From Prevotella sp. (GTDB lineage Bacteria; Bacteroidota; Bacteroidia; Bacteroidales; Bacteroidaceae), in NCBI GenBank assembly GCA_017538105.1, contig JAFYJN010000085.1, positions 205,707 through 269,706 on the forward strand: a stretch of 64,000 bases of DNA. The letters run 5' to 3'. Shown piece after piece: positions 1 through 64,000 of this stretch. The position numbers were made by a program, and so were the translations under genes. Under the pieces are notes generated by a model, which was given only the letters and a program-made list of their open reading frames with translations, was not told where the DNA came from and searched no databases. Position 1 is the first letter of the stretch, and every line of letters begins with the position of its first letter.

Positions 1-2
1 GC

Positions 3-1769
3 GAAACAATGGGTGCCGCCACCGTGATATGCACCGACAAAACAGGCACGCTCACGCAGAACAAAATGAGTGTGATGGACACCACGCTCATCGGCGACAG
101 TCGCTCATCGGTCATCGCCAACCTCTGCGTGAATAGCACCGCCGAACTGGGCACGGACGAAAAAGGCAATCCCACTGTATTGGGTAACCCCACCGAAGGA
201 GCCTTGCTGCGTTGGGCCGAGAAAGAGGGTGAAGACTACCGTCAGTATCGTCACAACCTGCATATTGTCAGCCAAATGCCATTCTCCACGGTCAGGAAAT
301 ACATGGAAACCGTTGTCGACTATCCCGACGGGCGACGTGTCCGCTTCCTGAAGGGAGCCCCTGAATTGCTCGCATTAAAATGCGATATTCTCTCCCCATC
401 AAACGAGTCATGGCAGAAAGCCAAGACAGCTTTGGACGAATACCAACGAAAAGCCATGCGCACCCTCGGTTTCGCCAGCCAGGACCTGACAGACGGCAAT
501 GAGCATCCGCTGGTGTTCGAGGGTGTATTCGGCATTGCCGACCCTGTACGCGACGATGTGCGTGCCGCCATCGACCAATGTATGAACAAAGCCCATGTAC
601 GCGTGATTATCGTCACGGGCGACACTCCTGGCACCGCCAATGAGATAGGTAGGCAGATTGGACTGCTCGATCCGGAGGAAGCGCCGCAGGACATGACGGG
701 TCCAATGTTTGCCTCGCTAAGTGACGAAGATGCCCTTCGCTTAATCACATCGCGCGATTTCAAAATTATTAGCCGTGCACGTCCCGACGACAAGGCGCGT
801 CTGGTAACACTCTTGCAACAAGCAGGAGAGGTGGTGGCTGTGACGGGCGACGGTACCAACGATGCCCCCGCGCTGAGCAAGGCCCAAGTGGGGCTGTCTA
901 TGGGTGACGGCACATCACGTGCCAAGGAAGCCAGCGACATCACCATCATCGACAATTCCTTCTCGAGCATCAACAAAGCCATCTTGTGGGGTCGGTCACT
1001 CTACCAGAACATCCGCCGTTTCATCCTTTTCCAGATGACCATCAATATCTGCGCCTGTCTCATCGTGCTACTGGGTGCCTTTCTCGGCCTCGACTCTCCA
1101 CTCAACGTCACGCAGATGTTATGGGTGAACCTCATCATGGACACTTTTGCCGCCATGGCCATGTCATCACTGCCGCCTAGCCGTAGTGTACTCTATGAAC
1201 ATCCCCGCTCACCCAACAGCCATATCATCGACCGACACATGGGTTTGCAGATGCTTATCGTGGGGTTGCTGTTCTTCCTGCTGCTCTTTGGCATGTGGCA
1301 GTATCTATGGCATAACGACCTCACCTACGACGAGGGTATCGCCAGTCACCTTAACATGACCGACTTGAAAGCGTATGTCGCCGGTCTCATGGATTTCAGC
1401 AAGAAAAAGCCACATATACAAGAATATGAATTAGGAGTGTTTTTCACTTTCTTCGTAATGTTGCAATTTTGGAATCTCTTCAATGTCCGTTATTTTCATA
1501 CCTACCGTTCGCTTGTCACAGACATCATCAGTTTCTTCCGCGGCAAGCGCAAGATAGGCGACGTGTTCAGCAAGAGTTTTCTTTTCATAGCCGTCTGCAT
1601 ACTTGCCGGACAGTTCCTCATCGTGAACTATGCCAGTTCTTTCTTCCATGTCTCACCGCTGAGCGGCAACGACTGGCTCATGCTAATCCTCGTCACCTGT
1701 CCTGTTTTGGTGGTAGGTGAAATCATCCGTATTGTGAGGATGGCAAGGCACGGGATGTTATTCAACTAG
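3..1769 (+). CDS. Calcium-translocating P-type ATPase, C-terminal part (cut by window edge)
   Basis: P-type cation pump, most likely a Ca2+ exporter of the PMCA/SERCA-like group, acting in the inner membrane. The reading frame is already open at base 3, before the first Met at base 9, so the N-terminal third lies outside the window. The phosphorylation motif DKTGT stands at the very start, followed by the nucleotide-binding domain (KGAPE near residue 115), TGD, and the hinge motif TGDGTNDAPAL near residue 280. The last 270 residues hold about six hydrophobic helices, including NLIMDTFAAMA, as in Ca2+ pumps. The family assignment is firm; the transported ion is inferred from the helix motifs. 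Confidence 0.9.
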   Translation, partial: ETMGAATVICTDKTGTLTQNKMSVMDTTLIGDSRSSVIANLCVNSTAELGTDEKGNPTVLGNPTEGALLRWAEKEGEDYRQYRHNLHIVSQMPFSTVRKYMETVVDYPDGRRVRFLKGAPELLALKCDILSPSNESWQKAKTALDEYQRKAMRTLGFASQDLTDGNEHPLVFEGVFGIADPVRDDVRAAIDQCMNKAHVRVIIVTGDTPGTANEIGRQIGLLDPEEAPQDMTGPMFASLSDEDALRLITSRDFKIISRARPDDKARLVTLLQQAGEVVAVTGDGTNDAPALSKAQVGLSMGDGTSRAKEASDITIIDNSFSSINKAILWGRSLYQNIRRFILFQMTINICACLIVLLGAFLGLDSPLNVTQMLWVNLIMDTFAAMAMSSLPPSRSVLYEHPRSPNSHIIDRHMGLQMLIVGLLFFLLLFGMWQYLWHNDLTYDEGIASHLNMTDLKAYVAGLMDFSKKKPHIQEYELGVFFTFFVMLQFWNLFNVRYFHTYRSLVTDIISFFRGKRKIGDVFSKSFLFIAVCILAGQFLIVNYASSFFHVSPLSGNDWLMLILVTCPVLVVGEIIRIVRMARHGMLFN

Positions 1770-1782
1770 CCGTCGCTTGCAT

Positions 1783-2907
1783 TTAACTTGTGACCTCGGC
1801 CTCACGGATGGCCCGCGCCACTTTCTTGCGCAATATGCGTTTGTAGACAAGGTGCCACCAACGCGCCAAAGGTCTTCCGAAAATGGTTTCCGACGGAAAA
1901 AGCCAAGCAAAATGAAGGTTACGCCAAATCTCCACAAAATATTGAGCGTAGACTGACTTCCCCTTGAATGCATAGCGCGTCTCATGATGACCGAAATTAC
2001 CCGCCTCAAGAGCCTCACTAAGCAACAACCTACCAATCTTCTCATTAGGTTTTGCCAGCAGCATTTCATCCTCCAATCCAAAAGTGTCTTTCATTATCCA
2101 CATCATACCCTGCGTAAACTTCCTCATGCTCAAGTGTTTGATGGTCTTCCAGTCCCCGAGCCGCTGTTCTTCCGTACAACCTTTCTTGAGCAGGTAATAA
2201 TAGTCAATCATCTGACGCAGTCCCAGTCCCTCAAAAAAGAAATGATGCATCATGTGCGACATCTGAAAGATACGGTTGAAAGAATCGGTAGGCACGCATA
2301 TACGTCCTGCCCCATCGGGTAGGGTTACGATATTTTTGAACTGCTCGTTACGCACCTTCTTGAAGTATTTTTTGAGCCGCCATTCGTAGAACAAGTTACC
2401 CATAAACGAGGGTGACATGTGTATTTCTGCCGCTGTCTGTTCCAGAACGGGGAAGTCGACATGGTGGTATTCGATTCCGGCATCGGGAACCATCTTTTTC
2501 ACAAAGGTAAGCATCTCGATGTCGTCTTTATCTGTCCATAAATCCACATCGCCCGACATCCTCATATACGGGTCAGGATACATCAAGGCATTGCCCTGAC
2601 CTTTGAGCACACAGCTTTTCATGCCCCCCTTCTTGTAGAGCAAATAAGTGAGTCGTGCCGAATCGCGGTTTACCGTCTCATTCTCAGTCTTTATAGCGTT
2701 ATAATACGAGAGCCACTCTATGATCTTCCGTTTCTCTGGGCGAGGGTCACTCGCCTCCAACTTGTTGATGCCATGGAACACGACACCAACAATTGACTGT
2801 TTTTCTGCGAACTGCATCAGTCCGTCCCAGTCCATAGATTTCAGGCAAGAAGGTTTTTCCGCCTTCTCGTCGATACAGAATTTAAGGAAGTCGAGGTAAT
2901 CGTTCAC
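1783..2907 (-). CDS. Nucleotidyltransferase-fold protein of a glycan locus (NTP_transf_5-like)
   Basis: A 374-residue soluble protein with the pattern of the uncharacterised nucleotidyltransferase family often found in capsule and exopolysaccharide loci. The signature is KGQGNALMYPDP (residues 102-113) followed by GDVDLW (119-124), whose two Asp residues would bind the metal and nucleotide. The substrate is unknown. Its start codon overlaps the stop of the upstream epimerase gene by 4 bases (2904-2907), so the two are translationally coupled and it is the last gene of the glycan operon. Family call by motif; role in glycan assembly is inferred from context. Confidence 0.78.
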   Translation of the reverse strand: MNDYLDFLKFCIDEKAEKPSCLKSMDWDGLMQFAEKQSIVGVVFHGINKLEASDPRPEKRKIIEWLSYYNAIKTENETVNRDSARLTYLLYKKGGMKSCVLKGQGNALMYPDPYMRMSGDVDLWTDKDDIEMLTFVKKMVPDAGIEYHHVDFPVLEQTAAEIHMSPSFMGNLFYEWRLKKYFKKVRNEQFKNIVTLPDGAGRICVPTDSFNRIFQMSHMMHHFFFEGLGLRQMIDYYYLLKKGCTEEQRLGDWKTIKHLSMRKFTQGMMWIMKDTFGLEDEMLLAKPNEKIGRLLLSEALEAGNFGHHETRYAFKGKSVYAQYFVEIWRNLHFAWLFPSETIFGRPLARWWHLVYKRILRKKVARAIREAEVTS

Positions 2908-4835
2908 GTTTTCTCTGGTTTGTCAAGTGAGGCAAACACCGAATTGTTGGATACGTATTCCGGCACCATTTCTTTCATCTTTGCCACGATGGCCATGTCA
3001 TCATATGTATTTGCGATATTGATAAGTTCATCAACATCTTCCTCCACCTGACTGTAATCATATTCGCGCACACAGGCGATACGTATCTTTTCGTGGAAAC
3101 TCGGTTTGGTGTTCTCTTCATTCGAAAGCACCTCTTCATAAAGTTTCTCACCTGGGCGCAGTCCCGTATATTTAATTTCAATGTTCTTCGCCCCACTCAG
3201 GCGTATCATTTTCTTCGCCAGGTCGGCAATGCGCACAGGTTTTCCCATGTCGAAGATAAATATCTCGCCACCACGACCATGCGTCCCAGCCTCGAGCACC
3301 AACTTGCAAGCCTCTGGAATGAGCATGAAGAAACGTATAATGTTTGGGTCGGTAACGGTAACGGGACCTCCCGCCTTGATTTGGCGTTCAAAGAGTGGGA
3401 TAACCGACCCATTCGACCCTAGCACATTGCCGAATCGGGTGGTAACGAATTGTGTTACGCCTGGTACCTTTCCGTCCTTGATGGCCTTGTCGAGGCTTTG
3501 CACATATATCTCGCAAATACGTTTGGAGCACCCCATGACATTCGTTGGGTTGACGGCCTTGTCTGTGGAGAGCATGACGAATTTTTTCACTCCGTATTTC
3601 ACAGATAGGTCGGCAATGACTTTGGTGCCATAGACATTGTTCTGTATGCTTTCGCTGGGGTTGTTCTCCATCATGGGTACATGCTTGTAGGCAGCAGCAT
3701 GGAACACATAGTCGGGTTGGAAACGCTGGAATATTATTTCCATCCTCTTCTTGTTGGCGATGCTTCCCACAATGGTTGTCGTCTTGATTTCAGGCCATTT
3801 TCGTTGCATCATGAGGCGGATGTCATGTTGCGGAGTCTCGGCGATATCGATAAGCATCAGTTCCTTGGGTCGATAGTCGGAAATCTGCCTTAAGATCTCG
3901 CTGCCGATGGAGCCGGCCGAACCAGTGAGGAGGATTTTCTTGCCTGTAAGCATATCACCCACCTTCTGCATATCCACCTCGATGGCGTTGCGGGGCAACA
4001 AGTCTTCGATGCTGATTTCCTTCAGCTGCGCGCTATCGAAATCGCCATCCTGTGACCACTCCTTCGTCTCGGTCGACATGTATATCTTCACGCCGGCCTC
4101 AATGAGCATGTCTTGCAGTTCCTGGTTGTCGCGGAACACTTCGTTTTGCAGCGGGGAGACGAGCACCGCTCCGATGTTCATCTCTTTGAGTGTTACCAAG
4201 AGGCGTTCGTTCACATCGTGGACTTTCACGCCCATGAGAATCTTGCCCCGCAGGCTATTGTCATGGCTGATAAAGCCTTTGAGTTGGAATTTCGAGTTTT
4301 TGTCGTTGCGGATGTTCTTAGCCAGACCCACACCACCATCTTTCACGCCATAAATGAACGTGCGAACCCCTTTGTCGGAACTGAACACCACGTCATACAA
4401 GGTCTTCACCAACACCCTCATGGCCCACATAAGAATAGTGGCCACCACATACATGGCAATGATTTGCCTTCCTTGCAGTCTGACAAACCTCAAGTTGAGG
4501 TAATAGATGGGATAATGGACAATGAGCGCTATAATGCAGGACAACCCCATAGCAAGACCCACTCTTTGAAGGTCAACAAAAGAGGAATAGCGCAACACCC
4601 CCGAATAGGTATGGAATACCCTGAATCCGATGATGTTAAAAATCATGTATACGAAGATGGTCTTCGACAAAAGCACTATGTTGCCCAATGTCACCGCTCC
4701 ATTGTAATAGAGCCAGAACACAAATAATCCTGATAGATAACAAATAAGGCAATCCATGATGAATACCAGCCAATAAGGCAAGGCATTCTTCGAGAAATAC
4801 CAATTGAGCAATTTGTTGAGCCAATTCTTGACCAT
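2904..4835 (-). CDS. Membrane nucleotide-sugar epimerase/4,6-dehydratase (CapD/WbpM/PglF family)
   Basis: A 643-residue inner-membrane enzyme of the family that makes UDP-4-keto-6-deoxy sugars for surface polysaccharides or protein glycans. It has four hydrophobic helices in residues 20-150, a first degenerate Rossmann domain (from about 158, FIYGVKDGG), and a catalytic short-chain dehydrogenase domain with the NAD motif TGSAGSIGSE (304-313). The active-site stretch STDKAVNPTNVMGCSKR (423-439) has Met in place of the usual Tyr before the Lys, as is normal for this family. It lies 21 bases downstream of a DegT-type aminotransferase, the enzyme that would use its 4-keto product. Exact sugar unknown. 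Confidence 0.9.
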   Translation of the reverse strand: MVKNWLNKLLNWYFSKNALPYWLVFIMDCLICYLSGLFVFWLYYNGAVTLGNIVLLSKTIFVYMIFNIIGFRVFHTYSGVLRYSSFVDLQRVGLAMGLSCIIALIVHYPIYYLNLRFVRLQGRQIIAMYVVATILMWAMRVLVKTLYDVVFSSDKGVRTFIYGVKDGGVGLAKNIRNDKNSKFQLKGFISHDNSLRGKILMGVKVHDVNERLLVTLKEMNIGAVLVSPLQNEVFRDNQELQDMLIEAGVKIYMSTETKEWSQDGDFDSAQLKEISIEDLLPRNAIEVDMQKVGDMLTGKKILLTGSAGSIGSEILRQISDYRPKELMLIDIAETPQHDIRLMMQRKWPEIKTTTIVGSIANKKRMEIIFQRFQPDYVFHAAAYKHVPMMENNPSESIQNNVYGTKVIADLSVKYGVKKFVMLSTDKAVNPTNVMGCSKRICEIYVQSLDKAIKDGKVPGVTQFVTTRFGNVLGSNGSVIPLFERQIKAGGPVTVTDPNIIRFFMLIPEACKLVLEAGTHGRGGEIFIFDMGKPVRIADLAKKMIRLSGAKNIEIKYTGLRPGEKLYEEVLSNEENTKPSFHEKIRIACVREYDYSQVEEDVDELINIANTYDDMAIVAKMKEMVPEYVSNNSVFASLDKPEKT

Positions 4836-4856
4836 TGTCTCTTTTTAATTACATCA

Positions 4857-5984
4857 TTATTCTTTGATCGCTCTCACTACCCGTTGGAAGGCCTCGTCGT
4901 CAACCATGGGTCCAGAAGGCAGGCATAATCCCTGTGCGAACAATTTTTCCGACACGCCGTTAACGTACGCCGGAGCATCTTTGTATACCGGCTGCGAGTG
5001 CATAGGTTTCCACAACGGACGGCTCTCGATACCTTTTGCTTCAAGTTTCAGCCTGAGGTCTTCATATGAGTATCCCGTTTTTTTCTCATCCACGATGATG
5101 GTATTCAGCCAATAATTCGACTCCATATAGTCTTCGGGAGCGAGGTGAACCGTAATACCTTCAATGTCGGCCAGTTCCCTCTGGTAAGCCTTTGCCAGTC
5201 GTTGGTGATGCCTTATATGCTCTTCGGCCACTGTCATTTGCCCGCGCCCGATACCGGCACAAATATTACTCATACGGTAGTTGTAACCTATCTCCTTGTG
5301 CAGGTAGAATGGCATAGGCTCACGCGCTTGGGTGGCATAGAACATTATTTTCTTTTTCACCTCCTCGTCAGGACAAATGAGCGCCCCGCCGCCACTGGTG
5401 GTAATCATCTTATTACCATTGAAACTCATGATACCGAACTCGCCGAAGGTACCACAAATTCGCCCCTTGTATTTCGAGCCGAAGCCCTCGGCAGCATCCT
5501 CCACCACAGGGATGTCATAGTGTCGGGCCACCTCCATAATCTCATCGACATAAGCCGGCATGCCATAGAGGTAAACAGGGACGATGGCCTTGGGTTTCTT
5601 TCCCGTTATCTTAATACGGTCCTTAATGGCATCTTCCAGCAAGTTGGGATCCATGTTCCACGTTGCTTCTTCGGAGTCGACGAACACAGGAGTGGCGCCT
5701 TGGTAGACTATGGGGTTGCACGAGGCGGCGAAAGTGAACGACTGGCATATTACCTCGTCTCCAGGCTTGATGCCCAAATATACCATGGACAGATGTACAG
5801 CAGCGGTGCCGGCCGAAAGAGCCACCACCTTTTTGTCTTCTCCCACGAACTGTTCAAGATCGTCTTCAAAGCCATTGACATTCGGTCCCAAAGGCACTAC
5901 CCAGTTGGTGTCAAAAGCCTCTTGGATATACTTCATCTCATTGCCGCTCATGTGAGCCAGACATAAATAGATACGGTCTGCCAT
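4857..5984 (-). CDS. DegT/DnrJ/EryC1-family sugar aminotransferase
   Basis: A 375-residue PLP-dependent aminotransferase that would convert a nucleotide-linked 4-keto sugar to a 4-amino sugar. The PLP Lys is K192 in SFNGNKMITTSGGGAL, and D163 in VEDAAE would hold the pyridine nitrogen. The length matches the family. It is the first gene of the operon with the CapD-type dehydratase and the nucleotidyltransferase; together they suggest a 2,4-diamino or 4-amino deoxysugar like bacillosamine, although no acetyltransferase is in view. The start is supported by a well formed promoter about 70-100 bases upstream. Confidence 0.88.
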   Translation of the reverse strand: MADRIYLCLAHMSGNEMKYIQEAFDTNWVVPLGPNVNGFEDDLEQFVGEDKKVVALSAGTAAVHLSMVYLGIKPGDEVICQSFTFAASCNPIVYQGATPVFVDSEEATWNMDPNLLEDAIKDRIKITGKKPKAIVPVYLYGMPAYVDEIMEVARHYDIPVVEDAAEGFGSKYKGRICGTFGEFGIMSFNGNKMITTSGGGALICPDEEVKKKIMFYATQAREPMPFYLHKEIGYNYRMSNICAGIGRGQMTVAEEHIRHHQRLAKAYQRELADIEGITVHLAPEDYMESNYWLNTIIVDEKKTGYSYEDLRLKLEAKGIESRPLWKPMHSQPVYKDAPAYVNGVSEKLFAQGLCLPSGPMVDDEAFQRVVRAIKE

Positions 5985-6051
5985 GATCTGTCACTTTTTA
6001 AAAAGGAGTTGTTCTTCCAAAAATAATACAAAGATGTATTTTATCAGTCTG

Positions 6052-6082
6052 CAAAAGTACTACTTTTTTCGGTAGCCTCAAA
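6052..6082 (-). promoter_or_regulatory. Bacteroidetes-type promoter of the glycan operon
   Basis: On the minus strand TTTG (6079-6082) is followed after 19 bases by TACTTTTG (6052-6059). This is the -33/-7 pattern known for Bacteroides, and it lies upstream of the aminotransferase start at 5984. Confidence 0.72.
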
Positions 6083-6091
6083 GAAAAACCT

Positions 6092-7528
6092 TCAATTATT
6101 ATCCTCTTGCTGGTTACCATCAATCTCTTCGCCACGTTTGAGTCGTTCCACGAACTCGTCTATCTTGTGCAACTCGCGCGGTATACGTATGTTCTGCGGG
6201 CAGTGAGGCTCACATTGTCCACAGCCGATGCAGTGGTCTGCCTGACGGAGGCGAGGTACGGACCGATCGAGTCCAATGAGATATTGACGTCGATATTTGT
6301 CGTAATTTTCATCACGATTATCATTGGGTAGCGTACCTTCGTTCTTGCATTTGTTGTAATGCACGAAGATGGCCGGGATGTCGATGCCATAGGGACAAGG
6401 CATGCAATACTTACAGTCGTTGCAAGGAATGGTTTCCACACCAACTATTTTTCTGGCTATCTCGTACAGGAAATCCTCATCCTCCTTGCTGACAGGTTGA
6501 AGAGGACAATAAGAGAGCAGGTTGTCCTTGAGATGTTCCATGTACGTCATGCCGCTGAGTACAGTGAGTACGCCTGCGGGAGTGCCGGCATAACGAAAAG
6601 CCCAAGAAGCTGCGCTGTGCTCAGGGTCACGCGTTTTCAATTCCTTGACAAGGAACTGGGGCAGGTTCGACAACCGCCCACCGAGCAGTGGTTCCATGAT
6701 GACCGCCGGTATTCCTCGTTTTTCCAGTTCACCATAAAGGTAACGAGCATCGGTATTGCTGTCATTTATCTCATTGGCGTAATCCCAATCCAAATAATTC
6801 AGTTCTATCTGCACGAAGTCCCATTTATATTTGTCGTGTTGTGACAGCAGGTAGTCGAAAACCTCTATGGCCCCGTGGTATGAGAATCCAAGGTTTCTTA
6901 TTTTCCCCTTTTTCCGTTCCTCTACCAGGAAGTCGAGCATACCGTTATCTATGTAACGACGATTGAGGTCATCCATCCCACTCCCCCCTATGGCATGAAG
7001 GAGATAGTAATCAATATAGTCGACCTGTAGTTCCTTGAAGGAGTTGTGGTACAACTCCATCGCTCCTTCGCGAGTATGCGTTGCTGGGTCGAAATTGGAT
7101 AGTTTGGTCGCCACAAAGTACTTGTCGCGCGGGTGGCGGTGAAGGGCGATACCTGTTGATTTCTCCGACTGGCCCTGACAGTAAGCCGGTGACGTGTCGA
7201 AATAATTAACCCCGTGTTCTATCGCATAGTCAACGAGGCGGTTCACCTGTTCTTGGTCGATTTCCTCCTTACCTTCTCGTGCCGAGGCACCCCCCATTGT
7301 GGGAAGGCGCATCATGCCATAGCCCAGGAGCGACACTTTGTCGCCCGTTGTCGGGTTTGTGCGGAAGGTCATCTTTCCCAGAGGAGGTTCCACCTGGTTG
7401 ACATATTCATTGCCTATGGCCCCTTCCGTTTTCTTGTCTTTGCATGCCACCAGCAATGCCGACGAGGCCACTGTACCTGTCCCTAACATTTGGAGGAAAC
7501 GGCGCCGGTTGATATTTTTTTTGTTCAT
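6092..7528 (-). CDS. Tat-exported aldo/keto reductase with C-terminal ferredoxin domain
   Basis: A 478-residue oxidoreductase. The N-terminus carries a Tat signal (RRRFLQ, residues 8-13) followed by a lipobox-like LVAC with Cys29, so the protein probably sits on the periplasmic face, perhaps as a lipoprotein. Residues 65-340 form an aldo/keto reductase barrel with the expected D111, Y116, K142 and H178. The C-terminus adds Cys clusters at C369/C372/C375/C378 and C433/C436/C439/C443 for two [4Fe-4S] centres. It is the last gene after tatA, tatC and an iron-sulfur membrane protein, which together could export, fold and reduce it. Substrate not predictable. Confidence 0.87.
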   Translation of the reverse strand: MNKKNINRRRFLQMLGTGTVASSALLVACKDKKTEGAIGNEYVNQVEPPLGKMTFRTNPTTGDKVSLLGYGMMRLPTMGGASAREGKEEIDQEQVNRLVDYAIEHGVNYFDTSPAYCQGQSEKSTGIALHRHPRDKYFVATKLSNFDPATHTREGAMELYHNSFKELQVDYIDYYLLHAIGGSGMDDLNRRYIDNGMLDFLVEERKKGKIRNLGFSYHGAIEVFDYLLSQHDKYKWDFVQIELNYLDWDYANEINDSNTDARYLYGELEKRGIPAVIMEPLLGGRLSNLPQFLVKELKTRDPEHSAASWAFRYAGTPAGVLTVLSGMTYMEHLKDNLLSYCPLQPVSKEDEDFLYEIARKIVGVETIPCNDCKYCMPCPYGIDIPAIFVHYNKCKNEGTLPNDNRDENYDKYRRQYLIGLDRSVPRLRQADHCIGCGQCEPHCPQNIRIPRELHKIDEFVERLKRGEEIDGNQQEDNN

Positions 7529-7573
7529 AGATGTTCAATGTTAATCGTGTTGTTTTTGGGTATCCATCCTTGA

Positions 7574-7593
7574 CACCCTCCCATGAGAGGGTG
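7574..7593. repeat. CACCCTC/GAGGGTG palindrome
   Basis: A 7-base perfect inverted repeat (7574-7580 and 7587-7593) with a 6-base loop, between the aldo/keto reductase and the upstream iron-sulfur gene. It belongs to the dispersed CCCTCCC/GGGAGGG palindromes seen at several other spacers in this window. Confidence 0.5.
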
Positions 7594-7602
7594 GAATTGG
7601 TA

Positions 7603-9108
7603 CTAAATAGTTCTATGTGCCTCGTGCCCTTCTACGAATATCGCAGAGAAAGGACGAGCCGGACACAAGTTTTCACAAGCACCGCATCCGATGCATTTCT
7701 CCTCATTTACTACAGGTACCGTCACCGATTCCTCGTCTTCGGGATCGGAAGGCACCATCTCAATAGCTCCCGTGGGACAATGTCGAGCACAGTTTCCGCA
7801 GTCAACACCGTCGGTGATGGCTACGCAGTTCTTATGGATGGGAACGGCATGTCCTATCTGAATGGCCGATTTCTCCGCCTGGGTGATGGGCTGTATGGCG
7901 CCCGTTGGACAAACCTCGGAACATGTCACGCACTCTGGCCGGCAGTATCCGCGCTCATATGACATAACGGGTTGCATAAGTGTCGACAATTCCGACGAAG
8001 GACGCAGCACCTGATTAGGGCATTTCGACACACAGAGCTGGCATGCCGTGCATCGGCGAGCCATATTGTTGGCACTCCAAGATCCCGGTGGCGTGATAGG
8101 AGTCTGACGTTCGGGAGCCACTTTCTCCTCGATGACCGCCAGGCCACCGTCCACCTTCTTTTTCTCTTGCGCCAACACCGTTGTGGCTGCTGCAGCCGTA
8201 GCCAAGAGGAAGGCTCGTCGACCCTCGCCTACTCCATCATCCTGTTTTAACTCGGCGGCAACATCTTCCTTTTTCTTTTTGGTTGTCACCATGGGACCTG
8301 GAGCATAAGTCAATGCACCGAACGAGCATTTGTCGACACAATTACCACACACCACGCATCTGGAATAGTCGACCGTCATCGTCTTGTAGTCAATACATGC
8401 AGCCTTGCAATTCTTTGAGCACAAACCACATTGCTTGCATTTATCATCATTGAACCTCACCTTGAACCAAGAGAATCGGGCGAAGAATCCCAACACCGTA
8501 CCTACCGGACAGATAGTGTTGCACCATGTGCGTCCATGTCTCCATGCCAGGTAGCCTATAATCAGGAACGATGCTATCGCAATGACGAAGGTTGTGATAC
8601 TCTTTATCCACACATCGACATGATAAAAGGTATAGCTATCCATGCGTTCTGCTATACCCGCAAGTATGTTGTTTCCCAGCATCCACAACGGCTGCAGCAG
8701 GTTCTGCGCTATCCTGCCGAAAGTGCTGTAAGGCGCCAACAGAGCCACCAGTGCACCAATGCCTACAATGATGGCGACGACCATAACCGCCAGCATCAGA
8801 TATCGCAACCATGAGACGGCAGGCGAATAGGAAAACCTGTTTTTCTTTCTCTTGCCATGAACCCAAGATACTATATCCTGGAACACACCCAGCGGACAAA
8901 TGACAGAACAATAAATCCTACCGAACACCAAAGAGAGCAGGACAAGTATGGCTATCACCACCACATTCACGGCCAGCACAGCAGGCAAGAATTGCACCTT
9001 AGCCATCCATCCAAGCCACGTATGTAGCGTCCCAGTAAAATCAAGCAGCATGAGTGTAATCAACGCGAAAAACACCACCGCCAAAAATCTTCTTGTTTTC
9101 TTTAACAT
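7603..9108 (-). CDS. Membrane iron-sulfur protein: NapH-like plus NapG/MauM-like fusion
   Basis: A 501-residue protein. The first half is NapH-like: about five membrane helices (8-28, 40-62, 100-125, 135-152, 168-188) with CSVICPLG (67-74) and CNTICPVG (196-203), then two ferredoxin motifs (C224-C234 and C251-C261). Residues 297-315 (RRAFLL followed by an Ala/Thr-rich hydrophobic stretch) look like a Tat signal buried inside the chain. After it comes a periplasmic NapG/MauM-like domain with four further Cys clusters, the last near C472-C482. It would carry electrons from the membrane quinol pool to periplasmic partners. It lies between tatC and the Tat-exported reductase. Confidence 0.85.
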   Translation of the reverse strand: MLKKTRRFLAVVFFALITLMLLDFTGTLHTWLGWMAKVQFLPAVLAVNVVVIAILVLLSLVFGRIYCSVICPLGVFQDIVSWVHGKRKKNRFSYSPAVSWLRYLMLAVMVVAIIVGIGALVALLAPYSTFGRIAQNLLQPLWMLGNNILAGIAERMDSYTFYHVDVWIKSITTFVIAIASFLIIGYLAWRHGRTWCNTICPVGTVLGFFARFSWFKVRFNDDKCKQCGLCSKNCKAACIDYKTMTVDYSRCVVCGNCVDKCSFGALTYAPGPMVTTKKKKEDVAAELKQDDGVGEGRRAFLLATAAAATTVLAQEKKKVDGGLAVIEEKVAPERQTPITPPGSWSANNMARRCTACQLCVSKCPNQVLRPSSELSTLMQPVMSYERGYCRPECVTCSEVCPTGAIQPITQAEKSAIQIGHAVPIHKNCVAITDGVDCGNCARHCPTGAIEMVPSDPEDEESVTVPVVNEEKCIGCGACENLCPARPFSAIFVEGHEAHRTI

Positions 9109-9142
9109 AAAGTAATAGGTTTTATTAGAGCGTAACTATTTA

Positions 9143-9883
9143 TCACTTCACCACAAAGATGCTCAGTTCGTAGAGCAACCAGATGGGCAGCGAAACAACG
9201 ATGAGGGTAAACATGTCGACCGTAGGCGTAATAATCGCAGCCGCTATGAGTATTGCCACAATGGCGTGTCTTCGGTATTGTCTCATCATCTGCGCTGTAA
9301 GAACTCCCATTTTCCCAAGGCAGGCACAGAGCACGGGCAGTTCAAACACCAACCCCAGCACGATGGCCATCATGAAGAAAGCATCCATATACGACTGTAG
9401 GGTGAGCATGTTGGCCACCTCTTCGCTCACTTGGTAAGTACCCAAAAAACGTACGGTGAGAGGAAACACCACAAAGTAGTTTACCAATGAGCCTATGATG
9501 AACATCACATATGTCCATCCCAACGCTCTGACCACATATCGACGCTCTTTATCATAAAGCGCAGGAGCCACAAAGCCGAAGAGTTGATACAACACATAAG
9601 GAGAGGTCACCACGAAACCGGCATAAAAAGCTGTCTTGAGGTGGGTCATGAACTGTTCGGCCAGTTGGGTATTCACCAATTGCAAAGAGAATGGTTCAGC
9701 CCCCATCCACCGATAGGTGATGAAATCACTCTTTGTAGGAGCGAGAACTACGGAAAACAATCCCTCTTTCCACAGAAAAGCCACACATGCCATGACTGCC
9801 ACGGCACCCACAATTCTGATAATCACCCATCTCAGCACTTCAAGGTGATCCCAGAAAGAGCCCACTGGGCTTTTTCCGTCCAT
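9143..9883 (-). CDS. tatC: Sec-independent protein translocase TatC
   Basis: The 246-residue multi-spanning receptor of the twin-arginine translocase. It has six predicted membrane helices, the family N-terminus SFWDHLEVLRW near residue 9-19 (equivalent of the conserved HLxELR), and the FGFVAPALYDKERR loop typical of TatC. It follows tatA by 3 bases and precedes a gene with an internal Tat-like signal and another with an N-terminal Tat signal, so translocase and likely clients are co-transcribed. Confidence 0.96.
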   Translation of the reverse strand: MDGKSPVGSFWDHLEVLRWVIIRIVGAVAVMACVAFLWKEGLFSVVLAPTKSDFITYRWMGAEPFSLQLVNTQLAEQFMTHLKTAFYAGFVVTSPYVLYQLFGFVAPALYDKERRYVVRALGWTYVMFIIGSLVNYFVVFPLTVRFLGTYQVSEEVANMLTLQSYMDAFFMMAIVLGLVFELPVLCACLGKMGVLTAQMMRQYRRHAIVAILIAAAIITPTVDMFTLIVVSLPIWLLYELSIFVVK

Positions 9884-9886
9884 CGG

Positions 9887-10111
9887 TCAGCTTTCTTTTT
9901 TTTCTTGTTCGGCATCTTCCTTGCCCTTTGAGGAAGGTTGCTCGTCCACGGAATCCAATTCGTTCATTCCTTCCTTGAAACTTTTCACACCCTTACCCAA
10001 CCCTTTCATCATCTCGGGAATTTTCTTTCCCCCAAAAAGGAGAAGAACAACCAGTGCGATGAGGACTATTTCGGGCATTCCCAATGAAAACAGCAGCATA
10101 TTGTAAATCAT
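9887..10111 (-). CDS. tatA: Sec-independent translocase pore protein TatA
   Basis: A short TatA/TatE protein: one hydrophobic helix ([17 protein letters not shown]), the GGKKIPE hinge, an amphipathic helix ([15 protein letters not shown]) and a charged tail ending in EQEKKES. The open frame extends further upstream to 10198, but the promoter at 10134-10165 lies inside that extension, so the start must be the Met at 10111 or the one at 10099. First gene of the tatA-tatC-iron-sulfur-reductase operon. Confidence 0.93.
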
Positions 10112-10133
10112 GATGTAAAAATATGTTTGTTTG

Positions 10134-10165
10134 CAAAAATAATTAAAATATACATTTTCTCCAAA
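10134..10165 (-). promoter_or_regulatory. Bacteroidetes-type promoter of tatA
   Basis: Minus-strand TTTG (10162-10165), a 20-base spacer and TATTTTTG (10134-10141). Transcription would begin roughly 15-20 bases before the chosen tatA start, giving a very short leader. Confidence 0.72.
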
Positions 10166-10299
10166 TGAAAGTAAAAAAAACTCAAGATAATTCAACACTT
10201 AGGAATAATTTGTGTACCTTAGCCGACGCTTTGAGAAAGACAAGCAGCCTCATCGACTCGTTTATTTAGTCAACAAAACAACAATTTGTCAACTTACCA

Positions 10300-10941
10300 A
10301 TGAGCATCAACTATACCCATAGGGAAGAGATTTGGAACACTTGGTCGCATGCCTTGGGTATTGCAGGCGGGATGGTTTTCGGCATCATCTTTATCTACAA
10401 AGCCATCGACAAGAGCGATGCTTTGGGTGTGTTCAGCATCATTCTCTACCTCTTGGGTATGATGGGGTCATATGTCACCTCCACCACCTATCATGCGCTG
10501 TCGTCCAATTCCAAACGGAAGGAGCCATGGCGACGATGGGACCATGCCGCCATCTATTGGCATATTGCTGGCAGCTACTCGCCGGTGACGCTGATAGCCC
10601 TGCGCGACCATTCATTCTGGGGATGGGGACTCTTCATTTTTGTATGGCTTTGCGCCATTGTAGGCACATCGCTTAGCCTGTGGCGACTGAAGGAGCACTC
10701 CAATCTGGAAACCTGTTGTTTTGTAGGTATGGGCCTGAGTGTTTTGGTGGCTTTTAAGCCATTGGTAGAAGCCGTAAACACCGCCACCTTGTGGTGGATT
10801 ATCGCTGAAGGCATCTTCTACATCTCTGGAGCCGTGTTCTACACCTTCCGCCGTAAGCGCAACGCCCACACCGTGTTCCATTTCTTCGTTCTTGCCGGTA
10901 CGGCCTGCCACATCGTGGCGGTATGGAAGATTCTAGGGTGA
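10300..10941 (+). CDS. Hemolysin III / progestin-receptor-like membrane protein
   Basis: A 213-residue inner-membrane protein of the hemolysin III (YqfA, PAQR-like) family, with seven predicted hydrophobic helices. The family's metal-binding residues are visible: an early WSHALG (residues 15-20), TTYHAL near residue 62, and a late AGTACHIVAVW near the C-terminus. PAQR-like proteins are thought to be zinc-dependent hydrolases; the bacterial function is not well known and the hemolysin name is historical. It stands alone, transcribed away from the tat operon. Confidence 0.9.
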   Translation: MSINYTHREEIWNTWSHALGIAGGMVFGIIFIYKAIDKSDALGVFSIILYLLGMMGSYVTSTTYHALSSNSKRKEPWRRWDHAAIYWHIAGSYSPVTLIALRDHSFWGWGLFIFVWLCAIVGTSLSLWRLKEHSNLETCCFVGMGLSVLVAFKPLVEAVNTATLWWIIAEGIFYISGAVFYTFRRKRNAHTVFHFFVLAGTACHIVAVWKILG

Positions 10942-11085
10942 CACGCCGTTTAATAACTTTGTTTTTTTATTGCATCTTCAAATCAGGTAGTCAAAACAAT
11001 TCTACTTTTTTCAAGCAAACACGCTTGGTTTCAATAATTCTTTGTACCTTCGCAGCATGAAAGCATGAATTGCTATTCTTAGACT

Positions 11086-12261
11086 ATGAGAAGACGATTT
11101 AATGACCGTCAGGTCACATACATAGGCATCATCCTAGGCATTCTCATCACCGGTGGTATCGGTGGATTGTGGTACGCCGTCCGTCAGGTGAGCGACAACC
11201 AGGCCCAGGAGGTTTTTGAGAAGGATTCACTGCGTGAAGCGAGCAAATTGCGCATGGTGGCCGAATATGCTGCTGAACAAGCCTTGCAGGATTCCATCGT
11301 GGAGTTTGAACGCACCCACTCATCACAGGCCATAGCCCACAGAATGCAGGTGATAGTGAGCCAAGAACTAAAGAAGAGCAGCATCAAACCTTACGACCCA
11401 CGTTACCGCACCGCTTCATTTCAGGAGTTGCTACAACAGTGCAAGACATTCGACCGCGACAGCGCGAAGAAAGGATGGCATTTCTACGACATCCCTTTCT
11501 ATGAATATATCCCCAAAAAGGAGATTATTGGCTGTGAAATATCGCGTGTGTATTACGTAACAAACACCACAGCCTCCGCCGACGTGCGCTATGACCTAAA
11601 CAACGACAGTATCCCTTCGAAAAGTGCCGTCTACCGATTAGTATACGTGAATGACGAATGGTTGGTGGACGACTGTATCATCGATCAGGAGTCGGAACGT
11701 GAGAGCCTTCGTTGGTACATGGATGGCTACTACTTCATAGAACGCCCTGACACCACACAGGTGGACAGCACCATGAACGATGAGCGACGAGTTACGGGCG
11801 ATGAGCGAAAAACAAAGGGCACAGAGGAACCAACTAAGAAGACAGAAAGTAAGGGGCAAGGAACAGGGAGCAAGGAGCAAGCAAGTAAAAAAACCGACAC
11901 CAAAAAGGCGGAAACTAAGAAGTCCGACAGCAAACCCAAGACTGAAAGTAAGGGGCAAGGAGCAGGGAGCAAGGAGCAAGGAAGCAAAAAGTCCGAAACA
12001 AAAAAGGCGGAGACTAAGAAGTCGGACAGCAAACCCAAGACGGAAAGCAAGGGACAAGGAGCAGGGAGCAAGGAGCAAGGAAGCAAAAAGTCCGAAACAA
12101 AAAAGGCGGAGACTAAGAAGTCGGACAGCAAACCCAAGACGGAAAGCAAGGGACAAGGAACTGGGAGCAAGGAGCAAACAAGTAAAAAGTCCGACAACAA
12201 GCCAAAGACCGAAACCAAGAAATCCGACAACAAGCCAAAGACAACCACCAAGAAACAATGA
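11086..12261 (+). CDS. Membrane-anchored protein with Lys/Ser/Glu-rich tandem-repeat tail
   Basis: A 391-residue protein of unknown function. Residues 10-31 form one membrane helix after a basic N-terminus. Residues 40-225 form a globular part, with no family recognised, that contains the segments KKGWHFYDIPFYEYIP and RLVYVNDEWLVDDC. From about residue 230 the protein is highly charged, low complexity and built from a 33-residue unit repeated a little over three times. It overlaps the next lipoprotein gene by 4 bases, so the two are coupled. The tail is probably disordered; homology searches should use the globular part only. Confidence 0.75.
   Translation: MRRRFNDRQVTYIGIILGILITGGIGGLWYAVRQVSDNQAQEVFEKDSLREASKLRMVAEYAAEQALQDSIVEFERTHSSQAIAHRMQVIVSQELKKSSIKPYDPRYRTASFQELLQQCKTFDRDSAKKGWHFYDIPFYEYIPKKEIIGCEISRVYYVTNTTASADVRYDLNNDSIPSKSAVYRLVYVNDEWLVDDCIIDQESERESLRWYMDGYYFIERPDTTQVDSTMNDERRVTGDERKTKGTEEPTKKTESKGQGTGSKEQASKKTDTKKAETKKSDSKPKTESKGQGAGSKEQGSKKSETKKAETKKSDSKPKTESKGQGAGSKEQGSKKSETKKAETKKSDSKPKTESKGQGTGSKEQTSKKSDNKPKTETKKSDNKPKTTTKKQ
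11839..12261 (+). repeat. 99-base in-frame tandem repeat in the Lys-rich tail
   Basis: Units begin at 11839, 11938, 12037 and 12136, exactly 99 bases (33 codons) apart, each opening with KTESKGQG and GSKEQ. Copies two and three are nearly identical in DNA, so copy number is expected to vary between strains. Inside each unit there is a secondary 7-base period (ggggcaa, ggagcag, ggagcaa), the same sequence type as in intergenic arrays elsewhere in the window. Confidence 0.93.
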
Positions 12262-12809
12262 AGCACCACCATCTACTTAACAATGGAATCCCCATCTTCC
12301 TACTTGCCATCCTCCTATTCGTGGGATGTAAAGGGCATTCGGACAAAAAAGGTGGAAAACATGCCAAGCCGTGGGCAGATGCCGACTCCACGGCACAACT
12401 GGAGGCAGACAGTAGCGCGCTGGAATCTGCCGACACGCTGGCGCTCGCTGATAGCACGCATCAAACTGACAGCACGAAGGAAGCAACACGCGACACCATT
12501 GCCACGAGCCGTGGTCCCATCTCAGGAAACCAATACCTGGAAGGCATCGTTGGCCGTCACACCATTGCCATGAGTTTCAGTACCATCAGTGGAAATGACT
12601 TCTTGGGAAATGCCACCATTGACGGACAGCGCCATGAGATAACAGGCCGCTATACCACCGATGACCGCAGCCGGTTGATTATAGATGAAGCTGTAAGACA
12701 ACGAGACACCACACCATTCCATATAGAACTTCATGCCGCAAAAGATGGTTACGAGGGAACTTTCACGACAGCAGAAGAACGGTTGGCGATATCGTTAACA
12801 AGGAAATAA
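12258..12809 (+). CDS. Hypothetical lipoprotein
   Basis: A 183-residue protein with a lipoprotein signal: hydrophobic stretch IFLLAILLFVG followed by Cys24. After the anchor comes an acidic, Ala/Asp/Ser-rich linker (to about residue 80), then a compact domain of about 100 residues (NQYLEGIVGRHTIAMSF onward) rich in predicted beta strands. No family is recognised. It overlaps the preceding repeat-tail gene by 4 bases (12258-12261), which suggests that the two products are made together and may act together at the envelope. Confidence 0.75.
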   Translation: MKHHHLLNNGIPIFLLAILLFVGCKGHSDKKGGKHAKPWADADSTAQLEADSSALESADTLALADSTHQTDSTKEATRDTIATSRGPISGNQYLEGIVGRHTIAMSFSTISGNDFLGNATIDGQRHEITGRYTTDDRSRLIIDEAVRQRDTTPFHIELHAAKDGYEGTFTTAEERLAISLTRK

Positions 12810-12818
12810 GTGAGAGAG

Positions 12819-13025
12819 TCAGGATTCCCGACGGTTGCCTGACTTGCGGAAATTGTTCCCTATAAGGAATAGCAGGACGCCAAGCCCCAGCCACAGGATG
12901 AGATAGAGAATAAAGTAATGTACTTTGCTGCCGTCGGTGAGCAAATACATAACACTCAGTGCCGAACCAGAAATGGCGATGATGGCTCCGAGAATCATAT
13001 TGATAATGCCTATTGTCTTTCTCAT
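12819..13025 (-). CDS. Small two-helix membrane protein
   Basis: A 68-residue protein made almost entirely of two hydrophobic helices (about residues 5-27 and 36-58) with a basic, Arg-rich C-terminus (NNFRKSGNRRES). No family is recognised with certainty. A well spaced promoter directly upstream (13054-13083) argues that the short frame is a real gene. It points toward the lipoprotein gene, with which it converges. Confidence 0.6.
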   Translation of the reverse strand: MRKTIGIINMILGAIIAISGSALSVMYLLTDGSKVHYFILYLILWLGLGVLLFLIGNNFRKSGNRRES

Positions 13026-13053
13026 GACATAAAAGATGAATGGTTTCTGGTTA

Positions 13054-13083
13054 CAAAAGTAAGTATTTATTTCGAAAAAACAA
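13054..13083 (-). promoter_or_regulatory. Bacteroidetes-type promoter for the small membrane protein
   Basis: Minus-strand TTG (13081-13083), 19 bases, then TACTTTTG (13054-13061), about 30 bases before the start at 13025. Confidence 0.6.
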
Positions 13084-13102
13084 TAAAAACAAAAAAATAA
13101 TC

Positions 13103-14410
13103 ATGAAGAAAACGTTTTTAGTCTGCTTTTTGGCCTGTATGGGTCTGTTGGGCATGGCCCAAGGCATGGATGACGACCCCGACAGCCGCTACGCCACCGA
13201 CCTGCTCAAGCCTGGCACTGTAGCGCCCGACTTCCAGATGAAAGCCCTGGACGGAAAGAAGTTCAAACTCAGTAAATTGCGTGGCCATTACGTGGTTCTC
13301 GATTTCTGGGCATCCTGGTGCCCCGACTGTCGCAAGGACATTCCCAACCTATTGCGCATGTACAACCGTTTCCATAGCAAGGGTGTGGAATTCGTGGGTG
13401 TATCGTTCGATGATAATGCCACAGCATGGCAAGAGGCAGTGCAAAAATACAACATCCCCTACACCCAGGTGAGCGAACTGAAGAAATGGAAAGAAACTGC
13501 CATCTCACCCCTCTATGGTGTGAAATGGATACCTTCATTGTACCTCATCGACCCTGAGGGGAAGGTCGTTCTGTCGACAGTGGTTTCCGACAAAGTAGAA
13601 GCCCGGTTGTATGAACTGACATCATCCGCATCCTCACCCATCGGCACAAAGGAGAGCATCTGGATTGACGGCAGCAAGGGACGCCTCAAGGCCGTGATAC
13701 AAAAGCCTGAACTGACACAAGGCCAGCAATGTCCAATGGTGATGTTCTGTCATGGTTTCGGCGGAACGAAAGAAGGGCCGTTATTTGAAATTACCGCCGA
13801 CAGTCTATGTGCCCATGGCATCGCCTCCATCCGCTTCGACTTCAATGGCCATGGCGAGAGTGATGGTGACTTCCAAGAGATGACCGTTCCCAATGAGATA
13901 GAAGATGCGAAAAAAGTATATGAATACGTTCGTGACCTGCGCTTTGTCAGCGATGTGGCCATAGCAGGCCATTCACAAGGCGGTGTGGTGGCAGCCATGA
14001 CCGCCGGCGAACTGGGAAACGATGCTTTCAAGGCTGTTGTGCTGTTGGCTCCCGCAGCCGTATTGCGCGACGATGCCATTCGTGGCAACACGATGGGCAA
14101 GATGTACAACCCACTCGACCCACCAGACTATGTAGAATTGTGGGGCGGCAAGCGCCTGGGGCGCGAATACATCAAAAGCGCCTTCTATCTACCTATCTAC
14201 GAAACGGCAGCCAAATACCAAGGTCCGGCACTCATCATCCACGGCACAGCCGACCGCGTGGTGCCCTATACCTATGGCGAGCGGTTCCACCAACTATGGT
14301 CTGGCAGCCAATGGGAACTTCTTGACGGTCTGGACCATGGCTTCGGTCCCAATGTGTACCGCGCCGACCAACTGATGACCGATTTCCTTGTGAAAGAATT
14401 CAAGAGGTGA
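13103..14410 (+). CDS. Secreted thioredoxin-fold / alpha-beta hydrolase fusion protein
   Basis: A 435-residue exported protein. The start at 13103 gives a clean signal peptide (MKKTFLVCFLACMGLLGMAQ); the frame is open further upstream but that part is not signal-like. Residues 35-175 are a TlpA/ResA-like thioredoxin domain with active site WCPDC (72-76). Residues 185-435 are an alpha/beta hydrolase with nucleophile S291 in GHSQGG, D384 in HGTAD and H412 in LDHGFG. Both domains keep their catalytic residues, which suggests two activities on one periplasmic substrate. The stop codon is formed by the first unit of a gtgagag array. Confidence 0.88.
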   Translation: MKKTFLVCFLACMGLLGMAQGMDDDPDSRYATDLLKPGTVAPDFQMKALDGKKFKLSKLRGHYVVLDFWASWCPDCRKDIPNLLRMYNRFHSKGVEFVGVSFDDNATAWQEAVQKYNIPYTQVSELKKWKETAISPLYGVKWIPSLYLIDPEGKVVLSTVVSDKVEARLYELTSSASSPIGTKESIWIDGSKGRLKAVIQKPELTQGQQCPMVMFCHGFGGTKEGPLFEITADSLCAHGIASIRFDFNGHGESDGDFQEMTVPNEIEDAKKVYEYVRDLRFVSDVAIAGHSQGGVVAAMTAGELGNDAFKAVVLLAPAAVLRDDAIRGNTMGKMYNPLDPPDYVELWGGKRLGREYIKSAFYLPIYETAAKYQGPALIIHGTADRVVPYTYGERFHQLWSGSQWELLDGLDHGFGPNVYRADQLMTDFLVKEFKR

Positions 14411-14436
14411 GAGGTGAGGAGTGAGAGGTGAGAGAA
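14405..14436 (+). repeat. GTGAGAG heptamer array
   Basis: Four to five imperfect 7-base units of the gtgagag type. The array begins within the last codons of the upstream hydrolase gene and supplies its stop codon. Because the period is 7 and each unit contains TGA, all three forward frames are closed. Confidence 0.8.
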
Positions 14437-14502
14437 CACCCACAGGTTATTTTTCCACTCCCTGTAACATCCAAATATATAAAATTCCAAAAACATATAA
14501 TA

Positions 14503-15468
14503 ATGAAACGACTTATATTATCATTAGCCATATTGATGGGCGCATTAACATCATGTGCCTTGGACAAAGGAAAACAACAATCCTCAGAAGCCACGGCCAA
14601 CGACAGCATCGAGCAGGAAACTGTCAGCACAGTACCACAGGCTAAGAAAACGCTGAAAGAAGGCAAGAGCCGTATCGTGAATGCCACATATCACAGCAAG
14701 ATCTTAGGAGCAGACCGAACCTACACCGTCTACCTACCCAAAAGCTACGATGTGGAGCCCGATCGTCAATACCCCATTCTCTATCTGCTCCATGGCATGC
14801 TCGACGACAACTACTGCTGGACCACCCGTGGACACCTGAAAGAAGTGATGGACACTCTGGTGGCGCAGGGCAAGGCTACCGAGATGGTTATAGTCACTCC
14901 CTGTGCTGGAGGCGAGGCCAACAAAGATTGGAACGGCTATTTCAACATGCGCGGTTGGAACTATGAAGATTTCTTCTTCAAAGAGTTCGTGCCGTTCATA
15001 GAAAAGGAATACCGCATCCTTACTGACCGTGGCCACCGCGCCGCCGCCGGCCTGTCGATGGGTGGAGGGGCCGCCACAAGCTTCTGCCAGCGCTATCCCG
15101 ACATGTTCTGTGCGTGCTATGCCATGAGTGCGCTGATGGACATTGTTCCTCTACCCGGCCATAAGGCTGGCCCCAACAGCAAGGTGGGCATCATGAGTGC
15201 CAAGGTGGGTGAGTTAAGCTGCTCGAAATTCATCCGTCAGGCTAATGCCGCCACCATCGCCAAGATGAAGACCATCCGCTGGTACGTCGATTGCGGCGAC
15301 CGCGACTTCCTGCTAAAGAAAAACCAAGAGTTCATGGCCGCCATGGACCGTGCTGGCATCCCTTATAAGAAACAGATACGCAAAGGTACCCATTCTTGGC
15401 AATACTGGCATTCCGGTCTGTTCATCTGCCTGCCCTTCATCAGCGAGAGTTTCGCACCGATTCCCTAA
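14503..15468 (+). CDS. Lipoprotein esterase of the esterase D / feruloyl-esterase-like family
   Basis: A 321-residue lipoprotein from the Met at 14503, chosen because it gives signal MKRLILSLAILMGALTSC with lipid-modified Cys18. The body matches the family often called putative esterase (Pfam PF00756): YPILYLLHGMLDD (89-102), nucleophile S185 in GLSMGGGAA, an acidic residue in VDCGDRDFLL, and His in KGTHSWQYW. In Bacteroidales such enzymes are often carbohydrate or feruloyl esterases; the substrate here is unknown. It ends just before a strong bidirectional terminator. Confidence 0.86.
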   Translation: MKRLILSLAILMGALTSCALDKGKQQSSEATANDSIEQETVSTVPQAKKTLKEGKSRIVNATYHSKILGADRTYTVYLPKSYDVEPDRQYPILYLLHGMLDDNYCWTTRGHLKEVMDTLVAQGKATEMVIVTPCAGGEANKDWNGYFNMRGWNYEDFFFKEFVPFIEKEYRILTDRGHRAAAGLSMGGGAATSFCQRYPDMFCACYAMSALMDIVPLPGHKAGPNSKVGIMSAKVGELSCSKFIRQANAATIAKMKTIRWYVDCGDRDFLLKKNQEFMAAMDRAGIPYKKQIRKGTHSWQYWHSGLFICLPFISESFAPIP

Positions 15469-15492
15469 TCCCACGAAACGCTATACGGTATG

Positions 15493-15531
15493 AAAACATT
15501 GGGGGCGGTCGATGACCGCCCCCAATGTTTT
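15493..15531. terminator. Bidirectional terminator between convergent genes
   Basis: A perfect 18-base inverted repeat (15493-15510 and 15514-15531) with a 3-base loop, core GGGGGCGGTC, flanked by A and T runs on both sides. It serves the esterase gene on the plus strand and the GrpE-like gene on the minus strand. Confidence 0.92.
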
Positions 15532-15553
15532 CCAAAATACCAATACTGATTGT

Positions 15554-16033
15554 TCAACGATAGACCACCACTTCAGCCAGTCGAATCACATGGTCGCCAC
15601 GTATGTACCCGTCTTTCTTGATAGACACGATGGAACCCGACTTCTGCGATGAGTCTCGTTCCGTTCCCACTACATTGCAGAAACGCTCATCATACATATT
15701 GTCGGGAAATTCTATCTTCTTTACCCCATGACGCTCAAGTACCGCCAATGTCTTTGTCTTGGCGGCAAGCAGTCGGGTGATAGCCTTGGTGGATATCTGG
15801 CTCTGATCCAATCCACGCTGTTTGATGGTTTCTTCCGCCCAATCAAAAGTGTCGACTACTTCAAGAAAGTCGGCAAGCATCTCATTGATCTTATCTTCAT
15901 TTTGCTTGCTTTGCCGCTCATTGCGGTGGATGAGCGCAAGATTCTCATTTTGGAGTCTGGCCACCAAGCCAGCTATCTCGGTGATTGTGCTAAATCCCAT
16001 ATTGTTAAGAGGAATTAAAGGGTTACGGTTCAT
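15554..16033 (-). CDS. GrpE-domain protein, short
   Basis: A 159-residue protein whose C-terminal half resembles the GrpE nucleotide-exchange factor head: LERHGVKKIEFPD, then a Gly-Thr-Glu segment and GYIRGDHVIRLAEVVVYR at the end, equal to the GrpE motif GY...RVLRPAxVxV. The N-terminal half is a predicted coiled coil (residues 15-70), shorter than in classical GrpE (about 190 residues). No dnaJ or dnaK is next to it. It overlaps the LysM zinc-ribbon gene by 11 bases, so the pair is co-translated. It is probably a specialised paralogue rather than the housekeeping GrpE; a Met at 16000 is an alternative start. Confidence 0.7.
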   Translation of the reverse strand: MNRNPLIPLNNMGFSTITEIAGLVARLQNENLALIHRNERQSKQNEDKINEMLADFLEVVDTFDWAEETIKQRGLDQSQISTKAITRLLAAKTKTLAVLERHGVKKIEFPDNMYDERFCNVVGTERDSSQKSGSIVSIKKDGYIRGDHVIRLAEVVVYR

Positions 16034-16643
16034 AGACGATGAGTGAATCGCCCACGGAGAGGTTGCTCGATTTCTTCCCTCCGTTGAGTTTGGCGATTTC
16101 GTCTATATGATTGGCATTGCCATAAAGCTTGATACTGATTCTCGAGAAATTATCACCTTTCTGAATGACATAATATTTTTTACCTTTCGGTGCCGTAGGA
16201 GCAGGATTCGACTGAGTCTGTTGTGCCGGTTGTTCTGTAGTCGCGGGCTTTTGTGCCGATTCCGCTGGAGCAGGCACCGACGCCTTGGCATCTTCAGCAC
16301 CTGGCGTTACTGGAGCCTTGAGCGCCGGATTGAGTTGCCGCTGCAGGTCGTTGACATTCTCCTGAAGGCTCTTAATGGAGTCGCGCAGTTGTGCCACCAG
16401 TTTGTTCTCTGCCGCTTTGCCGCCGCCCGACGCGCTGAGGAGCGCAAAGAGTACAGCAGCCACAATAGCGATGATCGCTATGGGTTTCCAAATATTGCGC
16501 TTGGCCACCTGTTCCTCCCTCAGGTCGTCGAGCAGTTGGTATATTTTCAGTTCGCTCCCGCAATTAGGGCATTTGGGGTCGTTCTCATCGGCGAAATTCT
16601 CGATGTCTTTGCCACACACGGGACATGTGAAATGTTGTCTCAT
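16023..16643 (-). CDS. Zinc-ribbon, single-helix membrane protein with C-terminal LysM domain
   Basis: A 206-residue protein with an ordered architecture: zinc ribbon CPVC (residues 8-11) and CPNC (29-32), one membrane helix near 50-70, a short coiled coil (LRDSIKSLQENVNDLQRQL), a Pro/Ala/Gln-rich linker and a LysM domain (YYVIQKGDNFSRISIKLYGNANH) at the end. The ribbon would face the cytoplasm and the LysM domain would bind peptidoglycan. It overlaps the downstream GrpE-like gene. A TAACTTTG box at 16719-16726 is a likely -7 element. Confidence 0.83.
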   Translation of the reverse strand: MRQHFTCPVCGKDIENFADENDPKCPNCGSELKIYQLLDDLREEQVAKRNIWKPIAIIAIVAAVLFALLSASGGGKAAENKLVAQLRDSIKSLQENVNDLQRQLNPALKAPVTPGAEDAKASVPAPAESAQKPATTEQPAQQTQSNPAPTAPKGKKYYVIQKGDNFSRISIKLYGNANHIDEIAKLNGGKKSSNLSVGDSLIVYEP

Positions 16644-16810
16644 AAAGATTTGGCTTGTTAATACACTTTTTGTAGCCCCACATACTTACTGTGCAGCCAC
16701 CTGTTCATTTTTCCGCTGCAAAGTTAATAAAAAAATCCTCATGCAAATAAATATTTTATTGAAATATATAAAAAAGAACGAAATAATTTGTACTTTTGCA
16801 CTTAATAAAG

Positions 16811-16851
16811 GGAGTGACGAACGACAAGCATCGAGCAATGAACGATGAACT
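16811..16851 (+). repeat. Heptamer-period spacer (gacgaac / gatgaac type)
   Basis: Five to six 7-base units of the gacgaac, gatgaac kind between the promoter box and the SPFH gene start, so it would form part of that gene's leader RNA. Confidence 0.6.
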
Positions 16852-16908
16852 ATTATTTGCGTTTCAGAACTCCTTTACTCCTAAATCAATAACTAAAAGA
16901 ACAAGACA

Positions 16909-18243
16909 ATGGGATTATTCCGCAATCCGAATGAATCGGCTTATCAAGGTGGCAAGAAACATATTCTCGAGTCGCTGAAAAATACTTCTCCCGCCGGCGT
17001 GCTCATCTGGAAGCAGCCCGAAGAAGATTTCAATACCCACTCCGTGCTGACCGTCAACCCTGGTGAGGAAGCCATCTTTGTGAAGGATGGTGAAGTGGTG
17101 GCTGTTTTTCAGAACGGTCGTCACGTGCTGAAGACTGAGAACTACGTGTTTCTCTCCCGCCTGCGCAATATGCTTAGCGGTGGCATCAGCACCTTCAACT
17201 GTTTCGTCTATTTCGTGCGCAAGGCCACGACGATGGAATTGTTGTGGGGTACATCTTCCCCCATCCAATTGCGTGACCCCGTGCAGGGCATTGCCACGAG
17301 CATCAAAGCACGAGGTAGTTACAAAGTGAAGATTGACGACAGCGTGAAATTTCTCACCACACTCATGGGTAGCAACGTGAGCAAGTTCGAACCTAACGAC
17401 ATCGAGCGGTATTTCAGCAATGAGTTCCAGCAGAAAATCAAGTCGACGATTGCCAAGGGTCTGAAAGCGCAGAACGAAGAGTTATTGGGCGTATGCGCCG
17501 AGATGGACGCGTTTGCCACGCAGATAACACCTGCCATACAAGAGATGTTGGCAGAATATGGTATCGGACTGGCTCAGTTCACCATCGCCGCCATGGATAT
17601 ACCCGAGGACGATCCTAACCGTCTGTTGCTGGAACAGGCATACGCCAAGAAGCGCGAATTCGACCTTATGGGTCAGGACTACCGTACCATCAAGGGTATG
17701 GACATTATGGCCGACATGGCACATGGTGTGAGCACCCAGGGCGGCGACAGTGCCGTAGGCAGCATGATGGGCGTGGGCATGGGTCTGAGCATGGGCATGG
17801 CCACTGGTGGTGCCTTTGGACAGATGGCCCAGAACGCCTTCCAAGGGGTACAGGGACAACCCGGGCAACAATATCCGCCCCAACAGGGTCAACCACAAGG
17901 CTATCCACAATATCCACCACAGGGACAGCAATATCCTCCTCAGCAAGGACAACCACAAGGCTACCAGCAGTATCCACCACAAGGACAGCAATATCCTCCT
18001 CAGCAAGGACAGCCACAAGGCTATCAGCAATACCCGCCCCAAGGACAACCTCAAGGTTATCCGCCCCAAGGACAACAGGGCTACCAACAGTACCCACCAC
18101 AAGGACAGCCTCAGGCGCCCCAACCCGCAGCTGAAGACCCGATGGCACGTCTCACCAAACTCAAGCAGATGCTTGACGCCGGCCTCATCCAACAAAGCGA
18201 ATACGATGCCGTGAAAAATGAAATACTCAGTAAAATGATTTAA
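16909..18243 (+). CDS. SPFH-domain (virion-core-like, YdjI-like) protein with PGQ-rich linker and SHOCT domain
   Basis: A 444-residue protein. Residues 1-270 form the SPFH/virion-core-like domain (start MGLFRNPNESAYQGG; AIFVKDGEVVAVFQNGRHVL; LAQFTIAAMDIPEDDP). Residues 275-305 are Gly/Met-rich and hydrophobic. Residues 310-405 are a tandem repeat of roughly YPPQGQPQG units, and 410-444 form a SHOCT bihelical domain (ARLTKLKQMLDAGLIQQSEYD). B. subtilis YdjI, a similar protein, works with PspA and YdjG in membrane stress. A TACTTTTG box lies at 16791-16798. It is the first gene of three; the next begins 5 bases after its stop. Confidence 0.88.
   Translation: MGLFRNPNESAYQGGKKHILESLKNTSPAGVLIWKQPEEDFNTHSVLTVNPGEEAIFVKDGEVVAVFQNGRHVLKTENYVFLSRLRNMLSGGISTFNCFVYFVRKATTMELLWGTSSPIQLRDPVQGIATSIKARGSYKVKIDDSVKFLTTLMGSNVSKFEPNDIERYFSNEFQQKIKSTIAKGLKAQNEELLGVCAEMDAFATQITPAIQEMLAEYGIGLAQFTIAAMDIPEDDPNRLLLEQAYAKKREFDLMGQDYRTIKGMDIMADMAHGVSTQGGDSAVGSMMGVGMGLSMGMATGGAFGQMAQNAFQGVQGQPGQQYPPQQGQPQGYPQYPPQGQQYPPQQGQPQGYQQYPPQGQQYPPQQGQPQGYQQYPPQGQPQGYPPQGQQGYQQYPPQGQPQAPQPAAEDPMARLTKLKQMLDAGLIQQSEYDAVKNEILSKMI
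17860..18125 (+). repeat. Tandem repeat encoding the Pro/Gln/Gly/Tyr linker
   Basis: Degenerate units of 12-15 codons encode YPPQGQPQGYQQ-type segments eight to nine times between the SPFH and SHOCT domains. The units are similar in DNA (ccacaaggacagcaatatcc recurs), so length change by slippage is likely. Confidence 0.85.
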
Positions 18244-18247
18244 CCCT

Positions 18248-19309
18248 ATGGCAACAATAGAACTACAACAAGTAAGATGCCCCAACTGTGGAGCCAATAT
18301 CAGCCAGTTTAACCGTTTCAAGCAGACCGTAGAGTGTCCATATTGCCACACCGTGCTGCAGAATCCTGCAGCAATGGCCGTACAGCGTAATATGCCTACG
18401 CCTGAAAGAATCATCCCCTTCCAGACTCAGGACTACGATTTCGGACAGCAGTTATTGAAAGCACTCATCAAGCGCAACTATGTGCCTCGTGACATCTTCG
18501 ATTACATGAAGACTGACAACGTAATGAAGGCATATCTGCCTATGTACCTGTTCGAGGGAGTTTACCAAGCTAACTGGAACGGCAAGGTGACCGAACGCTA
18601 TCAAGATAACGGCGAGACGAAATCAAGGGAACGATTCGTCAACGGTATGGCAGGAGGCAACTTCTCGTTCTACTGTCTGGCCTATGAGGGGAACGACATA
18701 CCACCTGAGTTGCAAGACTTTGCCCGTGTGATTACCTTCAACCAGAATTTCACGCAGGGTTTCGACTTCAGCATACTCGGCGCCGAGAATGCCGATTACA
18801 TCACCATGGAAGCCAACACCGACAAGAACGCCATGTGGCAACGCTACGGTAGCCAGGAGGTGCACCGGCAGGCTGAGGAAGGGGTAAAGGATGCAGCCGG
18901 CAGCAGTGTCCACGATCTGAACTGGAGTGTCTTCCCACAATTGATGAACCAAGGCCAATTGGTGCTCGTGCCTTTCTGGTTCATCTACTATTTCTACCGC
19001 GACACACAGTATTATTTCATGATGGACGGTCTGGGCACCAGACACAACCTGACAGCACCCGTCGACCAAGGTGAAAAAGACGAGGTGAACAAATACAACT
19101 GGTCCATGTGGTTGTCTTTAGCCGTTCTTTTGATTGGCCTCATCCTTCTGGCAGCCAAGGTAAGTATTGCATCTGTCGTGGCTGCAGTGGGTGGTATTGC
19201 ATCACTGGCCACCATCATCTTCTATTTCGTACGACGCAGTCAAATATTGAAAGCCTCGCGCTCCTTCCGCGACCAAGCGGCACAACGCTTTATGCAGCAG
19301 CAACAGTAG
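18248..19309 (+). CDS. Zinc-ribbon membrane protein (YdjG-like)
   Basis: A 353-residue protein with a TFIIB-type zinc ribbon at the N-terminus (CPNCG, residues 11-15; CPYC, 30-33), a long beta-rich middle domain (from RIIPFQTQDYDFGQQ to the WFIYYFYRDTQYYFMMDG segment) and two membrane helices near 285-335 before a basic tail. The architecture resembles B. subtilis YdjG, a partner of PspA and of the SPFH protein YdjI. It follows the SPFH gene by 4 bases and abuts the next zinc-ribbon gene with no spacer, so the three are one operon. No pspA is in the window. Confidence 0.8.
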   Translation: MATIELQQVRCPNCGANISQFNRFKQTVECPYCHTVLQNPAAMAVQRNMPTPERIIPFQTQDYDFGQQLLKALIKRNYVPRDIFDYMKTDNVMKAYLPMYLFEGVYQANWNGKVTERYQDNGETKSRERFVNGMAGGNFSFYCLAYEGNDIPPELQDFARVITFNQNFTQGFDFSILGAENADYITMEANTDKNAMWQRYGSQEVHRQAEEGVKDAAGSSVHDLNWSVFPQLMNQGQLVLVPFWFIYYFYRDTQYYFMMDGLGTRHNLTAPVDQGEKDEVNKYNWSMWLSLAVLLIGLILLAAKVSIASVVAAVGGIASLATIIFYFVRRSQILKASRSFRDQAAQRFMQQQQ

Positions 19310-19777
19310 ATGAAATGCCCCTATTGCCATAAGACGGTGGCTAAAGGCTCCGACTATTGTGACAAGTGCGGTGCCTCGCTCAGTGACGTTCACTACTGTG
19401 AGCGTTGCGGCACTATCAGGCAACGAGGCATTCTGAAATGTCCGGTATGCGGTACTCCTTATCCCAAAGGGCAAGGGGCAAGGGGCAAGGGGCAAGGAGC
19501 AGCCGCTTACGGCATGAAGAAAGGCCCGGCTTCACTTTGGAAACCGGGCATCATCATATTATTACTCTCCGTCCTCGTGGGTACCTTCGCTTTCATGAAA
19601 CGAGCTAACAACCAGCAATATGCCAAGGCTTTGGAGCGCGAATATGCCGCATGGAACGCAGCACAGGCAGAAGCCGCCCAAGCCAAGGCGAAGAAAGCGA
19701 AGAGCACCACAAAGGGAACGAAGAAGAGTACGAAGAAAAGTTCTTCAAGCAGTAGTAAGAAAAAAGGAACTAACTAA
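19310..19777 (+). CDS. Double zinc-ribbon protein with one membrane helix and Lys/Ser-rich tail
   Basis: A 155-residue protein starting directly after the stop of the YdjG-like gene. It has zinc-ribbon pairs CPYC (3-6) / CDKCG (22-26) and CERCG (33-37) / CPVCG (45-49), a heptamer-repeat-encoded linker (KGQGARGKGQGA), one membrane helix near 80-96, an Ala/Lys coiled coil and a tail of Lys, Ser and Thr. It probably acts with the two upstream proteins. Function unknown. Confidence 0.78.
   Translation: MKCPYCHKTVAKGSDYCDKCGASLSDVHYCERCGTIRQRGILKCPVCGTPYPKGQGARGKGQGAAAYGMKKGPASLWKPGIIILLLSVLVGTFAFMKRANNQQYAKALEREYAAWNAAQAEAAQAKAKKAKSTTKGTKKSTKKSSSSSSKKKGTN
19468..19502 (+). repeat. GGGGCAA heptamer array inside a coding region
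   Basis: Five 7-base units (gggcaag, ggggcaa and close variants) encode the linker KGQGARGKGQGA between the zinc ribbons and the membrane helix. The same heptamer is intergenic at 48231-48256. Confidence 0.85.
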
Positions 19778-19785
19778 TAGAATAG

Positions 19786-21645
19786 TCAACCTTTCTTCAG
19801 TACTACTTTCTGTGCGTATGCCAAAGCAGCTGAGCGGAAAAACGCACGGAATTCACTGTAACTGCTGGCAGGGAATAATCCATTGTGTATTACGATGTGG
19901 TGCATAACCCGTAAATGTCCATCCACGGCATTTACCTCAAACGAAGACGAGCCGAAAGGTGAATCCACTTTCATGGGCATGGGGGCAGACTCAACCACAT
20001 ATCCTTCAGGCAAGACGATGTCCATCTCCATCTCGAAAGAACGTCCCATTTCCACCTCGATGGCAATATCACGGTTACCGTCAGGCAGGTTTGGGAACGA
20101 CATATCCAGAGGAGCCAGTTGCAGGAACAAACGTTGTCCTGTGACCGAAGCCATCCTATCCACCTTGGCCTTGCATTGCGCTTTCAAGAGAGGATGACGA
20201 CCATCTACACACCGTTCCTCTATCCTCAATTCTTCTATCAAGCATTGATTGACTTTCATGAGCCCTTTCACCTTTGCCTTGCGCTCATTATCGTCTGCCA
20301 TTACTAATGGCAGGAAACGTTCATACATCCCACAGGCTGCAGAAAAAGTCCAATCTACATCTGCACTACCATCAGGATGCATGGCTGTTACCATATATGT
20401 GTGTACCACATTGTCACGTTCATCATATTGTGGAAGTCGAACCAATTCTCCTCCCTGCGATGTGATGGCCAGCGCATCATGACCAGCAATAAGACTATGA
20501 ATGTAACCTAATGGAATGTGCTGGTTGGTACATTCAAGCCATAAGGTGTCACCATCAATAGATGCCATGGCTATGGCATGATTGAACTGATTGGCATTGG
20601 AAAAGTCAGGAAAAAGCCGCCGCTGGTCGGTCCCGATAATGACATATTGAGCAGGCACTCCCACTTCCTTCAGCATGGCAACCATGAGATTGGAGAGCCC
20701 CTTACAATCACCAAAGCCTGTGCGCCATACCTCCTCGGCAGAAAAGGGCTGGTAGCCGCCGACTCCCAACTGAATACTTACATAGCGGGTGTTTTGCTGA
20801 AGCAGTCGATATGCCACGTTGATTTTCGACAACATGGAACGGCAGGTATCTGTCGCTTGACGAAGTTGTTCTTTCAAGTTTTCGGGAAGGGTCTGCCTGC
20901 CCTCCAACAGGCTGCTATGCCATTGGCCAAAAGACCGCCAAGAAGACATATCACCTTTCCATTTATCAAAAGCGAAAGTAATCGGGGCAAAATAAACAGT
21001 CGGTAGTATGCTTTCAAGATCAGGGGCGAAGTCCAAATCTGCAATCGGCTCCACGTTGTCACAAGCAATGGTATACACTTTCCTCCCTTTCTCGTCAATA
21101 CGCTCCTCCACCTTGTTGTCCATATTCACCACATGCCAACGGCAAGATTGAGTAGCAGGAAGTGTAAGGGTATAATCAGCGTGTACCAAAGACATCTTTG
21201 GACGTGTAAGCGGCTGAAACGGTGGATAAGACAAAACACCGTCGTTACGGCGAATGGTGAAGGTGTAAGTCACCACACAAGGATAGACGGGCGGTGTGAC
21301 ATCAGCATACATCGTGGTGACATCATCAGCCAGCCCGGCTGAGAGTTGTGTCGACTTCAGGTCTCCCTTCTTTAGTTTCCGAAGCACATTGCCATCGCCA
21401 TCGGTCACCACACCCGAGAAGTCGATCAGACGGGTGTTATTGTCCACACCGACACCCCAGTCGGCACCCCATGAACCACGTGCATTCATCAGTTTATACG
21501 ACTGCGTCTGCCGCCATTCCATGCCCCCTTTGTCATCAACCATCACCGATGCGGTCTGGTTGAGCACGACCACATCAGCCTGCTGTGCCAAGGCTGACAG
21601 ACCCGACAACACAGCCACCACGTAAGCAATAATGTACCGTTTCAT
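19786..21645 (-). CDS. Secreted DUF3857 / transglutaminase-like protein, active-site residues present
   Basis: A 619-residue exported protein (signal MKRYIIAYVVAVLSGLSALAQ). Residues 25-215 are the DUF3857 beta domain, residues 260-375 a transglutaminase-like core with C314 in FGDCKGLSNL and H356 in FNHAIAM; the third position is an acidic E371 in LWLECT. The last 200 residues are beta-rich. Such proteins are common in Bacteroidota, and their substrates are unknown; cleavage or cross-linking of peptide amide bonds is the family expectation. It is the second gene of a two-gene operon with a similar protein. Confidence 0.85.
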   Translation of the reverse strand: MKRYIIAYVVAVLSGLSALAQQADVVVLNQTASVMVDDKGGMEWRQTQSYKLMNARGSWGADWGVGVDNNTRLIDFSGVVTDGDGNVLRKLKKGDLKSTQLSAGLADDVTTMYADVTPPVYPCVVTYTFTIRRNDGVLSYPPFQPLTRPKMSLVHADYTLTLPATQSCRWHVVNMDNKVEERIDEKGRKVYTIACDNVEPIADLDFAPDLESILPTVYFAPITFAFDKWKGDMSSWRSFGQWHSSLLEGRQTLPENLKEQLRQATDTCRSMLSKINVAYRLLQQNTRYVSIQLGVGGYQPFSAEEVWRTGFGDCKGLSNLMVAMLKEVGVPAQYVIIGTDQRRLFPDFSNANQFNHAIAMASIDGDTLWLECTNQHIPLGYIHSLIAGHDALAITSQGGELVRLPQYDERDNVVHTYMVTAMHPDGSADVDWTFSAACGMYERFLPLVMADDNERKAKVKGLMKVNQCLIEELRIEERCVDGRHPLLKAQCKAKVDRMASVTGQRLFLQLAPLDMSFPNLPDGNRDIAIEVEMGRSFEMEMDIVLPEGYVVESAPMPMKVDSPFGSSSFEVNAVDGHLRVMHHIVIHNGLFPASSYSEFRAFFRSAALAYAQKVVLKKG

Positions 21646-21661
21646 CTTCTCCTACAAATTA

Positions 21662-23653
21662 TCAGTTCTTCTTCAAGACCAACATTTCCGAGAATTTCGC
21701 AGCCATATTCTCGAAGAACGTCTTAATATCAGGATAATCAAGTTGAGAATAGAGAAGGTTGTTGATGTTGAACGTAAACTTCACGGCCACAGCCTGGGGC
21801 GATGGGTTCAGTCTTACCGAATAAGCCAACCCACCATCTTTTGTTGTCATCGAAGCACCCTGAGGCATCTCTTCCACTGTATAGCCGTCGGGCAATTGGA
21901 GCAGAAGGCTGACAGTGACCTGTTGCTTGAATGGGAATTCTATAGGCAGGATACGCTTCTCAGCCTTGAAGAGTGCATCCTCCACAGGGCGGAACAGGAA
22001 GGGGTTGACATAAATATGGTCGGCGGTGGCATCGCCATTACCACTATAGGTGATACTCTCCTCCACTGTAGGCAGGAAATCATCCCTGCCTATCTGTGAA
22101 TAACTGTCCACCTGTGCTCCCACATTCTTTGCCAACGCACGGATATAGGCACTGCTGTCGGCCGCCTCACGGTATTCCTCACGCATCTTTAACGCCGCTG
22201 ACCGCTCGTATTTGATTTTCGCATTTCCCGTGAACGACCCGTCGGCGGACAGTTTCACCATGGCCCTGATAGAGGTTTCTGCTCCTGGCAACTGCTGAAG
22301 GTTCACCCAGAAGCCTTCGCCTTTGGGAGTGATTACCCTAGCCTGCTCCACTAACAGTTTAGCGGGCAGCACATTTATATATCCCTGTTCTGCCGAGGCA
22401 TCGATGAAACTCATGGTTGAGTCGGTTTCCATCACTCCCACAATAAAGGTGTTCAGATTCTTGATGGTAGGATGGGTCAAAGGTATCCGCCCGTGATTGC
22501 GCGTGCTCATCACAACGGGACAGGCCGTCACACCCACATCTGAAAGCATATTGATCAAGATGAAGTTGAAGTCGGCATTGCTGGCCGTTCCCTCCTTGAG
22601 CACCTGTGAGGCAGATTTTCCCCAAATGGCATATTTGTCATTCCACGACAACCTTTGTCGCAGCAGCGCAAAGGCGGCGGTCACCTTCTCCCTCACATCA
22701 CCCATCGCTGCAATACCCGCAGCCTGCATCTCCTGCTTGAGGGGGTTGCTCCTTTTGCAACATCCGCCAAATTCGCTGTCACCCATCAGTTCCTTGTCAA
22801 TGTCGCTCCATGATGACGTGTAGTCTTCGTAGACAGAGCCGGGGATTTCCAAACTACGGAATTCAGCCTCTACCTTATTGCTGAAATCTGAGGCGCACCA
22901 TACGAATTTGTCATCTTTGAGAGCCGGTAAATTCCGTGCTATGAATCGGTATTCATCGGTGGCACAATGCAACAGTGAACCGCTGACATTCAAGTTCACT
23001 GCTCCACTCTCTATTTTCCTCTCCATAGGAGAGGCTCCCGTCTCTTCCACGTTGAACTTAAAATATTCGGGGATGACCAGTTCATATGATGCATACGCCA
23101 CAGGGATGGAATACTGGGCATGCCAAGTGTCGATATGATAGTAAAAATCACTTTCTTTGGTGTACTGGTATTCGATGACCGAACCCACCTTGGCTTGCGG
23201 CACGGTAAATTTCAACAGTTTGAGACCTTTCTCGTACTTCTCGCGGAAAACCATGTCGTTGGTTATCTTCGACTTTGTCACCGTACCGTTTTCCGTGTTA
23301 TAGGCGGTGGCCTTGACACCCGTGACCACTTCCTTCAACCTCCTTCCCGACTCCATCTCCTGATAGGGAACAGTAACGTTGGCGTAATCCAAGCCCTCCT
23401 CTTTGAGGATTTTAATTCGTGTCTTGACATCGGTAATCACCTTGAAACTATTGTTACGCACTTCATAGAATATTTTCGTCATGTAGCAGAGCACCACGGC
23501 AGGAGCATCGGGGTCGAGTTCATACACTGTCATCGCCATTTCCTGATCGGTAGGTTTGCCGAATTTCAGGTTAGGTTCTATTGACTGTGCCATTGCAGGA
23601 ATGCTTGACAGGCAAAAACATGCCCATACAATAAATAATCTTTTTGTTCTCAT
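21662..23653 (-). CDS. Secreted DUF3857 / transglutaminase-like protein with catalytic residues lost
   Basis: A 663-residue exported protein (signal to about residue 22) with the same layout as its downstream neighbour: DUF3857 domain (about 40-250), transglutaminase-like core (about 320-420) and beta-rich C-terminal domain. Aligning its GTASNADFNFILINMLSDVGV with FGDCKGLSNLMVAMLKEVGV of the neighbour puts Asn359 at the catalytic Cys position and Thr402 at the His position; only Asp418 is kept. It is therefore probably a binding or regulatory pseudoenzyme. It is separated from the next gene by 16 bases and has its own promoter upstream. Confidence 0.83.
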   Translation of the reverse strand: MRTKRLFIVWACFCLSSIPAMAQSIEPNLKFGKPTDQEMAMTVYELDPDAPAVVLCYMTKIFYEVRNNSFKVITDVKTRIKILKEEGLDYANVTVPYQEMESGRRLKEVVTGVKATAYNTENGTVTKSKITNDMVFREKYEKGLKLLKFTVPQAKVGSVIEYQYTKESDFYYHIDTWHAQYSIPVAYASYELVIPEYFKFNVEETGASPMERKIESGAVNLNVSGSLLHCATDEYRFIARNLPALKDDKFVWCASDFSNKVEAEFRSLEIPGSVYEDYTSSWSDIDKELMGDSEFGGCCKRSNPLKQEMQAAGIAAMGDVREKVTAAFALLRQRLSWNDKYAIWGKSASQVLKEGTASNADFNFILINMLSDVGVTACPVVMSTRNHGRIPLTHPTIKNLNTFIVGVMETDSTMSFIDASAEQGYINVLPAKLLVEQARVITPKGEGFWVNLQQLPGAETSIRAMVKLSADGSFTGNAKIKYERSAALKMREEYREAADSSAYIRALAKNVGAQVDSYSQIGRDDFLPTVEESITYSGNGDATADHIYVNPFLFRPVEDALFKAEKRILPIEFPFKQQVTVSLLLQLPDGYTVEEMPQGASMTTKDGGLAYSVRLNPSPQAVAVKFTFNINNLLYSQLDYPDIKTFFENMAAKFSEMLVLKKN

Positions 23654-24008
23654 CTTTGATTGATATTATTAGTTAATTCAAGTTTCTAAGATTATCACTT
23701 CACTTTGGGAGTTAAGGAGAAGTACTCTGCTTCGCTTGGAAGTTAAAAGGACAATAACCCTGATGTAATAGAGGGGAGTTTGTCTATATTTTGCTACAAA
23801 TATATGAAAAGAAAAACAAAATTCCAAATAATAATTTAGGATTATTTCTTGATATTTACCCATAACCCTCTGTAAAACAGCGAATAGTACGTTTTTTACA
23901 TATTTTACATAACACACCATTTTTGTACGTTTTTTACACCGTTTCTCCTTGTTTCATATGTAGGGACTGTCTTTCTTTCTATTCTATAGTTTCATTTTCC
24001 CATTCTCC
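23654..24008. other. AT-rich spacer with promoter of the transglutaminase operon
   Basis: A 355-base gap. It holds the minus-strand promoter at 23797-23828 and about 140 bases of leader for the gene ending at 21662. An open frame on the minus strand (23678-23920) spans this promoter and is not believed. Nothing else is recognised in the part beyond 23830, which is strongly AT-rich like the lipoprotein gene that follows. Confidence 0.6.
23797..23828 (-). promoter_or_regulatory. Bacteroidetes-type promoter of the transglutaminase-like operon
   Basis: Minus-strand TTTG (23825-23828), 20 bases, TATATTTG (23797-23804). The leader to the start at 23653 would be about 135-140 bases. Confidence 0.7.
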
Positions 24009-24671
24009 CTAAATATATACGTTCTCATCCTTTTTTAATCTCAAATATTTCTCTTTTTCCCAAGGTAATCGCTCTGTATCTATAGATATAACAATTGGTT
24101 TGAAATTTCTATTAAACCTGACATCACCCTCCTTCTTCACTTTATATGAATTAGAATTATTAATATTCCTCAAATAATAAGCATCAATGGAATCAAACAT
24201 GCATCTAATATCAGTTTCTCTTGAAATTCCAACCTCAGCCAATGATTTTTCATATAATTCAACCTCAAAAAACAAAGTGTCTTTAGCTGGAAAAATACCA
24301 TTTTTCACATAGTCAAAATCATACCACTTATAATGATTCTTGAAACGGAAAGATTGCATTGTCTTCAATTCTTTTCCTTTATAATAGAAGCGGAAAGCTG
24401 GCTCACTTCGTTTATCTTGAGAAAGATATAAAGGGAACCGTAAATCCTCGTCCATTAAGTTTACACACCTGAACAAAAGTATATAAATTCTTGGATAATA
24501 ACCTACAGAGTCTTGGGTTTCCCTATTCTCATAATAATTAGTGTAAACATATTGTAAAATACAATCAATGTTTCTGTTGTCACTTTTGCAACACATGAAA
24601 CAAAAACCAATGGCAAGAATCATCAATCTGGTTGCCTCCTTGCTGATTCTTTGACATAATAGCTTTTTCAT
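24009..24671 (-). CDS. Orphan AT-rich lipoprotein
   Basis: A 220-residue protein of unknown function. The Met at 24671 is chosen since it gives a lipoprotein signal with a hydrophobic stretch (LMILAIGFCFM) and a Cys at CCKSD; the frame is open to 24752 but that part is not signal-like. The mature part is rich in Tyr, Phe, Asp and Asn (for instance YVNTNYYENRE-like and KNHYKWYDFDYVKNG segments) and no family is recognised. Its base composition is much more AT-rich than its neighbours, which suggests recent acquisition. Confidence 0.62.
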   Translation of the reverse strand: MKKLLCQRISKEATRLMILAIGFCFMCCKSDNRNIDCILQYVYTNYYENRETQDSVGYYPRIYILLFRCVNLMDEDLRFPLYLSQDKRSEPAFRFYYKGKELKTMQSFRFKNHYKWYDFDYVKNGIFPAKDTLFFEVELYEKSLAEVGISRETDIRCMFDSIDAYYLRNINNSNSYKVKKEGDVRFNRNFKPIVISIDTERLPWEKEKYLRLKKDENVYI

Positions 24672-24862
24672 GAACATTGTATTTTCCTTCAACTGTTTCA
24701 AGTGGACAAGGGAATAAATTTCTTGTTTCATCTTTTTTGCAAAGATAACCATAAAACCCGTCTATTGCAATACCATCTTCATTATTGAAACGCTTGAAAA
24801 TCATAATATTCTATATTACAGAACATTATAAAAATGCAAACATACTCATTGACACAAAAAGG

Positions 24863-25585
24863 TCACTCTCCATTCAGCAGATTCACCAATTGGGTGATAT
24901 GTTCCAACTCGGCCAAGCGTTCGTGGCGGAACGTTGGTGCGTGTTCCAATTCCCATGTCACGTGAAACGGTATATGTACAGCATACCCTCCTATTTCCAG
25001 CACTGGCTGAATATCACTTTTGAATGAGTTGCCCACCATTAGCAATTCATTGGGTTTACATCCGCAGTCACGGCATAAGTTGCGGTATTCTTCCTTCGTT
25101 TTATCGCTGACGATGACTGTTCGCGAGAAGAAATGAGCCAGACATGAGCGAGAGAGTTTACTCTCTTGGTCAAGCAGTTCACCTTTCGTAAATAACACCA
25201 TATCAAAGCGATGTAAGCCCTCGATATACTGTAATGTTTCCGTCACCCCGTCGAGTGGCGTGGCAGGCAGGTGAAGCAATCCGCGGCCCAACTCAAGGAT
25301 GCGCCCCACGTCTTCGGCAGGCACCTTGCCCTTCGACACCTTGACGGCATTCTCGACCAACGATAGAGTAAACGCCTTGGTGCCGAAACCCAAGTCGGGC
25401 ATGTTTTTCGTCTCAGTCTTGAAGAGTGAAGCTCTGACCGTCTCGGCATCAGCAAAAGGAGCCAGAATATCACAATAGCGGTCAGTGGCCTCTTCAAAAT
25501 GCCCCTGACAATCCCACAGCGTGTCATCGGCATCAAAGGCCACCACGCTCACCTCGGAAAGATCCATTTTTGGGTGGACGCTCAT
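24863..25585 (-). CDS. HAD-superfamily phosphatase (YjjG-like)
   Basis: A 240-residue haloacid-dehalogenase-fold hydrolase with motif I VVAFDADDTLWDC (Asp18 and Asp20), motif II in MVLFTKGE, the Lys of motif III in the DKTKEEYR stretch and motif IV GNSFKSDIQP. Close relatives act on nucleotides or sugar phosphates. It overlaps the upstream deoxynucleoside kinase gene by 4 bases (25582-25585), which suggests a role in nucleotide balance, opposing or trimming the kinases. The last fact is inference from context. Confidence 0.85.
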   Translation of the reverse strand: MSVHPKMDLSEVSVVAFDADDTLWDCQGHFEEATDRYCDILAPFADAETVRASLFKTETKNMPDLGFGTKAFTLSLVENAVKVSKGKVPAEDVGRILELGRGLLHLPATPLDGVTETLQYIEGLHRFDMVLFTKGELLDQESKLSRSCLAHFFSRTVIVSDKTKEEYRNLCRDCGCKPNELLMVGNSFKSDIQPVLEIGGYAVHIPFHVTWELEHAPTFRHERLAELEHITQLVNLLNGE

Positions 25586-26214
25586 TTCTTGTCTCCCTCC
25601 ATCGGAAAGAGGCCGTAGAGGCGCGAATCTATCTGGTCGGTGATGGTTTGGAAATCGGCAGGACTAGCCTCAAACTTCACGTTGTCGCCATCAACAATAA
25701 TCAGGTTGCCCTTGAACGTTTCTATCCACTCCTCATAACGTTTGTTTAGTCCTTCGAGATAATCAATTCGGATTGACTGCTCATAATCTCGTCCACGCTT
25801 GGCAATCTGCGCCACAAGGTTGGGCACCGATGAACGGATATAGATCATAAGGTCTGGCAATTTTACCAACGACATCATCAAGTCGAAGAGGTCTGTGTAA
25901 TTATCGAAATCTCGGTCACTCATAAATCCGCCATCGTGGAGGTTGGGTGCAAAAATTTTTGCATCCTCGAAGATGGTGCGGTCCTGGATGATATAATCAG
26001 AGGATTTGGATATCTCCACCACCTCTCGGAAACGTTTGTTGAGGAAATAAATCTGCAGGTTGAACGACCAACGCGACATGTCGGCGTAAAAATCCGACAG
26101 GTAAGGGTTGTTGTCAACCGGTTCGAACCTAGGTGTCCACCCATATCTATGGGCGAGCATCTTGGTGAGTGTGGTCTTGCCACTGCCAATGTTTCCTGCT
26201 ACAGCTATATGCAT
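25582..26214 (-). CDS. Deoxynucleoside kinase (dAK/dGK family), copy B
   Basis: A 210-residue kinase of the deoxynucleoside salvage family that phosphorylates deoxyadenosine, deoxyguanosine or deoxycytidine. Visible features are the P-loop GNIGSGKTTL (residues 7-16), the DRT motif in IIQDRTIFEDA, and the LID segment AKRGRDYEQSIRIDYL. It lies about 90 bases downstream of a close paralogue (26306-26929), and the pair recalls the heterodimeric dAK/dGK enzymes of Lactobacillus. Coupled to the HAD gene by a 4-base overlap. Confidence 0.9.
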   Translation of the reverse strand: MHIAVAGNIGSGKTTLTKMLAHRYGWTPRFEPVDNNPYLSDFYADMSRWSFNLQIYFLNKRFREVVEISKSSDYIIQDRTIFEDAKIFAPNLHDGGFMSDRDFDNYTDLFDLMMSLVKLPDLMIYIRSSVPNLVAQIAKRGRDYEQSIRIDYLEGLNKRYEEWIETFKGNLIIVDGDNVKFEASPADFQTITDQIDSRLYGLFPMEGDKK

Positions 26215-26305
26215 ATTGATTGATATTGAGTATTGTAAAAAGAATACTGAGAATGAGATAAGACGATGGGTTATTCTCTAGCTCTTCGCCACTTGTTCCC
26301 ACCCT

Positions 26306-26929
26306 TTATTCCTGACTAAACAGGCCGAAGAGGTTGACATCGATGCGGTCGGTGATGGATGCGAAATCTCTTGGATTATGTTCGAAGTCGAGTTCATCTA
26401 CCTCTACGATGAGTACCTCACCTTTGTATTTGTTGAGGATGAAATCCTCATACCGATTGTTCAGGTTGGTGAGATATTCCAGTTGGATAGCCTGTTCGTA
26501 ATCGCGACCGCGTTTCTGGATGTTTTGCACTAGATGGGGCACTGAAGCACGCAGGTAGATCATCAGCTTGGGATAGCGTACCGCCGTCATCATCGACTCA
26601 AACAATTCCATATATGTTTCGAAATCGCGCTCGGAGAGGTTCCCCATAGCATAATTATTGGCCGCGAACACATACACCCCTTCAAAGATGCTGCGGTCCT
26701 GAATGATGTCATTGTCCGACTGTGCTATTTCCAGCAGATCACGGAACCGCTGTTTCAAAAAATACACTTCCAGGTTAAAAGCCCATCTGGGTATGTCGCC
26801 GTAATAGTCGTCAAGATATGGGTTATAGTCCACTGCTTCGAACTGGGGGGTCCATCCGTAGTGGCTCGCCAACATATTGGTGAGCGTGGTTTTTCCACTT
26901 CCCATATTTCCCGCAACTACGATATGCAT
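26306..26929 (-). CDS. Deoxynucleoside kinase (dAK/dGK family), copy A
   Basis: A 207-residue kinase with P-loop GNMGSGKTTL (7-16), DRS in the motif IIQDRSIFEGV and LID segment QKRGRDYEQAIQLEYL. It is clearly paralogous to the next gene over its whole length, with differences around the substrate pocket (DRS versus DRT, NYAMGNLSERDF versus HDGGFMSDRDF). A TATATTTG box at 26949-26956 is a probable -7 element. First gene of the salvage group with copy B and the HAD phosphatase. Confidence 0.9.
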   Translation of the reverse strand: MHIVVAGNMGSGKTTLTNMLASHYGWTPQFEAVDYNPYLDDYYGDIPRWAFNLEVYFLKQRFRDLLEIAQSDNDIIQDRSIFEGVYVFAANNYAMGNLSERDFETYMELFESMMTAVRYPKLMIYLRASVPHLVQNIQKRGRDYEQAIQLEYLTNLNNRYEDFILNKYKGEVLIVEVDELDFEHNPRDFASITDRIDVNLFGLFSQE

Positions 26930-27021
26930 TTTATCAACTATTGGTTTGCAAATATAATAAAAAATAACGACAATATGCCGTTTTTTTCGTAATTTTGCAA
27001 CATCACCGAAAAAAAAGAGAA

Positions 27022-27618
27022 ATGAAAAAGTTTTTGTTCTTTACATTATTTGCCACCGTTTTGATAAGCTGCGGCAAGAAGAATTCCACGATGGGCAGCA
27101 ACGACCCTGTGATGGACAACATCCTCACTCGCACGAGTATCCGCTCCTATACCGACCAACCAGTTGAGGACACCAAGATTGAGAAGATGCTGCGCGCCGC
27201 CATGGCAGCACCCACGGCTGTGAACAAGCAGCCATGGCACTTCATCGTAGTGACCAGCAAAGAGGTGCTCAAGAGTCTCTCCGAAACCAATCCCCATGGA
27301 GGCATGATTGCCAAAGCGCCATTGGCTATCGTTGTCTGCGGCGATATGAACAAAGCCTTGGAAGGCAATGGCCGTGACTTTTGGATACAAGACTGTTCCG
27401 CCGCCTCGGAGAACCTGCTGTTGGCCGCCCACAGCATGGGATTAGGAGCAGTATGGACCGCGGTTTATCCCGACAGCGAGCGCATCGCCAGTGTAAGCAA
27501 GGTGTTGGAACTGCCCAGCACGCTCATTCCCCTGAACACTATTGTCATCGGCTATCCTGCCGAGACTCCTCAGCCCAAGGACAAATGGAACGAGGCCAAT
27601 ATTACTTATAAGAAGTAA
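27022..27618 (+). CDS. Lipoprotein nitroreductase-family flavoenzyme
   Basis: A 198-residue FMN-dependent oxidoreductase of the nitroreductase family. The start at 27022 gives a lipoprotein signal (MKKFLFFTLFATVLISC, Cys17). The family signature RTSIRSYTDQPVE with AAMAAPTAVNKQPWHFIVV follows, and ENLLLAAHSMGLGAVW comes near residue 130. Most family members are cytoplasmic, so a lipid-anchored form is unusual but known in Bacteroidales. A TAATTTTG box at 26990-26997 is a likely -7 element. It converges with, and overlaps by 13 bases, the MaoC gene. Confidence 0.86.
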   Translation: MKKFLFFTLFATVLISCGKKNSTMGSNDPVMDNILTRTSIRSYTDQPVEDTKIEKMLRAAMAAPTAVNKQPWHFIVVTSKEVLKSLSETNPHGGMIAKAPLAIVVCGDMNKALEGNGRDFWIQDCSAASENLLLAAHSMGLGAVWTAVYPDSERIASVSKVLELPSTLIPLNTIVIGYPAETPQPKDKWNEANITYKK

Positions 27619-28070
27619 TACAGGAACGACGCTATTCCTTCGAGGGCTGGCTTGCGCTGGCCCTCGATTTCTATTTTAAAGGCTATCTCCGCCTTACATA
27701 TACCTCGCAAGTTGGCAATATTGTGGAGAGTGGTGACGAGGCGCACCCGACTGCCCGTGATGACAGGCTGACCAAAACGCATCTTGTCCATGCCGTAGTT
27801 GACCAGCATTTTGATATTGTTCACTTCGATAATCTGGTCCCACATATATGGAAGGAGCGACAACGTGAGGTATCCATGGGCTATCGTACTCTTATACTGG
27901 CTCTCTTTCTGTGCCCTTTCCACATCTACATGAATCCACTGATGGTCGAGCGTGGCATCCGCGAATAGGTTGATACGCTCCTGGTCCACCAACAGCCATT
28001 CAGAACATCCCAGCTGTTCTCCGAGATGCGATGCAAATTCCTCATAGGAATTGACGACAAGTTTTGACAT
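27606..28070 (-). CDS. MaoC-like (R)-enoyl-CoA hydratase
   Basis: A 154-residue hot-dog-fold hydratase of the MaoC family. The catalytic pair is in the segment FADATLDHQWIHVD (Asp and His) followed by the hydratase motif STIAHGYLTLSLLPYMW. It would hydrate a trans-2-enoyl-CoA. The next gene upstream on the same strand is a phosphotransacylase; in other bacteria the same two domains are fused in a single bifunctional protein, which supports a joint role in acyl-CoA metabolism. Confidence 0.88.
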   Translation of the reverse strand: MSKLVVNSYEEFASHLGEQLGCSEWLLVDQERINLFADATLDHQWIHVDVERAQKESQYKSTIAHGYLTLSLLPYMWDQIIEVNNIKMLVNYGMDKMRFGQPVITGSRVRLVTTLHNIANLRGICKAEIAFKIEIEGQRKPALEGIASFLYYFL

Positions 28071-28126
28071 ATTTAGGTTGACAAGTTAACAAGTTATTTG
28101 TTAGTTTACGAATTGACAAACTTTTG

Positions 28127-28155
28127 CACCCTCCCTTTGGGGAGAGACGGGTGGG
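28127..28155. repeat. CTCCC/GGGAG palindrome
   Basis: Inverted repeat CTCCC (28131-28135) and GGGAG (28140-28144) within a cacc...gtggg context, in the spacer between the phosphotransacylase and MaoC genes. The adjacent bases 28077-28118 have a weak 7-base period (gttgaca, agttaac, aagttat). Confidence 0.5.
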
Positions 28156-28157
28156 TA

Positions 28158-29066
28158 TTATCCAATTATCGCCGCAGCGGCCAAAGAATAGAACTTCGAC
28201 TGTATGCTGTCGCCCCGCGAGGCCAACACCACGGGAGCCTTTGCCCCTTGCAGCATACCTGCGGTACTGGCTCCAGCAAAGAGGGTGATGGTCTTGTAGA
28301 ACACGTTTCCCGCCTGTATGTCGGGGAAGATCAGCACATCGGCTTCACCGTTCAACGGCGAATGCAACCCTTTCTTCTCCAATGCATGTCGATCGAGCGA
28401 CGTCTTCAGGTCGAGCGGACCGTCGACGACGCATGGCCCGTAAGTACCTTTTTCCGCTTCGTCGATAATATCCTTGTAACCAACAGTGAAAGGAAATGCT
28501 TTCTCGCTCACCTTCTCCGAACAATTGATGAGTGCCACCTTGGGTTGTTCTATGCCGAAGGAACGGCAGATATGGGTGGTATATTTCAGTTGCTCCACAC
28601 GTTGTTCCTGTGTGGGGTAAGGAATGACCGCCGGGTCGGTGAAAAAGAGGAGCCGGGGATAATTGGGCACTTCGGCCACGGTGACATGTGTGAGCACTCT
28701 TCCCTTTGGTAATATGCCCCATTCCTTGTTGAGTACGGCACGGAGCAGGTTGTCCGTATTGATCAGTCCTTTCATGAGCACATCCGCCCCACCCTCTCTG
28801 ACCAGTCTAACAGCCTTTCCCGCTGCATCATCAGGGTCTTCAGCATCAATCATGGTGATATGATTCTTTTGTTCCATTAATGCACTGTTGGCTTCCACCT
28901 CCTGTCGGCATCCCACAAAAATGGCGTCTATGATACCTGCCTGCAAGGCTTTGAGTACGGCACCTTGTGTCGATTCGTCGGCGGCACACACCACAGCCAC
29001 CTTTTTCCTTTGGCCCAGATCGGCCAAATGAGCGATTAGTTCACTGAAATTCTTTATGGTTTTCAT
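28158..29066 (-). CDS. Phosphate butyryl/acetyl-transferase family enzyme
   Basis: A 302-residue phosphotransacylase (Ptb/Pta family) that interconverts acyl-CoA and acyl-phosphate. Features are FSELIAHLADLGQRKKVAVVCAADE at the start in pieces typical of Ptb, DVLMKGLINTDNLLRAVLNKE near residue 95-115, the active-site-like segment DGPLDLKTSLDRHALEKKG near 215-232, and a C-terminal FAGASTAGMLQGAKAPVVLASRGDS. The 300-residue length fits phosphate butyryltransferase. No butyrate kinase is in view, so acyl specificity stays open. Followed by MaoC on the same strand. Confidence 0.85.
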   Translation of the reverse strand: MKTIKNFSELIAHLADLGQRKKVAVVCAADESTQGAVLKALQAGIIDAIFVGCRQEVEANSALMEQKNHITMIDAEDPDDAAGKAVRLVREGGADVLMKGLINTDNLLRAVLNKEWGILPKGRVLTHVTVAEVPNYPRLLFFTDPAVIPYPTQEQRVEQLKYTTHICRSFGIEQPKVALINCSEKVSEKAFPFTVGYKDIIDEAEKGTYGPCVVDGPLDLKTSLDRHALEKKGLHSPLNGEADVLIFPDIQAGNVFYKTITLFAGASTAGMLQGAKAPVVLASRGDSIQSKFYSLAAAAIIG

Positions 29067-29127
29067 TTCTTAGGGTTTAGTAATAAGCGTCGAGAGTGAT
29101 AACTCATCAACTCATTCACTTAATCAA

Positions 29128-29544
29128 TTAAAATCTGAAGAAGAAGAAATAGGCCGCAGCCCAATCCGTCCTTACCCCACGCGCCTCTCCTATGTACGAG
29201 CCCGAACTGTTGTAGACACGGCCACTGCTCTCTATACGTCCCAAGTACGAACCCGAGCTGTTGTAGACACGACCGCCACTCTCAACACGTCCTATGTAGG
29301 ACCCCGAACTGTTGTACACATGACCGCTACTCTCAACACGTCCTATGTAGGAACCCGAGCTGTTGTACACCCTGTCGCCATCGAAGCGTCCAGAATATGA
29401 ACCTGAACTATTGTACACCCGGCCACTGCTCTCAATCTTTCCAATATATGAACCTGATGAATTACGAATGTCCTGTGCTTGGCTGGGGATTGCGACAAAC
29501 AAGAAAGCCAGCAAAGAAATGAAGTGAATAATTTTACGTTTCAT
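29128..29544 (-). CDS. Secreted beta-flower repeat protein
   Basis: A 138-residue exported protein (signal to residue 23, PSQAQ). The mature part is a tandem repeat of RVYNSSGSYIGRVESSG-like units of about 18-19 residues, six to seven copies, ending in a short aromatic tail (YFFFFRF). The repeat matches what is annotated as 5-fold beta-flower proteins in Bacteroidota; a closed five-blade fold with Tyr and Ser on the surface is expected. The function of the family is unknown. It has its own promoter-like elements: TATCTTTG at 29588-29595 and TTG at 29616-29618 on the minus strand. Confidence 0.85.
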   Translation of the reverse strand: MKRKIIHFISLLAFLFVAIPSQAQDIRNSSGSYIGKIESSGRVYNSSGSYSGRFDGDRVYNSSGSYIGRVESSGHVYNSSGSYIGRVESGGRVYNSSGSYLGRIESSGRVYNSSGSYIGEARGVRTDWAAAYFFFFRF

Positions 29545-29670
29545 AGCGTTATGTTTTAAGTTTTACATTCCATGTTTCCTTCATGTGCAAAGATACTTAT
29601 ATTCGATAAACCAAACAAGGGGAAAAACCCTATTTTCGGTGCCGAAAATCCTATTTTTGCATTAGGGTTA

Positions 29671-30483
29671 CTACCTCTTTCCTTGCATCATGATGGCCGT
29701 GAGAATCCGACCAGAATGTATTCCCAACCTACGGGCGGAAAAGAAACGTTCCACTTGGTCGTAAGTGCAAATGGCGCTGTCATGTATGTTCGCCGTGCTC
29801 ACCCCGCAGTCTTGCAGTTGCATGACATTGCACAGTGGCAAGTCAATGTGCCATTTCTCTTGCCGACATGCGATGTCAGCCATCTTGAAACCAGCCGACT
29901 CGAATTGCTCATACACCTCATCACCCACCTCGAAATGAGTTAGGGAGATGCCTGGTCCGACAATGGCGTAAAGGTCGCGGGGGCAAGTATGCATCGTTTC
30001 ACGCAAATGCCGCACCGTCTTTTCCACAATTCGGGCCACGGTCCCCCTCCAGCCAGCGTGGATGGCCGCCGTGACATGATGTGTGGGGTCGTAAAGCAAT
30101 ATGGGGATACAGTCGGCCGTAGACACACCCAAACAGACACCACCCACATTCGTGACGAGAGCATCGACGCCATCGAGAGCCACCGTCTGCTCTTCCCATG
30201 ACATACCGAGGAAGGATTCGTCTACCTGACATATTTCGGTGCCATGTACCTGATGGGGGAAAAGAAGGTGCCGCACTGGTATGTCTAGTTCCTTACACAA
30301 TCCCGCCTTGTTGGCAGCTATCACATCGGGGTTGTCGCCACAATAATCGTTGACATTGAATTCGCCATACGGACCCTCGCCAACTCCACCTTGGCGGGTG
30401 GTGCTGAAAGCCACCACCCCGTCGGGCATATCATAGTGGAGCAAGTGTGGCACACACGACTCATCGTGACAACTCTTCGTCAT
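29671..30483 (-). CDS. pgeF: Peptidoglycan editing factor / laccase-domain protein (PgeF, YfiH)
   Basis: A 270-residue protein of the YfiH/LACC1 family, a zinc-dependent purine nucleoside or amide hydrolase that in E. coli edits misplaced residues in peptidoglycan precursors. Motifs: [30 protein letters not shown], the metal-binding DGVDALVTN and STADCIPIL segments, and [15 protein letters not shown]. The start at 30483 overlaps the end of obg by 23 bases; the open frame continues upstream into obg, but the longer N-terminus is not family-like. Second gene of the obg group. Confidence 0.9.
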
Positions 30484-31636
30484 CGTCTTCGTATTCAAAA
30501 TCGTCGAGGTCGTCAATATCCTCCACATCCACATATTCTATCTCCCCGTCCTCGCCTTCAGCCATCATCTCCGCTTGGAATCGGCTCATGTCCTTGTCGC
30601 GATGAACGAGCGTGTCCTCCGACATGATGCTCTGCAGTTTGTTGCTCTCGCTGTTCAATTCACGCCACAGCACATCCTTCAGGTCATCAAGTCCCTGTCC
30701 CGTAACAGCAGAGATAAACACCACAGGCACGTCTGGCGGTATGGTGTCGCGAAGCATCTCTATCAGTTCATCATCGAGCAAGTCGCATTTCGTCACAGCC
30801 AACACGCGGTGTTTGTCAAGCATGTCAGGGTTGAAGTTCTGCAACTCACGAAGCAGCAATTCATACTCACGACGTATGTCATCTGTATCCCCGGGCACCA
30901 TGAACAGCAGCAGCGAGTTGCGTTCGATATGCCGCAGGAAACGCAGTCCGAGACCTTTGCCTTCTGAGGCTCCCTCGATGATACCTGGAATATCAGCCAT
31001 GACGAACGATTGTCGCTCATGATAGGCCACGATACCCAGCGAAGGTTCAAGTGTTGTGAAAGGATAATTGGCGATTTTCGGTTTGGCGCTCGACAAGGCA
31101 GACAGCAGGGTGCTCTTTCCAGCGTTAGGAAGTCCCACCAGTCCCACATCGGCCAAAAGTTTGAGTTCGAGGATGATGGTCATCTCCTCCATCGGTTCTC
31201 CTGGCTGTGCATAGCGTGGAGCCTGGTTGGTTGCTGAACGGAACTGGAAATTTCCCAATCCGCCACGTCCGCCACGGAGCAACATCACCTCCTGTCCATC
31301 CTCCGTCACATCGCAGATGTACTTTCCCGTTTCGGCATTGTAGACTACCGTGCCACAAGGCACATCGATATATTCATCCTTACCGTTGGTGCCATGTTTT
31401 TTGTCACGGCCTCCATTACCTCCATGCCCCGCGAACACATGCCGTTGATACTTCAGGTGAAGCAAGGTCCAGTAATTGTGGTTTCCACGCAGATAAACAT
31501 GGCCACCCCTTCCGCCATCGCCACCGTCAGGACCACCATTGGGTTGGTATTTCACATGGCGCAGATGCATAGAACCCTTACCGCCCTTACCAGAGCGGCA
31601 ACTGATTTTCACATAATCGACAAAATTAGACTCCAT
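30461..31636 (-). CDS. obg: Obg/CgtA GTPase
   Basis: The 391-residue essential ribosome-assembly GTPase. The Gly-rich Obg domain covers residues 1-158 ([31 protein letters not shown]), and the G domain follows with the P-loop [11 protein letters not shown] near residue 168, the G3 motif [13 protein letters not shown] near 286 and SAVTGQG near 311. The acidic C-terminal tail (about 40 residues of Glu and Asp) is lineage-specific. It is in line with the Hpt-Adk fusion gene upstream and overlaps pgeF downstream. Confidence 0.96.
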
Positions 31637-31701
31637 TCGTCACTCATCATTCGTCATCACGTCAGCGACCATTCACAATTCGTCGCTCGTAATTCGTCAC
31701 T
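31635..31701. repeat. Heptamer-period spacer (attcgtc type)
   Basis: Nine or ten 7-base units such as attcgtc, ctcatca and gctcgta fill the entire gap between obg and the Hpt-Adk gene. On the minus strand they read as gacgaat and gatgagt, the same class as the gaacgat arrays elsewhere. Confidence 0.78.
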
Positions 31702-32815
31702 AAACAGCTTCCACCACTTCGCAGATGTCGGTAAAGATACGGTCGAGGTCGCCCAAGCCGTTAATATGCCTGCGCAACCCTTCCTTCTCATACCAGTCGA
31801 TGAGTGGCGATGTCTGGTTGTGGTATACACTCAGACGCTGGCGGATGGTCTCCTCGTTGTCGTCGGAACGTCCACTCTGCTGACCACGGAGGATGAGGCG
31901 CTTCATCAACTCATCTTCAGGAACATCAAGCTCAATCATCGCCGCCACCTCATGACCGCGCTTGGCCAACATCTCCTTCAGAGCTTCAGCCTGGGGAATG
32001 GTACGGGGAAAACCATCGAAGATAACACCGGCATGATCAGCGCCGAAGCTATCATACACGCTGGCCAATATGTCTATCATCAACTCGTCGGGTATGAGCT
32101 GTCCCTGGTCGATGTAAGCCTTGGCCGTCTTGCCCAATTCCGTTCCTTGTTTTATCTCACTACGAAGCACATCACCCGTGGAGATGTGGTTGAGGCCGAA
32201 TTTCTTGATGAGCAGTTCGCTCTGGGTGCCCTTGCCTGATCCTGGCGCACCAAAAATAACAATGTTTTTCATTTTTTTCTCTTCCACTAAAGTATAAATA
32301 TCTTTGAGACCACGTCCTTGCTGGTCATAGTCGAGTCCATATCCGAGGATGAAGTCGCTGGGAATTTCCATGGCCACATATTCGATGTTGAGATCCACCT
32401 TCAGTTCCTTGGGTTTGAGCAACAACGTGCAGATATGCACCGACTCGGGGTTGCGTGTGCCCAGGGTCTCTATCATTTTCTGCATTGTCAACCCCGACTC
32501 CACGATGTCCTCAACGATGATGATGGTTCGTCCCGACAGGTCTTCATTGATGCCAATCACTTCGGTCACCTTGCCAGTGGAAGTCGTACCCTGGTAGGAA
32601 GCCAGTTTCACGAAGGAAATCTCACAAGGTATGGTCAGTCGCCGCATTAGGTCGGAAGCGAAGATAAACGACCCATTCAGAACGGCCAAAAGCAGAGGGT
32701 TTTTGCCCGCCATGTCATGATTGATACGGTCGGCAACTTCTTGGATGTGTTGTAGGATTTCCGCCTCTGGAATGGAAATGCGGAATGTCTTGTCCTTGAT
32801 TTTTACAGTACTCAT
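31700..32815 (-). CDS. Fused hypoxanthine phosphoribosyltransferase - adenylate kinase
   Basis: A 371-residue purine-metabolism fusion. Residues 1-180 are hypoxanthine phosphoribosyltransferase with the PRPP motif IIIVEDIVESGLT (98-110) and an active-site GYGLDYDQQGR (158-168). Residues 182-371 form a complete adenylate kinase (190 residues) beginning MKNIVIFGAPGSGKGT, P-loop 189-197, with the LID DNEETIRQRL. The junction is only three residues (EEK-KM), and Met182 sits where a free Adk would start, so an internal translation start making free Adk is possible. The fusion would link IMP salvage with adenylate interconversion. Confidence 0.92.
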   Translation of the reverse strand: MSTVKIKDKTFRISIPEAEILQHIQEVADRINHDMAGKNPLLLAVLNGSFIFASDLMRRLTIPCEISFVKLASYQGTTSTGKVTEVIGINEDLSGRTIIIVEDIVESGLTMQKMIETLGTRNPESVHICTLLLKPKELKVDLNIEYVAMEIPSDFILGYGLDYDQQGRGLKDIYTLVEEKKMKNIVIFGAPGSGKGTQSELLIKKFGLNHISTGDVLRSEIKQGTELGKTAKAYIDQGQLIPDELMIDILASVYDSFGADHAGVIFDGFPRTIPQAEALKEMLAKRGHEVAAMIELDVPEDELMKRLILRGQQSGRSDDNEETIRQRLSVYHNQTSPLIDWYEKEGLRRHINGLGDLDRIFTDICEVVEAV

Positions 32816-32869
32816 TGGAAAATTATTTAAGGCTCTATGGATAAAAGGCTATGTTTAGAAAATTTTCAG

Positions 32870-32900
32870 CAAATTTACGAAAAATCGAGAGCAGAACAAA
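32870..32900 (-). promoter_or_regulatory. Bacteroidetes-type promoter of the hpt-adk/obg/pgeF operon
   Basis: Minus-strand TTTG (32897-32900), 19 bases, TAAATTTG (32870-32877). The promoter lies inside the first copy of a tandem repeat; the second copy has lost the CAAA that forms the -7 TTTG. Confidence 0.7.
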
Positions 32901-33030
32901 ATAAACGATTATTTTTTATGCTGAGATGGAGTAAATTATCTAAATTTACGACAAAATCGAGAGCAGAACAAAATAAACACGTTTATTTTTTATGCCGAGA
33001 TGAAGTAAATTATCGAAATTTGCGAAAAAT
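32871..33030. repeat. 71-74-base direct repeat with internal hairpin
   Basis: Copy 1 is 32871-32941, copy 2 is 32942-33015, and a third partial copy runs to 33030. The units share about 90 percent of bases, including gagagcagaacaaaataaac. Copy 2 has a perfect inverted repeat AAATAAAC (32971-32978) and GTTTATTT (32981-32988). The repeat fills the divergent spacer between the hpt-adk operon and nnr. Confidence 0.9.
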
Positions 33031-33081
33031 ATGTCGTACTATACCCATCAGTTGCCATTTATTTTGTAATTTTGCCGCCGT

Positions 33082-34596
33082 ATGAAAATATTTACCAGTA
33101 TACAGCTGCATGAGCTGGACCAATATACGATTGAGCACGAGCCCGTGAAGTCCATCGACCTGATGGAACGGGCCGCCAAGGCACTCACCCGCGCCATCAG
33201 CGAACGATGGAACGTGCGCACACCCGTGGTCACCTTTGCAGGACCGGGCAACAACGGTGGCGATGCGCTGGCCGTATCGCGCATGTTGGCAGAACAGGGT
33301 TACAACGTAACGGTCTACCTGTTCAACACCAAGGACCACCTGTCAGAGGACTGCGCCATCAACCGCGACCGTCTCACTTCGCGGGTAGCCAAATTCACCG
33401 AGGTGACGAAAGGAGAGTTCGAACTGCCCCAGTTGACCGCTGAGACGCTGGTCATCGATGGTCTTTTCGGCATCGGCCTGGCTAAACCACTCTCTGGCGG
33501 CTTTGCCTCATTGGTAAAATTCATCAACCAGACCCCCTCGACGGTGGTGAGCATCGACATCCCCTCCGGACTGTTGTGCGAAGACAACAGCAACAATATC
33601 CAACCCAACATCATTCGGGCCGACGTCACGCTGACACTCCACCAGAAGAAACTGGCTTTCCTCTTTGCCGACAACCAGCAATACTTAGGCAAGGTGAAGG
33701 TTCTCGACATCGGTCTGTCAAAGGAATACATTGAGAACACGCCCTCCGAATACACCATCCTCGAAGAGCAAGATATTCGCCGTATCATGCAGCCGCGCGA
33801 TGACTTTGCCCACAAAGGCAGCATGGGCAGCGCTCTACTTATCGCCGGCAGCTACGGCATGGCAGGTGCCGCCATCCTCGCCGCCCGTGCCTGCACGCGC
33901 AGCGGTGTGGGTAAAGTGACGGTGCAGACGCCATCGAACAATTACGCGGTGATGCAAATGGCCGTTCCCGAGGCGTTGGTTCGTATCGGCAGCGACCCTA
34001 ATTATTTCGCTGAGTCGGTGGACTCCGAACCTTTCGATGCCTTGGGCATTGGTCCGGGGTTGGGACAAAACGAGAACACGGCCATTGCCCTCATCGGTCA
34101 GTTGCGCCGCACCCGTTCGTCCATCGTTGTCGATGCCGACGGATTGAACATTTTGGCCAGCCACCGCGCATGGATGCAACAACTGCCTAAGGAGATTATC
34201 ATGACACCCCACCCCAAGGAAATGGAACGTCTCGATGGCAACCGCTATAACACCGACTTCGAACTCTTTGCCAAAACACGTGAGTTGTCGGCTTACCTCA
34301 AGGCTTATATCATCCTGAAAGGCCATTATAGCGCACTTTGCATGCCCGACGGCAACGTGGTGTTCAACAGCACCGGCAATTCAGGCATGGCCACAGCAGG
34401 ATGTGGTGACGTGCTTACGGGTCTGATCACAGGTCTTTTGGCTCGTGGCTACAGCCAGGCCGACGCCTGCAAGGTAGGTATGTACCTGCATGGTTTGGCC
34501 GGCGATCTGGCCATCGCCGATATCGGCAAGGAGAGTCTCGTGGCGGGCGACTTAATCACTTACTTACCCACCGCCTTCAAGATGCTGGGAGGATGA
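33082..34596 (+). CDS. nnr: Bifunctional NAD(P)H-hydrate repair enzyme (epimerase and dehydratase)
   Basis: A 504-residue enzyme that repairs hydrated NADH and NADPH. The N-terminal epimerase (residues 1-215, GPGNNGGDALAVSRML) is fused to the C-terminal ADP-dependent dehydratase of the ribokinase fold (about 225-500, with KGSMGSALLIAGSYGMAGAAI, DADGLNIL, MTPHPKEMERL and NSGMATAGCGDVLTG near residue 430). Length and fusion match the common bacterial form. A TAATTTTG box at 33067-33074 lies immediately before the start, so the leader would be extremely short. It is followed by a strong hairpin terminator. Confidence 0.95.
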   Translation: MKIFTSIQLHELDQYTIEHEPVKSIDLMERAAKALTRAISERWNVRTPVVTFAGPGNNGGDALAVSRMLAEQGYNVTVYLFNTKDHLSEDCAINRDRLTSRVAKFTEVTKGEFELPQLTAETLVIDGLFGIGLAKPLSGGFASLVKFINQTPSTVVSIDIPSGLLCEDNSNNIQPNIIRADVTLTLHQKKLAFLFADNQQYLGKVKVLDIGLSKEYIENTPSEYTILEEQDIRRIMQPRDDFAHKGSMGSALLIAGSYGMAGAAILAARACTRSGVGKVTVQTPSNNYAVMQMAVPEALVRIGSDPNYFAESVDSEPFDALGIGPGLGQNENTAIALIGQLRRTRSSIVVDADGLNILASHRAWMQQLPKEIIMTPHPKEMERLDGNRYNTDFELFAKTRELSAYLKAYIILKGHYSALCMPDGNVVFNSTGNSGMATAGCGDVLTGLITGLLARGYSQADACKVGMYLHGLAGDLAIADIGKESLVAGDLITYLPTAFKMLGG

Positions 34597-34625
34597 ACCA
34601 AGCTATGAAGGAAGTGATGAGCTAG

Positions 34626-34668
34626 TCAATGACGGCCGCCGAGAAAAGATCTCGGCGGCCGTCATTGA
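34626..34668. terminator. Terminator hairpin after nnr
   Basis: A perfect 19-base inverted repeat (34626-34644 and 34650-34668) with a 5-base loop and core GACGGCCGCCGAGA. It can end transcription in both directions between the convergent nnr and acetylesterase genes. Confidence 0.9.
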
Positions 34669-34694
34669 TAATGTTCAGCTGTTAGTCTAAATCA

Positions 34695-34714
34695 TCCCAT
34701 TCCCCCTAAGGGGA
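34695..34714. repeat. TCCCC/GGGGA palindrome
   Basis: Inverted repeat TCCCC (34701-34705) and GGGGA (34710-34714) with a 4-base loop, just downstream of the acetylesterase stop codon; a member of the dispersed CCCTCCC/GGGAGGG class. Confidence 0.5.
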
Positions 34715-34720
34715 GGGTTC

Positions 34721-35836
34721 TTACTGTCTCTGCATCTCTATCGACACAGTGTCACCATTCTGACCAGTAAAGAGGAACACGAGTGAACTTTCTTCGGGGA
34801 ACTCGTTGGTATTGATGTTCACCGTTTTCTTGCCGTTACACTCAATGGTCTTCAGCACCTGTCCCGAATAGCTCACGATGTCAACTTTCTTCAGCGGCTC
34901 AGTGGCCTGTGCAAAGAGCATGCCCTTGTCGTCGGTGGCTGCATTCACGTCCATCGTCGGTCCTTGGGGAACGATAGTACTTGAATAGCTCTTGTGCTCC
35001 GACAGTTCGAAGCCCATGGCCTGAATCATCTTGGTGCCATAACGCTGACCCATCACACGGCAGCCCTCGGCATTGAAGTGCAGCCTATCGGCAGCGGCGG
35101 GAGCACCTTTGGATGAAATGACGTAAGCCTCTTGGAATCCGCGGGTTATCTGGTTGATGGTCTGGTTGGCACGGGCGCACACACCATTCTGGTCTTCGCC
35201 CACCACTTCACCTACCAGGAGCGACACCTTGTTGCGTTCGAGGTCAAGGTCACGGATGATGTCATTGTAAATTTTGCGCACCTTCTGCAACCAACGGGCA
35301 TCGTATGCATCTGTCTCACCCTGGTGAATCAAGATGCCGCGAATCTCACCCTCATCCATGGCCTGCTCGGCCAGTTGGATAAGCAGTCCGTAAGGATTGT
35401 TGTCATAAGCGGCAATCTCACGCTTCTTCCAGTCTTCCGTCACACCGGCGATATAGCTGCGGTAGGCATCTTTGTCGAACAGGTCGATGCCACAGCCGTC
35501 AACGGCAATATGTATCACACCCACGCGGGCATTCTTGGGCAGGTTGTCGAGCAAAGTACGTCCGAAATAGTCGACGAGCGACAGCTTGGTATCTTGGCGG
35601 CAGAGTGGTGGCACGGCCTTGCGCCATTGTCCACGTTTACGGTCCTTGCCGTCAACAGCCGATAGACTCAAGAAACGGTCGCTCACCTGCATGTCGGCAT
35701 CGGAAATCTCGCCCTGTCCCACCATGTTCGACTGTCCTATGCACAGGAAGATGTAGAAATTCTCGTCTTGGGCACTCATGGTAGCGGGTAATGCAGCCAG
35801 TCCCATCATCATCAATAGTTTTTTCAGGATTTTCAT
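34721..35836 (-). CDS. Secreted sialate O-acetylesterase-like SGNH hydrolase
   Basis: A 371-residue exported esterase (signal to residue 22, ATMSAQ). The SASA/SGNH features are block I GQSNMVGQGE (34-43, Ser36), block V-like ADRLHFNAEG near 270 supplying Asp and His, and the LIHQGETDAYD stretch near 165. The last 80 residues form a separate beta-sandwich with a T9-like or pseudo-sorting appearance (VDIVSYSGQVLKT). It would remove O-acetyl groups from sialic acid or plant glycans. Solitary gene with a TATTTTTG box at 35881-35888. Confidence 0.86.
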   Translation of the reverse strand: MKILKKLLMMMGLAALPATMSAQDENFYIFLCIGQSNMVGQGEISDADMQVSDRFLSLSAVDGKDRKRGQWRKAVPPLCRQDTKLSLVDYFGRTLLDNLPKNARVGVIHIAVDGCGIDLFDKDAYRSYIAGVTEDWKKREIAAYDNNPYGLLIQLAEQAMDEGEIRGILIHQGETDAYDARWLQKVRKIYNDIIRDLDLERNKVSLLVGEVVGEDQNGVCARANQTINQITRGFQEAYVISSKGAPAAADRLHFNAEGCRVMGQRYGTKMIQAMGFELSEHKSYSSTIVPQGPTMDVNAATDDKGMLFAQATEPLKKVDIVSYSGQVLKTIECNGKKTVNINTNEFPEESSLVFLFTGQNGDTVSIEMQRQ

Positions 35837-36004
35837 ATCGTTTAGTGTTTGGTTTTTACGAAAATATTCTTTTCATGCTGCAAAAATAGGGAAAAAAATC
35901 AATAATCCCACTATTTCGCAAAAAAAACTTCTCAACCTATTGTCTGGCATGGAAAGAAAAGGCGACGTCGAGACATAAATGGATTATGTCACGAAGAGTA
36001 AAGA

Positions 36005-36041
36005 AAGCGAGTGACATCACACCAGGATGCCACTCGCTTTG
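36005..36041. terminator. Terminator hairpin after fba
   Basis: Inverted repeat AAAGCGAGTG (36005-36014) and CACTCGCTTT (36032-36041), located 36 bases beyond the stop of fba on the minus strand, with a 17-base loop. Confidence 0.82.
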
Positions 36042-36076
36042 TTACTAATTCAATTATAATGACTTAACGCTTTCGC

Positions 36077-37081
36077 TTATTCAGCCAATTTGTTGTCGGA
36101 ACCGAGCACCTCAACAATCTTGTGCTTGTACATCTTCTCCATCTCGTCGCGAGCGGGTCCGCAGAACTTACGCGGGTCGAACTCACCGGGTTTCTCCACG
36201 AGCACTTTGCGCACAGCGGCGGTGAAGGCAAGACGTGAGTCGGAGTCAATGTTAATCTTGCACACAGCGCTCTTCGAAGCCTTGCGCAGTTGCTCCTCGG
36301 GAATACCCACTGCATCGGGCAGTTTGCCACCATACTCATTGATGATGTCAACATATTCCTGGGGAACTGACGACGAACCATGGAGCACGATGGGGAAACC
36401 AGGCAGTTTTTCCATCACAGCGTCGAGCACGTCGAATGCCAATGGTGGGGGAACGAGTTTGCCCGTCTTCGGGTCACGTGTACACTGCTCGGGAGTGAAC
36501 TTGTAAGCGCCATGGCTGGTACCGATGGAGATGGCGAGAGAGTCGCAGCCAGTACGGGTAGCGAAGTCAATCACCTCCTCGGGTTTGGTATAGTGCGATT
36601 CAGCGGCCACCACGTCGTCTTCCACACCGGCGAGCACACCGAGTTCAGCCTCAACGGTCACGTCGAACTGATGGGCATATTCCACCACTTTCTTGGTCAG
36701 GGCGATGTTCTCCTCATAAGGCAGCGCGCTACCGTCAATCATCACGCTCGAGAAGCCAGAGTCGATGCAGCTCTTGCAGGTCTCGAAGCTATCGCCATGG
36801 TCGAGGTGCAGGGCAATCTCAGGATGCTCGCATCCCAATTCCTTGGCATACTCCACGGCACCCTGTGCCATGTAACGCAGCAGTGTGGCGTTGGCATAGT
36901 TGCGTGCGCCTTTCGACACTTGCAGGATAACCGGCGAGCGCATTTCCGATGAGGCCTTGATGATAGCCTGGAGCTGCTCCATGTTGTTGAAGTTGAAAGC
37001 GGGGATGGCATATCCACCGTTGATGGCGCGGGCGAACATTTCTTTGGTGTTCACCAAGCCGAGGGTTTTGTAATCTACCAT
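36077..37081 (-). CDS. fba: Class II fructose-bisphosphate aldolase
   Basis: A 334-residue zinc-dependent aldolase of glycolysis and gluconeogenesis. Motifs: AINGGYAIPAFNFNNMEQLQ near the start, zinc His in ALHLDHGDSFE (about residue 90-100), SVMIDGSALPYEENI, the catalytic AELGVLAGVEDD near 147-158, SIGTSHGAYKF near 200 and VLHGSSSVP near 258. The class IIB length is typical. It has a well formed promoter and is a single-gene transcript ending in a hairpin. Confidence 0.95.
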   Translation of the reverse strand: MVDYKTLGLVNTKEMFARAINGGYAIPAFNFNNMEQLQAIIKASSEMRSPVILQVSKGARNYANATLLRYMAQGAVEYAKELGCEHPEIALHLDHGDSFETCKSCIDSGFSSVMIDGSALPYEENIALTKKVVEYAHQFDVTVEAELGVLAGVEDDVVAAESHYTKPEEVIDFATRTGCDSLAISIGTSHGAYKFTPEQCTRDPKTGKLVPPPLAFDVLDAVMEKLPGFPIVLHGSSSVPQEYVDIINEYGGKLPDAVGIPEEQLRKASKSAVCKINIDSDSRLAFTAAVRKVLVEKPGEFDPRKFCGPARDEMEKMYKHKIVEVLGSDNKLAE

Positions 37082-37132
37082 AATAATTAAATATTTAAAA
37101 ATCTGAGTGTTTCTTTACTATATTAACGAGCG

Positions 37133-37163
37133 CAAAATTACAAAAAAACTTCCGACAGACAAA
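37133..37163 (-). promoter_or_regulatory. Bacteroidetes-type promoter of fba
   Basis: Minus-strand TTTG (37160-37163), 19 bases, TAATTTTG (37133-37140), about 50 bases before the start codon. Confidence 0.75.
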
Positions 37164-37263
37164 ATTATCGTCTCCTTTTTCGTGGTTAAATAACGCAAAA
37201 AACATCACCGCCCTATCCTCCTGACAGAAAGGGAGCCCAATTGACAAGTGGGTTTGACAAAAG

Positions 37264-37548
37264 TCACTCCACATACCATTCCGCATCCACAGCATCACGC
37301 CAAGCGGTCTGTCCAAAACGCATGTCGGGAAGTGTGGCTAACGTGGGGTCGAGGGTGAGAGCCTCTTCCAAGGAAACGCAATCGAGGTCATCGCTATCAG
37401 TGATGCCAAAAGCCAGCCAGTCGCCCTCCTCGTCAAGGGTCACCTGCATGATAGGCTCTTTACCCTCAATCACTGCCATGGGCGCAATGAGCGGTTTCCA
37501 AGAATCGTCGTCAATAAGTTTCATTTTTCTAACTTCTCCTAACTTCAA
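37264..37548 (-). CDS. Conserved-looking hypothetical protein
   Basis: A 94-residue acidic protein (86 residues from the Met at 37524) of unknown function. It contains DDSWKPLIAPMAVIEGKEPIM near the start in two parts and an aspartate-rich ITDSDDLDCVSLEEAL segment, then a Trp-rich end (AWRDAVDAEWYVE). No signal or membrane segment is seen. It is 15 bases downstream-adjacent to dacB on the same strand, so it may be co-transcribed. No function is proposed. Confidence 0.6.
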   Translation of the reverse strand: MKLGEVRKMKLIDDDSWKPLIAPMAVIEGKEPIMQVTLDEEGDWLAFGITDSDDLDCVSLEEALTLDPTLATLPDMRFGQTAWRDAVDAEWYVE

Positions 37549-37563
37549 TTAGTGAACGTTTTA

Positions 37564-38817
37564 TCATTTACACAACAATTCGCACACCTTATTCTGGAAC
37601 TCACGGCCATCGGAGGCTTTCAAGATGCCTTGGTTAACAATCGAGAAACAAATTTTATGGCCGTTGGATGCGGTGCAATATCCAGCCAAGGCACTCACGC
37701 TGGTCACGGTGCCGGTCTTGGCATGTACATTACCTCCGGCACGGGTGCCCTGCATTCGGTTTTTCAAAGTTCCGTCAACCCCGGCGATGGGCAACACAGG
37801 ATAGAGGTGGTCGTATATCTCCCGTTGCGCAAAGGCATGGCGCAACAAGCGCACCATGAGTTCGGGTGTCACATAGTTGTAAAGCGACAGTCCGCTGCCA
37901 TCGGCCACGGCATACATACCCGCTGGCAGTCCCAACCTACTGATGAGCCTTTTCACAGCAGTAGTGCCTTTCTTCGCCGTGGCCGGTTTACCCTCGCCGG
38001 CAGCTACTTGGTAAAACACTGCCTCGGCATAGAGATTGTCACTGTTTTTCATCATGCGTTTAAGCACCGTGTCGATGGAGGTAAGATGTTCCTGCACGAT
38101 GGTCACCCCCTGTGGCGTGCGGCCTTGACCGGCACCTCCCGTCACCGTCACCCCGCGCTGACGCAACATCTGAAGCAGCCTTTCGGCAAAGTTATCCTTG
38201 CCCTCAACGAGCAACGCTGAAAGTGTTGGGTTGTCGTCATCCCAACACCATCCCTCACCCCATTTCTCACCGCTGTACATCCCCTTGTCGGCCACCACAC
38301 TGCCCTCCACACGGGTGATGCCCTCATTCTTGACAGCATCGGCAAAGGTAGCCAAATCTTCGGCCGAGAAAGTCGGATCCATCGTGCCCATACAATAGAG
38401 ATTGCCATAAAGGACACCCTCGCGCACCTCACCGTTGCGGAAGAGTGAGGTACGGAATCGGTAGTTGCCGCCTAGCATGTCGAGAGCGGTGATGGCACTC
38501 ACCAGTTTCATGGTCGATGCCGGACGCATACGCTGCCGTTCGTTGTGAAGATATACCACCGTCTGGTCGGTCAAGTCGTAAACCATCAGTCCCAGTTGCG
38601 AGATTTTCAACAGGTCGTCGCGCAACATCCGGTCCAACCCCTCACGTATCCGTTCCGCCCACGCCGTACCAGAGAGTTGGGTATACTCAGAAGGGGCGGA
38701 AGCATAAACCGTGTCGGCGGCATATCTATCCAGTTCTTCTTCAGTGAGCTGGGCCGACACAGGCAAGGCCATGGCACATGCCACGGCCAGGAAACAGAGG
38801 AATTTTCTTGTTTTCAT
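37564..38817 (-). CDS. dacB: D-alanyl-D-alanine carboxypeptidase/endopeptidase (PBP4 family)
   Basis: A 417-residue periplasmic penicillin-binding protein that trims or cleaves peptidoglycan peptides. Signal to residue 22 (LPVSAQ). Catalytic motifs are all present: SxxK as STMK (101-104), SDN in MKNSDNLYAEAV near 263, and KTG in HAKTGTVTSVSALAG near 365. The length is close to that of other Bacteroidota DacB proteins (E. coli DacB is longer). It is preceded by a PH-domain gene on the same strand with a 12-base gap. Confidence 0.93.
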   Translation of the reverse strand: MKTRKFLCFLAVACAMALPVSAQLTEEELDRYAADTVYASAPSEYTQLSGTAWAERIREGLDRMLRDDLLKISQLGLMVYDLTDQTVVYLHNERQRMRPASTMKLVSAITALDMLGGNYRFRTSLFRNGEVREGVLYGNLYCMGTMDPTFSAEDLATFADAVKNEGITRVEGSVVADKGMYSGEKWGEGWCWDDDNPTLSALLVEGKDNFAERLLQMLRQRGVTVTGGAGQGRTPQGVTIVQEHLTSIDTVLKRMMKNSDNLYAEAVFYQVAAGEGKPATAKKGTTAVKRLISRLGLPAGMYAVADGSGLSLYNYVTPELMVRLLRHAFAQREIYDHLYPVLPIAGVDGTLKNRMQGTRAGGNVHAKTGTVTSVSALAGYCTASNGHKICFSIVNQGILKASDGREFQNKVCELLCK

Positions 38818-38828
38818 ATTTTGTCTTT

Positions 38829-39242
38829 TTATTCGTTATCCAGATGATTGTATTTTGCTTGCCTTTTGGCCATCTCCTCGATAAACGCATCGGCATTGGC
38901 GGGTTGCAAGGCAACATGATGGTTGGCTCCATAGGAAACGAGAACATACTTCACAAAGCCAAACATCGCCCCCTCCTCTTTCACCCCGGTGATATCGGTC
39001 AACGGGATGCTTTTCACCGCTGTCCACCGACCGCGGCGAACCATCAGGTGGCCATCCTCGGTAAATTCGTACTCGGTGTGCACCAACCTCTCCACCACCA
39101 TAGCGGTGAGTGCGAAGAGCACCATGCCCAACAATGCTGTCACGCCTGTCCGCTGCCAAAAGAAAAACAACGCCAAGGCTGCCATGACAACCACCGTCAA
39201 TATAGCCGGAATGCTTATTCGTGAGTGAAAAGTTCGGTTCAC
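38829..39242 (-). CDS. Bacterial PH-domain membrane protein
   Basis: A 137-residue protein with two membrane helices (about 10-28 and 34-50) followed by a bacterial pleckstrin-homology-like domain: HTEYEFTEDGHLMVRRGRWTAVKSIPLTDITGVKEE. Related small proteins of two helices plus PH-fold are common and poorly understood; lipid or protein binding at the membrane is expected. It may be co-transcribed with dacB, from which it is separated by 11 bases. Confidence 0.75.
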   Translation of the reverse strand: MNRTFHSRISIPAILTVVVMAALALFFFWQRTGVTALLGMVLFALTAMVVERLVHTEYEFTEDGHLMVRRGRWTAVKSIPLTDITGVKEEGAMFGFVKYVLVSYGANHHVALQPANADAFIEEMAKRQAKYNHLDNE

Positions 39243-39377
39243 TGCCCTTCAATTTTTTGCAAATGTACGAAAAATGTATGAAAAAAAAGGTGAAATGCAA
39301 AAAATCCTGCCTCGCTATTCTCCAAATCCCGAAATAATGACTACTTTTGCACATATACTAACCTCATCATTATTCCT

Positions 39378-40970
39378 ATGATTTACAAGTACGACTTTCT
39401 CATTATCGGTGCCGGCGTGGCCGGCATGAGTTACGCCTTGAAGATAGCCCGCGCAAAGAAAGGCAAAGTATGCATGATCTGCAAGACTTCGCTCGATGAA
39501 GCCAACACTTCATTTGCCCAAGGCGGCGTGGCCAGCGTAACCAACCTGAAAGTGGACAATTTCGACAAACATATCGAGGACACGATGATAGCCGGCGACT
39601 ACATCAGTGACCGTGCCGCTGTGGAGCAGGTGGTGCGCAATGCCCCCTCACAAATTGAAGAATTGGTGCGTTGGGGCGTGAACTTCGACCGCAACGACGA
39701 CGGCGAGTTCGACCTGCACCGCGAGGGCGGGCACTCCGAGTTCCGCATCCTCCACCATGCCGACGACACTGGCGCCGAGATACAACGTGGACTGATGGCC
39801 GCCGTCAGAGCCTGCCCCGACATCATCGTCAAAGAGAACCATTTCGCCGTGGAAATCATCACACAGCACCACCTCGGTGCACGTGTCACACGACGCACGC
39901 CCTACATCAACTGCTACGGTGCTTATGTACTCAACCCCGACACGCAGAAGGTGGATACCTACCTGAGCAAAGTAACACTGATGTGTACCGGCGGTTGCGG
40001 TGCCGTGTACCAGACCACCTCCAACCCCGTCATCGCCACGGGCGACGGCATCGCCATGGTTTACCGCGCCAAGGGAACGGTGGCCGACATGGAATTTGTG
40101 CAGTTCCACCCCACTGTTCTCCACTCCCCCACCGAGACGCATCCCGCCTTCCTCATCACCGAAGCCATGCGCGGCTATGGCGGCATATTGCGCCTACCCA
40201 ACGGACAGTCGTTCATGGAGAAATACGACGAACGCCTGTCGCTGGCACCGCGCGACATCGTGGCACGCGCCATCGACAAAGAGATGAAGATTCACGGTCT
40301 GGACCACGTGTGTCTCGACGTGACACACAAAGATGCCGAGGAGACCAAGCACCACTTCCCCAACATCTACCAGAAATGCAAGACGATGGGCATCGACATC
40401 ACCGCCGATTACATCCCCGTTCGCCCGGCAGCGCATTACATGTGTGGCGGCATCAAGGTCGACCTCAACGGTTGTTCGAGCATCGAACGGCTCTATGCCA
40501 TCGGCGAATGCTCTTGCACGGGTCTGCACGGCGGCAACCGCTTGGCCTCGAACTCACTCATCGAGGCGGTGGTCTATGCCGACGCCGCAGCCAAACATTC
40601 TCTGGAACATGTGGACCTTTACGACTTCAACGATAAAGTGCCGGAGTGGAACGATGAGGGTACCATGTCAAATGAGGAGAAGGTGCTCATCACCCAAAGC
40701 GTGAAAGAGGTGGGCGAAATCATGTCGAACTATGTGGGTATCGTGCGCTCCGACCTACGTCTGAAACGAGCCTGGGACCGTCTCGACATGCTCTATGAAG
40801 AGACAGAGAACCTATTCAAGCGTGTCAAGGCCAGCAAAGACATCTGCGAACTGCGCAACATGATTAACGTGGGCTACCTCATCACCCGTTGGGCCATCGA
40901 GCGCAAGGAGTGTCGCGGTCTCCACTTCACCATCGACTACCCCGTACACGCCTACGACGAAAAGAAATAA
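39378..40970 (+). CDS. nadB: L-aspartate oxidase
   Basis: The 530-residue flavoenzyme that begins NAD synthesis by oxidising aspartate to iminoaspartate. FAD motif FLIIGAGVAGMSYAL (residues 6-20), TSFAQGGVASV (46-56), active-site segment HREGGHSEFRILHHADDTG near 115-132, GGCGAVYQTTSNP, the catalytic DMEFVQFHPT near 236, and RPAAHYMCGGIKVD near 350. A TACTTTTG box at 39342-39349 is the likely -7 element. No nadA or nadC follows within the window; a carboxylesterase converges on it. Confidence 0.96.
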   Translation: MIYKYDFLIIGAGVAGMSYALKIARAKKGKVCMICKTSLDEANTSFAQGGVASVTNLKVDNFDKHIEDTMIAGDYISDRAAVEQVVRNAPSQIEELVRWGVNFDRNDDGEFDLHREGGHSEFRILHHADDTGAEIQRGLMAAVRACPDIIVKENHFAVEIITQHHLGARVTRRTPYINCYGAYVLNPDTQKVDTYLSKVTLMCTGGCGAVYQTTSNPVIATGDGIAMVYRAKGTVADMEFVQFHPTVLHSPTETHPAFLITEAMRGYGGILRLPNGQSFMEKYDERLSLAPRDIVARAIDKEMKIHGLDHVCLDVTHKDAEETKHHFPNIYQKCKTMGIDITADYIPVRPAAHYMCGGIKVDLNGCSSIERLYAIGECSCTGLHGGNRLASNSLIEAVVYADAAAKHSLEHVDLYDFNDKVPEWNDEGTMSNEEKVLITQSVKEVGEIMSNYVGIVRSDLRLKRAWDRLDMLYEETENLFKRVKASKDICELRNMINVGYLITRWAIERKECRGLHFTIDYPVHAYDEKK

Positions 40971-40982
40971 AGCTTGTTGCCG

Positions 40983-41807
40983 TCAAGGGTCTACCTTACG
41001 GCCCAACATCCTGTTCAGATGCTTTTCCAGGATATGGAAGCTCGGTTCTACCATGCTTCCATGTCCATGGCCGTCAATTTCGTAGAGATAGGTCTGCTCA
41101 TGTCCCACCAGTTTCATCATCCGTGCCAGGTATTGGTTCTCGTCGTAACGGCCAAATAGTTCCAGTTCCCTATCACCACAGATGAGCACCAAGGGCGGAC
41201 AGTCTTTGCGCACCCAGTATATGGGCGCAAATTCGTCTATGGTCACCTGCAGCGGAGTCAGTCCCTGCATCTTCCTCACATTGTAATGCGTCACCGCCTG
41301 TCCACTGAACGGCACATACATCATCACGCTGTCGGCATCGACGCCATAGGCACCGAGCCACGCCTTGTTCAGGCAGAGGAGCATGGTTATATATCCACCG
41401 GCTGAGTGACCCGATACAACGATTTTATTTGGATCACCCCCATATTCGGCGATATGGCGGAACACCCATGCCACGGCTTCAGCCGAATCATCTAGCGTTT
41501 CCCTGATTGTCACCTTGGGCAACAGGCGATAGTTCACGCCCACCACCACGATGCCTTTTCCTTTCAATTTCTCGGGAATTTCCTTGTTGCCCGCCTCAAG
41601 TCCACCACCATGGAACCAAACCACCACGGGGCAGTCGTGGACGCGTTCGGGATAATAGACATCCAGCTTCAACCGTTCCTGGGCGTAACCATCCGTCTTC
41701 GTCGTGTAAGGGATGTCATTCTTCTGCTTGTAATCCTGAGCACAGACAGCCAGACAGACAACGCAGAACAGCAGCAAAAGGTAAAATTTCTTGTTCATAT
41801 TCTCCAA
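40983..41807 (-). CDS. Secreted alpha/beta-hydrolase (carboxylesterase / BD-FAE-like)
   Basis: A 274-residue exported esterase (signal to about residue 23, VCAQ). The oxyanion motif HGGG (66-69), nucleophile S135 in GHSAGGYI, an Asp in CGDRELELFG and the terminal His in DGHGHGSM are all present, which places it with the carboxylesterase-type hydrolases of Bacteroidota that deacetylate or deferuloylate plant glycans. Substrate unknown. A TATTTTTG box at 41824-41831 lies directly upstream. Confidence 0.86.
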   Translation of the reverse strand: MENMNKKFYLLLLFCVVCLAVCAQDYKQKNDIPYTTKTDGYAQERLKLDVYYPERVHDCPVVVWFHGGGLEAGNKEIPEKLKGKGIVVVGVNYRLLPKVTIRETLDDSAEAVAWVFRHIAEYGGDPNKIVVSGHSAGGYITMLLCLNKAWLGAYGVDADSVMMYVPFSGQAVTHYNVRKMQGLTPLQVTIDEFAPIYWVRKDCPPLVLICGDRELELFGRYDENQYLARMMKLVGHEQTYLYEIDGHGHGSMVEPSFHILEKHLNRMLGRKVDP

Positions 41808-41883
41808 ATTATTAAACCTAGGGCAAAAATACGAATTATTACGGAATTTTCACTATATTAGTGGCATAATTTGGAGAACCAAT

Positions 41884-42678
41884 CTATTTCAGCAAGGGCA
41901 TTATCTTCTCATTGATGTCTTCACCAACCATGAAGCATTGCTGCGAGTCAATCATGGCGAGGTTGCCAAAAGCAATCATATCTTCGTAGCGCCCATCCAA
42001 ACGCGTATGACCAAACACTTGGAACACCTTGTCCAAGCCATACGCCTTGGGAGCATCTGGAATGGAATGCTCGCGTATGTCCGCCCAAAGCACGCCGCCA
42101 GTTTTTTCGCCGAACCATGAACGGAGACTCCCCACGACAGAGAGCAAGTCTTGTCCTTGCCCATCATCATCCAGGAGGTTAATACGTTCTACAATCTCAG
42201 GGTCGGAAACGGAGACCTCACTGTCGACCAAATGCCACAATTCCGTATTCACTTTGTTGAGCCAAAAGGCGGTTAATCCTGCGTGGGTGAAGACATAAGG
42301 AGTGTCATTTACCTGCTCTAAGTGAGCCAGTTGGAACAAATCTTTGAAGTCGTTGAAGACTTTATGGTACTTATCCCAATTGAGACTATCCTGCCGCGTT
42401 CCACCTGCCAGTTCGTTGAAACGTTCCGAAGCATAATGCTGGTCGTGATTGCCTTTGAGCAATACCACTTTTTCTTTGTTGTCCTGCTTCAACAGAATGA
42501 TTTCCATTAAGTTCTCATACACACCTTCTGGCGTGTATTCAATGCCTTCATCCTGATAGGGGTCGAGGTAATCGCCCAAGAAAACGACCTTGTTTACTTG
42601 ATTCAAATATTGGTGCACCGGCTTCTTCCAAAAAGTCCGTCCATGCACATCTGGAACGACCAAAATTCTTTTCACCAT
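41884..42678 (-). CDS. Calcineurin-like metallophosphoesterase
   Basis: A 264-residue cytoplasmic phosphoesterase with the dimetal motifs VVPDVHGRTFW (residues 7-17), VFLGDYLDPYQDEG (33-46), VLLKGNHDQHYA near 74, a single His in VFTHAGL near 129 and GHTRLDGRY near 224. It resembles the serine/threonine phosphatase-like and ApaH-like group often found in phage-related and defence-linked genes; a housekeeping role is also possible. It is immediately beyond the mosaic region at 42.8-47.5 kb. Confidence 0.85.
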   Translation of the reverse strand: MVKRILVVPDVHGRTFWKKPVHQYLNQVNKVVFLGDYLDPYQDEGIEYTPEGVYENLMEIILLKQDNKEKVVLLKGNHDQHYASERFNELAGGTRQDSLNWDKYHKVFNDFKDLFQLAHLEQVNDTPYVFTHAGLTAFWLNKVNTELWHLVDSEVSVSDPEIVERINLLDDDGQGQDLLSVVGSLRSWFGEKTGGVLWADIREHSIPDAPKAYGLDKVFQVFGHTRLDGRYEDMIAFGNLAMIDSQQCFMVGEDINEKIMPLLK

Positions 42679-43065
42679 TCGCTTGAACTATAATAATACA
42701 ATGCCTTTATAATTTTATAATAATATCACTTCATACGCAAAGGTATTATTATTTTACCACAATGAGGAGCATATTATACCTATAATTTCAAATGGACAAA
42801 CTATTCACACAGAGAGAAGCTCTTTTTCTTACCATCAACGACAAGAACCCTTGGTTCATACCGCATATTCATTACATCATCGAGTAGAGAGCCGTTTGAG
42901 AAGATGATGCAATCTTCTTCCTTGATGCTATTCGCCTCATGGGCCCTGACGTTTACACGTCACCAGCATCAGGTATGCAAAATCAGCAATATATGGCACT
43001 CAGTCAACATCGGCATACTGGGCATTGCCTCAGTTTGCGCTCTAGATTGAGAATTCTCGGAAGCT
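42679..43065. other. Gene-poor mosaic spacer
   Basis: A 387-base gap between the phosphoesterase and the broken helicase gene. From left to right it holds a TACCTTTG box for the phosphoesterase (42738-42745, minus strand), an open but start-less reading frame of about 50 codons on the minus strand (42801-42957, ending KKKSFSLCE), and a remnant of a BspA-type LRR gene (42940-43029). Nothing else is recognised. Confidence 0.6.
42940..43029 (-). pseudogene. Remnant of a BspA-like LRR gene
   Basis: Thirty codons on the minus strand read GNAQYADVD, stop, VPYIADFAYLMLVTCKRQG, and align without gaps to the corresponding segment of the intact LRR gene at 45874-47502 (GNAQYADVDGVLYSADLAYLLLVPCKREG as two blocks), with 22 of 29 positions identical. 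It contains an internal stop and is cut at both ends. A 28-base stretch (43003-43030) is identical to 46561-46588. Confidence 0.85.
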
Positions 43066-45820
43066 CTAACATATTATCCCTTCTAAAGTGTTTACTATTT
43101 TGTCTTTCTCACCACTACCAATAGTAGATAGACGAAGCAAGGGCAGACCATACATTTCGAGTATATGGTTCTTCATCTCATCACGTCGATGCTGGTCTGT
43201 TCCTTCATTATGGAAATAAAAACCATCGGTCTCAATTGCCAGTACAGGCTTTTTGGTAACTTGGTTTACTATGAGGAAGTCGAGGTGAGTCGCATAGTGA
43301 GAGACGTATTTACGCTCTTCATCATTGAGTAGCGACCAGTCTCTCACAACTGTTCTAAGCGGAGTGTGGCAGAACACGCCCAAGTGAGAATATTCTGGGT
43401 ACTCATGTAGGATGTTCTCAATCAATGAGAATGTTAGGTTCTCAGAGTCGTATTCCGAAATATTGCGATGATTGGCAAGAAATGCCATGCGTTCATTAGT
43501 GTATTGGCTATAAAGATAATCAAAGACGGAGCATATTTTGCTCTCCGTAACTGTCAAGTTGTTATATTCAATATAGTCGATCAAATCACTGATGTTGCCT
43601 TTTCGTTCTTGTTCATTACCCGTTACGACCAGACAAAAGCGTTTTTTTGCTCTTGATATAGCCACATTGATAAGGTTGGCATCATCACTAAATTCCGTTA
43701 TCTGGTCATCCACCACACTCATGATGATCGTGTCCTTTTCTCTTCCCTGGTATTTATGGATGGTGGCAGCTGTCAAAGAAGGTATTTGTCGGTTGAATTC
43801 ATACACTTGATTATTGTATGGAGTTATGATGCCAACATCTTCTACTTGTTCGAGTTTAGGCAAGACTTCATTCTTAACCACATCTATTTCCCTCTGGTTG
43901 AAATGACCACGCGTATGATGCCCGGGAACTGTCTTTATCGCCATCATTACATCTTTCTCATTATGGTCTTCAGTCATAATAAGGAGATTGCCACCATAAA
44001 AACGCTGGTTGCAAAAATTGATGATGGTAGGATGACATCGGTAATGTTCACGGAGAAGTGTCTGTTCTACTTTGGGGAGGACGGTGCAAACTGAATGTAG
44101 GAAACTATAATCCGCACAGTTATATCCACGAGCAACTTTATATTCGTCAAAAATGCCATTGAGTTTGAGTCTGTCCTCATCTGTCACCACATTCGGCAAC
44201 TGCATGGTGTCTCCCACAATCACGGCATTTTTGGCACATGTCAAGGCCAAAGCACCAGTCTCAATAGAAACTTGTGATGCTTCGTCCATAATGATATAAT
44301 CATAGGTCTGCCTCGGCAATGAAGTACGTGCTGAAAAAGTGGTGCTGAGAATCACAGGGTATTGTCGACAAACTTCATCAGCTGACATGTGCAATTCTTT
44401 CACATCAGCATAGACGCGCCTTTGTTCTTTGTGGTATTTATCGAATAGCGATGCCTTCAACAGTGTAAGTGATATTGACGCAAGGTCTTTGGTCAAAGTC
44501 TTTGCATCAACAGCATTCAATTCTTCCTCTATCCCGTCTATCCTTTTGTTTAACTCGTTTTTTCGGACAAGATAAAATAACGCTTGGATTTCCAAAATGG
44601 TTGGTTGGACGTTCGATGGGTCAAAAGGAGCTTTTATTCCATACAAATATTTTCTGACGAAGTTCATTCACGCCCATTTTATGCGGTCTTTCAACTTTCT
44701 TACCTCCCCACTGGCTACCATCATGTCTCCCTCTGCGTATGCTTGGTATTGCAACCATAATTTCATCAGACGTTTAGACTTCATCCGACACTTCGGCTCA
44801 TAAGAATCTTCTTCTAATGAGTTTACCTGTTTGAAATGCTCCCATTCCAACCCAATAGCTTTTAGTTCCTGTTTGATAACTGCCAGTTCTTCTTGAAACT
44901 GAAATACCTCTTGAAGTTTGGAAAGAATAGCATTATTTTCCCTATACCTATTGGCCTTATCTCCCAAAGAAAGACGCCAAGAAAGAAGATTTTCTGGAAC
45001 TACTGGTTGGTTATGGATAAAAACTTCTTTGTTTTCCCTCCTCCCCAAAGCTGCCACGATGAACTCCATTCCATATTTCTCGAGTTTTTCCAGCACATTG
45101 GCAGTGGCAGAATTGTTGTTCGACACCACAATCACCGTTTTTCCTTGTATTAAGATATTGGCGATGATATTCAGGATGGTTTGGGTTTTGCCCGTTCCTG
45201 GTGGGCCTTGAATGACACTGATTTGTTTCTCAAATGCATTAGATACAGCTTTTTCCCTGGCTCGCATTGCAACCGAATGGGAAAATCAAGTCTGATGATT
45301 TCATTGTTCCCACCATATACTTGGCAGGGTCAAGATAAGGAGCCACAGCCATTGTACTGTCGATAAAATTTATCTTTTCATACAGTTCTGGCAGAATACC
45401 TCCATGTTCCTCATCCTTTCCCAACTCATTTACCTGTGCAATCCGTTTGAGATATTCAAAGGTGTTTTTGGCAATCCCATCAGCAAGGCAAGACTCAACA
45501 ACTTGAATGCTTCCGTGCATATAGTCCTGAACAAATCCACTTGCATATGTAATCCGCCAATGTGTTAAATTGCCTTGCTGGAAAGAACGAACATCAACGA
45601 CATTACGTTGTTCCCGACCTTCAATATATACTTTCAAATTATGATGGTCATGCCAGACGGCTTCTTTCAGCCAAACCACATCGCTATTCCGATAATGATA
45701 TGTTTTCGGACTGTTCTTATACTTGATAGCATACACCCCATGGTCTTCAATAGATATTCTATCTAATTGAAGAGCTTTCGGCTGACCTTTAACAATTATA
45801 AAATTATGGGGTATTGCCAT
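43066..45820 (-). pseudogene. Broken helicase-nuclease (Upf1/Dna2-like AAA helicase with C-terminal nuclease domain)
   Basis: Three consecutive minus-strand frames (45820-45239, 45267-44668, 44667-43066) together make one protein of about 920 residues. The N-terminal 180 residues are unknown; then NASQ and EKAVSN adjoin across a one-base insertion near 45255-45260, followed by Walker A GPPGTGKTQT, Walker B MDEASQVS, GDTMQLP, ITPYNNQV, KYQGREKDTI and VAISRAKKRF of a superfamily 1 helicase. The end (LDFLIVNQVTKKPVLAIETDG) is a restriction-endonuclease-like domain. A TGA at 44668-44670 is a second lesion. The region is AT-rich relative to the neighbours, in keeping with acquired DNA, perhaps a former defence gene. 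Confidence 0.85.
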
Positions 45821-45873
45821 TATTCATTTGTTCGCGGCCTAGCGATAAACCTTTTTGGTATTCTTAGCAACTA

Positions 45874-47502
45874 CTATATCCCGCTTACCGTGCGGAATTT
45901 CTTCCATCCTTTCGCCTTCTTATATAAATCGACAGAGGCGGCGGGCACGACCAAAGCTACTTTTCCGTCGGTCACTTTGCTGACTTCTGGCGGTGTGGGA
46001 CACAGGCTGAAGAACGTGTTCAGGTCTTTGCAGTCGTAAACAATCTTGTCGCCCATCTTGGTCACTCCATCATACATCTTGAACATCGTCATGTTCTTGC
46101 ATCCGCGAAACGCCTCGTCGCCAATGGTCGTGACACTGCGCGGCAAGGTCACCTCGGTAAGAGAGGTGCATTTGTGGTAGGCTTCCTCGCCGATGCTGAT
46201 TACGCCCTCAGGCATGCACGTTGTCGTCAGTTTGCCACATTCGTCGAACATCTCCGCAGGAATCTGGGTGAGTGTTGAGGGCAGAGTGACCGTCGTCAGC
46301 GACGAGCATCCGCTGAACGCTCCCTTGCCGATGTGTGTCGCCGTCTCAGGCAGTGTCAGCGTGGTCAACGCTGTGCATTTGCTAAAAGCGTAAGCGCCGA
46401 CAGACGCCACCGTTTCGGGAATGTCAATCATAGTGATGTTCCGACAGTTGTTCATGGCATAATCGCCAATGGCTACGGTACCCTGAGGGATGCTGAACAA
46501 GCCCTCACGTTTGCACGGCACCAGCAGCAGGTATGCAAGGTCGGCACTATATAGCACCCCGTCAACATCGGCATACTGGGCATTGCCTTGTTCCACGAAG
46601 ATGTTTTGCAACCTATCACAGCGATCCACCGCTTTCGGACTGAAAAAAGTGACTGTGGCGGGTATCGTCAATTCGGTGATTGGCGTGCCTTTGAACGCGT
46701 ATTCTCTTATCTCGACGACATTATTAGGCATGGCTATCTCTTTGAGTGCCGTGCCGGAGAAAGCCCTTTCAGGTATCACGCTTAAGTGGTCGGGCATCGA
46801 CACCTTTTCCAATCGGTCACAACTTTCGAAGGCTCCCCTCCCCAGTGATGTCAGTTCATCGGGCAGATAAACATCTATAAGTCGATCGCAATCATAAAAC
46901 GCATTATCGCCAATGGTCTGCACCCGACGTGGGAACGTTATATGATGCAACCGTCGGCATCCTGAGAATGCGGCATCGCCGATAACACGCACATCGCGAG
47001 GCATAGCCACACGTTCCAGTTGATAACACCCGTAAAAAGCGCGGTCGCCAATTTCCTCCGTGGTGCGGGGAAGAATGACGCTGCGCAGAAGACGGCAGTT
47101 GGAAAAGAGTGATGACCACAGGGTATGGTTGTCGGAGTGACCGCCCAACAGACCGCCACGAACCAAACGGGCCTCTTCCATGTCGAGGTCGAGGTAAGCC
47201 TCCACTTTTTCCCCTTTTTCGTTGACCACTTTTGAACGATCAGCCAGACGTTTTACGAACCTCATATCGTCGCTGTTGAACGGTCCCCGCAGATGCAAAA
47301 GGCGCACCTGTTCTGTTTTCTCTTTGGGAAACTCATCTGCCAGTTTGCCCGGTTGGCGAAGGTCTATAGACACTTCGTCGAAAGCGGCCTTGCCCTTTCC
47401 ATGGTGCTGAGCCCACAATGCTGGAGCATACGCCAGCAAAAGCAGCATGATTGCCATTCTCATCGTTCTCTGCATGGTAGAGGTTTTCATATTCTCAGTC
47501 AT
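45874..47502 (-). CDS. BspA-like leucine-rich-repeat surface protein
   Basis: A 542-residue exported protein (signal to about residue 31, PALWAQ). It is built of about sixteen LRR_5 (Treponema/BspA) units, each with a pattern such as IGDRAFYGCYQLERVAMPRDV or IGEEAYHKCTSLTEVTLP, spaced 22-24 residues apart. BspA proteins of Bacteroidales and Treponema bind host matrix or other bacteria. There is no obvious C-terminal sorting domain, so the protein may stay periplasmic or be lipid-free secreted. It stands beside the broken helicase, and a decayed partial copy of it lies on the other side. Confidence 0.9.
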   Translation of the reverse strand: MTENMKTSTMQRTMRMAIMLLLLAYAPALWAQHHGKGKAAFDEVSIDLRQPGKLADEFPKEKTEQVRLLHLRGPFNSDDMRFVKRLADRSKVVNEKGEKVEAYLDLDMEEARLVRGGLLGGHSDNHTLWSSLFSNCRLLRSVILPRTTEEIGDRAFYGCYQLERVAMPRDVRVIGDAAFSGCRRLHHITFPRRVQTIGDNAFYDCDRLIDVYLPDELTSLGRGAFESCDRLEKVSMPDHLSVIPERAFSGTALKEIAMPNNVVEIREYAFKGTPITELTIPATVTFFSPKAVDRCDRLQNIFVEQGNAQYADVDGVLYSADLAYLLLVPCKREGLFSIPQGTVAIGDYAMNNCRNITMIDIPETVASVGAYAFSKCTALTTLTLPETATHIGKGAFSGCSSLTTVTLPSTLTQIPAEMFDECGKLTTTCMPEGVISIGEEAYHKCTSLTEVTLPRSVTTIGDEAFRGCKNMTMFKMYDGVTKMGDKIVYDCKDLNTFFSLCPTPPEVSKVTDGKVALVVPAASVDLYKKAKGWKKFRTVSGI

Positions 47503-47623
47503 TATTGTCTATTACATTATGTGTCATAACCATCGTTCGTACGACTTGAACGCAAAGTTCGTTAAATATCTCGATATATGCAAACAATTCTCGGAGAATC
47601 TTGTGGATGTGCTGGGAAATCGA

Positions 47624-47653
47624 CAGCGGGCGGACCAACTGGCCCGCCCGCTG
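47624..47653 (-). terminator. Hairpin after the kor operon
   Basis: Inverted repeat CAGCGGGCGG (47624-47633) and CCGCCCGCTG (47644-47653), 21 bases beyond the korC stop. No strong U-run follows, so it may be a weak or factor-assisted terminator. Confidence 0.6.
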
Positions 47654-47673
47654 CTTGTAAGAACGACGATACG

Positions 47674-48219
47674 TTATTGTTTCTTCTTGATAATGTCGCC
47701 ACCGGCAGCCACTGCCTCCATGTTGAGGGGAATGAGACCGTGGTGACGTTCGGGAAGTGTCTTGTAGAGTGCCTTCTCCAAGCCGTTGGTAGTGACCACA
47801 GGACATACCTTGAGGAGTCCGCCGAGCACAATCATGTTGAAGATTTTGGAGTTCTTCATCTCCGCAGCCTTGTCCATGGCATCGATGGTATAGACATTGA
47901 TGTCGGTGCGCTTGGGCGGGTTGATGATGCCGTAGTTGTCGTAGATGAGTATGCCGCCGGGCTTCACACGCGGCTCGAACTTGTCGAGCGACGGTTGGTT
48001 GAGCACGATGGCGATGTCGTACTTGCTGAGGACGGGCGAGGAGATGCGGTCGTCGCTGATGATGACCGTCACATTGGCGGTACCACCACGTTGTTCAGGT
48101 CCGTAGGCGGGCATCCATGTTACCTCCTTGTCTTCCATCAGTGCGGAATAGGCCAAGATTTTACCCATGGAGAGCACTCCCTGGCCACCGAATCCGGATA
48201 TGATTATTTCTGCTTTCAT
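47674..48219 (-). CDS. korC: 2-oxoacid:ferredoxin oxidoreductase, gamma subunit
   Basis: A 181-residue gamma subunit of the 2-oxoglutarate (or branched 2-oxoacid) ferredoxin oxidoreductase. Typical features are IISGFGGQGVLSMGKILAYSAL at the start, TWMPAYGPEQRGGTANVTVIISD and MIVLGGLLK. It is the last gene of the kor operon, 91 bases downstream of korB; the gap holds a ggggcaa array. The precise 2-oxoacid is not decided by sequence alone. Confidence 0.9.
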   Translation of the reverse strand: MKAEIIISGFGGQGVLSMGKILAYSALMEDKEVTWMPAYGPEQRGGTANVTVIISDDRISSPVLSKYDIAIVLNQPSLDKFEPRVKPGGILIYDNYGIINPPKRTDINVYTIDAMDKAAEMKNSKIFNMIVLGGLLKVCPVVTTNGLEKALYKTLPERHHGLIPLNMEAVAAGGDIIKKKQ

Positions 48220-48230
48220 GTTTGTTTAGA

Positions 48231-48256
48231 GGTAAGGGGCAAGGGGCAAGGGGCAA
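48231..48256 (+). repeat. GGGGCAA heptamer array
   Basis: Three and a half units of ggggcaa between korB and korC, within the transcript. The same heptamer appears inside two coding regions (11839-12261 and 19468-19502). Confidence 0.88.
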
Positions 48257-48310
48257 GAGAATAGCCGTGTCAGCGATTATTCAGTAAGCCTCATGCCAAA
48301 TGCCTGGGGT

Positions 48311-49087
48311 TTATTTTATATCGGTAGTATCTTTGAGGTCACCTTTGGGATAGAAGGGGAACATGTTCTCGGTCATCCATTCGTTGGCCTGACGCGGGGT
48401 GAGTTTCCAGCCGCTGTTGCAGGTGCTGACGAACTCGACGAGCGACGAGCCTTTCTTGGCCATGGAGGCCTCGAATGCCTTGCGCAACGCCTTCTTCGCC
48501 TTGCGGATGGCTCCCACGGTCTCCACGCTCTGGCGGGTGACGTAACAGGTTCCCTCGAGCTGGGCGGCAATGTCGGCCATCTTCAAAGGATATCCGTGCA
48601 GGTCGGCCTGACGACCGTAAGGACAGGTAGCCGTCTTCTGACCGAGCAACGTCGTCGGAGCCATCTGTCCACCCGTCATGCCATAGATGGCATTGTTGAT
48701 GAAGATGATGACGATGTTCTCACCACGGTTCAGCGCGTGGATGGTCTCACATGTACCGATACATGCCAGGTCACCATCGCCCTGATAGGTGAACACCAGA
48801 CGGTCGGGCCACATACGCTTGATGCCAGTAGCCACGGCGGGAGCACGACCGTGGGCCGCCTCGTGCCAGTCGATATCGATATAGTTATATGCGAACACGG
48901 CGCAGCCTACGGGCGACACGCCTACGCTTTTCTCTTCCATGCCCATCTCTTCGATGACCTCGGCAATGAGTTTGTGAACCACGCCGTGCGAACATCCCGG
49001 ACAATAGTGCATGGGGTTGTCGTTCAACAGAGTCGGTTTCTTGTAAACCAGGTTCTCCGGACTGATGATATTGTTTGTTTCCATCAC
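48311..49087 (-). CDS. korB: 2-oxoacid:ferredoxin oxidoreductase, beta subunit (TPP-binding)
   Basis: A 258-residue thiamine-diphosphate subunit. Key segments are YCPGCSHGVVHKLIAEV near residue 28, GDGDLACIGTCETIHALNRGENIVIIFINNAIYGMTGGQMAPTT (TPP motif GDGD to the NNAIYGMTGGQ loop, given here in two parts of the chain) and ATCPYGR. It overlaps korA by 4 bases (49084-49087). With korA, korC and korD it forms the heterotetramer that decarboxylates a 2-oxoacid to acyl-CoA and reduces ferredoxin. Confidence 0.92.
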   Translation of the reverse strand: MMETNNIISPENLVYKKPTLLNDNPMHYCPGCSHGVVHKLIAEVIEEMGMEEKSVGVSPVGCAVFAYNYIDIDWHEAAHGRAPAVATGIKRMWPDRLVFTYQGDGDLACIGTCETIHALNRGENIVIIFINNAIYGMTGGQMAPTTLLGQKTATCPYGRQADLHGYPLKMADIAAQLEGTCYVTRQSVETVGAIRKAKKALRKAFEASMAKKGSSLVEFVSTCNSGWKLTPRQANEWMTENMFPFYPKGDLKDTTDIK

Positions 49088-50169
49088 TTCATCAATTTAG
49101 TTTTCAATGCCTCTACAATCTCTTCGGGGTCGGGAACGATACCACCCAGACGACCGAAATATTCCACGGGTTCAGCACCGTTGATGGCCAGACGAACGTC
49201 TTCGACCATCTGTCCGGCGTTGATCTCTGCCACGAGAACACCTTTCTTGCCCTTGGCCATCTCAGCAATCTCCTTCGTCGGGAACGGCCACAACGTGATG
49301 GGACGGAACAGACCCACCTTGATGCCCTGTTCACGGGCCAACTCGATGGATTTCTCGGAGATACGTGCCGCGCTTCCGAACGACACAATCATATATTCGG
49401 CATCTTCCATCTGCATGGTCTCATAACGCACCTCGTTCTCACGGATGGTCTGGTATTTCTCCTGCAAATGGATATTGCGCTGCTCCATGATTTCAGGTTT
49501 CAGCTCGAGCGACGTGATGACGTTGCGCTGACGGCTCTTCGGTTTGCCGTTCGAAGCCCATGGGCACTGTGCTATCACCTCCTCATCGGTACGACGGGGT
49601 TTGTACGGCGGCAGCACCACCTTCTCCATCATCTGGCCAATGACACCATCGCTGAGAATCATTGCCGGGATGCGGTATTTGAACGACAGTTCGAAAGAGA
49701 GGTCGACGAAGTCCACCATCTCCTGCACCGACGACGGAGCCAACACCAGCACATAGTAGTCGCCGTTGCCACCGCCACGGGTAGCCTGGAAATAGTCACT
49801 CTGCGAAGGTTGGATGGTACCCAGACCAGGACCGCCACGTTGCACGTTGACGATGAGTCCCGGCAGTTCAGCTCCCGCCATGTAGGCGATACCTTCCTGT
49901 TTGAGCGCGATGCCAGGACTCGACGACGAGGTCATCGCCCTCTTGCCGGCACCAGCGGCACCATAGACCATGTTGATGGCCGCCACCTCGCTCTCCGCCT
50001 GAACCACCACCATGCCGGTGGTCTCCCAAGGCTTCAGCTCGGCCAGCGTCTCAATCACTTCACTCTGCGGAGTAATCGGGTAACCAAAGTAACCGTCACA
50101 GCCACAGCGGATGGCAGCGTGGGCTATCGCCTCGTTGCCTTTCATCAGTTTCACTTCTTGTTCAGCCAT
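49084..50169 (-). CDS. korA: 2-oxoacid:ferredoxin oxidoreductase, alpha subunit
   Basis: A 361-residue alpha subunit from the Met at 50169 (MAEQEVKLMKGNEAIAHAA). The frame is open further upstream, but that part overlaps korD and has no family sequence. It has GYPITPQSEVIETLA near residue 27, the TSSSSPGIALKQEGIAYMAG segment and the C-terminal GLFRPITLWPFP. The start lies 4 bases beyond the korD stop, so the two are coupled. Confidence 0.92.
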   Translation of the reverse strand: MAEQEVKLMKGNEAIAHAAIRCGCDGYFGYPITPQSEVIETLAELKPWETTGMVVVQAESEVAAINMVYGAAGAGKRAMTSSSSPGIALKQEGIAYMAGAELPGLIVNVQRGGPGLGTIQPSQSDYFQATRGGGNGDYYVLVLAPSSVQEMVDFVDLSFELSFKYRIPAMILSDGVIGQMMEKVVLPPYKPRRTDEEVIAQCPWASNGKPKSRQRNVITSLELKPEIMEQRNIHLQEKYQTIRENEVRYETMQMEDAEYMIVSFGSAARISEKSIELAREQGIKVGLFRPITLWPFPTKEIAEMAKGKKGVLVAEINAGQMVEDVRLAINGAEPVEYFGRLGGIVPDPEEIVEALKTKLMK

Positions 50170-50173
50170 AACT

Positions 50174-50407
50174 TTACTCCTCCACTTTTTTACGGTACAC
50201 AGTGATACACCCGTCGGGACATACGATGGCGCACGAAGCGCAACCGATGCAGTCGTCGGGACGCACGGCCTCCACATACGGATAACCCGAGATGTTCACC
50301 TTTTTGGACGCCAAAGCGATGACGTCCTTCGCACAGGCATAGATGCACAGTTGGCATCCTTTGCACCTGTCGGTGTTAACCACGATAGCACCCTTGATTT
50401 TACTCAT
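50174..50407 (-). CDS. korD: Ferredoxin subunit of the Kor complex
   Basis: A 77-residue two-cluster ferredoxin with CKGCQLCIYAC (residues 17-27) and CIGCASCAIVCPDG (56-69). It is the electron acceptor subunit of the 2-oxoacid oxidoreductase, upstream of and adjacent to korA, in the order korD-korA-korB-korC. Confidence 0.93.
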   Translation of the reverse strand: MSKIKGAIVVNTDRCKGCQLCIYACAKDVIALASKKVNISGYPYVEAVRPDDCIGCASCAIVCPDGCITVYRKKVEE

Positions 50408-50448
50408 AATATTAGAATTTAGTTAACGAATGAGCAATATGCCACATT

Positions 50449-50628
50449 CTAAGGATTATACATGTCTTTGTTGTAAAAATTCAATATGTCGTCGAGCATC
50501 TCCTTGGCATGTACCGCCGGACTCTCCGGGTCAAGGGCGATGGCCTCGAGATAACAGTTGATGGCCTCCTGCCAGTTGCCCTGACGGCGGTATTCGTTGC
50601 CTTTGAGATAATAGTCGTTCGCCGTCAT
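50449..50628 (-). CDS. Small TPR protein in the fol/kor operon
   Basis: A 59-residue protein holding one full tetratricopeptide repeat ([36 protein letters not shown] in two pieces) and a short helical tail ending DMYNP. The start at 50628 is chosen because the frame upstream is unlike TPR; it overlaps the folD stop by 4 bases. Its position between folD and korD suggests an assembly or stability role for the Kor complex; this is inference only. Confidence 0.8.
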
Positions 50629-51503
50629 CGGTAAATCTCTTTCTTCCCTGCCGCCAGGGTATTCTTCATGAGCGAGCAGATAGTCATCGGCCCCACCCCA
50701 CCCGGCACGGGTGTGATGAACGAGCATTTGGGAGCCACCTCGTCGAAGTCGACATCACCCGTCAGGCGGAAGCCACTCTTGCGTGTGGCGTCGGGCACGC
50801 GTGTGGTACCCACGTCGATGACCACGGCACCCTCCTTCACCATGTCGGCCTTGACGAAACGGGGCTGTCCGATGGCGGCGATGAGGATATCGGCCTGCTG
50901 ACACTCCTCCTTGAGGGTAGCCGAGCGGCTGTGGCACACCGTGACGGTGGCGTCGCCAAACTGTTTCTGCATCATCAGCTGCGCCATGGGCTTGCCAACG
51001 ATATTGCTACGTCCGAGGATGACACATTTCTTGCCTCTCGTGGTGATGCCGTAACGCTGCAGCAACGTGAGAATGCCGAGCGGTGTGGCGGAGATGAAAC
51101 AGGGCAGGCCGATAGCCATGCGTCCTACATTGACGGGATGGAACCCGTCCACATCCTTTCTATAGTCGATGGCCATGATCACCTTCTGTTCGTTGATATG
51201 TTTTGGCAACGGCAACTGCACGATGAAGCCGTCAACATCATCGTCGTCGTTAAGGGCACGCACCTGATCAAGGAGTTCTTCCTCGGTCACGTCACTCTCA
51301 AAACGGATGAGCGACGATTGGAAGCCGCAGGCCTCGCAGGCCAGCACTTTATTCTTAACGTATGTCTCCGATCCGCCGTCGTGGCCTACAAGGATAGCAG
51401 CCAGATGAGGCCGCTTACCGCCGCTGCCGACGATATGCATCACCTCTTCGGCTATCTCCTGTTTGATGGCCTGCGCCGTGGCTTTTCCGTCTATAAGTTG
51501 CAT
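50625..51503 (-). CDS. folD: Methylenetetrahydrofolate dehydrogenase/cyclohydrolase
   Basis: The 292-residue bifunctional enzyme of one-carbon metabolism. Motifs: [25 protein letters not shown] near 37-60 in segments with the catalytic Lys, [39 protein letters not shown] (NADP-binding) and [11 protein letters not shown] near the end. It is first in the folD-TPR-korDABC run and preceded by a ttgaggg-type heptamer array. A full promoter is not evident in the 62 bases between it and ffh. Confidence 0.96.
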
Positions 51504-51560
51504 ATATGAATGTTGAGGGTTGAGAGTTGAATGTTGAGGGTTGAATGATGAGGGTTCTCA
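51504..51560 (+). repeat. GAGGGTT/GAATGTT heptamer array
   Basis: Seven to eight 7-base units (gaatgtt, gagggtt, gagagtt, gaatgat) fill the complete spacer between folD and ffh. Confidence 0.9.
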
Positions 51561-51565
51561 CCCAA

Positions 51566-52930
51566 TTATTTCATTGGCATGTTTGGCATACCAGGCATGT
51601 TCGGCATTTTGCCTCGCATGGCGTTCATCATCATGGCAGCCTTGTTGCCCGTCATCATCTTCATCATCTTACGAGTTTGGTCGAACTGTTTGATGAGCCG
51701 TCCCACCTCCTGCACCGATGTGCCCGAGCCCTTGGCGATACGCATACGGCGGCTCTGATTGAGGATTTCGGGGTTCGAGCGTTCTTTGGGTGTCATACTG
51801 CGGATGATGGCCTCAATGCCCTTGAAAGCGTCGTCGTCGATGTCTATGCCTTTGAGTGCCTTGCCCACACCGGGAATCATCGACGCCAAGTCCTTGATGT
51901 TGCCCATCTTCTTGATCTGCTGTATCTGACCGAGGAAATCGTTGAAATCGAACTTGTTCTTCTGTATCTTCTTCTGCAGACGCAGCGCCTCCTGCTCGTC
52001 GAACTGCTCCTGAGCACGTTCCACAAGACTAACGATATCGCCCATGCCCAAAATGCGGTCGGCCATACGCGAGGGGTGGAAGGCGTCGATGGCCTCCATC
52101 TTCTCGCCCGTACCCACAAACTTGATGGGTTTGGTGACCACCGTACGTATAGAGAGCGCCGCACCACCACGGGTGTCACCGTCGAGTTTGGTGAGCACCA
52201 CGCCGTCGAAGTCCAACCTATCGTTGAACTCCTTGGCGGTGTTGACGGCATCCTGACCCGTCATTGAGTCGACCACGAAGAGCGTCTCATCGGGCTGTAG
52301 AGCATTCTTGAGCGTCTCAATCTCATTCATCATCTCCTCGTCGATGGCCAGACGGCCCGCGGTATCGACGATGACCACATCGTGTCCTTTCGCCTTCGCC
52401 TCTTGCAGGGCGTGTTTGGCGATAGCCACCACATCCTTGTTTTCGGGCTCTGAATAGACGGGCACACCGACAGACTCACCCACTACAATGAGCTGTTGTA
52501 TGGCCGCCGGACGATAGACGTCACAGGCCACGAGCAACGGGTTCTTGCGCTGCTTGCGCTTGAGCATGTTGGCCAGTTTACCACTGAACGTCGTCTTACC
52601 GGAGCCTTGCAGACCCGACATGAGGATGATGGCGGGTTTGCCTTCGAGTTGGAGACCCACGGCCTCGCCGCCCATCAACTCCGCCAGTTCATCGTGGACG
52701 AGTTTCACCATCAGTTGTCCGGGTTTCACGGCGGTGAGCACGTTCATACCCAAAGCCTTCTGCTTCACCTTGTCGGTGAACGTCTTGGCCACTTTATAGT
52801 TGACGTCGGCGTCAATGAGCGCACGACGCACGTCCTTCATCGTCTCGGCGACGTTGATTTCGGTTATCTTGCCTTCGCCCTTCAGTATCTTGAAAGAGCG
52901 TTCTAACCGTTCACTAAGATTTTCAAACAT
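51566..52930 (-). CDS. ffh: Signal recognition particle GTPase
   Basis: The 454-residue SRP54/Ffh protein that guides membrane proteins to the translocon. The N domain (1-90) precedes the G domain with P-loop [15 protein letters not shown] near residue 105, [12 protein letters not shown] near 190, [13 protein letters not shown] near 245 and FVGTGEKME near 270. The M domain ends in a Met-rich stretch ([12 protein letters not shown]). A TACATTTG box at 52997-53004 is a probable -7 element. Confidence 0.97.
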
Positions 52931-53077
52931 TGTGAGTTTTTCGTATTTTTGTTCACTAAATGCCTATTGGATAATGCTTCACGCATATATATCATGCAAA
53001 TGTAAGCAAAAAAGCGTTATCTCACGCCTTTCGTCCTGTGTATTTAAAGAATTTTAACCACAAGAGAGGACCTTTGC

Positions 53078-53108
53078 TTTGTATTGTGTTCGATTTGCAC
53101 TACCTTTG
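53078..53108 (+). promoter_or_regulatory. Bacteroidetes-type promoter of the flavoprotein gene
   Basis: TTTG (53078-53081), 19 bases, TACCTTTG (53101-53108), about 24 bases before the chosen start at 53132; it argues against the upstream Met at 53084. Confidence 0.75.
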
Positions 53109-53131
53109 TAACGGCATTTGCATTGATAGCA

Positions 53132-54139
53132 ATGGAGAAGACCAAGGTACTGATAGTAGGAGCAGGACCGGCGGGAAGCACATGCGGACTGCTTCTGAGG
53201 AAGCGGGGCGTTGACTGCCTGCTGGTGGATCGTGCCACGTTCCCCCGTGACAAGATTTGTGGCGGCGGACTCACGCCACGTGCCTACCGTCTTCTCGAAG
53301 AGCTGCTGCCCTCTTTCCGTTACGACTATAACAGTGTGCAGGAACTGAAGCTCATGATAGAAGGAGAACCGGTGTTCGACTTGCACATGAACAATGAGCT
53401 ACGCATCGTCAAGCGCCGACAGTTTGACGCCCAACTGTTGGAGGAATACATCAATAACGGCGGCAACTTTATCTGCGATGCATTGACAAACATAGAAGAA
53501 CATGACGGGCAAATAACAGCCACGCTGAGGTCAGGTCGACAAGTGTTCTGTGACTACCTGATAGGAGCCGACGGGGCCAACAGCCGCGTGAGGAAATACC
53601 TCAACCCAGAGACTAGTCGTGGCTTCCTTTTCCTGGAACAGTACGGACCGAAGTCACCCGACAATGTTATTGAGATAAACCTGTCAGCCTCCTACGATGC
53701 CGGTTACTATTACAATTTCCCCAATGAGGCATACGACGTGCAGGGTTTCTGCGACCGTAGCACCACGATGAAAGTATTCCGCAGCGTGCTCACCACGATG
53801 GGCTGTCCCGAGGAAAAGGCCAAGGGAGCCTATATCCCACTGAGCTTCGACTATCCGCTGCACGAACGCATCATCCTTATTGGCGACGCCGGCGGCTTTG
53901 CCAACCGCCTCACCTTCGAGGGACTCTACTACGCCTTCCTCACTGCCAGCCATGCAGCCGAGGCCATCGGCACAGGACAGCCCTTTGCTGAGGTAAACAA
54001 GCAGGTGTTTGCCAATAAGCGGAAAGAGGAACGGTTGACCCGTTTCTTCTACAGCCGCCGCGGCCTCAAGCTGTTCCGTTTCCTCTGCAAGCGAATGCCG
54101 GGAGTGGTACGTTGGGGCTACAACAAAGCGACCATCTGA
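53132..54139 (+). CDS. Geranylgeranyl-reductase-family FAD oxidoreductase
   Basis: A 335-residue flavoprotein of the geranylgeranyl reductase/FixC-like family. The start at 53132 begins directly with the FAD motif VLIVGAGPAGSTCG (GAGPAGS, residues 10-16), then DKICGGGLTPRAY near 40, YLIGADGANSRVR near 145 and IGDAGGFANRLTFEGLYYAF near 245. It probably reduces double bonds of isoprenoid chains, for example of menaquinone or polyprenol lipids; the substrate is inferred. Solitary gene, followed by a heptamer-rich spacer. Confidence 0.87.
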   Translation: MEKTKVLIVGAGPAGSTCGLLLRKRGVDCLLVDRATFPRDKICGGGLTPRAYRLLEELLPSFRYDYNSVQELKLMIEGEPVFDLHMNNELRIVKRRQFDAQLLEEYINNGGNFICDALTNIEEHDGQITATLRSGRQVFCDYLIGADGANSRVRKYLNPETSRGFLFLEQYGPKSPDNVIEINLSASYDAGYYYNFPNEAYDVQGFCDRSTTMKVFRSVLTTMGCPEEKAKGAYIPLSFDYPLHERIILIGDAGGFANRLTFEGLYYAFLTASHAAEAIGTGQPFAEVNKQVFANKRKEERLTRFFYSRRGLKLFRFLCKRMPGVVRWGYNKATI

Positions 54140-54175
54140 AACGTTGATCGTTGAAGGTTGAACGTTGAGCGTTAT
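54139..54175 (+). repeat. GATCGTT/GAACGTT heptamer array
   Basis: Five 7-base units (gatcgtt, gaaggtt, gaacgtt, gagcgtt) immediately after the flavoprotein stop codon. The rest of the 304-base gap to 54443 holds the next gene's promoter and a palindrome. Confidence 0.88.
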
Positions 54176-54290
54176 GATTTCCTTGTTCATCTAATCATAG
54201 GTTTCAAACATCAATCTTCAAACATAAGCACTAAATAGCCCTCTACCTTTTTCAAACATTTGCTAATTTGTGCAAAAAAATCATACAAAA

Positions 54291-54321
54291 TTTGGTTGAT
54301 ATTGTGGGAATGATAATTTTG
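54291..54321 (+). promoter_or_regulatory. Bacteroidetes-type promoter of the GYF-like gene
   Basis: TTTG (54291-54294), 19 bases, TAATTTTG (54314-54321). The 120-base leader contains a CCCTCCC/GGGAGGG palindrome and an aacacta heptamer stretch (54397-54424). Confidence 0.75.
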
Positions 54322-54373
54322 CACCGCCAACCAAGAGAAGGGTAAAAAGAAAAGGGTAAAACACCCACCCCGA

Positions 54374-54390
54374 CCCTCCCAAAGGGAGGG
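54374..54390. repeat. CCCTCCC/GGGAGGG palindrome
   Basis: Perfect 7-base inverted repeat (54374-54380 and 54384-54390) with loop AAA, in the leader of the GYF-like gene. An identical palindrome lies beyond its stop at 55393-55409, so the gene is bracketed. Confidence 0.85.
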
Positions 54391-54443
54391 CGTGCTAAGA
54401 ACACTAAACACTTAACACTAAACAAGAAAAAAGAGAGAAAGCA

Positions 54444-55358
54444 ATGAACGAAACTGTCATCAGATTTTATGTAGTGCTCAATGATGAGCAACAAGGTCCT
54501 TATACCATCGATCAACTGCAGAAGATGGGACTGGAAAGCGACGCCTTGGTGTGGAAAGCCGGCATGGCCGACTGGACTCCCGCCGGCGAGGTGGACGTGC
54601 TTCGCAACATCGTGCGCCCACCTGTGCCCGCGCCTCCTGCCGAGATACTTGAAGAGCCAGCCGTAGTGCCCCCACCCGCCCCCTCAGTGGTGCAAATGGA
54701 GCCATCGGAAACACCCATGCAAGAACCGCCAGTGATTCCAATACAGGAGCCATCGATGCAAACACCACCGCCACAAGACATCCCTCCAAGGCCACAAGCC
54801 AACGACTATGGTCCTGTGCCGCCTGTGCGCGAGTCGTTTATCGGTCGTCATAAGGGATGGTTTATCTTCCTCTTCTTTCTGGCGGTGCTCTGTGCCGTTC
54901 TCGCCGTGACCAACCCCGATGAGAAGAAACACCAAGCGGCCATCAGCCAACTGGCAAGCGACATCATTGAGCAACAGGTGGACGATATCTTCGATGACCC
55001 CTATAGCGGTTTTGGCACATCGGTGCTCACCTCGGGCATTGTCGACAAGGTAGCCGGTCACATGGTGACGGTGAAAGACTACGGTCTGTTTTCACTTGGA
55101 CAACTGGAGTATGGCGACGAAAAGAAGACCGTATCGTTCGGCATCCTTGGTCACGTATTCACCTTCAGCAACGAAGACGTGGAACGTTACATCACCAAAC
55201 AGCAGTCGAAACGACAGGCTCCCCGCATCCAAGAAGACGAGGACGAAGACGATGATGATGCCGGCGACAGCCGCTATACACCGCCCGTGCTCCACGACCA
55301 ACCTGTGGTGCCCGATGACCCATCAGCCACAGCGCCCGACACCATCGATTTGTTCTGA
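54444..55358 (+). CDS. GYF-like (DUF4339) membrane protein with DUF4359-like C-terminus
   Basis: A 304-residue protein. Residues 5-50 are a GYF_2/DUF4339 domain (FYVVLNDEQQGPYTIDQL and LVWKAGMADWTPAGEV). A Pro/Glu-rich linker (about 55-130) leads to one membrane helix (138-158). Residues 165-250 resemble DUF4359 (IIEQQVDDIFDD; DYGLFSLGQLEYGDE; VSFGILGHVFTF). The C-terminus is acidic. The GYF-like domain likely binds Pro-rich partners on the cytoplasmic side. Function unknown. Confidence 0.8.
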   Translation: MNETVIRFYVVLNDEQQGPYTIDQLQKMGLESDALVWKAGMADWTPAGEVDVLRNIVRPPVPAPPAEILEEPAVVPPPAPSVVQMEPSETPMQEPPVIPIQEPSMQTPPPQDIPPRPQANDYGPVPPVRESFIGRHKGWFIFLFFLAVLCAVLAVTNPDEKKHQAAISQLASDIIEQQVDDIFDDPYSGFGTSVLTSGIVDKVAGHMVTVKDYGLFSLGQLEYGDEKKTVSFGILGHVFTFSNEDVERYITKQQSKRQAPRIQEDEDEDDDDAGDSRYTPPVLHDQPVVPDDPSATAPDTIDLF

Positions 55359-55392
55359 AAACCCACCCCGGCTCTTCCCATACCTACCACGG

Positions 55393-55409
55393 CCCTCCCA
55401 AAGGGAGGG
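55393..55409. repeat. CCCTCCC/GGGAGGG palindrome
   Basis: Perfect 7-base inverted repeat (55393-55399, 55403-55409) with loop AAA, the same sequence as at 54374-54390, beyond the stop of the GYF-like gene. Confidence 0.85.
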
Positions 55410-55414
55410 GGTGT

Positions 55415-55526
55415 GAAAAGGTGAGAGGTGAGAGAATACCTTAGAACACTAAACACTCAACACTGAACACTCAACACTAAACTCTCAACACTAAACTCTC
55501 AACACTAAACTCTCAACACTCAACAC
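55415..55526. repeat. Long AACACTC/AACTCTC heptamer array
   Basis: About fourteen 7-base units, first gtgagag type, then a switch of strand sense to aacacta, aacactc and aactctc. It fills the whole spacer between the convergent GYF-like and endonuclease-family genes. Confidence 0.95.
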
Positions 55527-56464
55527 TATAGGTGGAACCGTGCTACGAGGGGGAGGTGGTCGCTGAAACCGCGCTGATGGCGTTTGCCCACATAGGTGCG
55601 CTTGGGTTGTTTGCCCCCATATTTCTTATCGTCAGATAAGAGGAAGGGAGCGTCGAAGATAAAACAGTCCTCCAAACGCGCCGCCATGGAAGGACTGGCA
55701 AAAATATGGTCAAGACTACCCCACTTGCCCTGAAATTTATAGGTGCCCTTGGCTCCATGTGAGCCTTGGGCATCTTTAGATATATGCACGAGGTCATGAC
55801 CACGCAAGAACACTGGCGCAGGGTCGTCAGCATAGTCGTTGAAATCGCCCGCGATGATGATGTCGGGATTGTCGTGACATTGTCGCAGAGAGTCGACGGC
55901 CATGGCGATACGTTGTGCCACCTTGTCGCGATATGCCCTGTGGGCGGCTCCTCCCACCCTACTGGGCGCATGCACCACGAACACATGTAGCGTGTCGCCC
56001 CCGACGGTCAGTCCCTCGGCATAGAGAATGTCGCGTGTGGCGTGACTGTTCCCCACCGGCTCCACACGCATCGTGTCATAGCAGATAAGTTGGAAGGAGA
56101 ACGGTGAATAGAGCAGTGCCACATCGATGCCACGCTCGTCGTCCGACTCGGTCATGATATAATCATAGCGTGCCGAACGAAGCAACGAACGGCGCGTGAG
56201 ATCGCGGAGCACCGAGTCGTTCTCCACCTCACACAATGCCACCATGTCGGGCAAGGCCCACTCCTCCTCGCCACCGCAAGCCACGATTTCCTGCGCTATG
56301 GCATTCACCTTTCGCCAATAGCGGTTGGCGTCCCATCGGCGGTCCGAAGTGGGCAGGTATTCATAGTCGTTCTTCCCCTCGTCGTGTTGGTAGTCGAAGA
56401 GGTTTTCGCAGTTCAGTTCCACGAACGTGAAAAGAGCCGCCAAGAGCGCATTTAGGAAAGTCAT
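55526..56464 (-). CDS. Endonuclease/exonuclease/phosphatase-family protein
   Basis: A 312-residue exported EEP-fold hydrolase. An N-terminal hydrophobic stretch (residues 1-17) acts as a signal; ELNCENLFDY (17-26) is the family's first metal-binding motif, VALCEVEND (84-92) supplies Glu, VVHAPSRVG is near 170, AGDFNDYADDP near 205, and the final GFSDHLPLVARF gives the catalytic Asp-His. The substrate may be nucleic acid or phospholipid. It overlaps the EamA transporter gene by 4 bases, so it is at the 3-prime end of the aromatic operon, although no functional link is evident. Confidence 0.86.
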   Translation of the reverse strand: MTFLNALLAALFTFVELNCENLFDYQHDEGKNDYEYLPTSDRRWDANRYWRKVNAIAQEIVACGGEEEWALPDMVALCEVENDSVLRDLTRRSLLRSARYDYIMTESDDERGIDVALLYSPFSFQLICYDTMRVEPVGNSHATRDILYAEGLTVGGDTLHVFVVHAPSRVGGAAHRAYRDKVAQRIAMAVDSLRQCHDNPDIIIAGDFNDYADDPAPVFLRGHDLVHISKDAQGSHGAKGTYKFQGKWGSLDHIFASPSMAARLEDCFIFDAPFLLSDDKKYGGKQPKRTYVGKRHQRGFSDHLPLVARFHL

Positions 56465-57393
56465 GACGTAGGAGCGATTTTCGTTTTGTCAGCCAGGAAC
56501 ATTCCCGTGAGGATGAGGACGGCGCCTAACAAGAAAAAGACGGTGATAGTCTCGTTGAGGAACCACCATGCGAAGAGGATGGTCGTGATGGGGTTGAAAT
56601 AGACCCAGTTGGTGGCCACCACCGGTCCCAGCCTACGCATCACCCAATTCCATGTGAGGAAACATACCATCGAGGCCACGATGCCGAGGTAAAGGAGATT
56701 GCCCCAGACGACAGAACTGTCAAAGGCCTGGATATTAAGTGGTTGTCTGCTGAACAAGAGATAAGGAACGATGGTGACGAGACCATAGAAGAACACCTTG
56801 CGAGTGATGAGGAAGATGTCGTAGTGTCGCAACGCCTGTTTCATCAGCAGTGAATAGAATGCCCATGCCAGACACGCCACGAAAGCCAGGGCATCGCCCA
56901 ACGGCGACAGGTGGAGCACGAAATGTCCATTGAGCACCACCGTGGCCATGCCCAACAATGCGATGAACGAGCCCAGCATTTGCATCTTCGTCACCTTCTC
57001 GTCACGATAGACTGCCGCGATGAAGAACATGGCAAAGAGCGGACATGAGCATACGATGAGTGAAGTGTTCGTGGCCGTGGTATGGTTGAGCGCCTCGTTT
57101 TCGGCCAGGAAATAGAGCGACCCCCCTGTTACGCCCAAGGCCACCATCAACAGTTCGTCGCGCCACCGCTTCATGCTCGACCATGTCGGTCGGTTTGTCG
57201 CAGTATGTTTTCGACGCACCAATGGCATCAGTCCCAGCATGAGCACATAGGCCATGGTAAAGCGGAGCGTAAAAATCCAAGCCGGCGTGAGTCCATGAAG
57301 GAGCAGCACCTTCGTACTCACAAAGGTAGTGCCCCAGATGGCTACGGTGAAGAAAGCCACGAGGTGAGCCCATGCCCGGTTGGTCTCTCGCAT
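56461..57393 (-). CDS. EamA/DMT-family transporter, possible aromatic amino acid exporter
   Basis: A 310-residue permease with ten predicted membrane helices in two EamA halves (residues about 10-140 and 155-305). It begins 5 bases after the stop of tyrA in the same operon as the Phe/Tyr enzymes, as expected for an exporter of aromatic amino acids or their precursors such as YddG. Alternatives are nucleoside or other metabolite export; the substrate is inferred only from context. Confidence 0.85.
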   Translation of the reverse strand: MRETNRAWAHLVAFFTVAIWGTTFVSTKVLLLHGLTPAWIFTLRFTMAYVLMLGLMPLVRRKHTATNRPTWSSMKRWRDELLMVALGVTGGSLYFLAENEALNHTTATNTSLIVCSCPLFAMFFIAAVYRDEKVTKMQMLGSFIALLGMATVVLNGHFVLHLSPLGDALAFVACLAWAFYSLLMKQALRHYDIFLITRKVFFYGLVTIVPYLLFSRQPLNIQAFDSSVVWGNLLYLGIVASMVCFLTWNWVMRRLGPVVATNWVYFNPITTILFAWWFLNETITVFFLLGAVLILTGMFLADKTKIAPTS

Positions 57394-57397
57394 AGTG

Positions 57398-58192
57398 TCA
57401 GCGTTTGATTTCTATGTCACGCCTGACGTTGTCGCGTATCTTTTTGAGGTAGGCGGCCATACCGTCAGAATCTTTATTGTCGATGATTTCCAACAACTGC
57501 TTCAACTCAGTGCGTATTTGCGCCACCTGACCGCTGGTATAGGGGTTGAAAAGCACCTCCTGCAACAGGAAATCGTCCTCGTTGAGCACTCCCTTGGCGA
57601 TACGCATGTGTCGTTTGAACGTGGTTCCCGGCGCATCCTGATGTTTCATCACGGCTGCAAAGACAAAGGTCGAGACAAAAGGGATACTCAGCGAATAAGC
57701 CACTGTGCGGTCATGCTCCTCGAAGTCATATTCATAGATATTCAGTCCGAGACGTGAATAGAGGTCCTTGAAGAAGATACGTCCCATGTAGTCACCCTCG
57801 GTGATGATGATGGCGTTCTCCTCCGACAGTTGTTGCAGGTTGGCGAAGGTGGGACCGAACATCGGGTGCGACGACACATATCTGCGCCCAGTGCTCTCAT
57901 AATAGTCTTTCAGGCCGGTCTTCACCGAAGCGATGTCGCTGATGATACAGTCGTGTGGCAAATAAGGCAACACCTCGTTGAATGCCACGATGGTGTATTT
58001 CACCGTCACCGCATTGATGACCAGTTCGGGTTGAAACGCCTCAATCTCTTCCAGTTTGGTGAAACGCTGTGTGTTGTAGGTGAAACGCATACGCTTGGGG
58101 TCTTTCTCAAAAACCGCCGTTTCATGGTCGAAACTAAGCAGGTCGAGGAAGAAACTGCCCATCTTTCCTGCGCCTAATACTAGGATTTTCAT
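57398..58192 (-). CDS. tyrA: Prephenate dehydrogenase
   Basis: A 264-residue NAD(P)-dependent enzyme that converts prephenate to 4-hydroxyphenylpyruvate for tyrosine. The start at 58192 places the Rossmann motif VLGAGKMGSFF directly at the N-terminus; the frame extends 12 codons upstream without family sequence. IISDIASVKTGLKDYY near 92-107 and SSHPMFGPTF near 117 are family motifs; EEHDRTVAYSLSIPF is the substrate-binding part. No ACT domain is attached. Fourth gene of the aromatic operon after DAHP synthase-chorismate mutase. Confidence 0.93.
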   Translation of the reverse strand: MKILVLGAGKMGSFFLDLLSFDHETAVFEKDPKRMRFTYNTQRFTKLEEIEAFQPELVINAVTVKYTIVAFNEVLPYLPHDCIISDIASVKTGLKDYYESTGRRYVSSHPMFGPTFANLQQLSEENAIIITEGDYMGRIFFKDLYSRLGLNIYEYDFEEHDRTVAYSLSIPFVSTFVFAAVMKHQDAPGTTFKRHMRIAKGVLNEDDFLLQEVLFNPYTSGQVAQIRTELKQLLEIIDNKDSDGMAAYLKKIRDNVRRDIEIKR

Positions 58193-58220
58193 TGTATTTA
58201 ATATAAAGCCCCCCTCTAAC

Positions 58221-58279
58221 TCCCCCAAGGGGAAGAATAATTACTTTGTGAGGTATTCACGCCCTCCCCTCGGGGAGGG
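58221..58279. repeat. Two CCCTCCCC/GGGGAGGG palindromes in the tyrA leader
   Basis: TCCCC (58221-58225)/GGGGA (58229-58233), then CCCTCCCC (58262-58269)/GGGGAGGG (58272-58279), in the 104-base gap between the DAHP synthase gene and tyrA. Confidence 0.85.
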
Positions 58280-58296
58280 ATGGGGAAGGGGTTACG

Positions 58297-59361
58297 TTAC
58301 TGATTAATAATTTCCATTTGCTGACGCACACTCTCCTCGTGCACACTCTCGAAGATTTTCTTCACGAAGTCGGTGCCCATGCCGCAGAGCGCGCCCTGTG
58401 CTCCGCGTTTGTCGAGTATCTCACTGTAACGGATGTGTTGAAGCACCGTCATGTTGTGCTCTTTTTTGTACTGTCCTATCTCGCGGCATACCCTCATGCG
58501 CTGAGCCAGCAGATTCATCAGTTGGTTGTCCAACTCGTCAATCTGCTTGCGCAATTCGTGTATGCCCTCGGTGGTCACCGTCTCGTCACGGATGACGAGC
58601 AGTGAGAGGATATAGTCGAGCACGTCGGGCGTCACCTGTTGCGAAGCATCGCTCCACGCCTTGTCGGGGTCGCAGTGGCTCTCCACTATCAGACCGTCGG
58701 CACCCAGGTCGAGGGCCTGCTGACAGAGCGGTGCCACCAGTTCGCGTTTGCCACCGATATGACTGGGGTCGCAGATGATGGGCATATCGGGGATGCGTCG
58801 GCGCAACTCGATGGGTATCTGCCACATCGGCAGGTTGCGGTATATCTTCTTGTCGTAGCTGGAGAAACCACGGTGTATGGCTCCCAGATGAGTGACACCA
58901 GCCTGGTTGAGTCGTTCGAGCGCTCCTATCCACAGTTCGAGGTCGGGATTGACGGGGTTTTTCACGAACACGGGGGTTTTGCAACCGCGCAGGGCATCAG
59001 CAAGAGCCTGCATGGCAAAGGGGTTGGCTGTTGTGCGGGCACCAATCCAGAGGATGTCGATGCCGTATTTCATGGCCAGTTCCACATGTTCGGGAGTGGC
59101 CACCTCGGTGGCTACCAACATACCCGTTTCTTTCTGTACCCGTTGCAGCCATGGGAGAGCTTTCTCGCCATGACCTTCGAAGCCACCGGGTTTGGTGCGC
59201 GGTTTCCACACGCCCGCCCTGAAGTTATGGCATCCTTTCGAGGCCAGTTGTTTGGCCGTGGTCATCACTTGCTCTTCCGATTCCGCCGAGCATGGTCCCG
59301 CGATAACGAAAGGTCGTTCATTGTCGCTGGGCAGTTTGATTGATTGAAGTTCCAGTTCCAT
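58297..59361 (-). CDS. Fused DAHP synthase - chorismate mutase
   Basis: A 354-residue bifunctional enzyme. Residues 1-260 are a 3-deoxy-7-phosphoheptulonate synthase (FVIAGPCSAESEEQV, residues 18-32; FRAGVWKPRTKPGGFEG; GIDILWIGARTTANPF; ICDPSHIGGKRELV near 195). Residues 265-354 are an AroQ-type chorismate mutase (LRKQIDELDNQLMNLLAQRM). The chorismate mutase end may also regulate the synthase, as in B. subtilis AroA(G) though with reversed domain order. It opens and channels the Phe/Tyr route and is the third gene of the attenuated operon. Confidence 0.95.
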   Translation of the reverse strand: MELELQSIKLPSDNERPFVIAGPCSAESEEQVMTTAKQLASKGCHNFRAGVWKPRTKPGGFEGHGEKALPWLQRVQKETGMLVATEVATPEHVELAMKYGIDILWIGARTTANPFAMQALADALRGCKTPVFVKNPVNPDLELWIGALERLNQAGVTHLGAIHRGFSSYDKKIYRNLPMWQIPIELRRRIPDMPIICDPSHIGGKRELVAPLCQQALDLGADGLIVESHCDPDKAWSDASQQVTPDVLDYILSLLVIRDETVTTEGIHELRKQIDELDNQLMNLLAQRMRVCREIGQYKKEHNMTVLQHIRYSEILDKRGAQGALCGMGTDFVKKIFESVHEESVRQQMEIINQ

Positions 59362-59545
59362 ATATTGAGTGTTTAGTGTTGAGGGTTGAGTGTTTAGTGT
59401 TGAAGGGTGAATGTTGAGGGGTGAGGGGTAAATGTTGAGCGATGAACGATGAGCGATAGGAATTGTGCCGCAAGAACACTAAACACTAAACACTCAACAT
59501 TGAAAAATTCTTCATCGCCGCAGGCGACCATTAAAAATTCAACAT
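59362..59545 (+). repeat. Long GAGTGTT/GAGGGTT heptamer array and its complement
   Basis: Bases 59362-59455 contain about thirteen 7-base units (gagtgtt, tagtgtt, gagggtt, gaatgtt, gagcgat, gaacgat). Bases 59475-59545 contain the complementary class (aacacta, aacactc, attcaac). The array fills the spacer between the aminotransferase and DAHP synthase genes and so is transcribed within the operon; the two senses could fold on each other. Confidence 0.92.
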
Positions 59546-60733
59546 TCAAAATTCAACATTCATAATTCTCTCTTTCGCTTCTGCTATTTTTTCGTCCTTG
59601 GCGCAGAGCGAGATGCGGATGTAGCGTTCGCCACGTGAGCCGAAGATGAAGCCGGGAGTGATGAACACCCGTGCCTCATGGAGCACCCGCTCCGTCAACT
59701 CCTCGGCATTGGCATAACGGTCGGGAATACGCCCCCAAAGGAACATACCCACCTGCGCGGGGTCGAAAGAACAGCCCAAGGTGGTCATAATCTGTTCCGC
59801 CAAGGCGCGGCGCCGACGATAGGTGTCGACGTTGGCCATGCGGTGCCACTCGTCGTCGTTGTGGTATGCTTCCGCCGCCGCCAGCTGAATGCCTCGGAAC
59901 GTGCCCGAGTCGATGTTGCTCTTCACCTTGAGAATCCACGAGATGAACGTGCTGTTGGTGGCGCACAGTCCCACGCGCCATCCCGGCATGTTATGGCTTT
60001 TTGACATCGAGTTGAACTCGATGCAACAGTCTTTGGCACCATCCACCTGTAGCAGCGACAGCGGCTGTTCATTGAGAATGAACGAATAAGGGTTGTCGTT
60101 TACCACCACGATGCTGTGCTCCTTGGCAAAGCGAACCAGCCGCTCGTAGGTTTCCCTCCTCGCAGCGCCTCCCGTAGGCATATTGGGATAGTTGGTCCAC
60201 ATCAGTTTCACGCCCAAAAGGTCCATGCTCTCCAGTTGCTCGAAATCAGGTTGCCACCCATCATCCTCACGCAGGTCATAGTTCACCACCTGTGTGCCGA
60301 GCAGTTTGCTCAATGACGTGTAGGTGGGATAGCCAGGGTTGGGCACGAGCACCTTGTCGCCGGGATTGGCGAAGGCCAACGTCACATGCAATATTCCCTC
60401 TTTCGAGCCGATGAGCGGCAGGATTTCCGTTTTCGGATCAAGGCTCACGTCATACCACCGTTTGTAGAAATAGGCCATCGCCTCGCGCAGTTCGGGCGTG
60501 CCCATCGTGGGTTGGTATCCGTGGGCACCAGGTTGCTGCGCTACCTCACACAGTCGATGGATGGTCTGTGGCGAGGGAGGCATGTCGGGACTGCCGATAG
60601 CCAGACTGATGATGTCAAACCCTTGTCGGTTGAGTTCGGCCACCTCTTTGAGTTTACGCGAGAAATAGTATTCACTCACCTGACTCAACCTGTCGGCAGG
60701 TCTGATGTCAATATGTTTGTTGTCCAATTTCAT
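59546..60733 (-). CDS. Aminotransferase class I/II of the aromatic operon
   Basis: A 395-residue PLP-dependent aminotransferase, likely converting phenylpyruvate and 4-hydroxyphenylpyruvate to Phe and Tyr, as its neighbours suggest; LL-diaminopimelate or aspartate aminotransferase activity is an alternative. Family motifs are IGSPDMPPSPQTIH near 47, NPGYPTYTSL near 132, WTNYPNMPTGGAA near 175 and the PLP-Lys segment NSMSKSHNMPGWRVG (Lys about 243). It overlaps the pheA end by 26 bases. Confidence 0.88.
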   Translation of the reverse strand: MKLDNKHIDIRPADRLSQVSEYYFSRKLKEVAELNRQGFDIISLAIGSPDMPPSPQTIHRLCEVAQQPGAHGYQPTMGTPELREAMAYFYKRWYDVSLDPKTEILPLIGSKEGILHVTLAFANPGDKVLVPNPGYPTYTSLSKLLGTQVVNYDLREDDGWQPDFEQLESMDLLGVKLMWTNYPNMPTGGAARRETYERLVRFAKEHSIVVVNDNPYSFILNEQPLSLLQVDGAKDCCIEFNSMSKSHNMPGWRVGLCATNSTFISWILKVKSNIDSGTFRGIQLAAAEAYHNDDEWHRMANVDTYRRRRALAEQIMTTLGCSFDPAQVGMFLWGRIPDRYANAEELTERVLHEARVFITPGFIFGSRGERYIRISLCAKDEKIAEAKERIMNVEF

Positions 60734-61550
60734 ATTCTCCTATGATGTTCAATTCCTTGGTCAATGGTGTGATGGCGTCGATGCTCTGTCGGTAACGCGT
60801 GAGGTTGTCGTAGGTCACGTCAACATAGAACATATATTCCCATTCGTGTCCAATGATGGGCAACGACTGTATTTTTGTAAGGTTGATGTTGTAGAAAGAG
60901 AGGATAGTGAGCACCTTAGAAAGCGACCCCTCCTCATGGGGCAACGAGAAGACAAGACTGGCCTTGTTGGCTTTCTCCAAAGGTCTGAGGAAGTCGGCCT
61001 TGCGCGTGTCAGACACTACAAGGAACCGGGTGAAGTTATGTTTGTTGTCCTCGATGGAATCCTCGAGCACCTTCATGCCGTATAGCTTTGCCGCCTCGGC
61101 ATGGCAGATTGCCGCCCATCCCCGGCAGTCCAAGCGTTGAATCATCTCTGCCGCGCCCGCCGTATCTTCATGTTCCACTGCCTTGAGTTGCGGATGGTCG
61201 GCCAGATACCCACGGCACTGCATGAAAGCCACGGGATGGGAATGAACCTCCTGCAACGTCTCCCATGAATCATCGGGCAGGCAACAGATGGAATGGCGTA
61301 TATGCAGCTTATGCTCTCCCACGATGGTCGTTCCCGAAGCGCGCAACAACTCATAGTTATGCAACAGGCTCCCCGCAATGGTATTCTCTATGGCCACCAT
61401 GCCGATGACAGTGGGGTCGCGCTTGATGTTTTCGAACACCTGTTCGAAAGTCGCACAGCAGATGATTTGAATCTGCTGACCTTTGAAATATTCATGGGCG
61501 GCGATGTCGTGGAACGACCCTATGGCACCTTGTATAGCTATTCGTTTCAT
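60708..61550 (-). CDS. pheA: Prephenate dehydratase
   Basis: A 280-residue enzyme that turns prephenate into phenylpyruvate. The N-terminal 180 residues are the dehydratase domain (IQGAIGSFHDIAAHEYF; VIGMVAIENTIAGSLLHNY near 58-76; catalytic Thr region HNFTRFLVVSDT near 170). The C-terminal 90 residues are an ACT domain with the Phe-binding ESRP-like SLPIIGHEWEYMFYVDV segment. It is not fused to chorismate mutase; that activity is in the downstream DAHP synthase fusion. It is the first structural gene after a Phe/Tyr-codon attenuator. Confidence 0.96.
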   Translation of the reverse strand: MKRIAIQGAIGSFHDIAAHEYFKGQQIQIICCATFEQVFENIKRDPTVIGMVAIENTIAGSLLHNYELLRASGTTIVGEHKLHIRHSICCLPDDSWETLQEVHSHPVAFMQCRGYLADHPQLKAVEHEDTAGAAEMIQRLDCRGWAAICHAEAAKLYGMKVLEDSIEDNKHNFTRFLVVSDTRKADFLRPLEKANKASLVFSLPHEEGSLSKVLTILSFYNINLTKIQSLPIIGHEWEYMFYVDVTYDNLTRYRQSIDAITPLTKELNIIGEYEIGQQTY

Positions 61551-61557
61551 TTGCCCG

Positions 61558-61590
61558 AATGTTTAGTGTTGAGTGCTTCGTGTATTGGGG
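61558..61590 (+). repeat. Short GAGTGTT-type heptamer stretch
   Basis: Three to four degenerate 7-base units (gtttagt, gttgagt, gcttcgt) just upstream of pheA within its leader. Confidence 0.5.
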
Positions 61591-61639
61591 GTTGCCCCCA
61601 CTCCTTCACTCCATATTTTCGATTTTCAATCTTCAATAT

Positions 61640-61670
61640 AAAAAGTCCCGTTCACGTTGTGAAGCGGGAC
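61640..61670 (-). terminator. Attenuator terminator in the pheA leader
   Basis: On the minus strand GTCCCGCTTCAC (61659-61670) pairs with GTGAACGGGAC (61645-61655) with one bulged C, followed by a U run (61640-61644). This is an intrinsic terminator inside the operon leader, not at its end. It is mutually exclusive with pairing to the upstream antiterminator strand at 61714-61725. Confidence 0.9.
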
Positions 61671-61701
61671 CTTTATATATTGTTTGTTTTATGTCATTTC
61701 C

Positions 61702-61779
61702 TTATACGCGGCATCCCACTTCACAATTGTTTGCAAAGTAAAAATAGAAGCCGTAAAAGTTAGCATTATATGTTCTCAT
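61702..61779 (-). CDS. Phe/Tyr-rich leader peptide of the aromatic operon
   Basis: A 25-codon reading frame with start ATG at 61777-61779 and stop TAA at 61702-61704. Its centre reads NFYGFYFYF: four Phe (8, 11, 13, 15) and four Tyr (4, 9, 12, 14) within twelve codons. The leader is shorter than usual annotation cut-offs. It lies about 20 bases after the predicted transcription start and precedes the antiterminator/terminator structures and pheA (start 61550). The mechanism is that of classical enterobacterial pheA and pheST attenuators; its use in Bacteroidota is the notable point. Confidence 0.88.
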   Translation of the reverse strand: MRTYNANFYGFYFYFANNCEVGCRV

Positions 61780-61805
61780 TCTTTCGTCTTGTTACGATTT
61801 GGGTG

Positions 61806-61837
61806 CAAAAATATAACATTTTTTCCGTTTACGCAAA
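61806..61837 (-). promoter_or_regulatory. Bacteroidetes-type promoter of the Phe/Tyr operon leader
   Basis: Minus-strand TTTG (61834-61837), 20 bases, TATTTTTG (61806-61813). Placed about 27 bases before the leader-peptide ATG. The rest of the gap, 61838-61993, shows no gene or structure. Confidence 0.82.
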
Positions 61838-61993
61838 CATTTTGCAAGAAAAATATAGAAAAACCTAACAATGGGTATACAATAAGGTAAGAAGCTCTTG
61901 CCTAAAATGCCTGAGGAAAGTGGAGATTACGCACTTCTTGGTCTGTTATCTGACAACATCTTCAAGAAGGTTACATCACACAGTTAGATTCAA

Positions 61994-63013
61994 TCATAAT
62001 ACTCGTTTGACTCCTGGAATCATTCTAACAATCCAGGTCAGGAGGAAGGAGAAGATGGTGGTGACGATTCCAATGAAGAGGAATTTGCCAAAGGCTCCCA
62101 TCCAAATGCCATCCACCATATTCTGAAGCACTAACATCAGTAACAGATGGAACACATAGGCGCCATAGGATTGGGCTGCGCACCACTGCCAGAAGCGGGA
62201 GGTGACATGAACAAATTCGCGGAACAACCATATCAATCCGAAGCTTATGAAGACGCACATCAACGACTCGTAAATGCCAAACCACCGCCAAACAAATGCG
62301 TTCCACGCTCCGTCATCGCGCAGGTAATTGCCAATAGCCAAAGCTATGCCAATAAGCAAAATAGCCAAGCCTACGCCATTGCCCATCTTCTCGAGCCACT
62401 GGAAACGATAGGCCAGGATACCCATCACGAACATCATGACATACTGGAGATAGTGGGCTGGTTCGATAGGCAACGGAATGATGCCAAAAGGCCAAATCCA
62501 ATGGTCTTGAGGACTGACCTGACGGATGAAATAGCTTCCGATGCCCATCACGAGGGCTACTGCAAAAAGCCCTATGATGGTTGGTTTGTAGCCACGCTCC
62601 TTGACAATAGGCGGCACCCATTGACGTATCAGAGCATAAACGAGACAGAACACCAATAGACTCTCGACAAACCACATGTGACCAATCTCCATCTTTCCCG
62701 TCAAGGCACTGTAGATTGAACCCATGAAAAGCAGTGGAATGCCCAATCGGAGAAGCTTCTTCCCGATGAACCGCTTCGTTCCTTGCTTATCGAAACTCCT
62801 TGGTACGAAATAGCCAGAGATAAAAAAGTAGAGTCCCATAAAGAACGCGGCATTTGTAGAGAAGAAATGCCATATCCAAGGTAGCACTTCAGCCGGATTG
62901 GATGGCGTATAGGCCCATCCGCCACCATCACCATAAGCCTGTCCCGCATGATGCATAATCACCAAGACGGTCAGACAAACTTTCAGATTGTCGAGATAAT
63001 AAAGACGTTTCAT
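61994..63013 (-). CDS. Membrane acyltransferase (Acyl_transf_3 family)
   Basis: A 339-residue integral membrane protein with ten predicted helices. It begins RLYYLDNLKVCLTVLVIMHHAGQAYG, the family motif with the catalytic His of the acyltransferase-3 group (HHAGQAYG, residues 21-28), and ends with helices near residues 300-330. Members add acetyl, succinyl or other acyl groups to glycans, lipids or antibiotics. The substrate is not predictable. It lies 26 bases from the TPR gene upstream on the same strand. Confidence 0.88.
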   Translation of the reverse strand: MKRLYYLDNLKVCLTVLVIMHHAGQAYGDGGGWAYTPSNPAEVLPWIWHFFSTNAAFFMGLYFFISGYFVPRSFDKQGTKRFIGKKLLRLGIPLLFMGSIYSALTGKMEIGHMWFVESLLVFCLVYALIRQWVPPIVKERGYKPTIIGLFAVALVMGIGSYFIRQVSPQDHWIWPFGIIPLPIEPAHYLQYVMMFVMGILAYRFQWLEKMGNGVGLAILLIGIALAIGNYLRDDGAWNAFVWRWFGIYESLMCVFISFGLIWLFREFVHVTSRFWQWCAAQSYGAYVFHLLLMLVLQNMVDGIWMGAFGKFLFIGIVTTIFSFLLTWIVRMIPGVKRVL

Positions 63014-63038
63014 GTGACACTTTTATCAAGCCGTCATA

Positions 63039-63911
63039 TCACAATCCAAACGGACTGGCCTTTCTCATGGCATCTTCCACCTTGTGTTCGATGCCCTGCT
63101 GTGCGTTGTCATCACCAATGGTGGACTCGGGGCGCAGCGACTTGGCCATCTCTATATCATCGACAGAACCCAACATGTCGCCCATAATAGAACGCAGTTC
63201 TCCACGTTCGGCATAGGCCGCCACATTGAAGGGGTTGGCATCAATGACCTGACCATAGTATTCCAACGCGGCATCGTAGTTTCCAGAGGCCTTCTCCACC
63301 CTGGCCATGAGCAACAACGCATCTTCGTTGTCAGGTATCATCGTGAGCAGTTGGTCGGCATCAGCCCGCGCATCGTCAACTTGTCCCAAATGAAGGAAAG
63401 CATCTCCCCTAAACAGATAGCCATCGACGAAGCGAGGCTCGGCGTCGATGCCCTTGGACAACCATGCCACGGCCTCTTCCCACTGTTCTTTGGCCAAGGC
63501 TCCCCGACCCAAGAGGAGGAGAGCTTCCACGTCCTTTTCATCCTGGGAGAGCACCACATCGCAAGCCTCGCGCAACGTCTCGTAATCCTCCTTCATGAAC
63601 GCCACATGCGCCATTCGGAGGAACACACGCATATTGTCGGGCTGCGCCTCGGCCATGATGCGCACTTCATCGAGGGCTTCGTCGAGCCGATCGCGCATAA
63701 GATAGAGTTGCGACAGGTGGTCGTGAATCTCCAGATCCTCCTCGCGTTCCAGAGCCTGAAGGAAACACTGCTCGGCGAAGTCGAGTTGTCCGTTTCGCAG
63801 GGCACGTATGCCGTCGTACTTGAGCGTGTCGAATGACACCTCTTCTTTAATGGGTTCTTCTGTTGTTTGCGGCTTGCTTTCTCCGCCGAAGAGTTTTTTG
63901 AAAAAGGACAT
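63039..63911 (-). CDS. TPR-repeat protein
   Basis: A 290-residue cytoplasmic protein formed of six or more tetratricopeptide repeats from residue 30 to 250 (IRALRNGQLDFAEQCFLQALE; WEEAVAWLSKGIDAEP; NYDAALEYYGQVIDANP). The N-terminus (MSFFKKLFGGESKPQ) is basic and amphipathic. It is likely a scaffold or adaptor. The upstream spacer consists of a gtgagtg-type heptamer array to the end of the window, so its promoter is not visible. Confidence 0.86.
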   Translation of the reverse strand: MSFFKKLFGGESKPQTTEEPIKEEVSFDTLKYDGIRALRNGQLDFAEQCFLQALEREEDLEIHDHLSQLYLMRDRLDEALDEVRIMAEAQPDNMRVFLRMAHVAFMKEDYETLREACDVVLSQDEKDVEALLLLGRGALAKEQWEEAVAWLSKGIDAEPRFVDGYLFRGDAFLHLGQVDDARADADQLLTMIPDNEDALLLMARVEKASGNYDAALEYYGQVIDANPFNVAAYAERGELRSIMGDMLGSVDDIEMAKSLRPESTIGDDNAQQGIEHKVEDAMRKASPFGL

Positions 63912-63919
63912 ATATTTAA

Positions 63920-64000
63920 GTAGTGAGTGGTGAGAGGTGAGTGGTGAGAGGTGAGTGGTGAGAAGTGAGAGGTGAGAAGTGAGAGGTGAGGGGTGAGGGG
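63920..64000 (+). repeat. GTGAGAG/GTGAGTG heptamer array (continues past the window)
   Basis: At least eleven 7-base units (gtgagag, gtgagtg, gtgagaa, gtgaggg) in strict register from 63920 to the last base. Confidence 0.97.

Follow-up and report, generated by a model that had tools for sequence, protein, structure and literature searches.

In Escherichia coli, pheA is preceded by pheL, a leader peptide with cognate codons, and is regulated by charged tRNA-Phe (PMC11802643, in its accessible part). As far as that part goes, the E. coli pheL-pheA arrangement, like that of pheST, resembles the locus described here, where a leader with cognate codons also lies before pheA. PheL answers to Phe according to the same part, whereas the present leader has alternating Phe and Tyr codons and stands before an operon that further carries tyrA and a DAHP synthase gene. 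A second relative is the aroR-aroF operon of Corynebacterium glutamicum, in which stalling of the ribosome on a Phe-Tyr-Phe leader raises transcription (Neshat 2014, as given in the accessible part of PMC11802643). AroR is the nearest tested leader of mixed composition, and it responds to Phe but not to Tyr (same source and part). Like the present locus, it places a leader containing both Phe and Tyr codons ahead of an operon with DAHP synthase. It differs in its Phe-Tyr-Phe run, its response to Phe only and its phylum, and the accessible part of the account mentions no tandem modules.

In Flavobacterium psychrophilum, a structured 5' element without an Rfam match lies before pheA and is conserved in the Flavobacteriaceae; an element of this kind also precedes hisG, and strong clues for leader-peptide attenuation at amino-acid operons are reported (PMC9723704, in part; for a general treatment, see the accessible part of PMC4833913). 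The available part of the F. psychrophilum account gives neither a leader sequence nor a Phe/Tyr codon content, does not test alternative pairings, and states conservation for other genera of the Flavobacteriaceae. The first-pass annotation of the DNA studied here had framed leader-peptide attenuation as best known in Proteobacteria; by the same partial account, the mechanism is already in print for the present phylum. The Flavobacterium pheA element is very probably a member of the set described below. A comparative study by Vitreschak from 2004 reportedly predicted leader-peptide attenuation and named the Bacteroidetes/Chlorobi, and work by Lopatovskaya from 2010 reportedly also concerns predicted attenuators in this group. 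A search of the open-licence PMC literature returned nothing further for this phylum, either on Phe/Tyr leaders or on leader-peptide attenuators in tandem; older work may cover some of this ground. The kind of mechanism is already known; judging from the sequences, what appears to be new is a reading of Phe and Tyr that follows the operon content, a class-wide spread and the occurrence of tandems.

The window, i.e. the whole analysed stretch of 64,000 nucleotides from a Prevotella genome (contig JAFYJN010000085.1), carries the operon in question on its minus strand, to which all coordinates below refer. The pheA gene (60708–61550) encodes a prephenate dehydratase (Pfam PDT, 4e-54) with an ACT domain (Pfam E 6.5e-5, weaker than the cut-off of that model). 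It is followed by a class I/II aminotransferase (59546–60733; Aminotran_1_2, 6.8e-59), a DAHP synthase fused to chorismate mutase (58297–59361; DAHP_synth_1, 2.6e-44; CM_2, 1e-23) and the prephenate dehydrogenase gene tyrA (57398–58228 as a mechanical ORF; PDH_N, 5.2e-11), the true start of which is likely the ATG at 58192. The gene next after tyrA encodes an EamA-family transporter (56461–57393; EamA, 8.5e-42), possibly an aromatic amino-acid exporter belonging to the pheA operon. The earlier suggestion that the leader reads both Phe and Tyr, as the operon makes both, agrees with this set of prephenate dehydratase, aminotransferase, DAHP synthase/chorismate mutase and prephenate dehydrogenase.

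The promoter, read from the sequence and of the Bacteroidota type, consists of a −33 box TTTG (61834–61837) and, after a spacer of 20 nt, a −7 box TATTTTTG of the TAnnTTTG type (61806–61813), the position of which would put the transcription start near 61800. The leader ORF of 25 codons (61702–61779, stop codon 61702–61704) encodes MRTYNANFYGFYFYFANNCEVGCRV, with the core NFYGFYFYF; codons 4–15 include eight aromatic ones, four each for Phe and Tyr. Strand 2, the antiterminator strand TTGTGAAGTGGGA (61714–61726), lies within the leader ORF and is supported by folding and coevolution. It pairs with strand 3 (61657–61670), of which the antiterminator uses 61657–61669 and the terminator 61659–61670, and the resulting 2:3 helix has 13 pairs including one G-U (61714–61726 with 61657–61669). 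The terminator, GTCCCG(C)TTCAC-AAC-GTGAACGGGAC (61645–61670), comprises 11 pairs and one bulged C, with strand 4 as its 3' arm (61645–61655), and continues into TTTTTAT; its T tract (61640–61644) is where the attenuated transcript is predicted to end. As strand 3 is common to the antiterminator and the terminator, the 2:3 and 3:4 pairings are mutually exclusive. The terminator folds at −18.8 kcal/mol (z −6.35), which none of 200 shuffles equals, and the antiterminator segment at −22.2 kcal/mol (z −3.96), equalled by one shuffle of 200. A simple terminator scan of the window gave no hits, which we ascribe to the bulge; the terminator was seen by folding instead. Strand 1, the protector TACTTTGCAA (61731–61740), falls within the final Tyr and Phe codons. 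Together with the 5' portion of strand 2 (61717–61726) it forms a 1:2 hairpin of 10 pairs, three of them G-U.

Most of these parts had been recognised in the first-pass annotation. Its minus-strand promoter of TTTG, 20 nt and a second box, its 25-codon leader with four each of Phe and Tyr across codons 4–15 and its terminator of 11 pairs with one bulge before pheA are all found at the positions given above. Its antiterminator strand is likewise present and exclusive with the terminator, but forms 13 pairs and not 12. The classical layout that it proposed is right in that the parts are in place, but the 1:2 protector hairpin had been overlooked. With this hairpin added, the device takes the classical four-strand form. 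The hairpin details of the E. coli pheL attenuator are alike.

The locus is very probably a ribosome-mediated transcription attenuator that reads the supply of Phe and Tyr and controls the operon of pheA, the aminotransferase, DAHP synthase/chorismate mutase and tyrA. In silico, this reading is supported by its parts, their conservation, the coevolution of the pairings, the placement of the codons and the change of codons with operon content. Upon transcription from about 61800, the leader would be translated at once. With ample charged tRNA-Phe and tRNA-Tyr, the ribosome would reach the stop codon and cover or pass strand 2, so that the 3:4 terminator could form and RNA polymerase would halt near 61640. 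If either charged tRNA were short, the ribosome would stall on FYFYF, thereby covering strand 1 and freeing strand 2, which would capture strand 3 ahead of the synthesis of strand 4, and RNA polymerase would run on into pheA. Translation of the leader, stalling, coupling of transcription and translation, termination near 61640 and a response to each of the two amino acids are thus the steps that we infer.

Searches that include weak matches recovered pheA from 120 of 150 genus genomes, from 99 of 121 in the family sample, from 128 of 148 in the phylum sample and from 109 of 247 in the order sample. Upstream stretches were first read at 130 loci: 70 of the 120 genus matches (40 of these mostly the most distant ones), 40 of the 99 family matches and 20 of the 128 phylum-sample matches, 19 of the 20 being of the window's own class; 30 more phylum-sample loci were added later. 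Three loci (L063, L108 and L109), at 28–32% identity, were not taken as orthologues, and the leader count accordingly covers 127 loci. The 2:3 set of 121 loci omits, besides these three, L030 (no terminator) and L040, L047, L049, L058 and L106 (no leader); the 120-locus sets used for promoters, spacing and ribosome models additionally omit L133. The 127-, 121- and 120-locus sets all include the window's own locus.

A stretch of 12 codons with at least seven Phe/Tyr occurs 5' of pheA in 120 of the 127 loci, as against five of 2540 dinucleotide shuffles and three of 127 reverse complements. With a cut of at least six, the numbers are 122 of 127, 64 of 2540 and 14 of 127. Conservation of Phe/Tyr codons in relatives, which had been proposed as a test of the attenuator, is therefore borne out. 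As far as is known, Bacteroidota hardly use Shine-Dalgarno initiation. A Shine-Dalgarno-like tetramer is present within 20 nt 5' of the start in only five of 121 leaders, and this stretch is 54% A. Trp codons also occur in 13 of the 121 leaders, eight of them from class-level relatives (e.g. L115, L118, L124, L126, L127, L128, L131 and L132).

One alternative is that the attenuator senses Phe only, the Tyr codons being passengers of RNA pairing or of codon drift. Corynebacterium AroR behaves in this way (PMC11802643, accessible part). The codons TTY and TAY are one base apart, and strand 1 shares sequence with the final Tyr and Phe codons, both of which would suit passenger codons. The content of the operons argues the other way. 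At least two Tyr are present in the core of all 79 leaders with an aminotransferase, DAHP synthase or tyrA gene downstream (61 order loci and 18 class/family loci, among those with the downstream stretch read). Eight pheA genes are without aromatic neighbours in the 0.7–2.6 kb examined, two of them without a leader (G515 and G546) and six with one. In all six of these solo leaders (G430, G440, G630, G506, G635 and G450) the core has no Tyr or a single one, which is the case for none of the 79 operon leaders. The leaders at the solo loci (L197, L198, L199, L253, L255 and L417) are nearly pure Phe; that of G450, MMITINNSFFFFFFRSDPEKGL, has six Phe in 12 codons, below the cut of seven, and was identified on re-reading. 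Fisher's test gives p 3e-8 for five of five and p 2e-9 for six of six, for leaders that come from four families, two of which contribute two genomes of one genus, so that the cases amount to about four independent ones; the terminator-followed leader was chosen by hand at the solo loci and a rule selected the densest leader at the operon loci. In G430, G440, G630, G546, G515 and G506, the aminotransferase, tyrA or DAHP synthase gene lies on another contig behind a mixed Phe/Tyr leader.

Both codons are thus kept where both products are made, and Tyr is lost where pheA stands alone. Nine operons that carry tyrA or aminotransferase/DAHP synthase genes but no pheA have leaders richer in Tyr, the median share being 0.57 there and 0.40 at the 79 operon loci (p 7e-5), a contrast weakened by the share of 0.50 already present in the first set of 121 genus, family and class-level loci. 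The solo pheA genes amount to a natural experiment, and judged from codon content it supports sensing of Phe together with Tyr; a response to Phe alone appears unlikely. The solo cases can also serve as natural codon-swap experiments on what the leader reads.

A riboswitch, a T-box or a protein-bound leader could sense the amino acid or the tRNA directly and dispense with translation. Phe and Tyr operons elsewhere do use T-boxes or proteins, and alternative hairpins taken by themselves would fit such a sensor. Rfam gave no match at the gathering threshold in the 64-kb window and none at E 0.1 in nine loci, and a new Rfam family could therefore be added. The most constant feature of the element is a run of aromatic codons in an open frame, for which an untranslated sensor would have no need, and these codons become almost Phe-only at solo pheA genes. 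Direct sensing is accordingly very improbable, and the attenuator that reads Phe and Tyr by translation remains the preferred interpretation.

The alternative pairings of such an attenuator were examined across loci. Set against shuffled leaders, the 2:3 energies of 121 loci lie at a median z of −4.57, and no more than two of 200 shuffles are as good in 102 of these, no more than ten of 200 in 115. L115 and L133 are weak in this test, the latter because its leader was matched to the wrong terminator of a tandem locus. When arms were swapped among 30 loci (L115–L134 and ten hand-picked family and genus loci, with the L133 leader trimmed to 90 nt), the own arm paired at a mean of −16.2 kcal/mol and foreign arms at −10.9 kcal/mol, a difference reached by none of 100,000 permutations, nor by any of 100,000 in L115–L134 alone. 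Exceptions are L115, L126, L128, L133 and L134, which pair better with 8–18 of the 29 foreign arms.

An alignment of 57 of the 121 loci (A1), hand-picked for diversity, shows compensatory changes in all three helices. In 3:4, 91.6% of cells are paired and 51 cells carry double changes, as against 18.0 in shuffles; in 2:3, the values are 86.8% and 19 against 6.9, and in 1:2, they are 84.0% and 26 against 9.2. None of 500 shuffles reaches the observed number of double-change cells in any of the three, and control structures slid along the 57 rows are 35–55% paired. The number of pair types does not exceed the control in 2:3 (reached or exceeded by 473 of 500 shuffles) or in 1:2 (157 of 500), nor does the number of double-change pairs in 1:2 (3 against 3.2; 437 of 500 shuffles at least as high). 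The 1:2 helix is weaker at its outer pairs. The check on covariation of 2:3 and 3:4 that had been proposed for this DNA thus turned out in its favour: compensatory changes exceed those of the shuffles in the 57 rows, and the arms match locus by locus.

By one uniform rule, the complete module of leader, terminator and antiterminator lies 5' of 189 of 205 pheA genes, 204 of which belong to the same class, the exception being G282. By sample, it is found at 64 of 69 genus, 37 of 38 family, 20 of 20 phylum-sample and 68 of 78 order loci. Mononucleotide shuffles of the same stretches yield it in none of 205 cases and reversed stretches in one of 205. The promoter is kept as well: of 120 loci, 111 have a TAnnTTTG box 5' of the leader, compared with 135 of 2400 mononucleotide shuffles, and 91 have the complete TTG-19..22-TAnnTTTG promoter no more than 120 nt 5' of the leader, compared with five of 2400. 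Intergenic regions often carry intrinsic hairpins with T tracts, and this general frequency would suit a terminator that is constitutive or serves the upstream region, with the short ORF as an incidental neighbour. An incidental assembly of this kind is scarcely credible in view of the joint presence of ORF, terminator and antiterminator at 189 of 205 pheA genes against one of 410 controls, the promoter box 5' of the leader in 111 of 120 loci, and the coevolution of strand 2 with strand 3.

A wider spread was also considered. Outside the class, the module was found at three of 31 pheA loci (L427, L428 and L134; genomes G401, G334 and G282); among the 30 added pheA loci outside the class it was found at two (G401 and G334), as against none of 30 in the reversed control. 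A phylum-wide spread was dropped, since the module is absent from 28 of the 31 loci, and the module is a feature of the window's class. Among the outside-class genomes, these three have the PheA closest to that of the window, and transfer is therefore possible.

Two further searches located the element independently of the rule. A covariance model built from A1 had hits in 72 of 247 order genomes; among 30 loci listed, 26 lie before pheA, three before an aminotransferase-DAHP synthase operon and one on a cut contig. A scan of named genomes for the core pattern gave at least 120 stretches; among the 80 listed, 75 have an aromatic leader and pheA within 450 nt, one lies near an end and four are others. 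The matches include Phocaeicola vulgatus ATCC 8482 (leader MKALYNTYFFFFYYFYFSNKVKREFVCVR, L315), Segatella and Hallella. As the element is kept at most sampled pheA genes across the class, the coupling of RNA polymerase and ribosome is probably tight enough there for attenuation to work, and the element offers a small, testable reporter of coupling for gut commensals.

Some loci lack the element or parts of it. No leader was found at L040, L047, L049, L058 and L106, and L030 has a leader without a terminator by the rule. In the order sample, L218, L230 (from a genome of 1.2 Mb), L234 and L272 have no leader, and L242 lies at a contig end. At L040, inspection by eye shows that the promoter box is retained and the leader before pheA is gone, a natural loss of the attenuator. 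At L049, what reads by eye as trpA is directly followed by pheA, which has no leader of its own, and control of pheA may there have passed to the trp operon. In the window's genome, hisG, ilvD and thrA (L135, L136 and L141) are without a leader attenuator by eye. A search of other amino-acid operons had been suggested earlier, and in this genome it gave no such leader at the three genes; the pheA device is therefore not a general habit of the genome.

The strand-2 element was detected in 85 of the 121 loci, and the leader reads it in frame 0, 1 and 2 in 46, 14 and 25 of them, so that the RNA and not the peptide is conserved across species. Nascent-chain arrest by the leader peptide itself, in place of a codon-wise reading of supply, would be in keeping with the FYFYF core and with tails such as CEAGSCV that look conserved in the genus, but can practically be discarded, since the stretch after the core is read in three frames (46, 14 and 25 of 85 loci) and several leaders end inside strand 2, which leaves no conserved peptide tail.

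Stalling of the ribosome on the Phe/Tyr codons, as the attenuator would require, was modelled with a footprint that blocks 18 nt behind and 11 nt ahead of the A-site codon's first base. For the window, the transcript from 61803 to 61639 was used and codons 4–26 were tried. On this full transcript, only four A-site positions make the antiterminator the fold of lowest energy: Tyr12, Phe13, Tyr14 and Phe15, the control codons at 61735–61746. The terminator forms without a ribosome, with the ribosome at codons 4–11 and from codon 16 to the stop. When full transcripts of 120 loci were folded at equilibrium, only 28 lost the terminator upon a stall, which implies that most members need co-transcriptional folding. 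Of the 167 codons at which a stall has this effect, 113 are Phe/Tyr codons, compared with 1080 of 2793 among all codons.

In transcripts cut before strand 4, a stall at codons up to the last core Phe/Tyr leads to 2:3 in 96–99% of loci, and this share falls to 92%, 62% and 33% when the stall lies one, two and three codons past that codon. Without a ribosome, 2:3 forms anyway in 99 of 120 loci, and with the ribosome at the stop codon strand 3 is free in only 73 of 120. In all 120 loci, strand 2 starts 2–14 nt (median 9) past the last core aromatic codon. At 15 of the 120 loci, more than 15 nt separate the end of strand 2 from the stop codon downstream of it, and release there must rest on a re-formed 1:2 hairpin or on the ribosome separating strand 2 from strand 3.

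Tandem modules, each with its own leader and terminator, precede pheA at 13 of the 205 loci by the uniform rule. They were first seen as side-by-side hits of the covariance model. Tandems were noted at L176, L180, L190–L192, L194, L195, L200, L208, L212, L263, L133, L252 and L262, and the arms of their modules mostly differ. A tandem in G478, missed by the uniform rule, was added by reading; another in G644 is doubtful, as its first hairpin has no proper T tract. In 11 tandem loci, pairings within a module have a mean of −14.4 kcal/mol and cross-module pairings of −9.3 kcal/mol, and at three of these loci (L191, L194 and L263) a pairing across modules is stronger than one within a module. To our knowledge, and from the search of open-licence PMC, tandem leader-peptide attenuators are not in print.

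Taken together, we lean towards seeing the pheA attenuator as an old, class-wide RNA element in which one leader would sense two amino acids, selection would retune the codons when genes move, towards Phe only at a lone pheA and towards Tyr in tyrA/DAHP synthase operons that lack pheA, and tandems in several families would steepen the response to starvation by multiplying the chances of read-through. If the tandems do act in this way, modules in series would be a simple means to sharpen an attenuator. The second leaders of five families have YFM in common. Two Tyr-rich leaders were also seen before aminotransferase-DAHP synthase operons without pheA (L420 and L423; G490 and G506).
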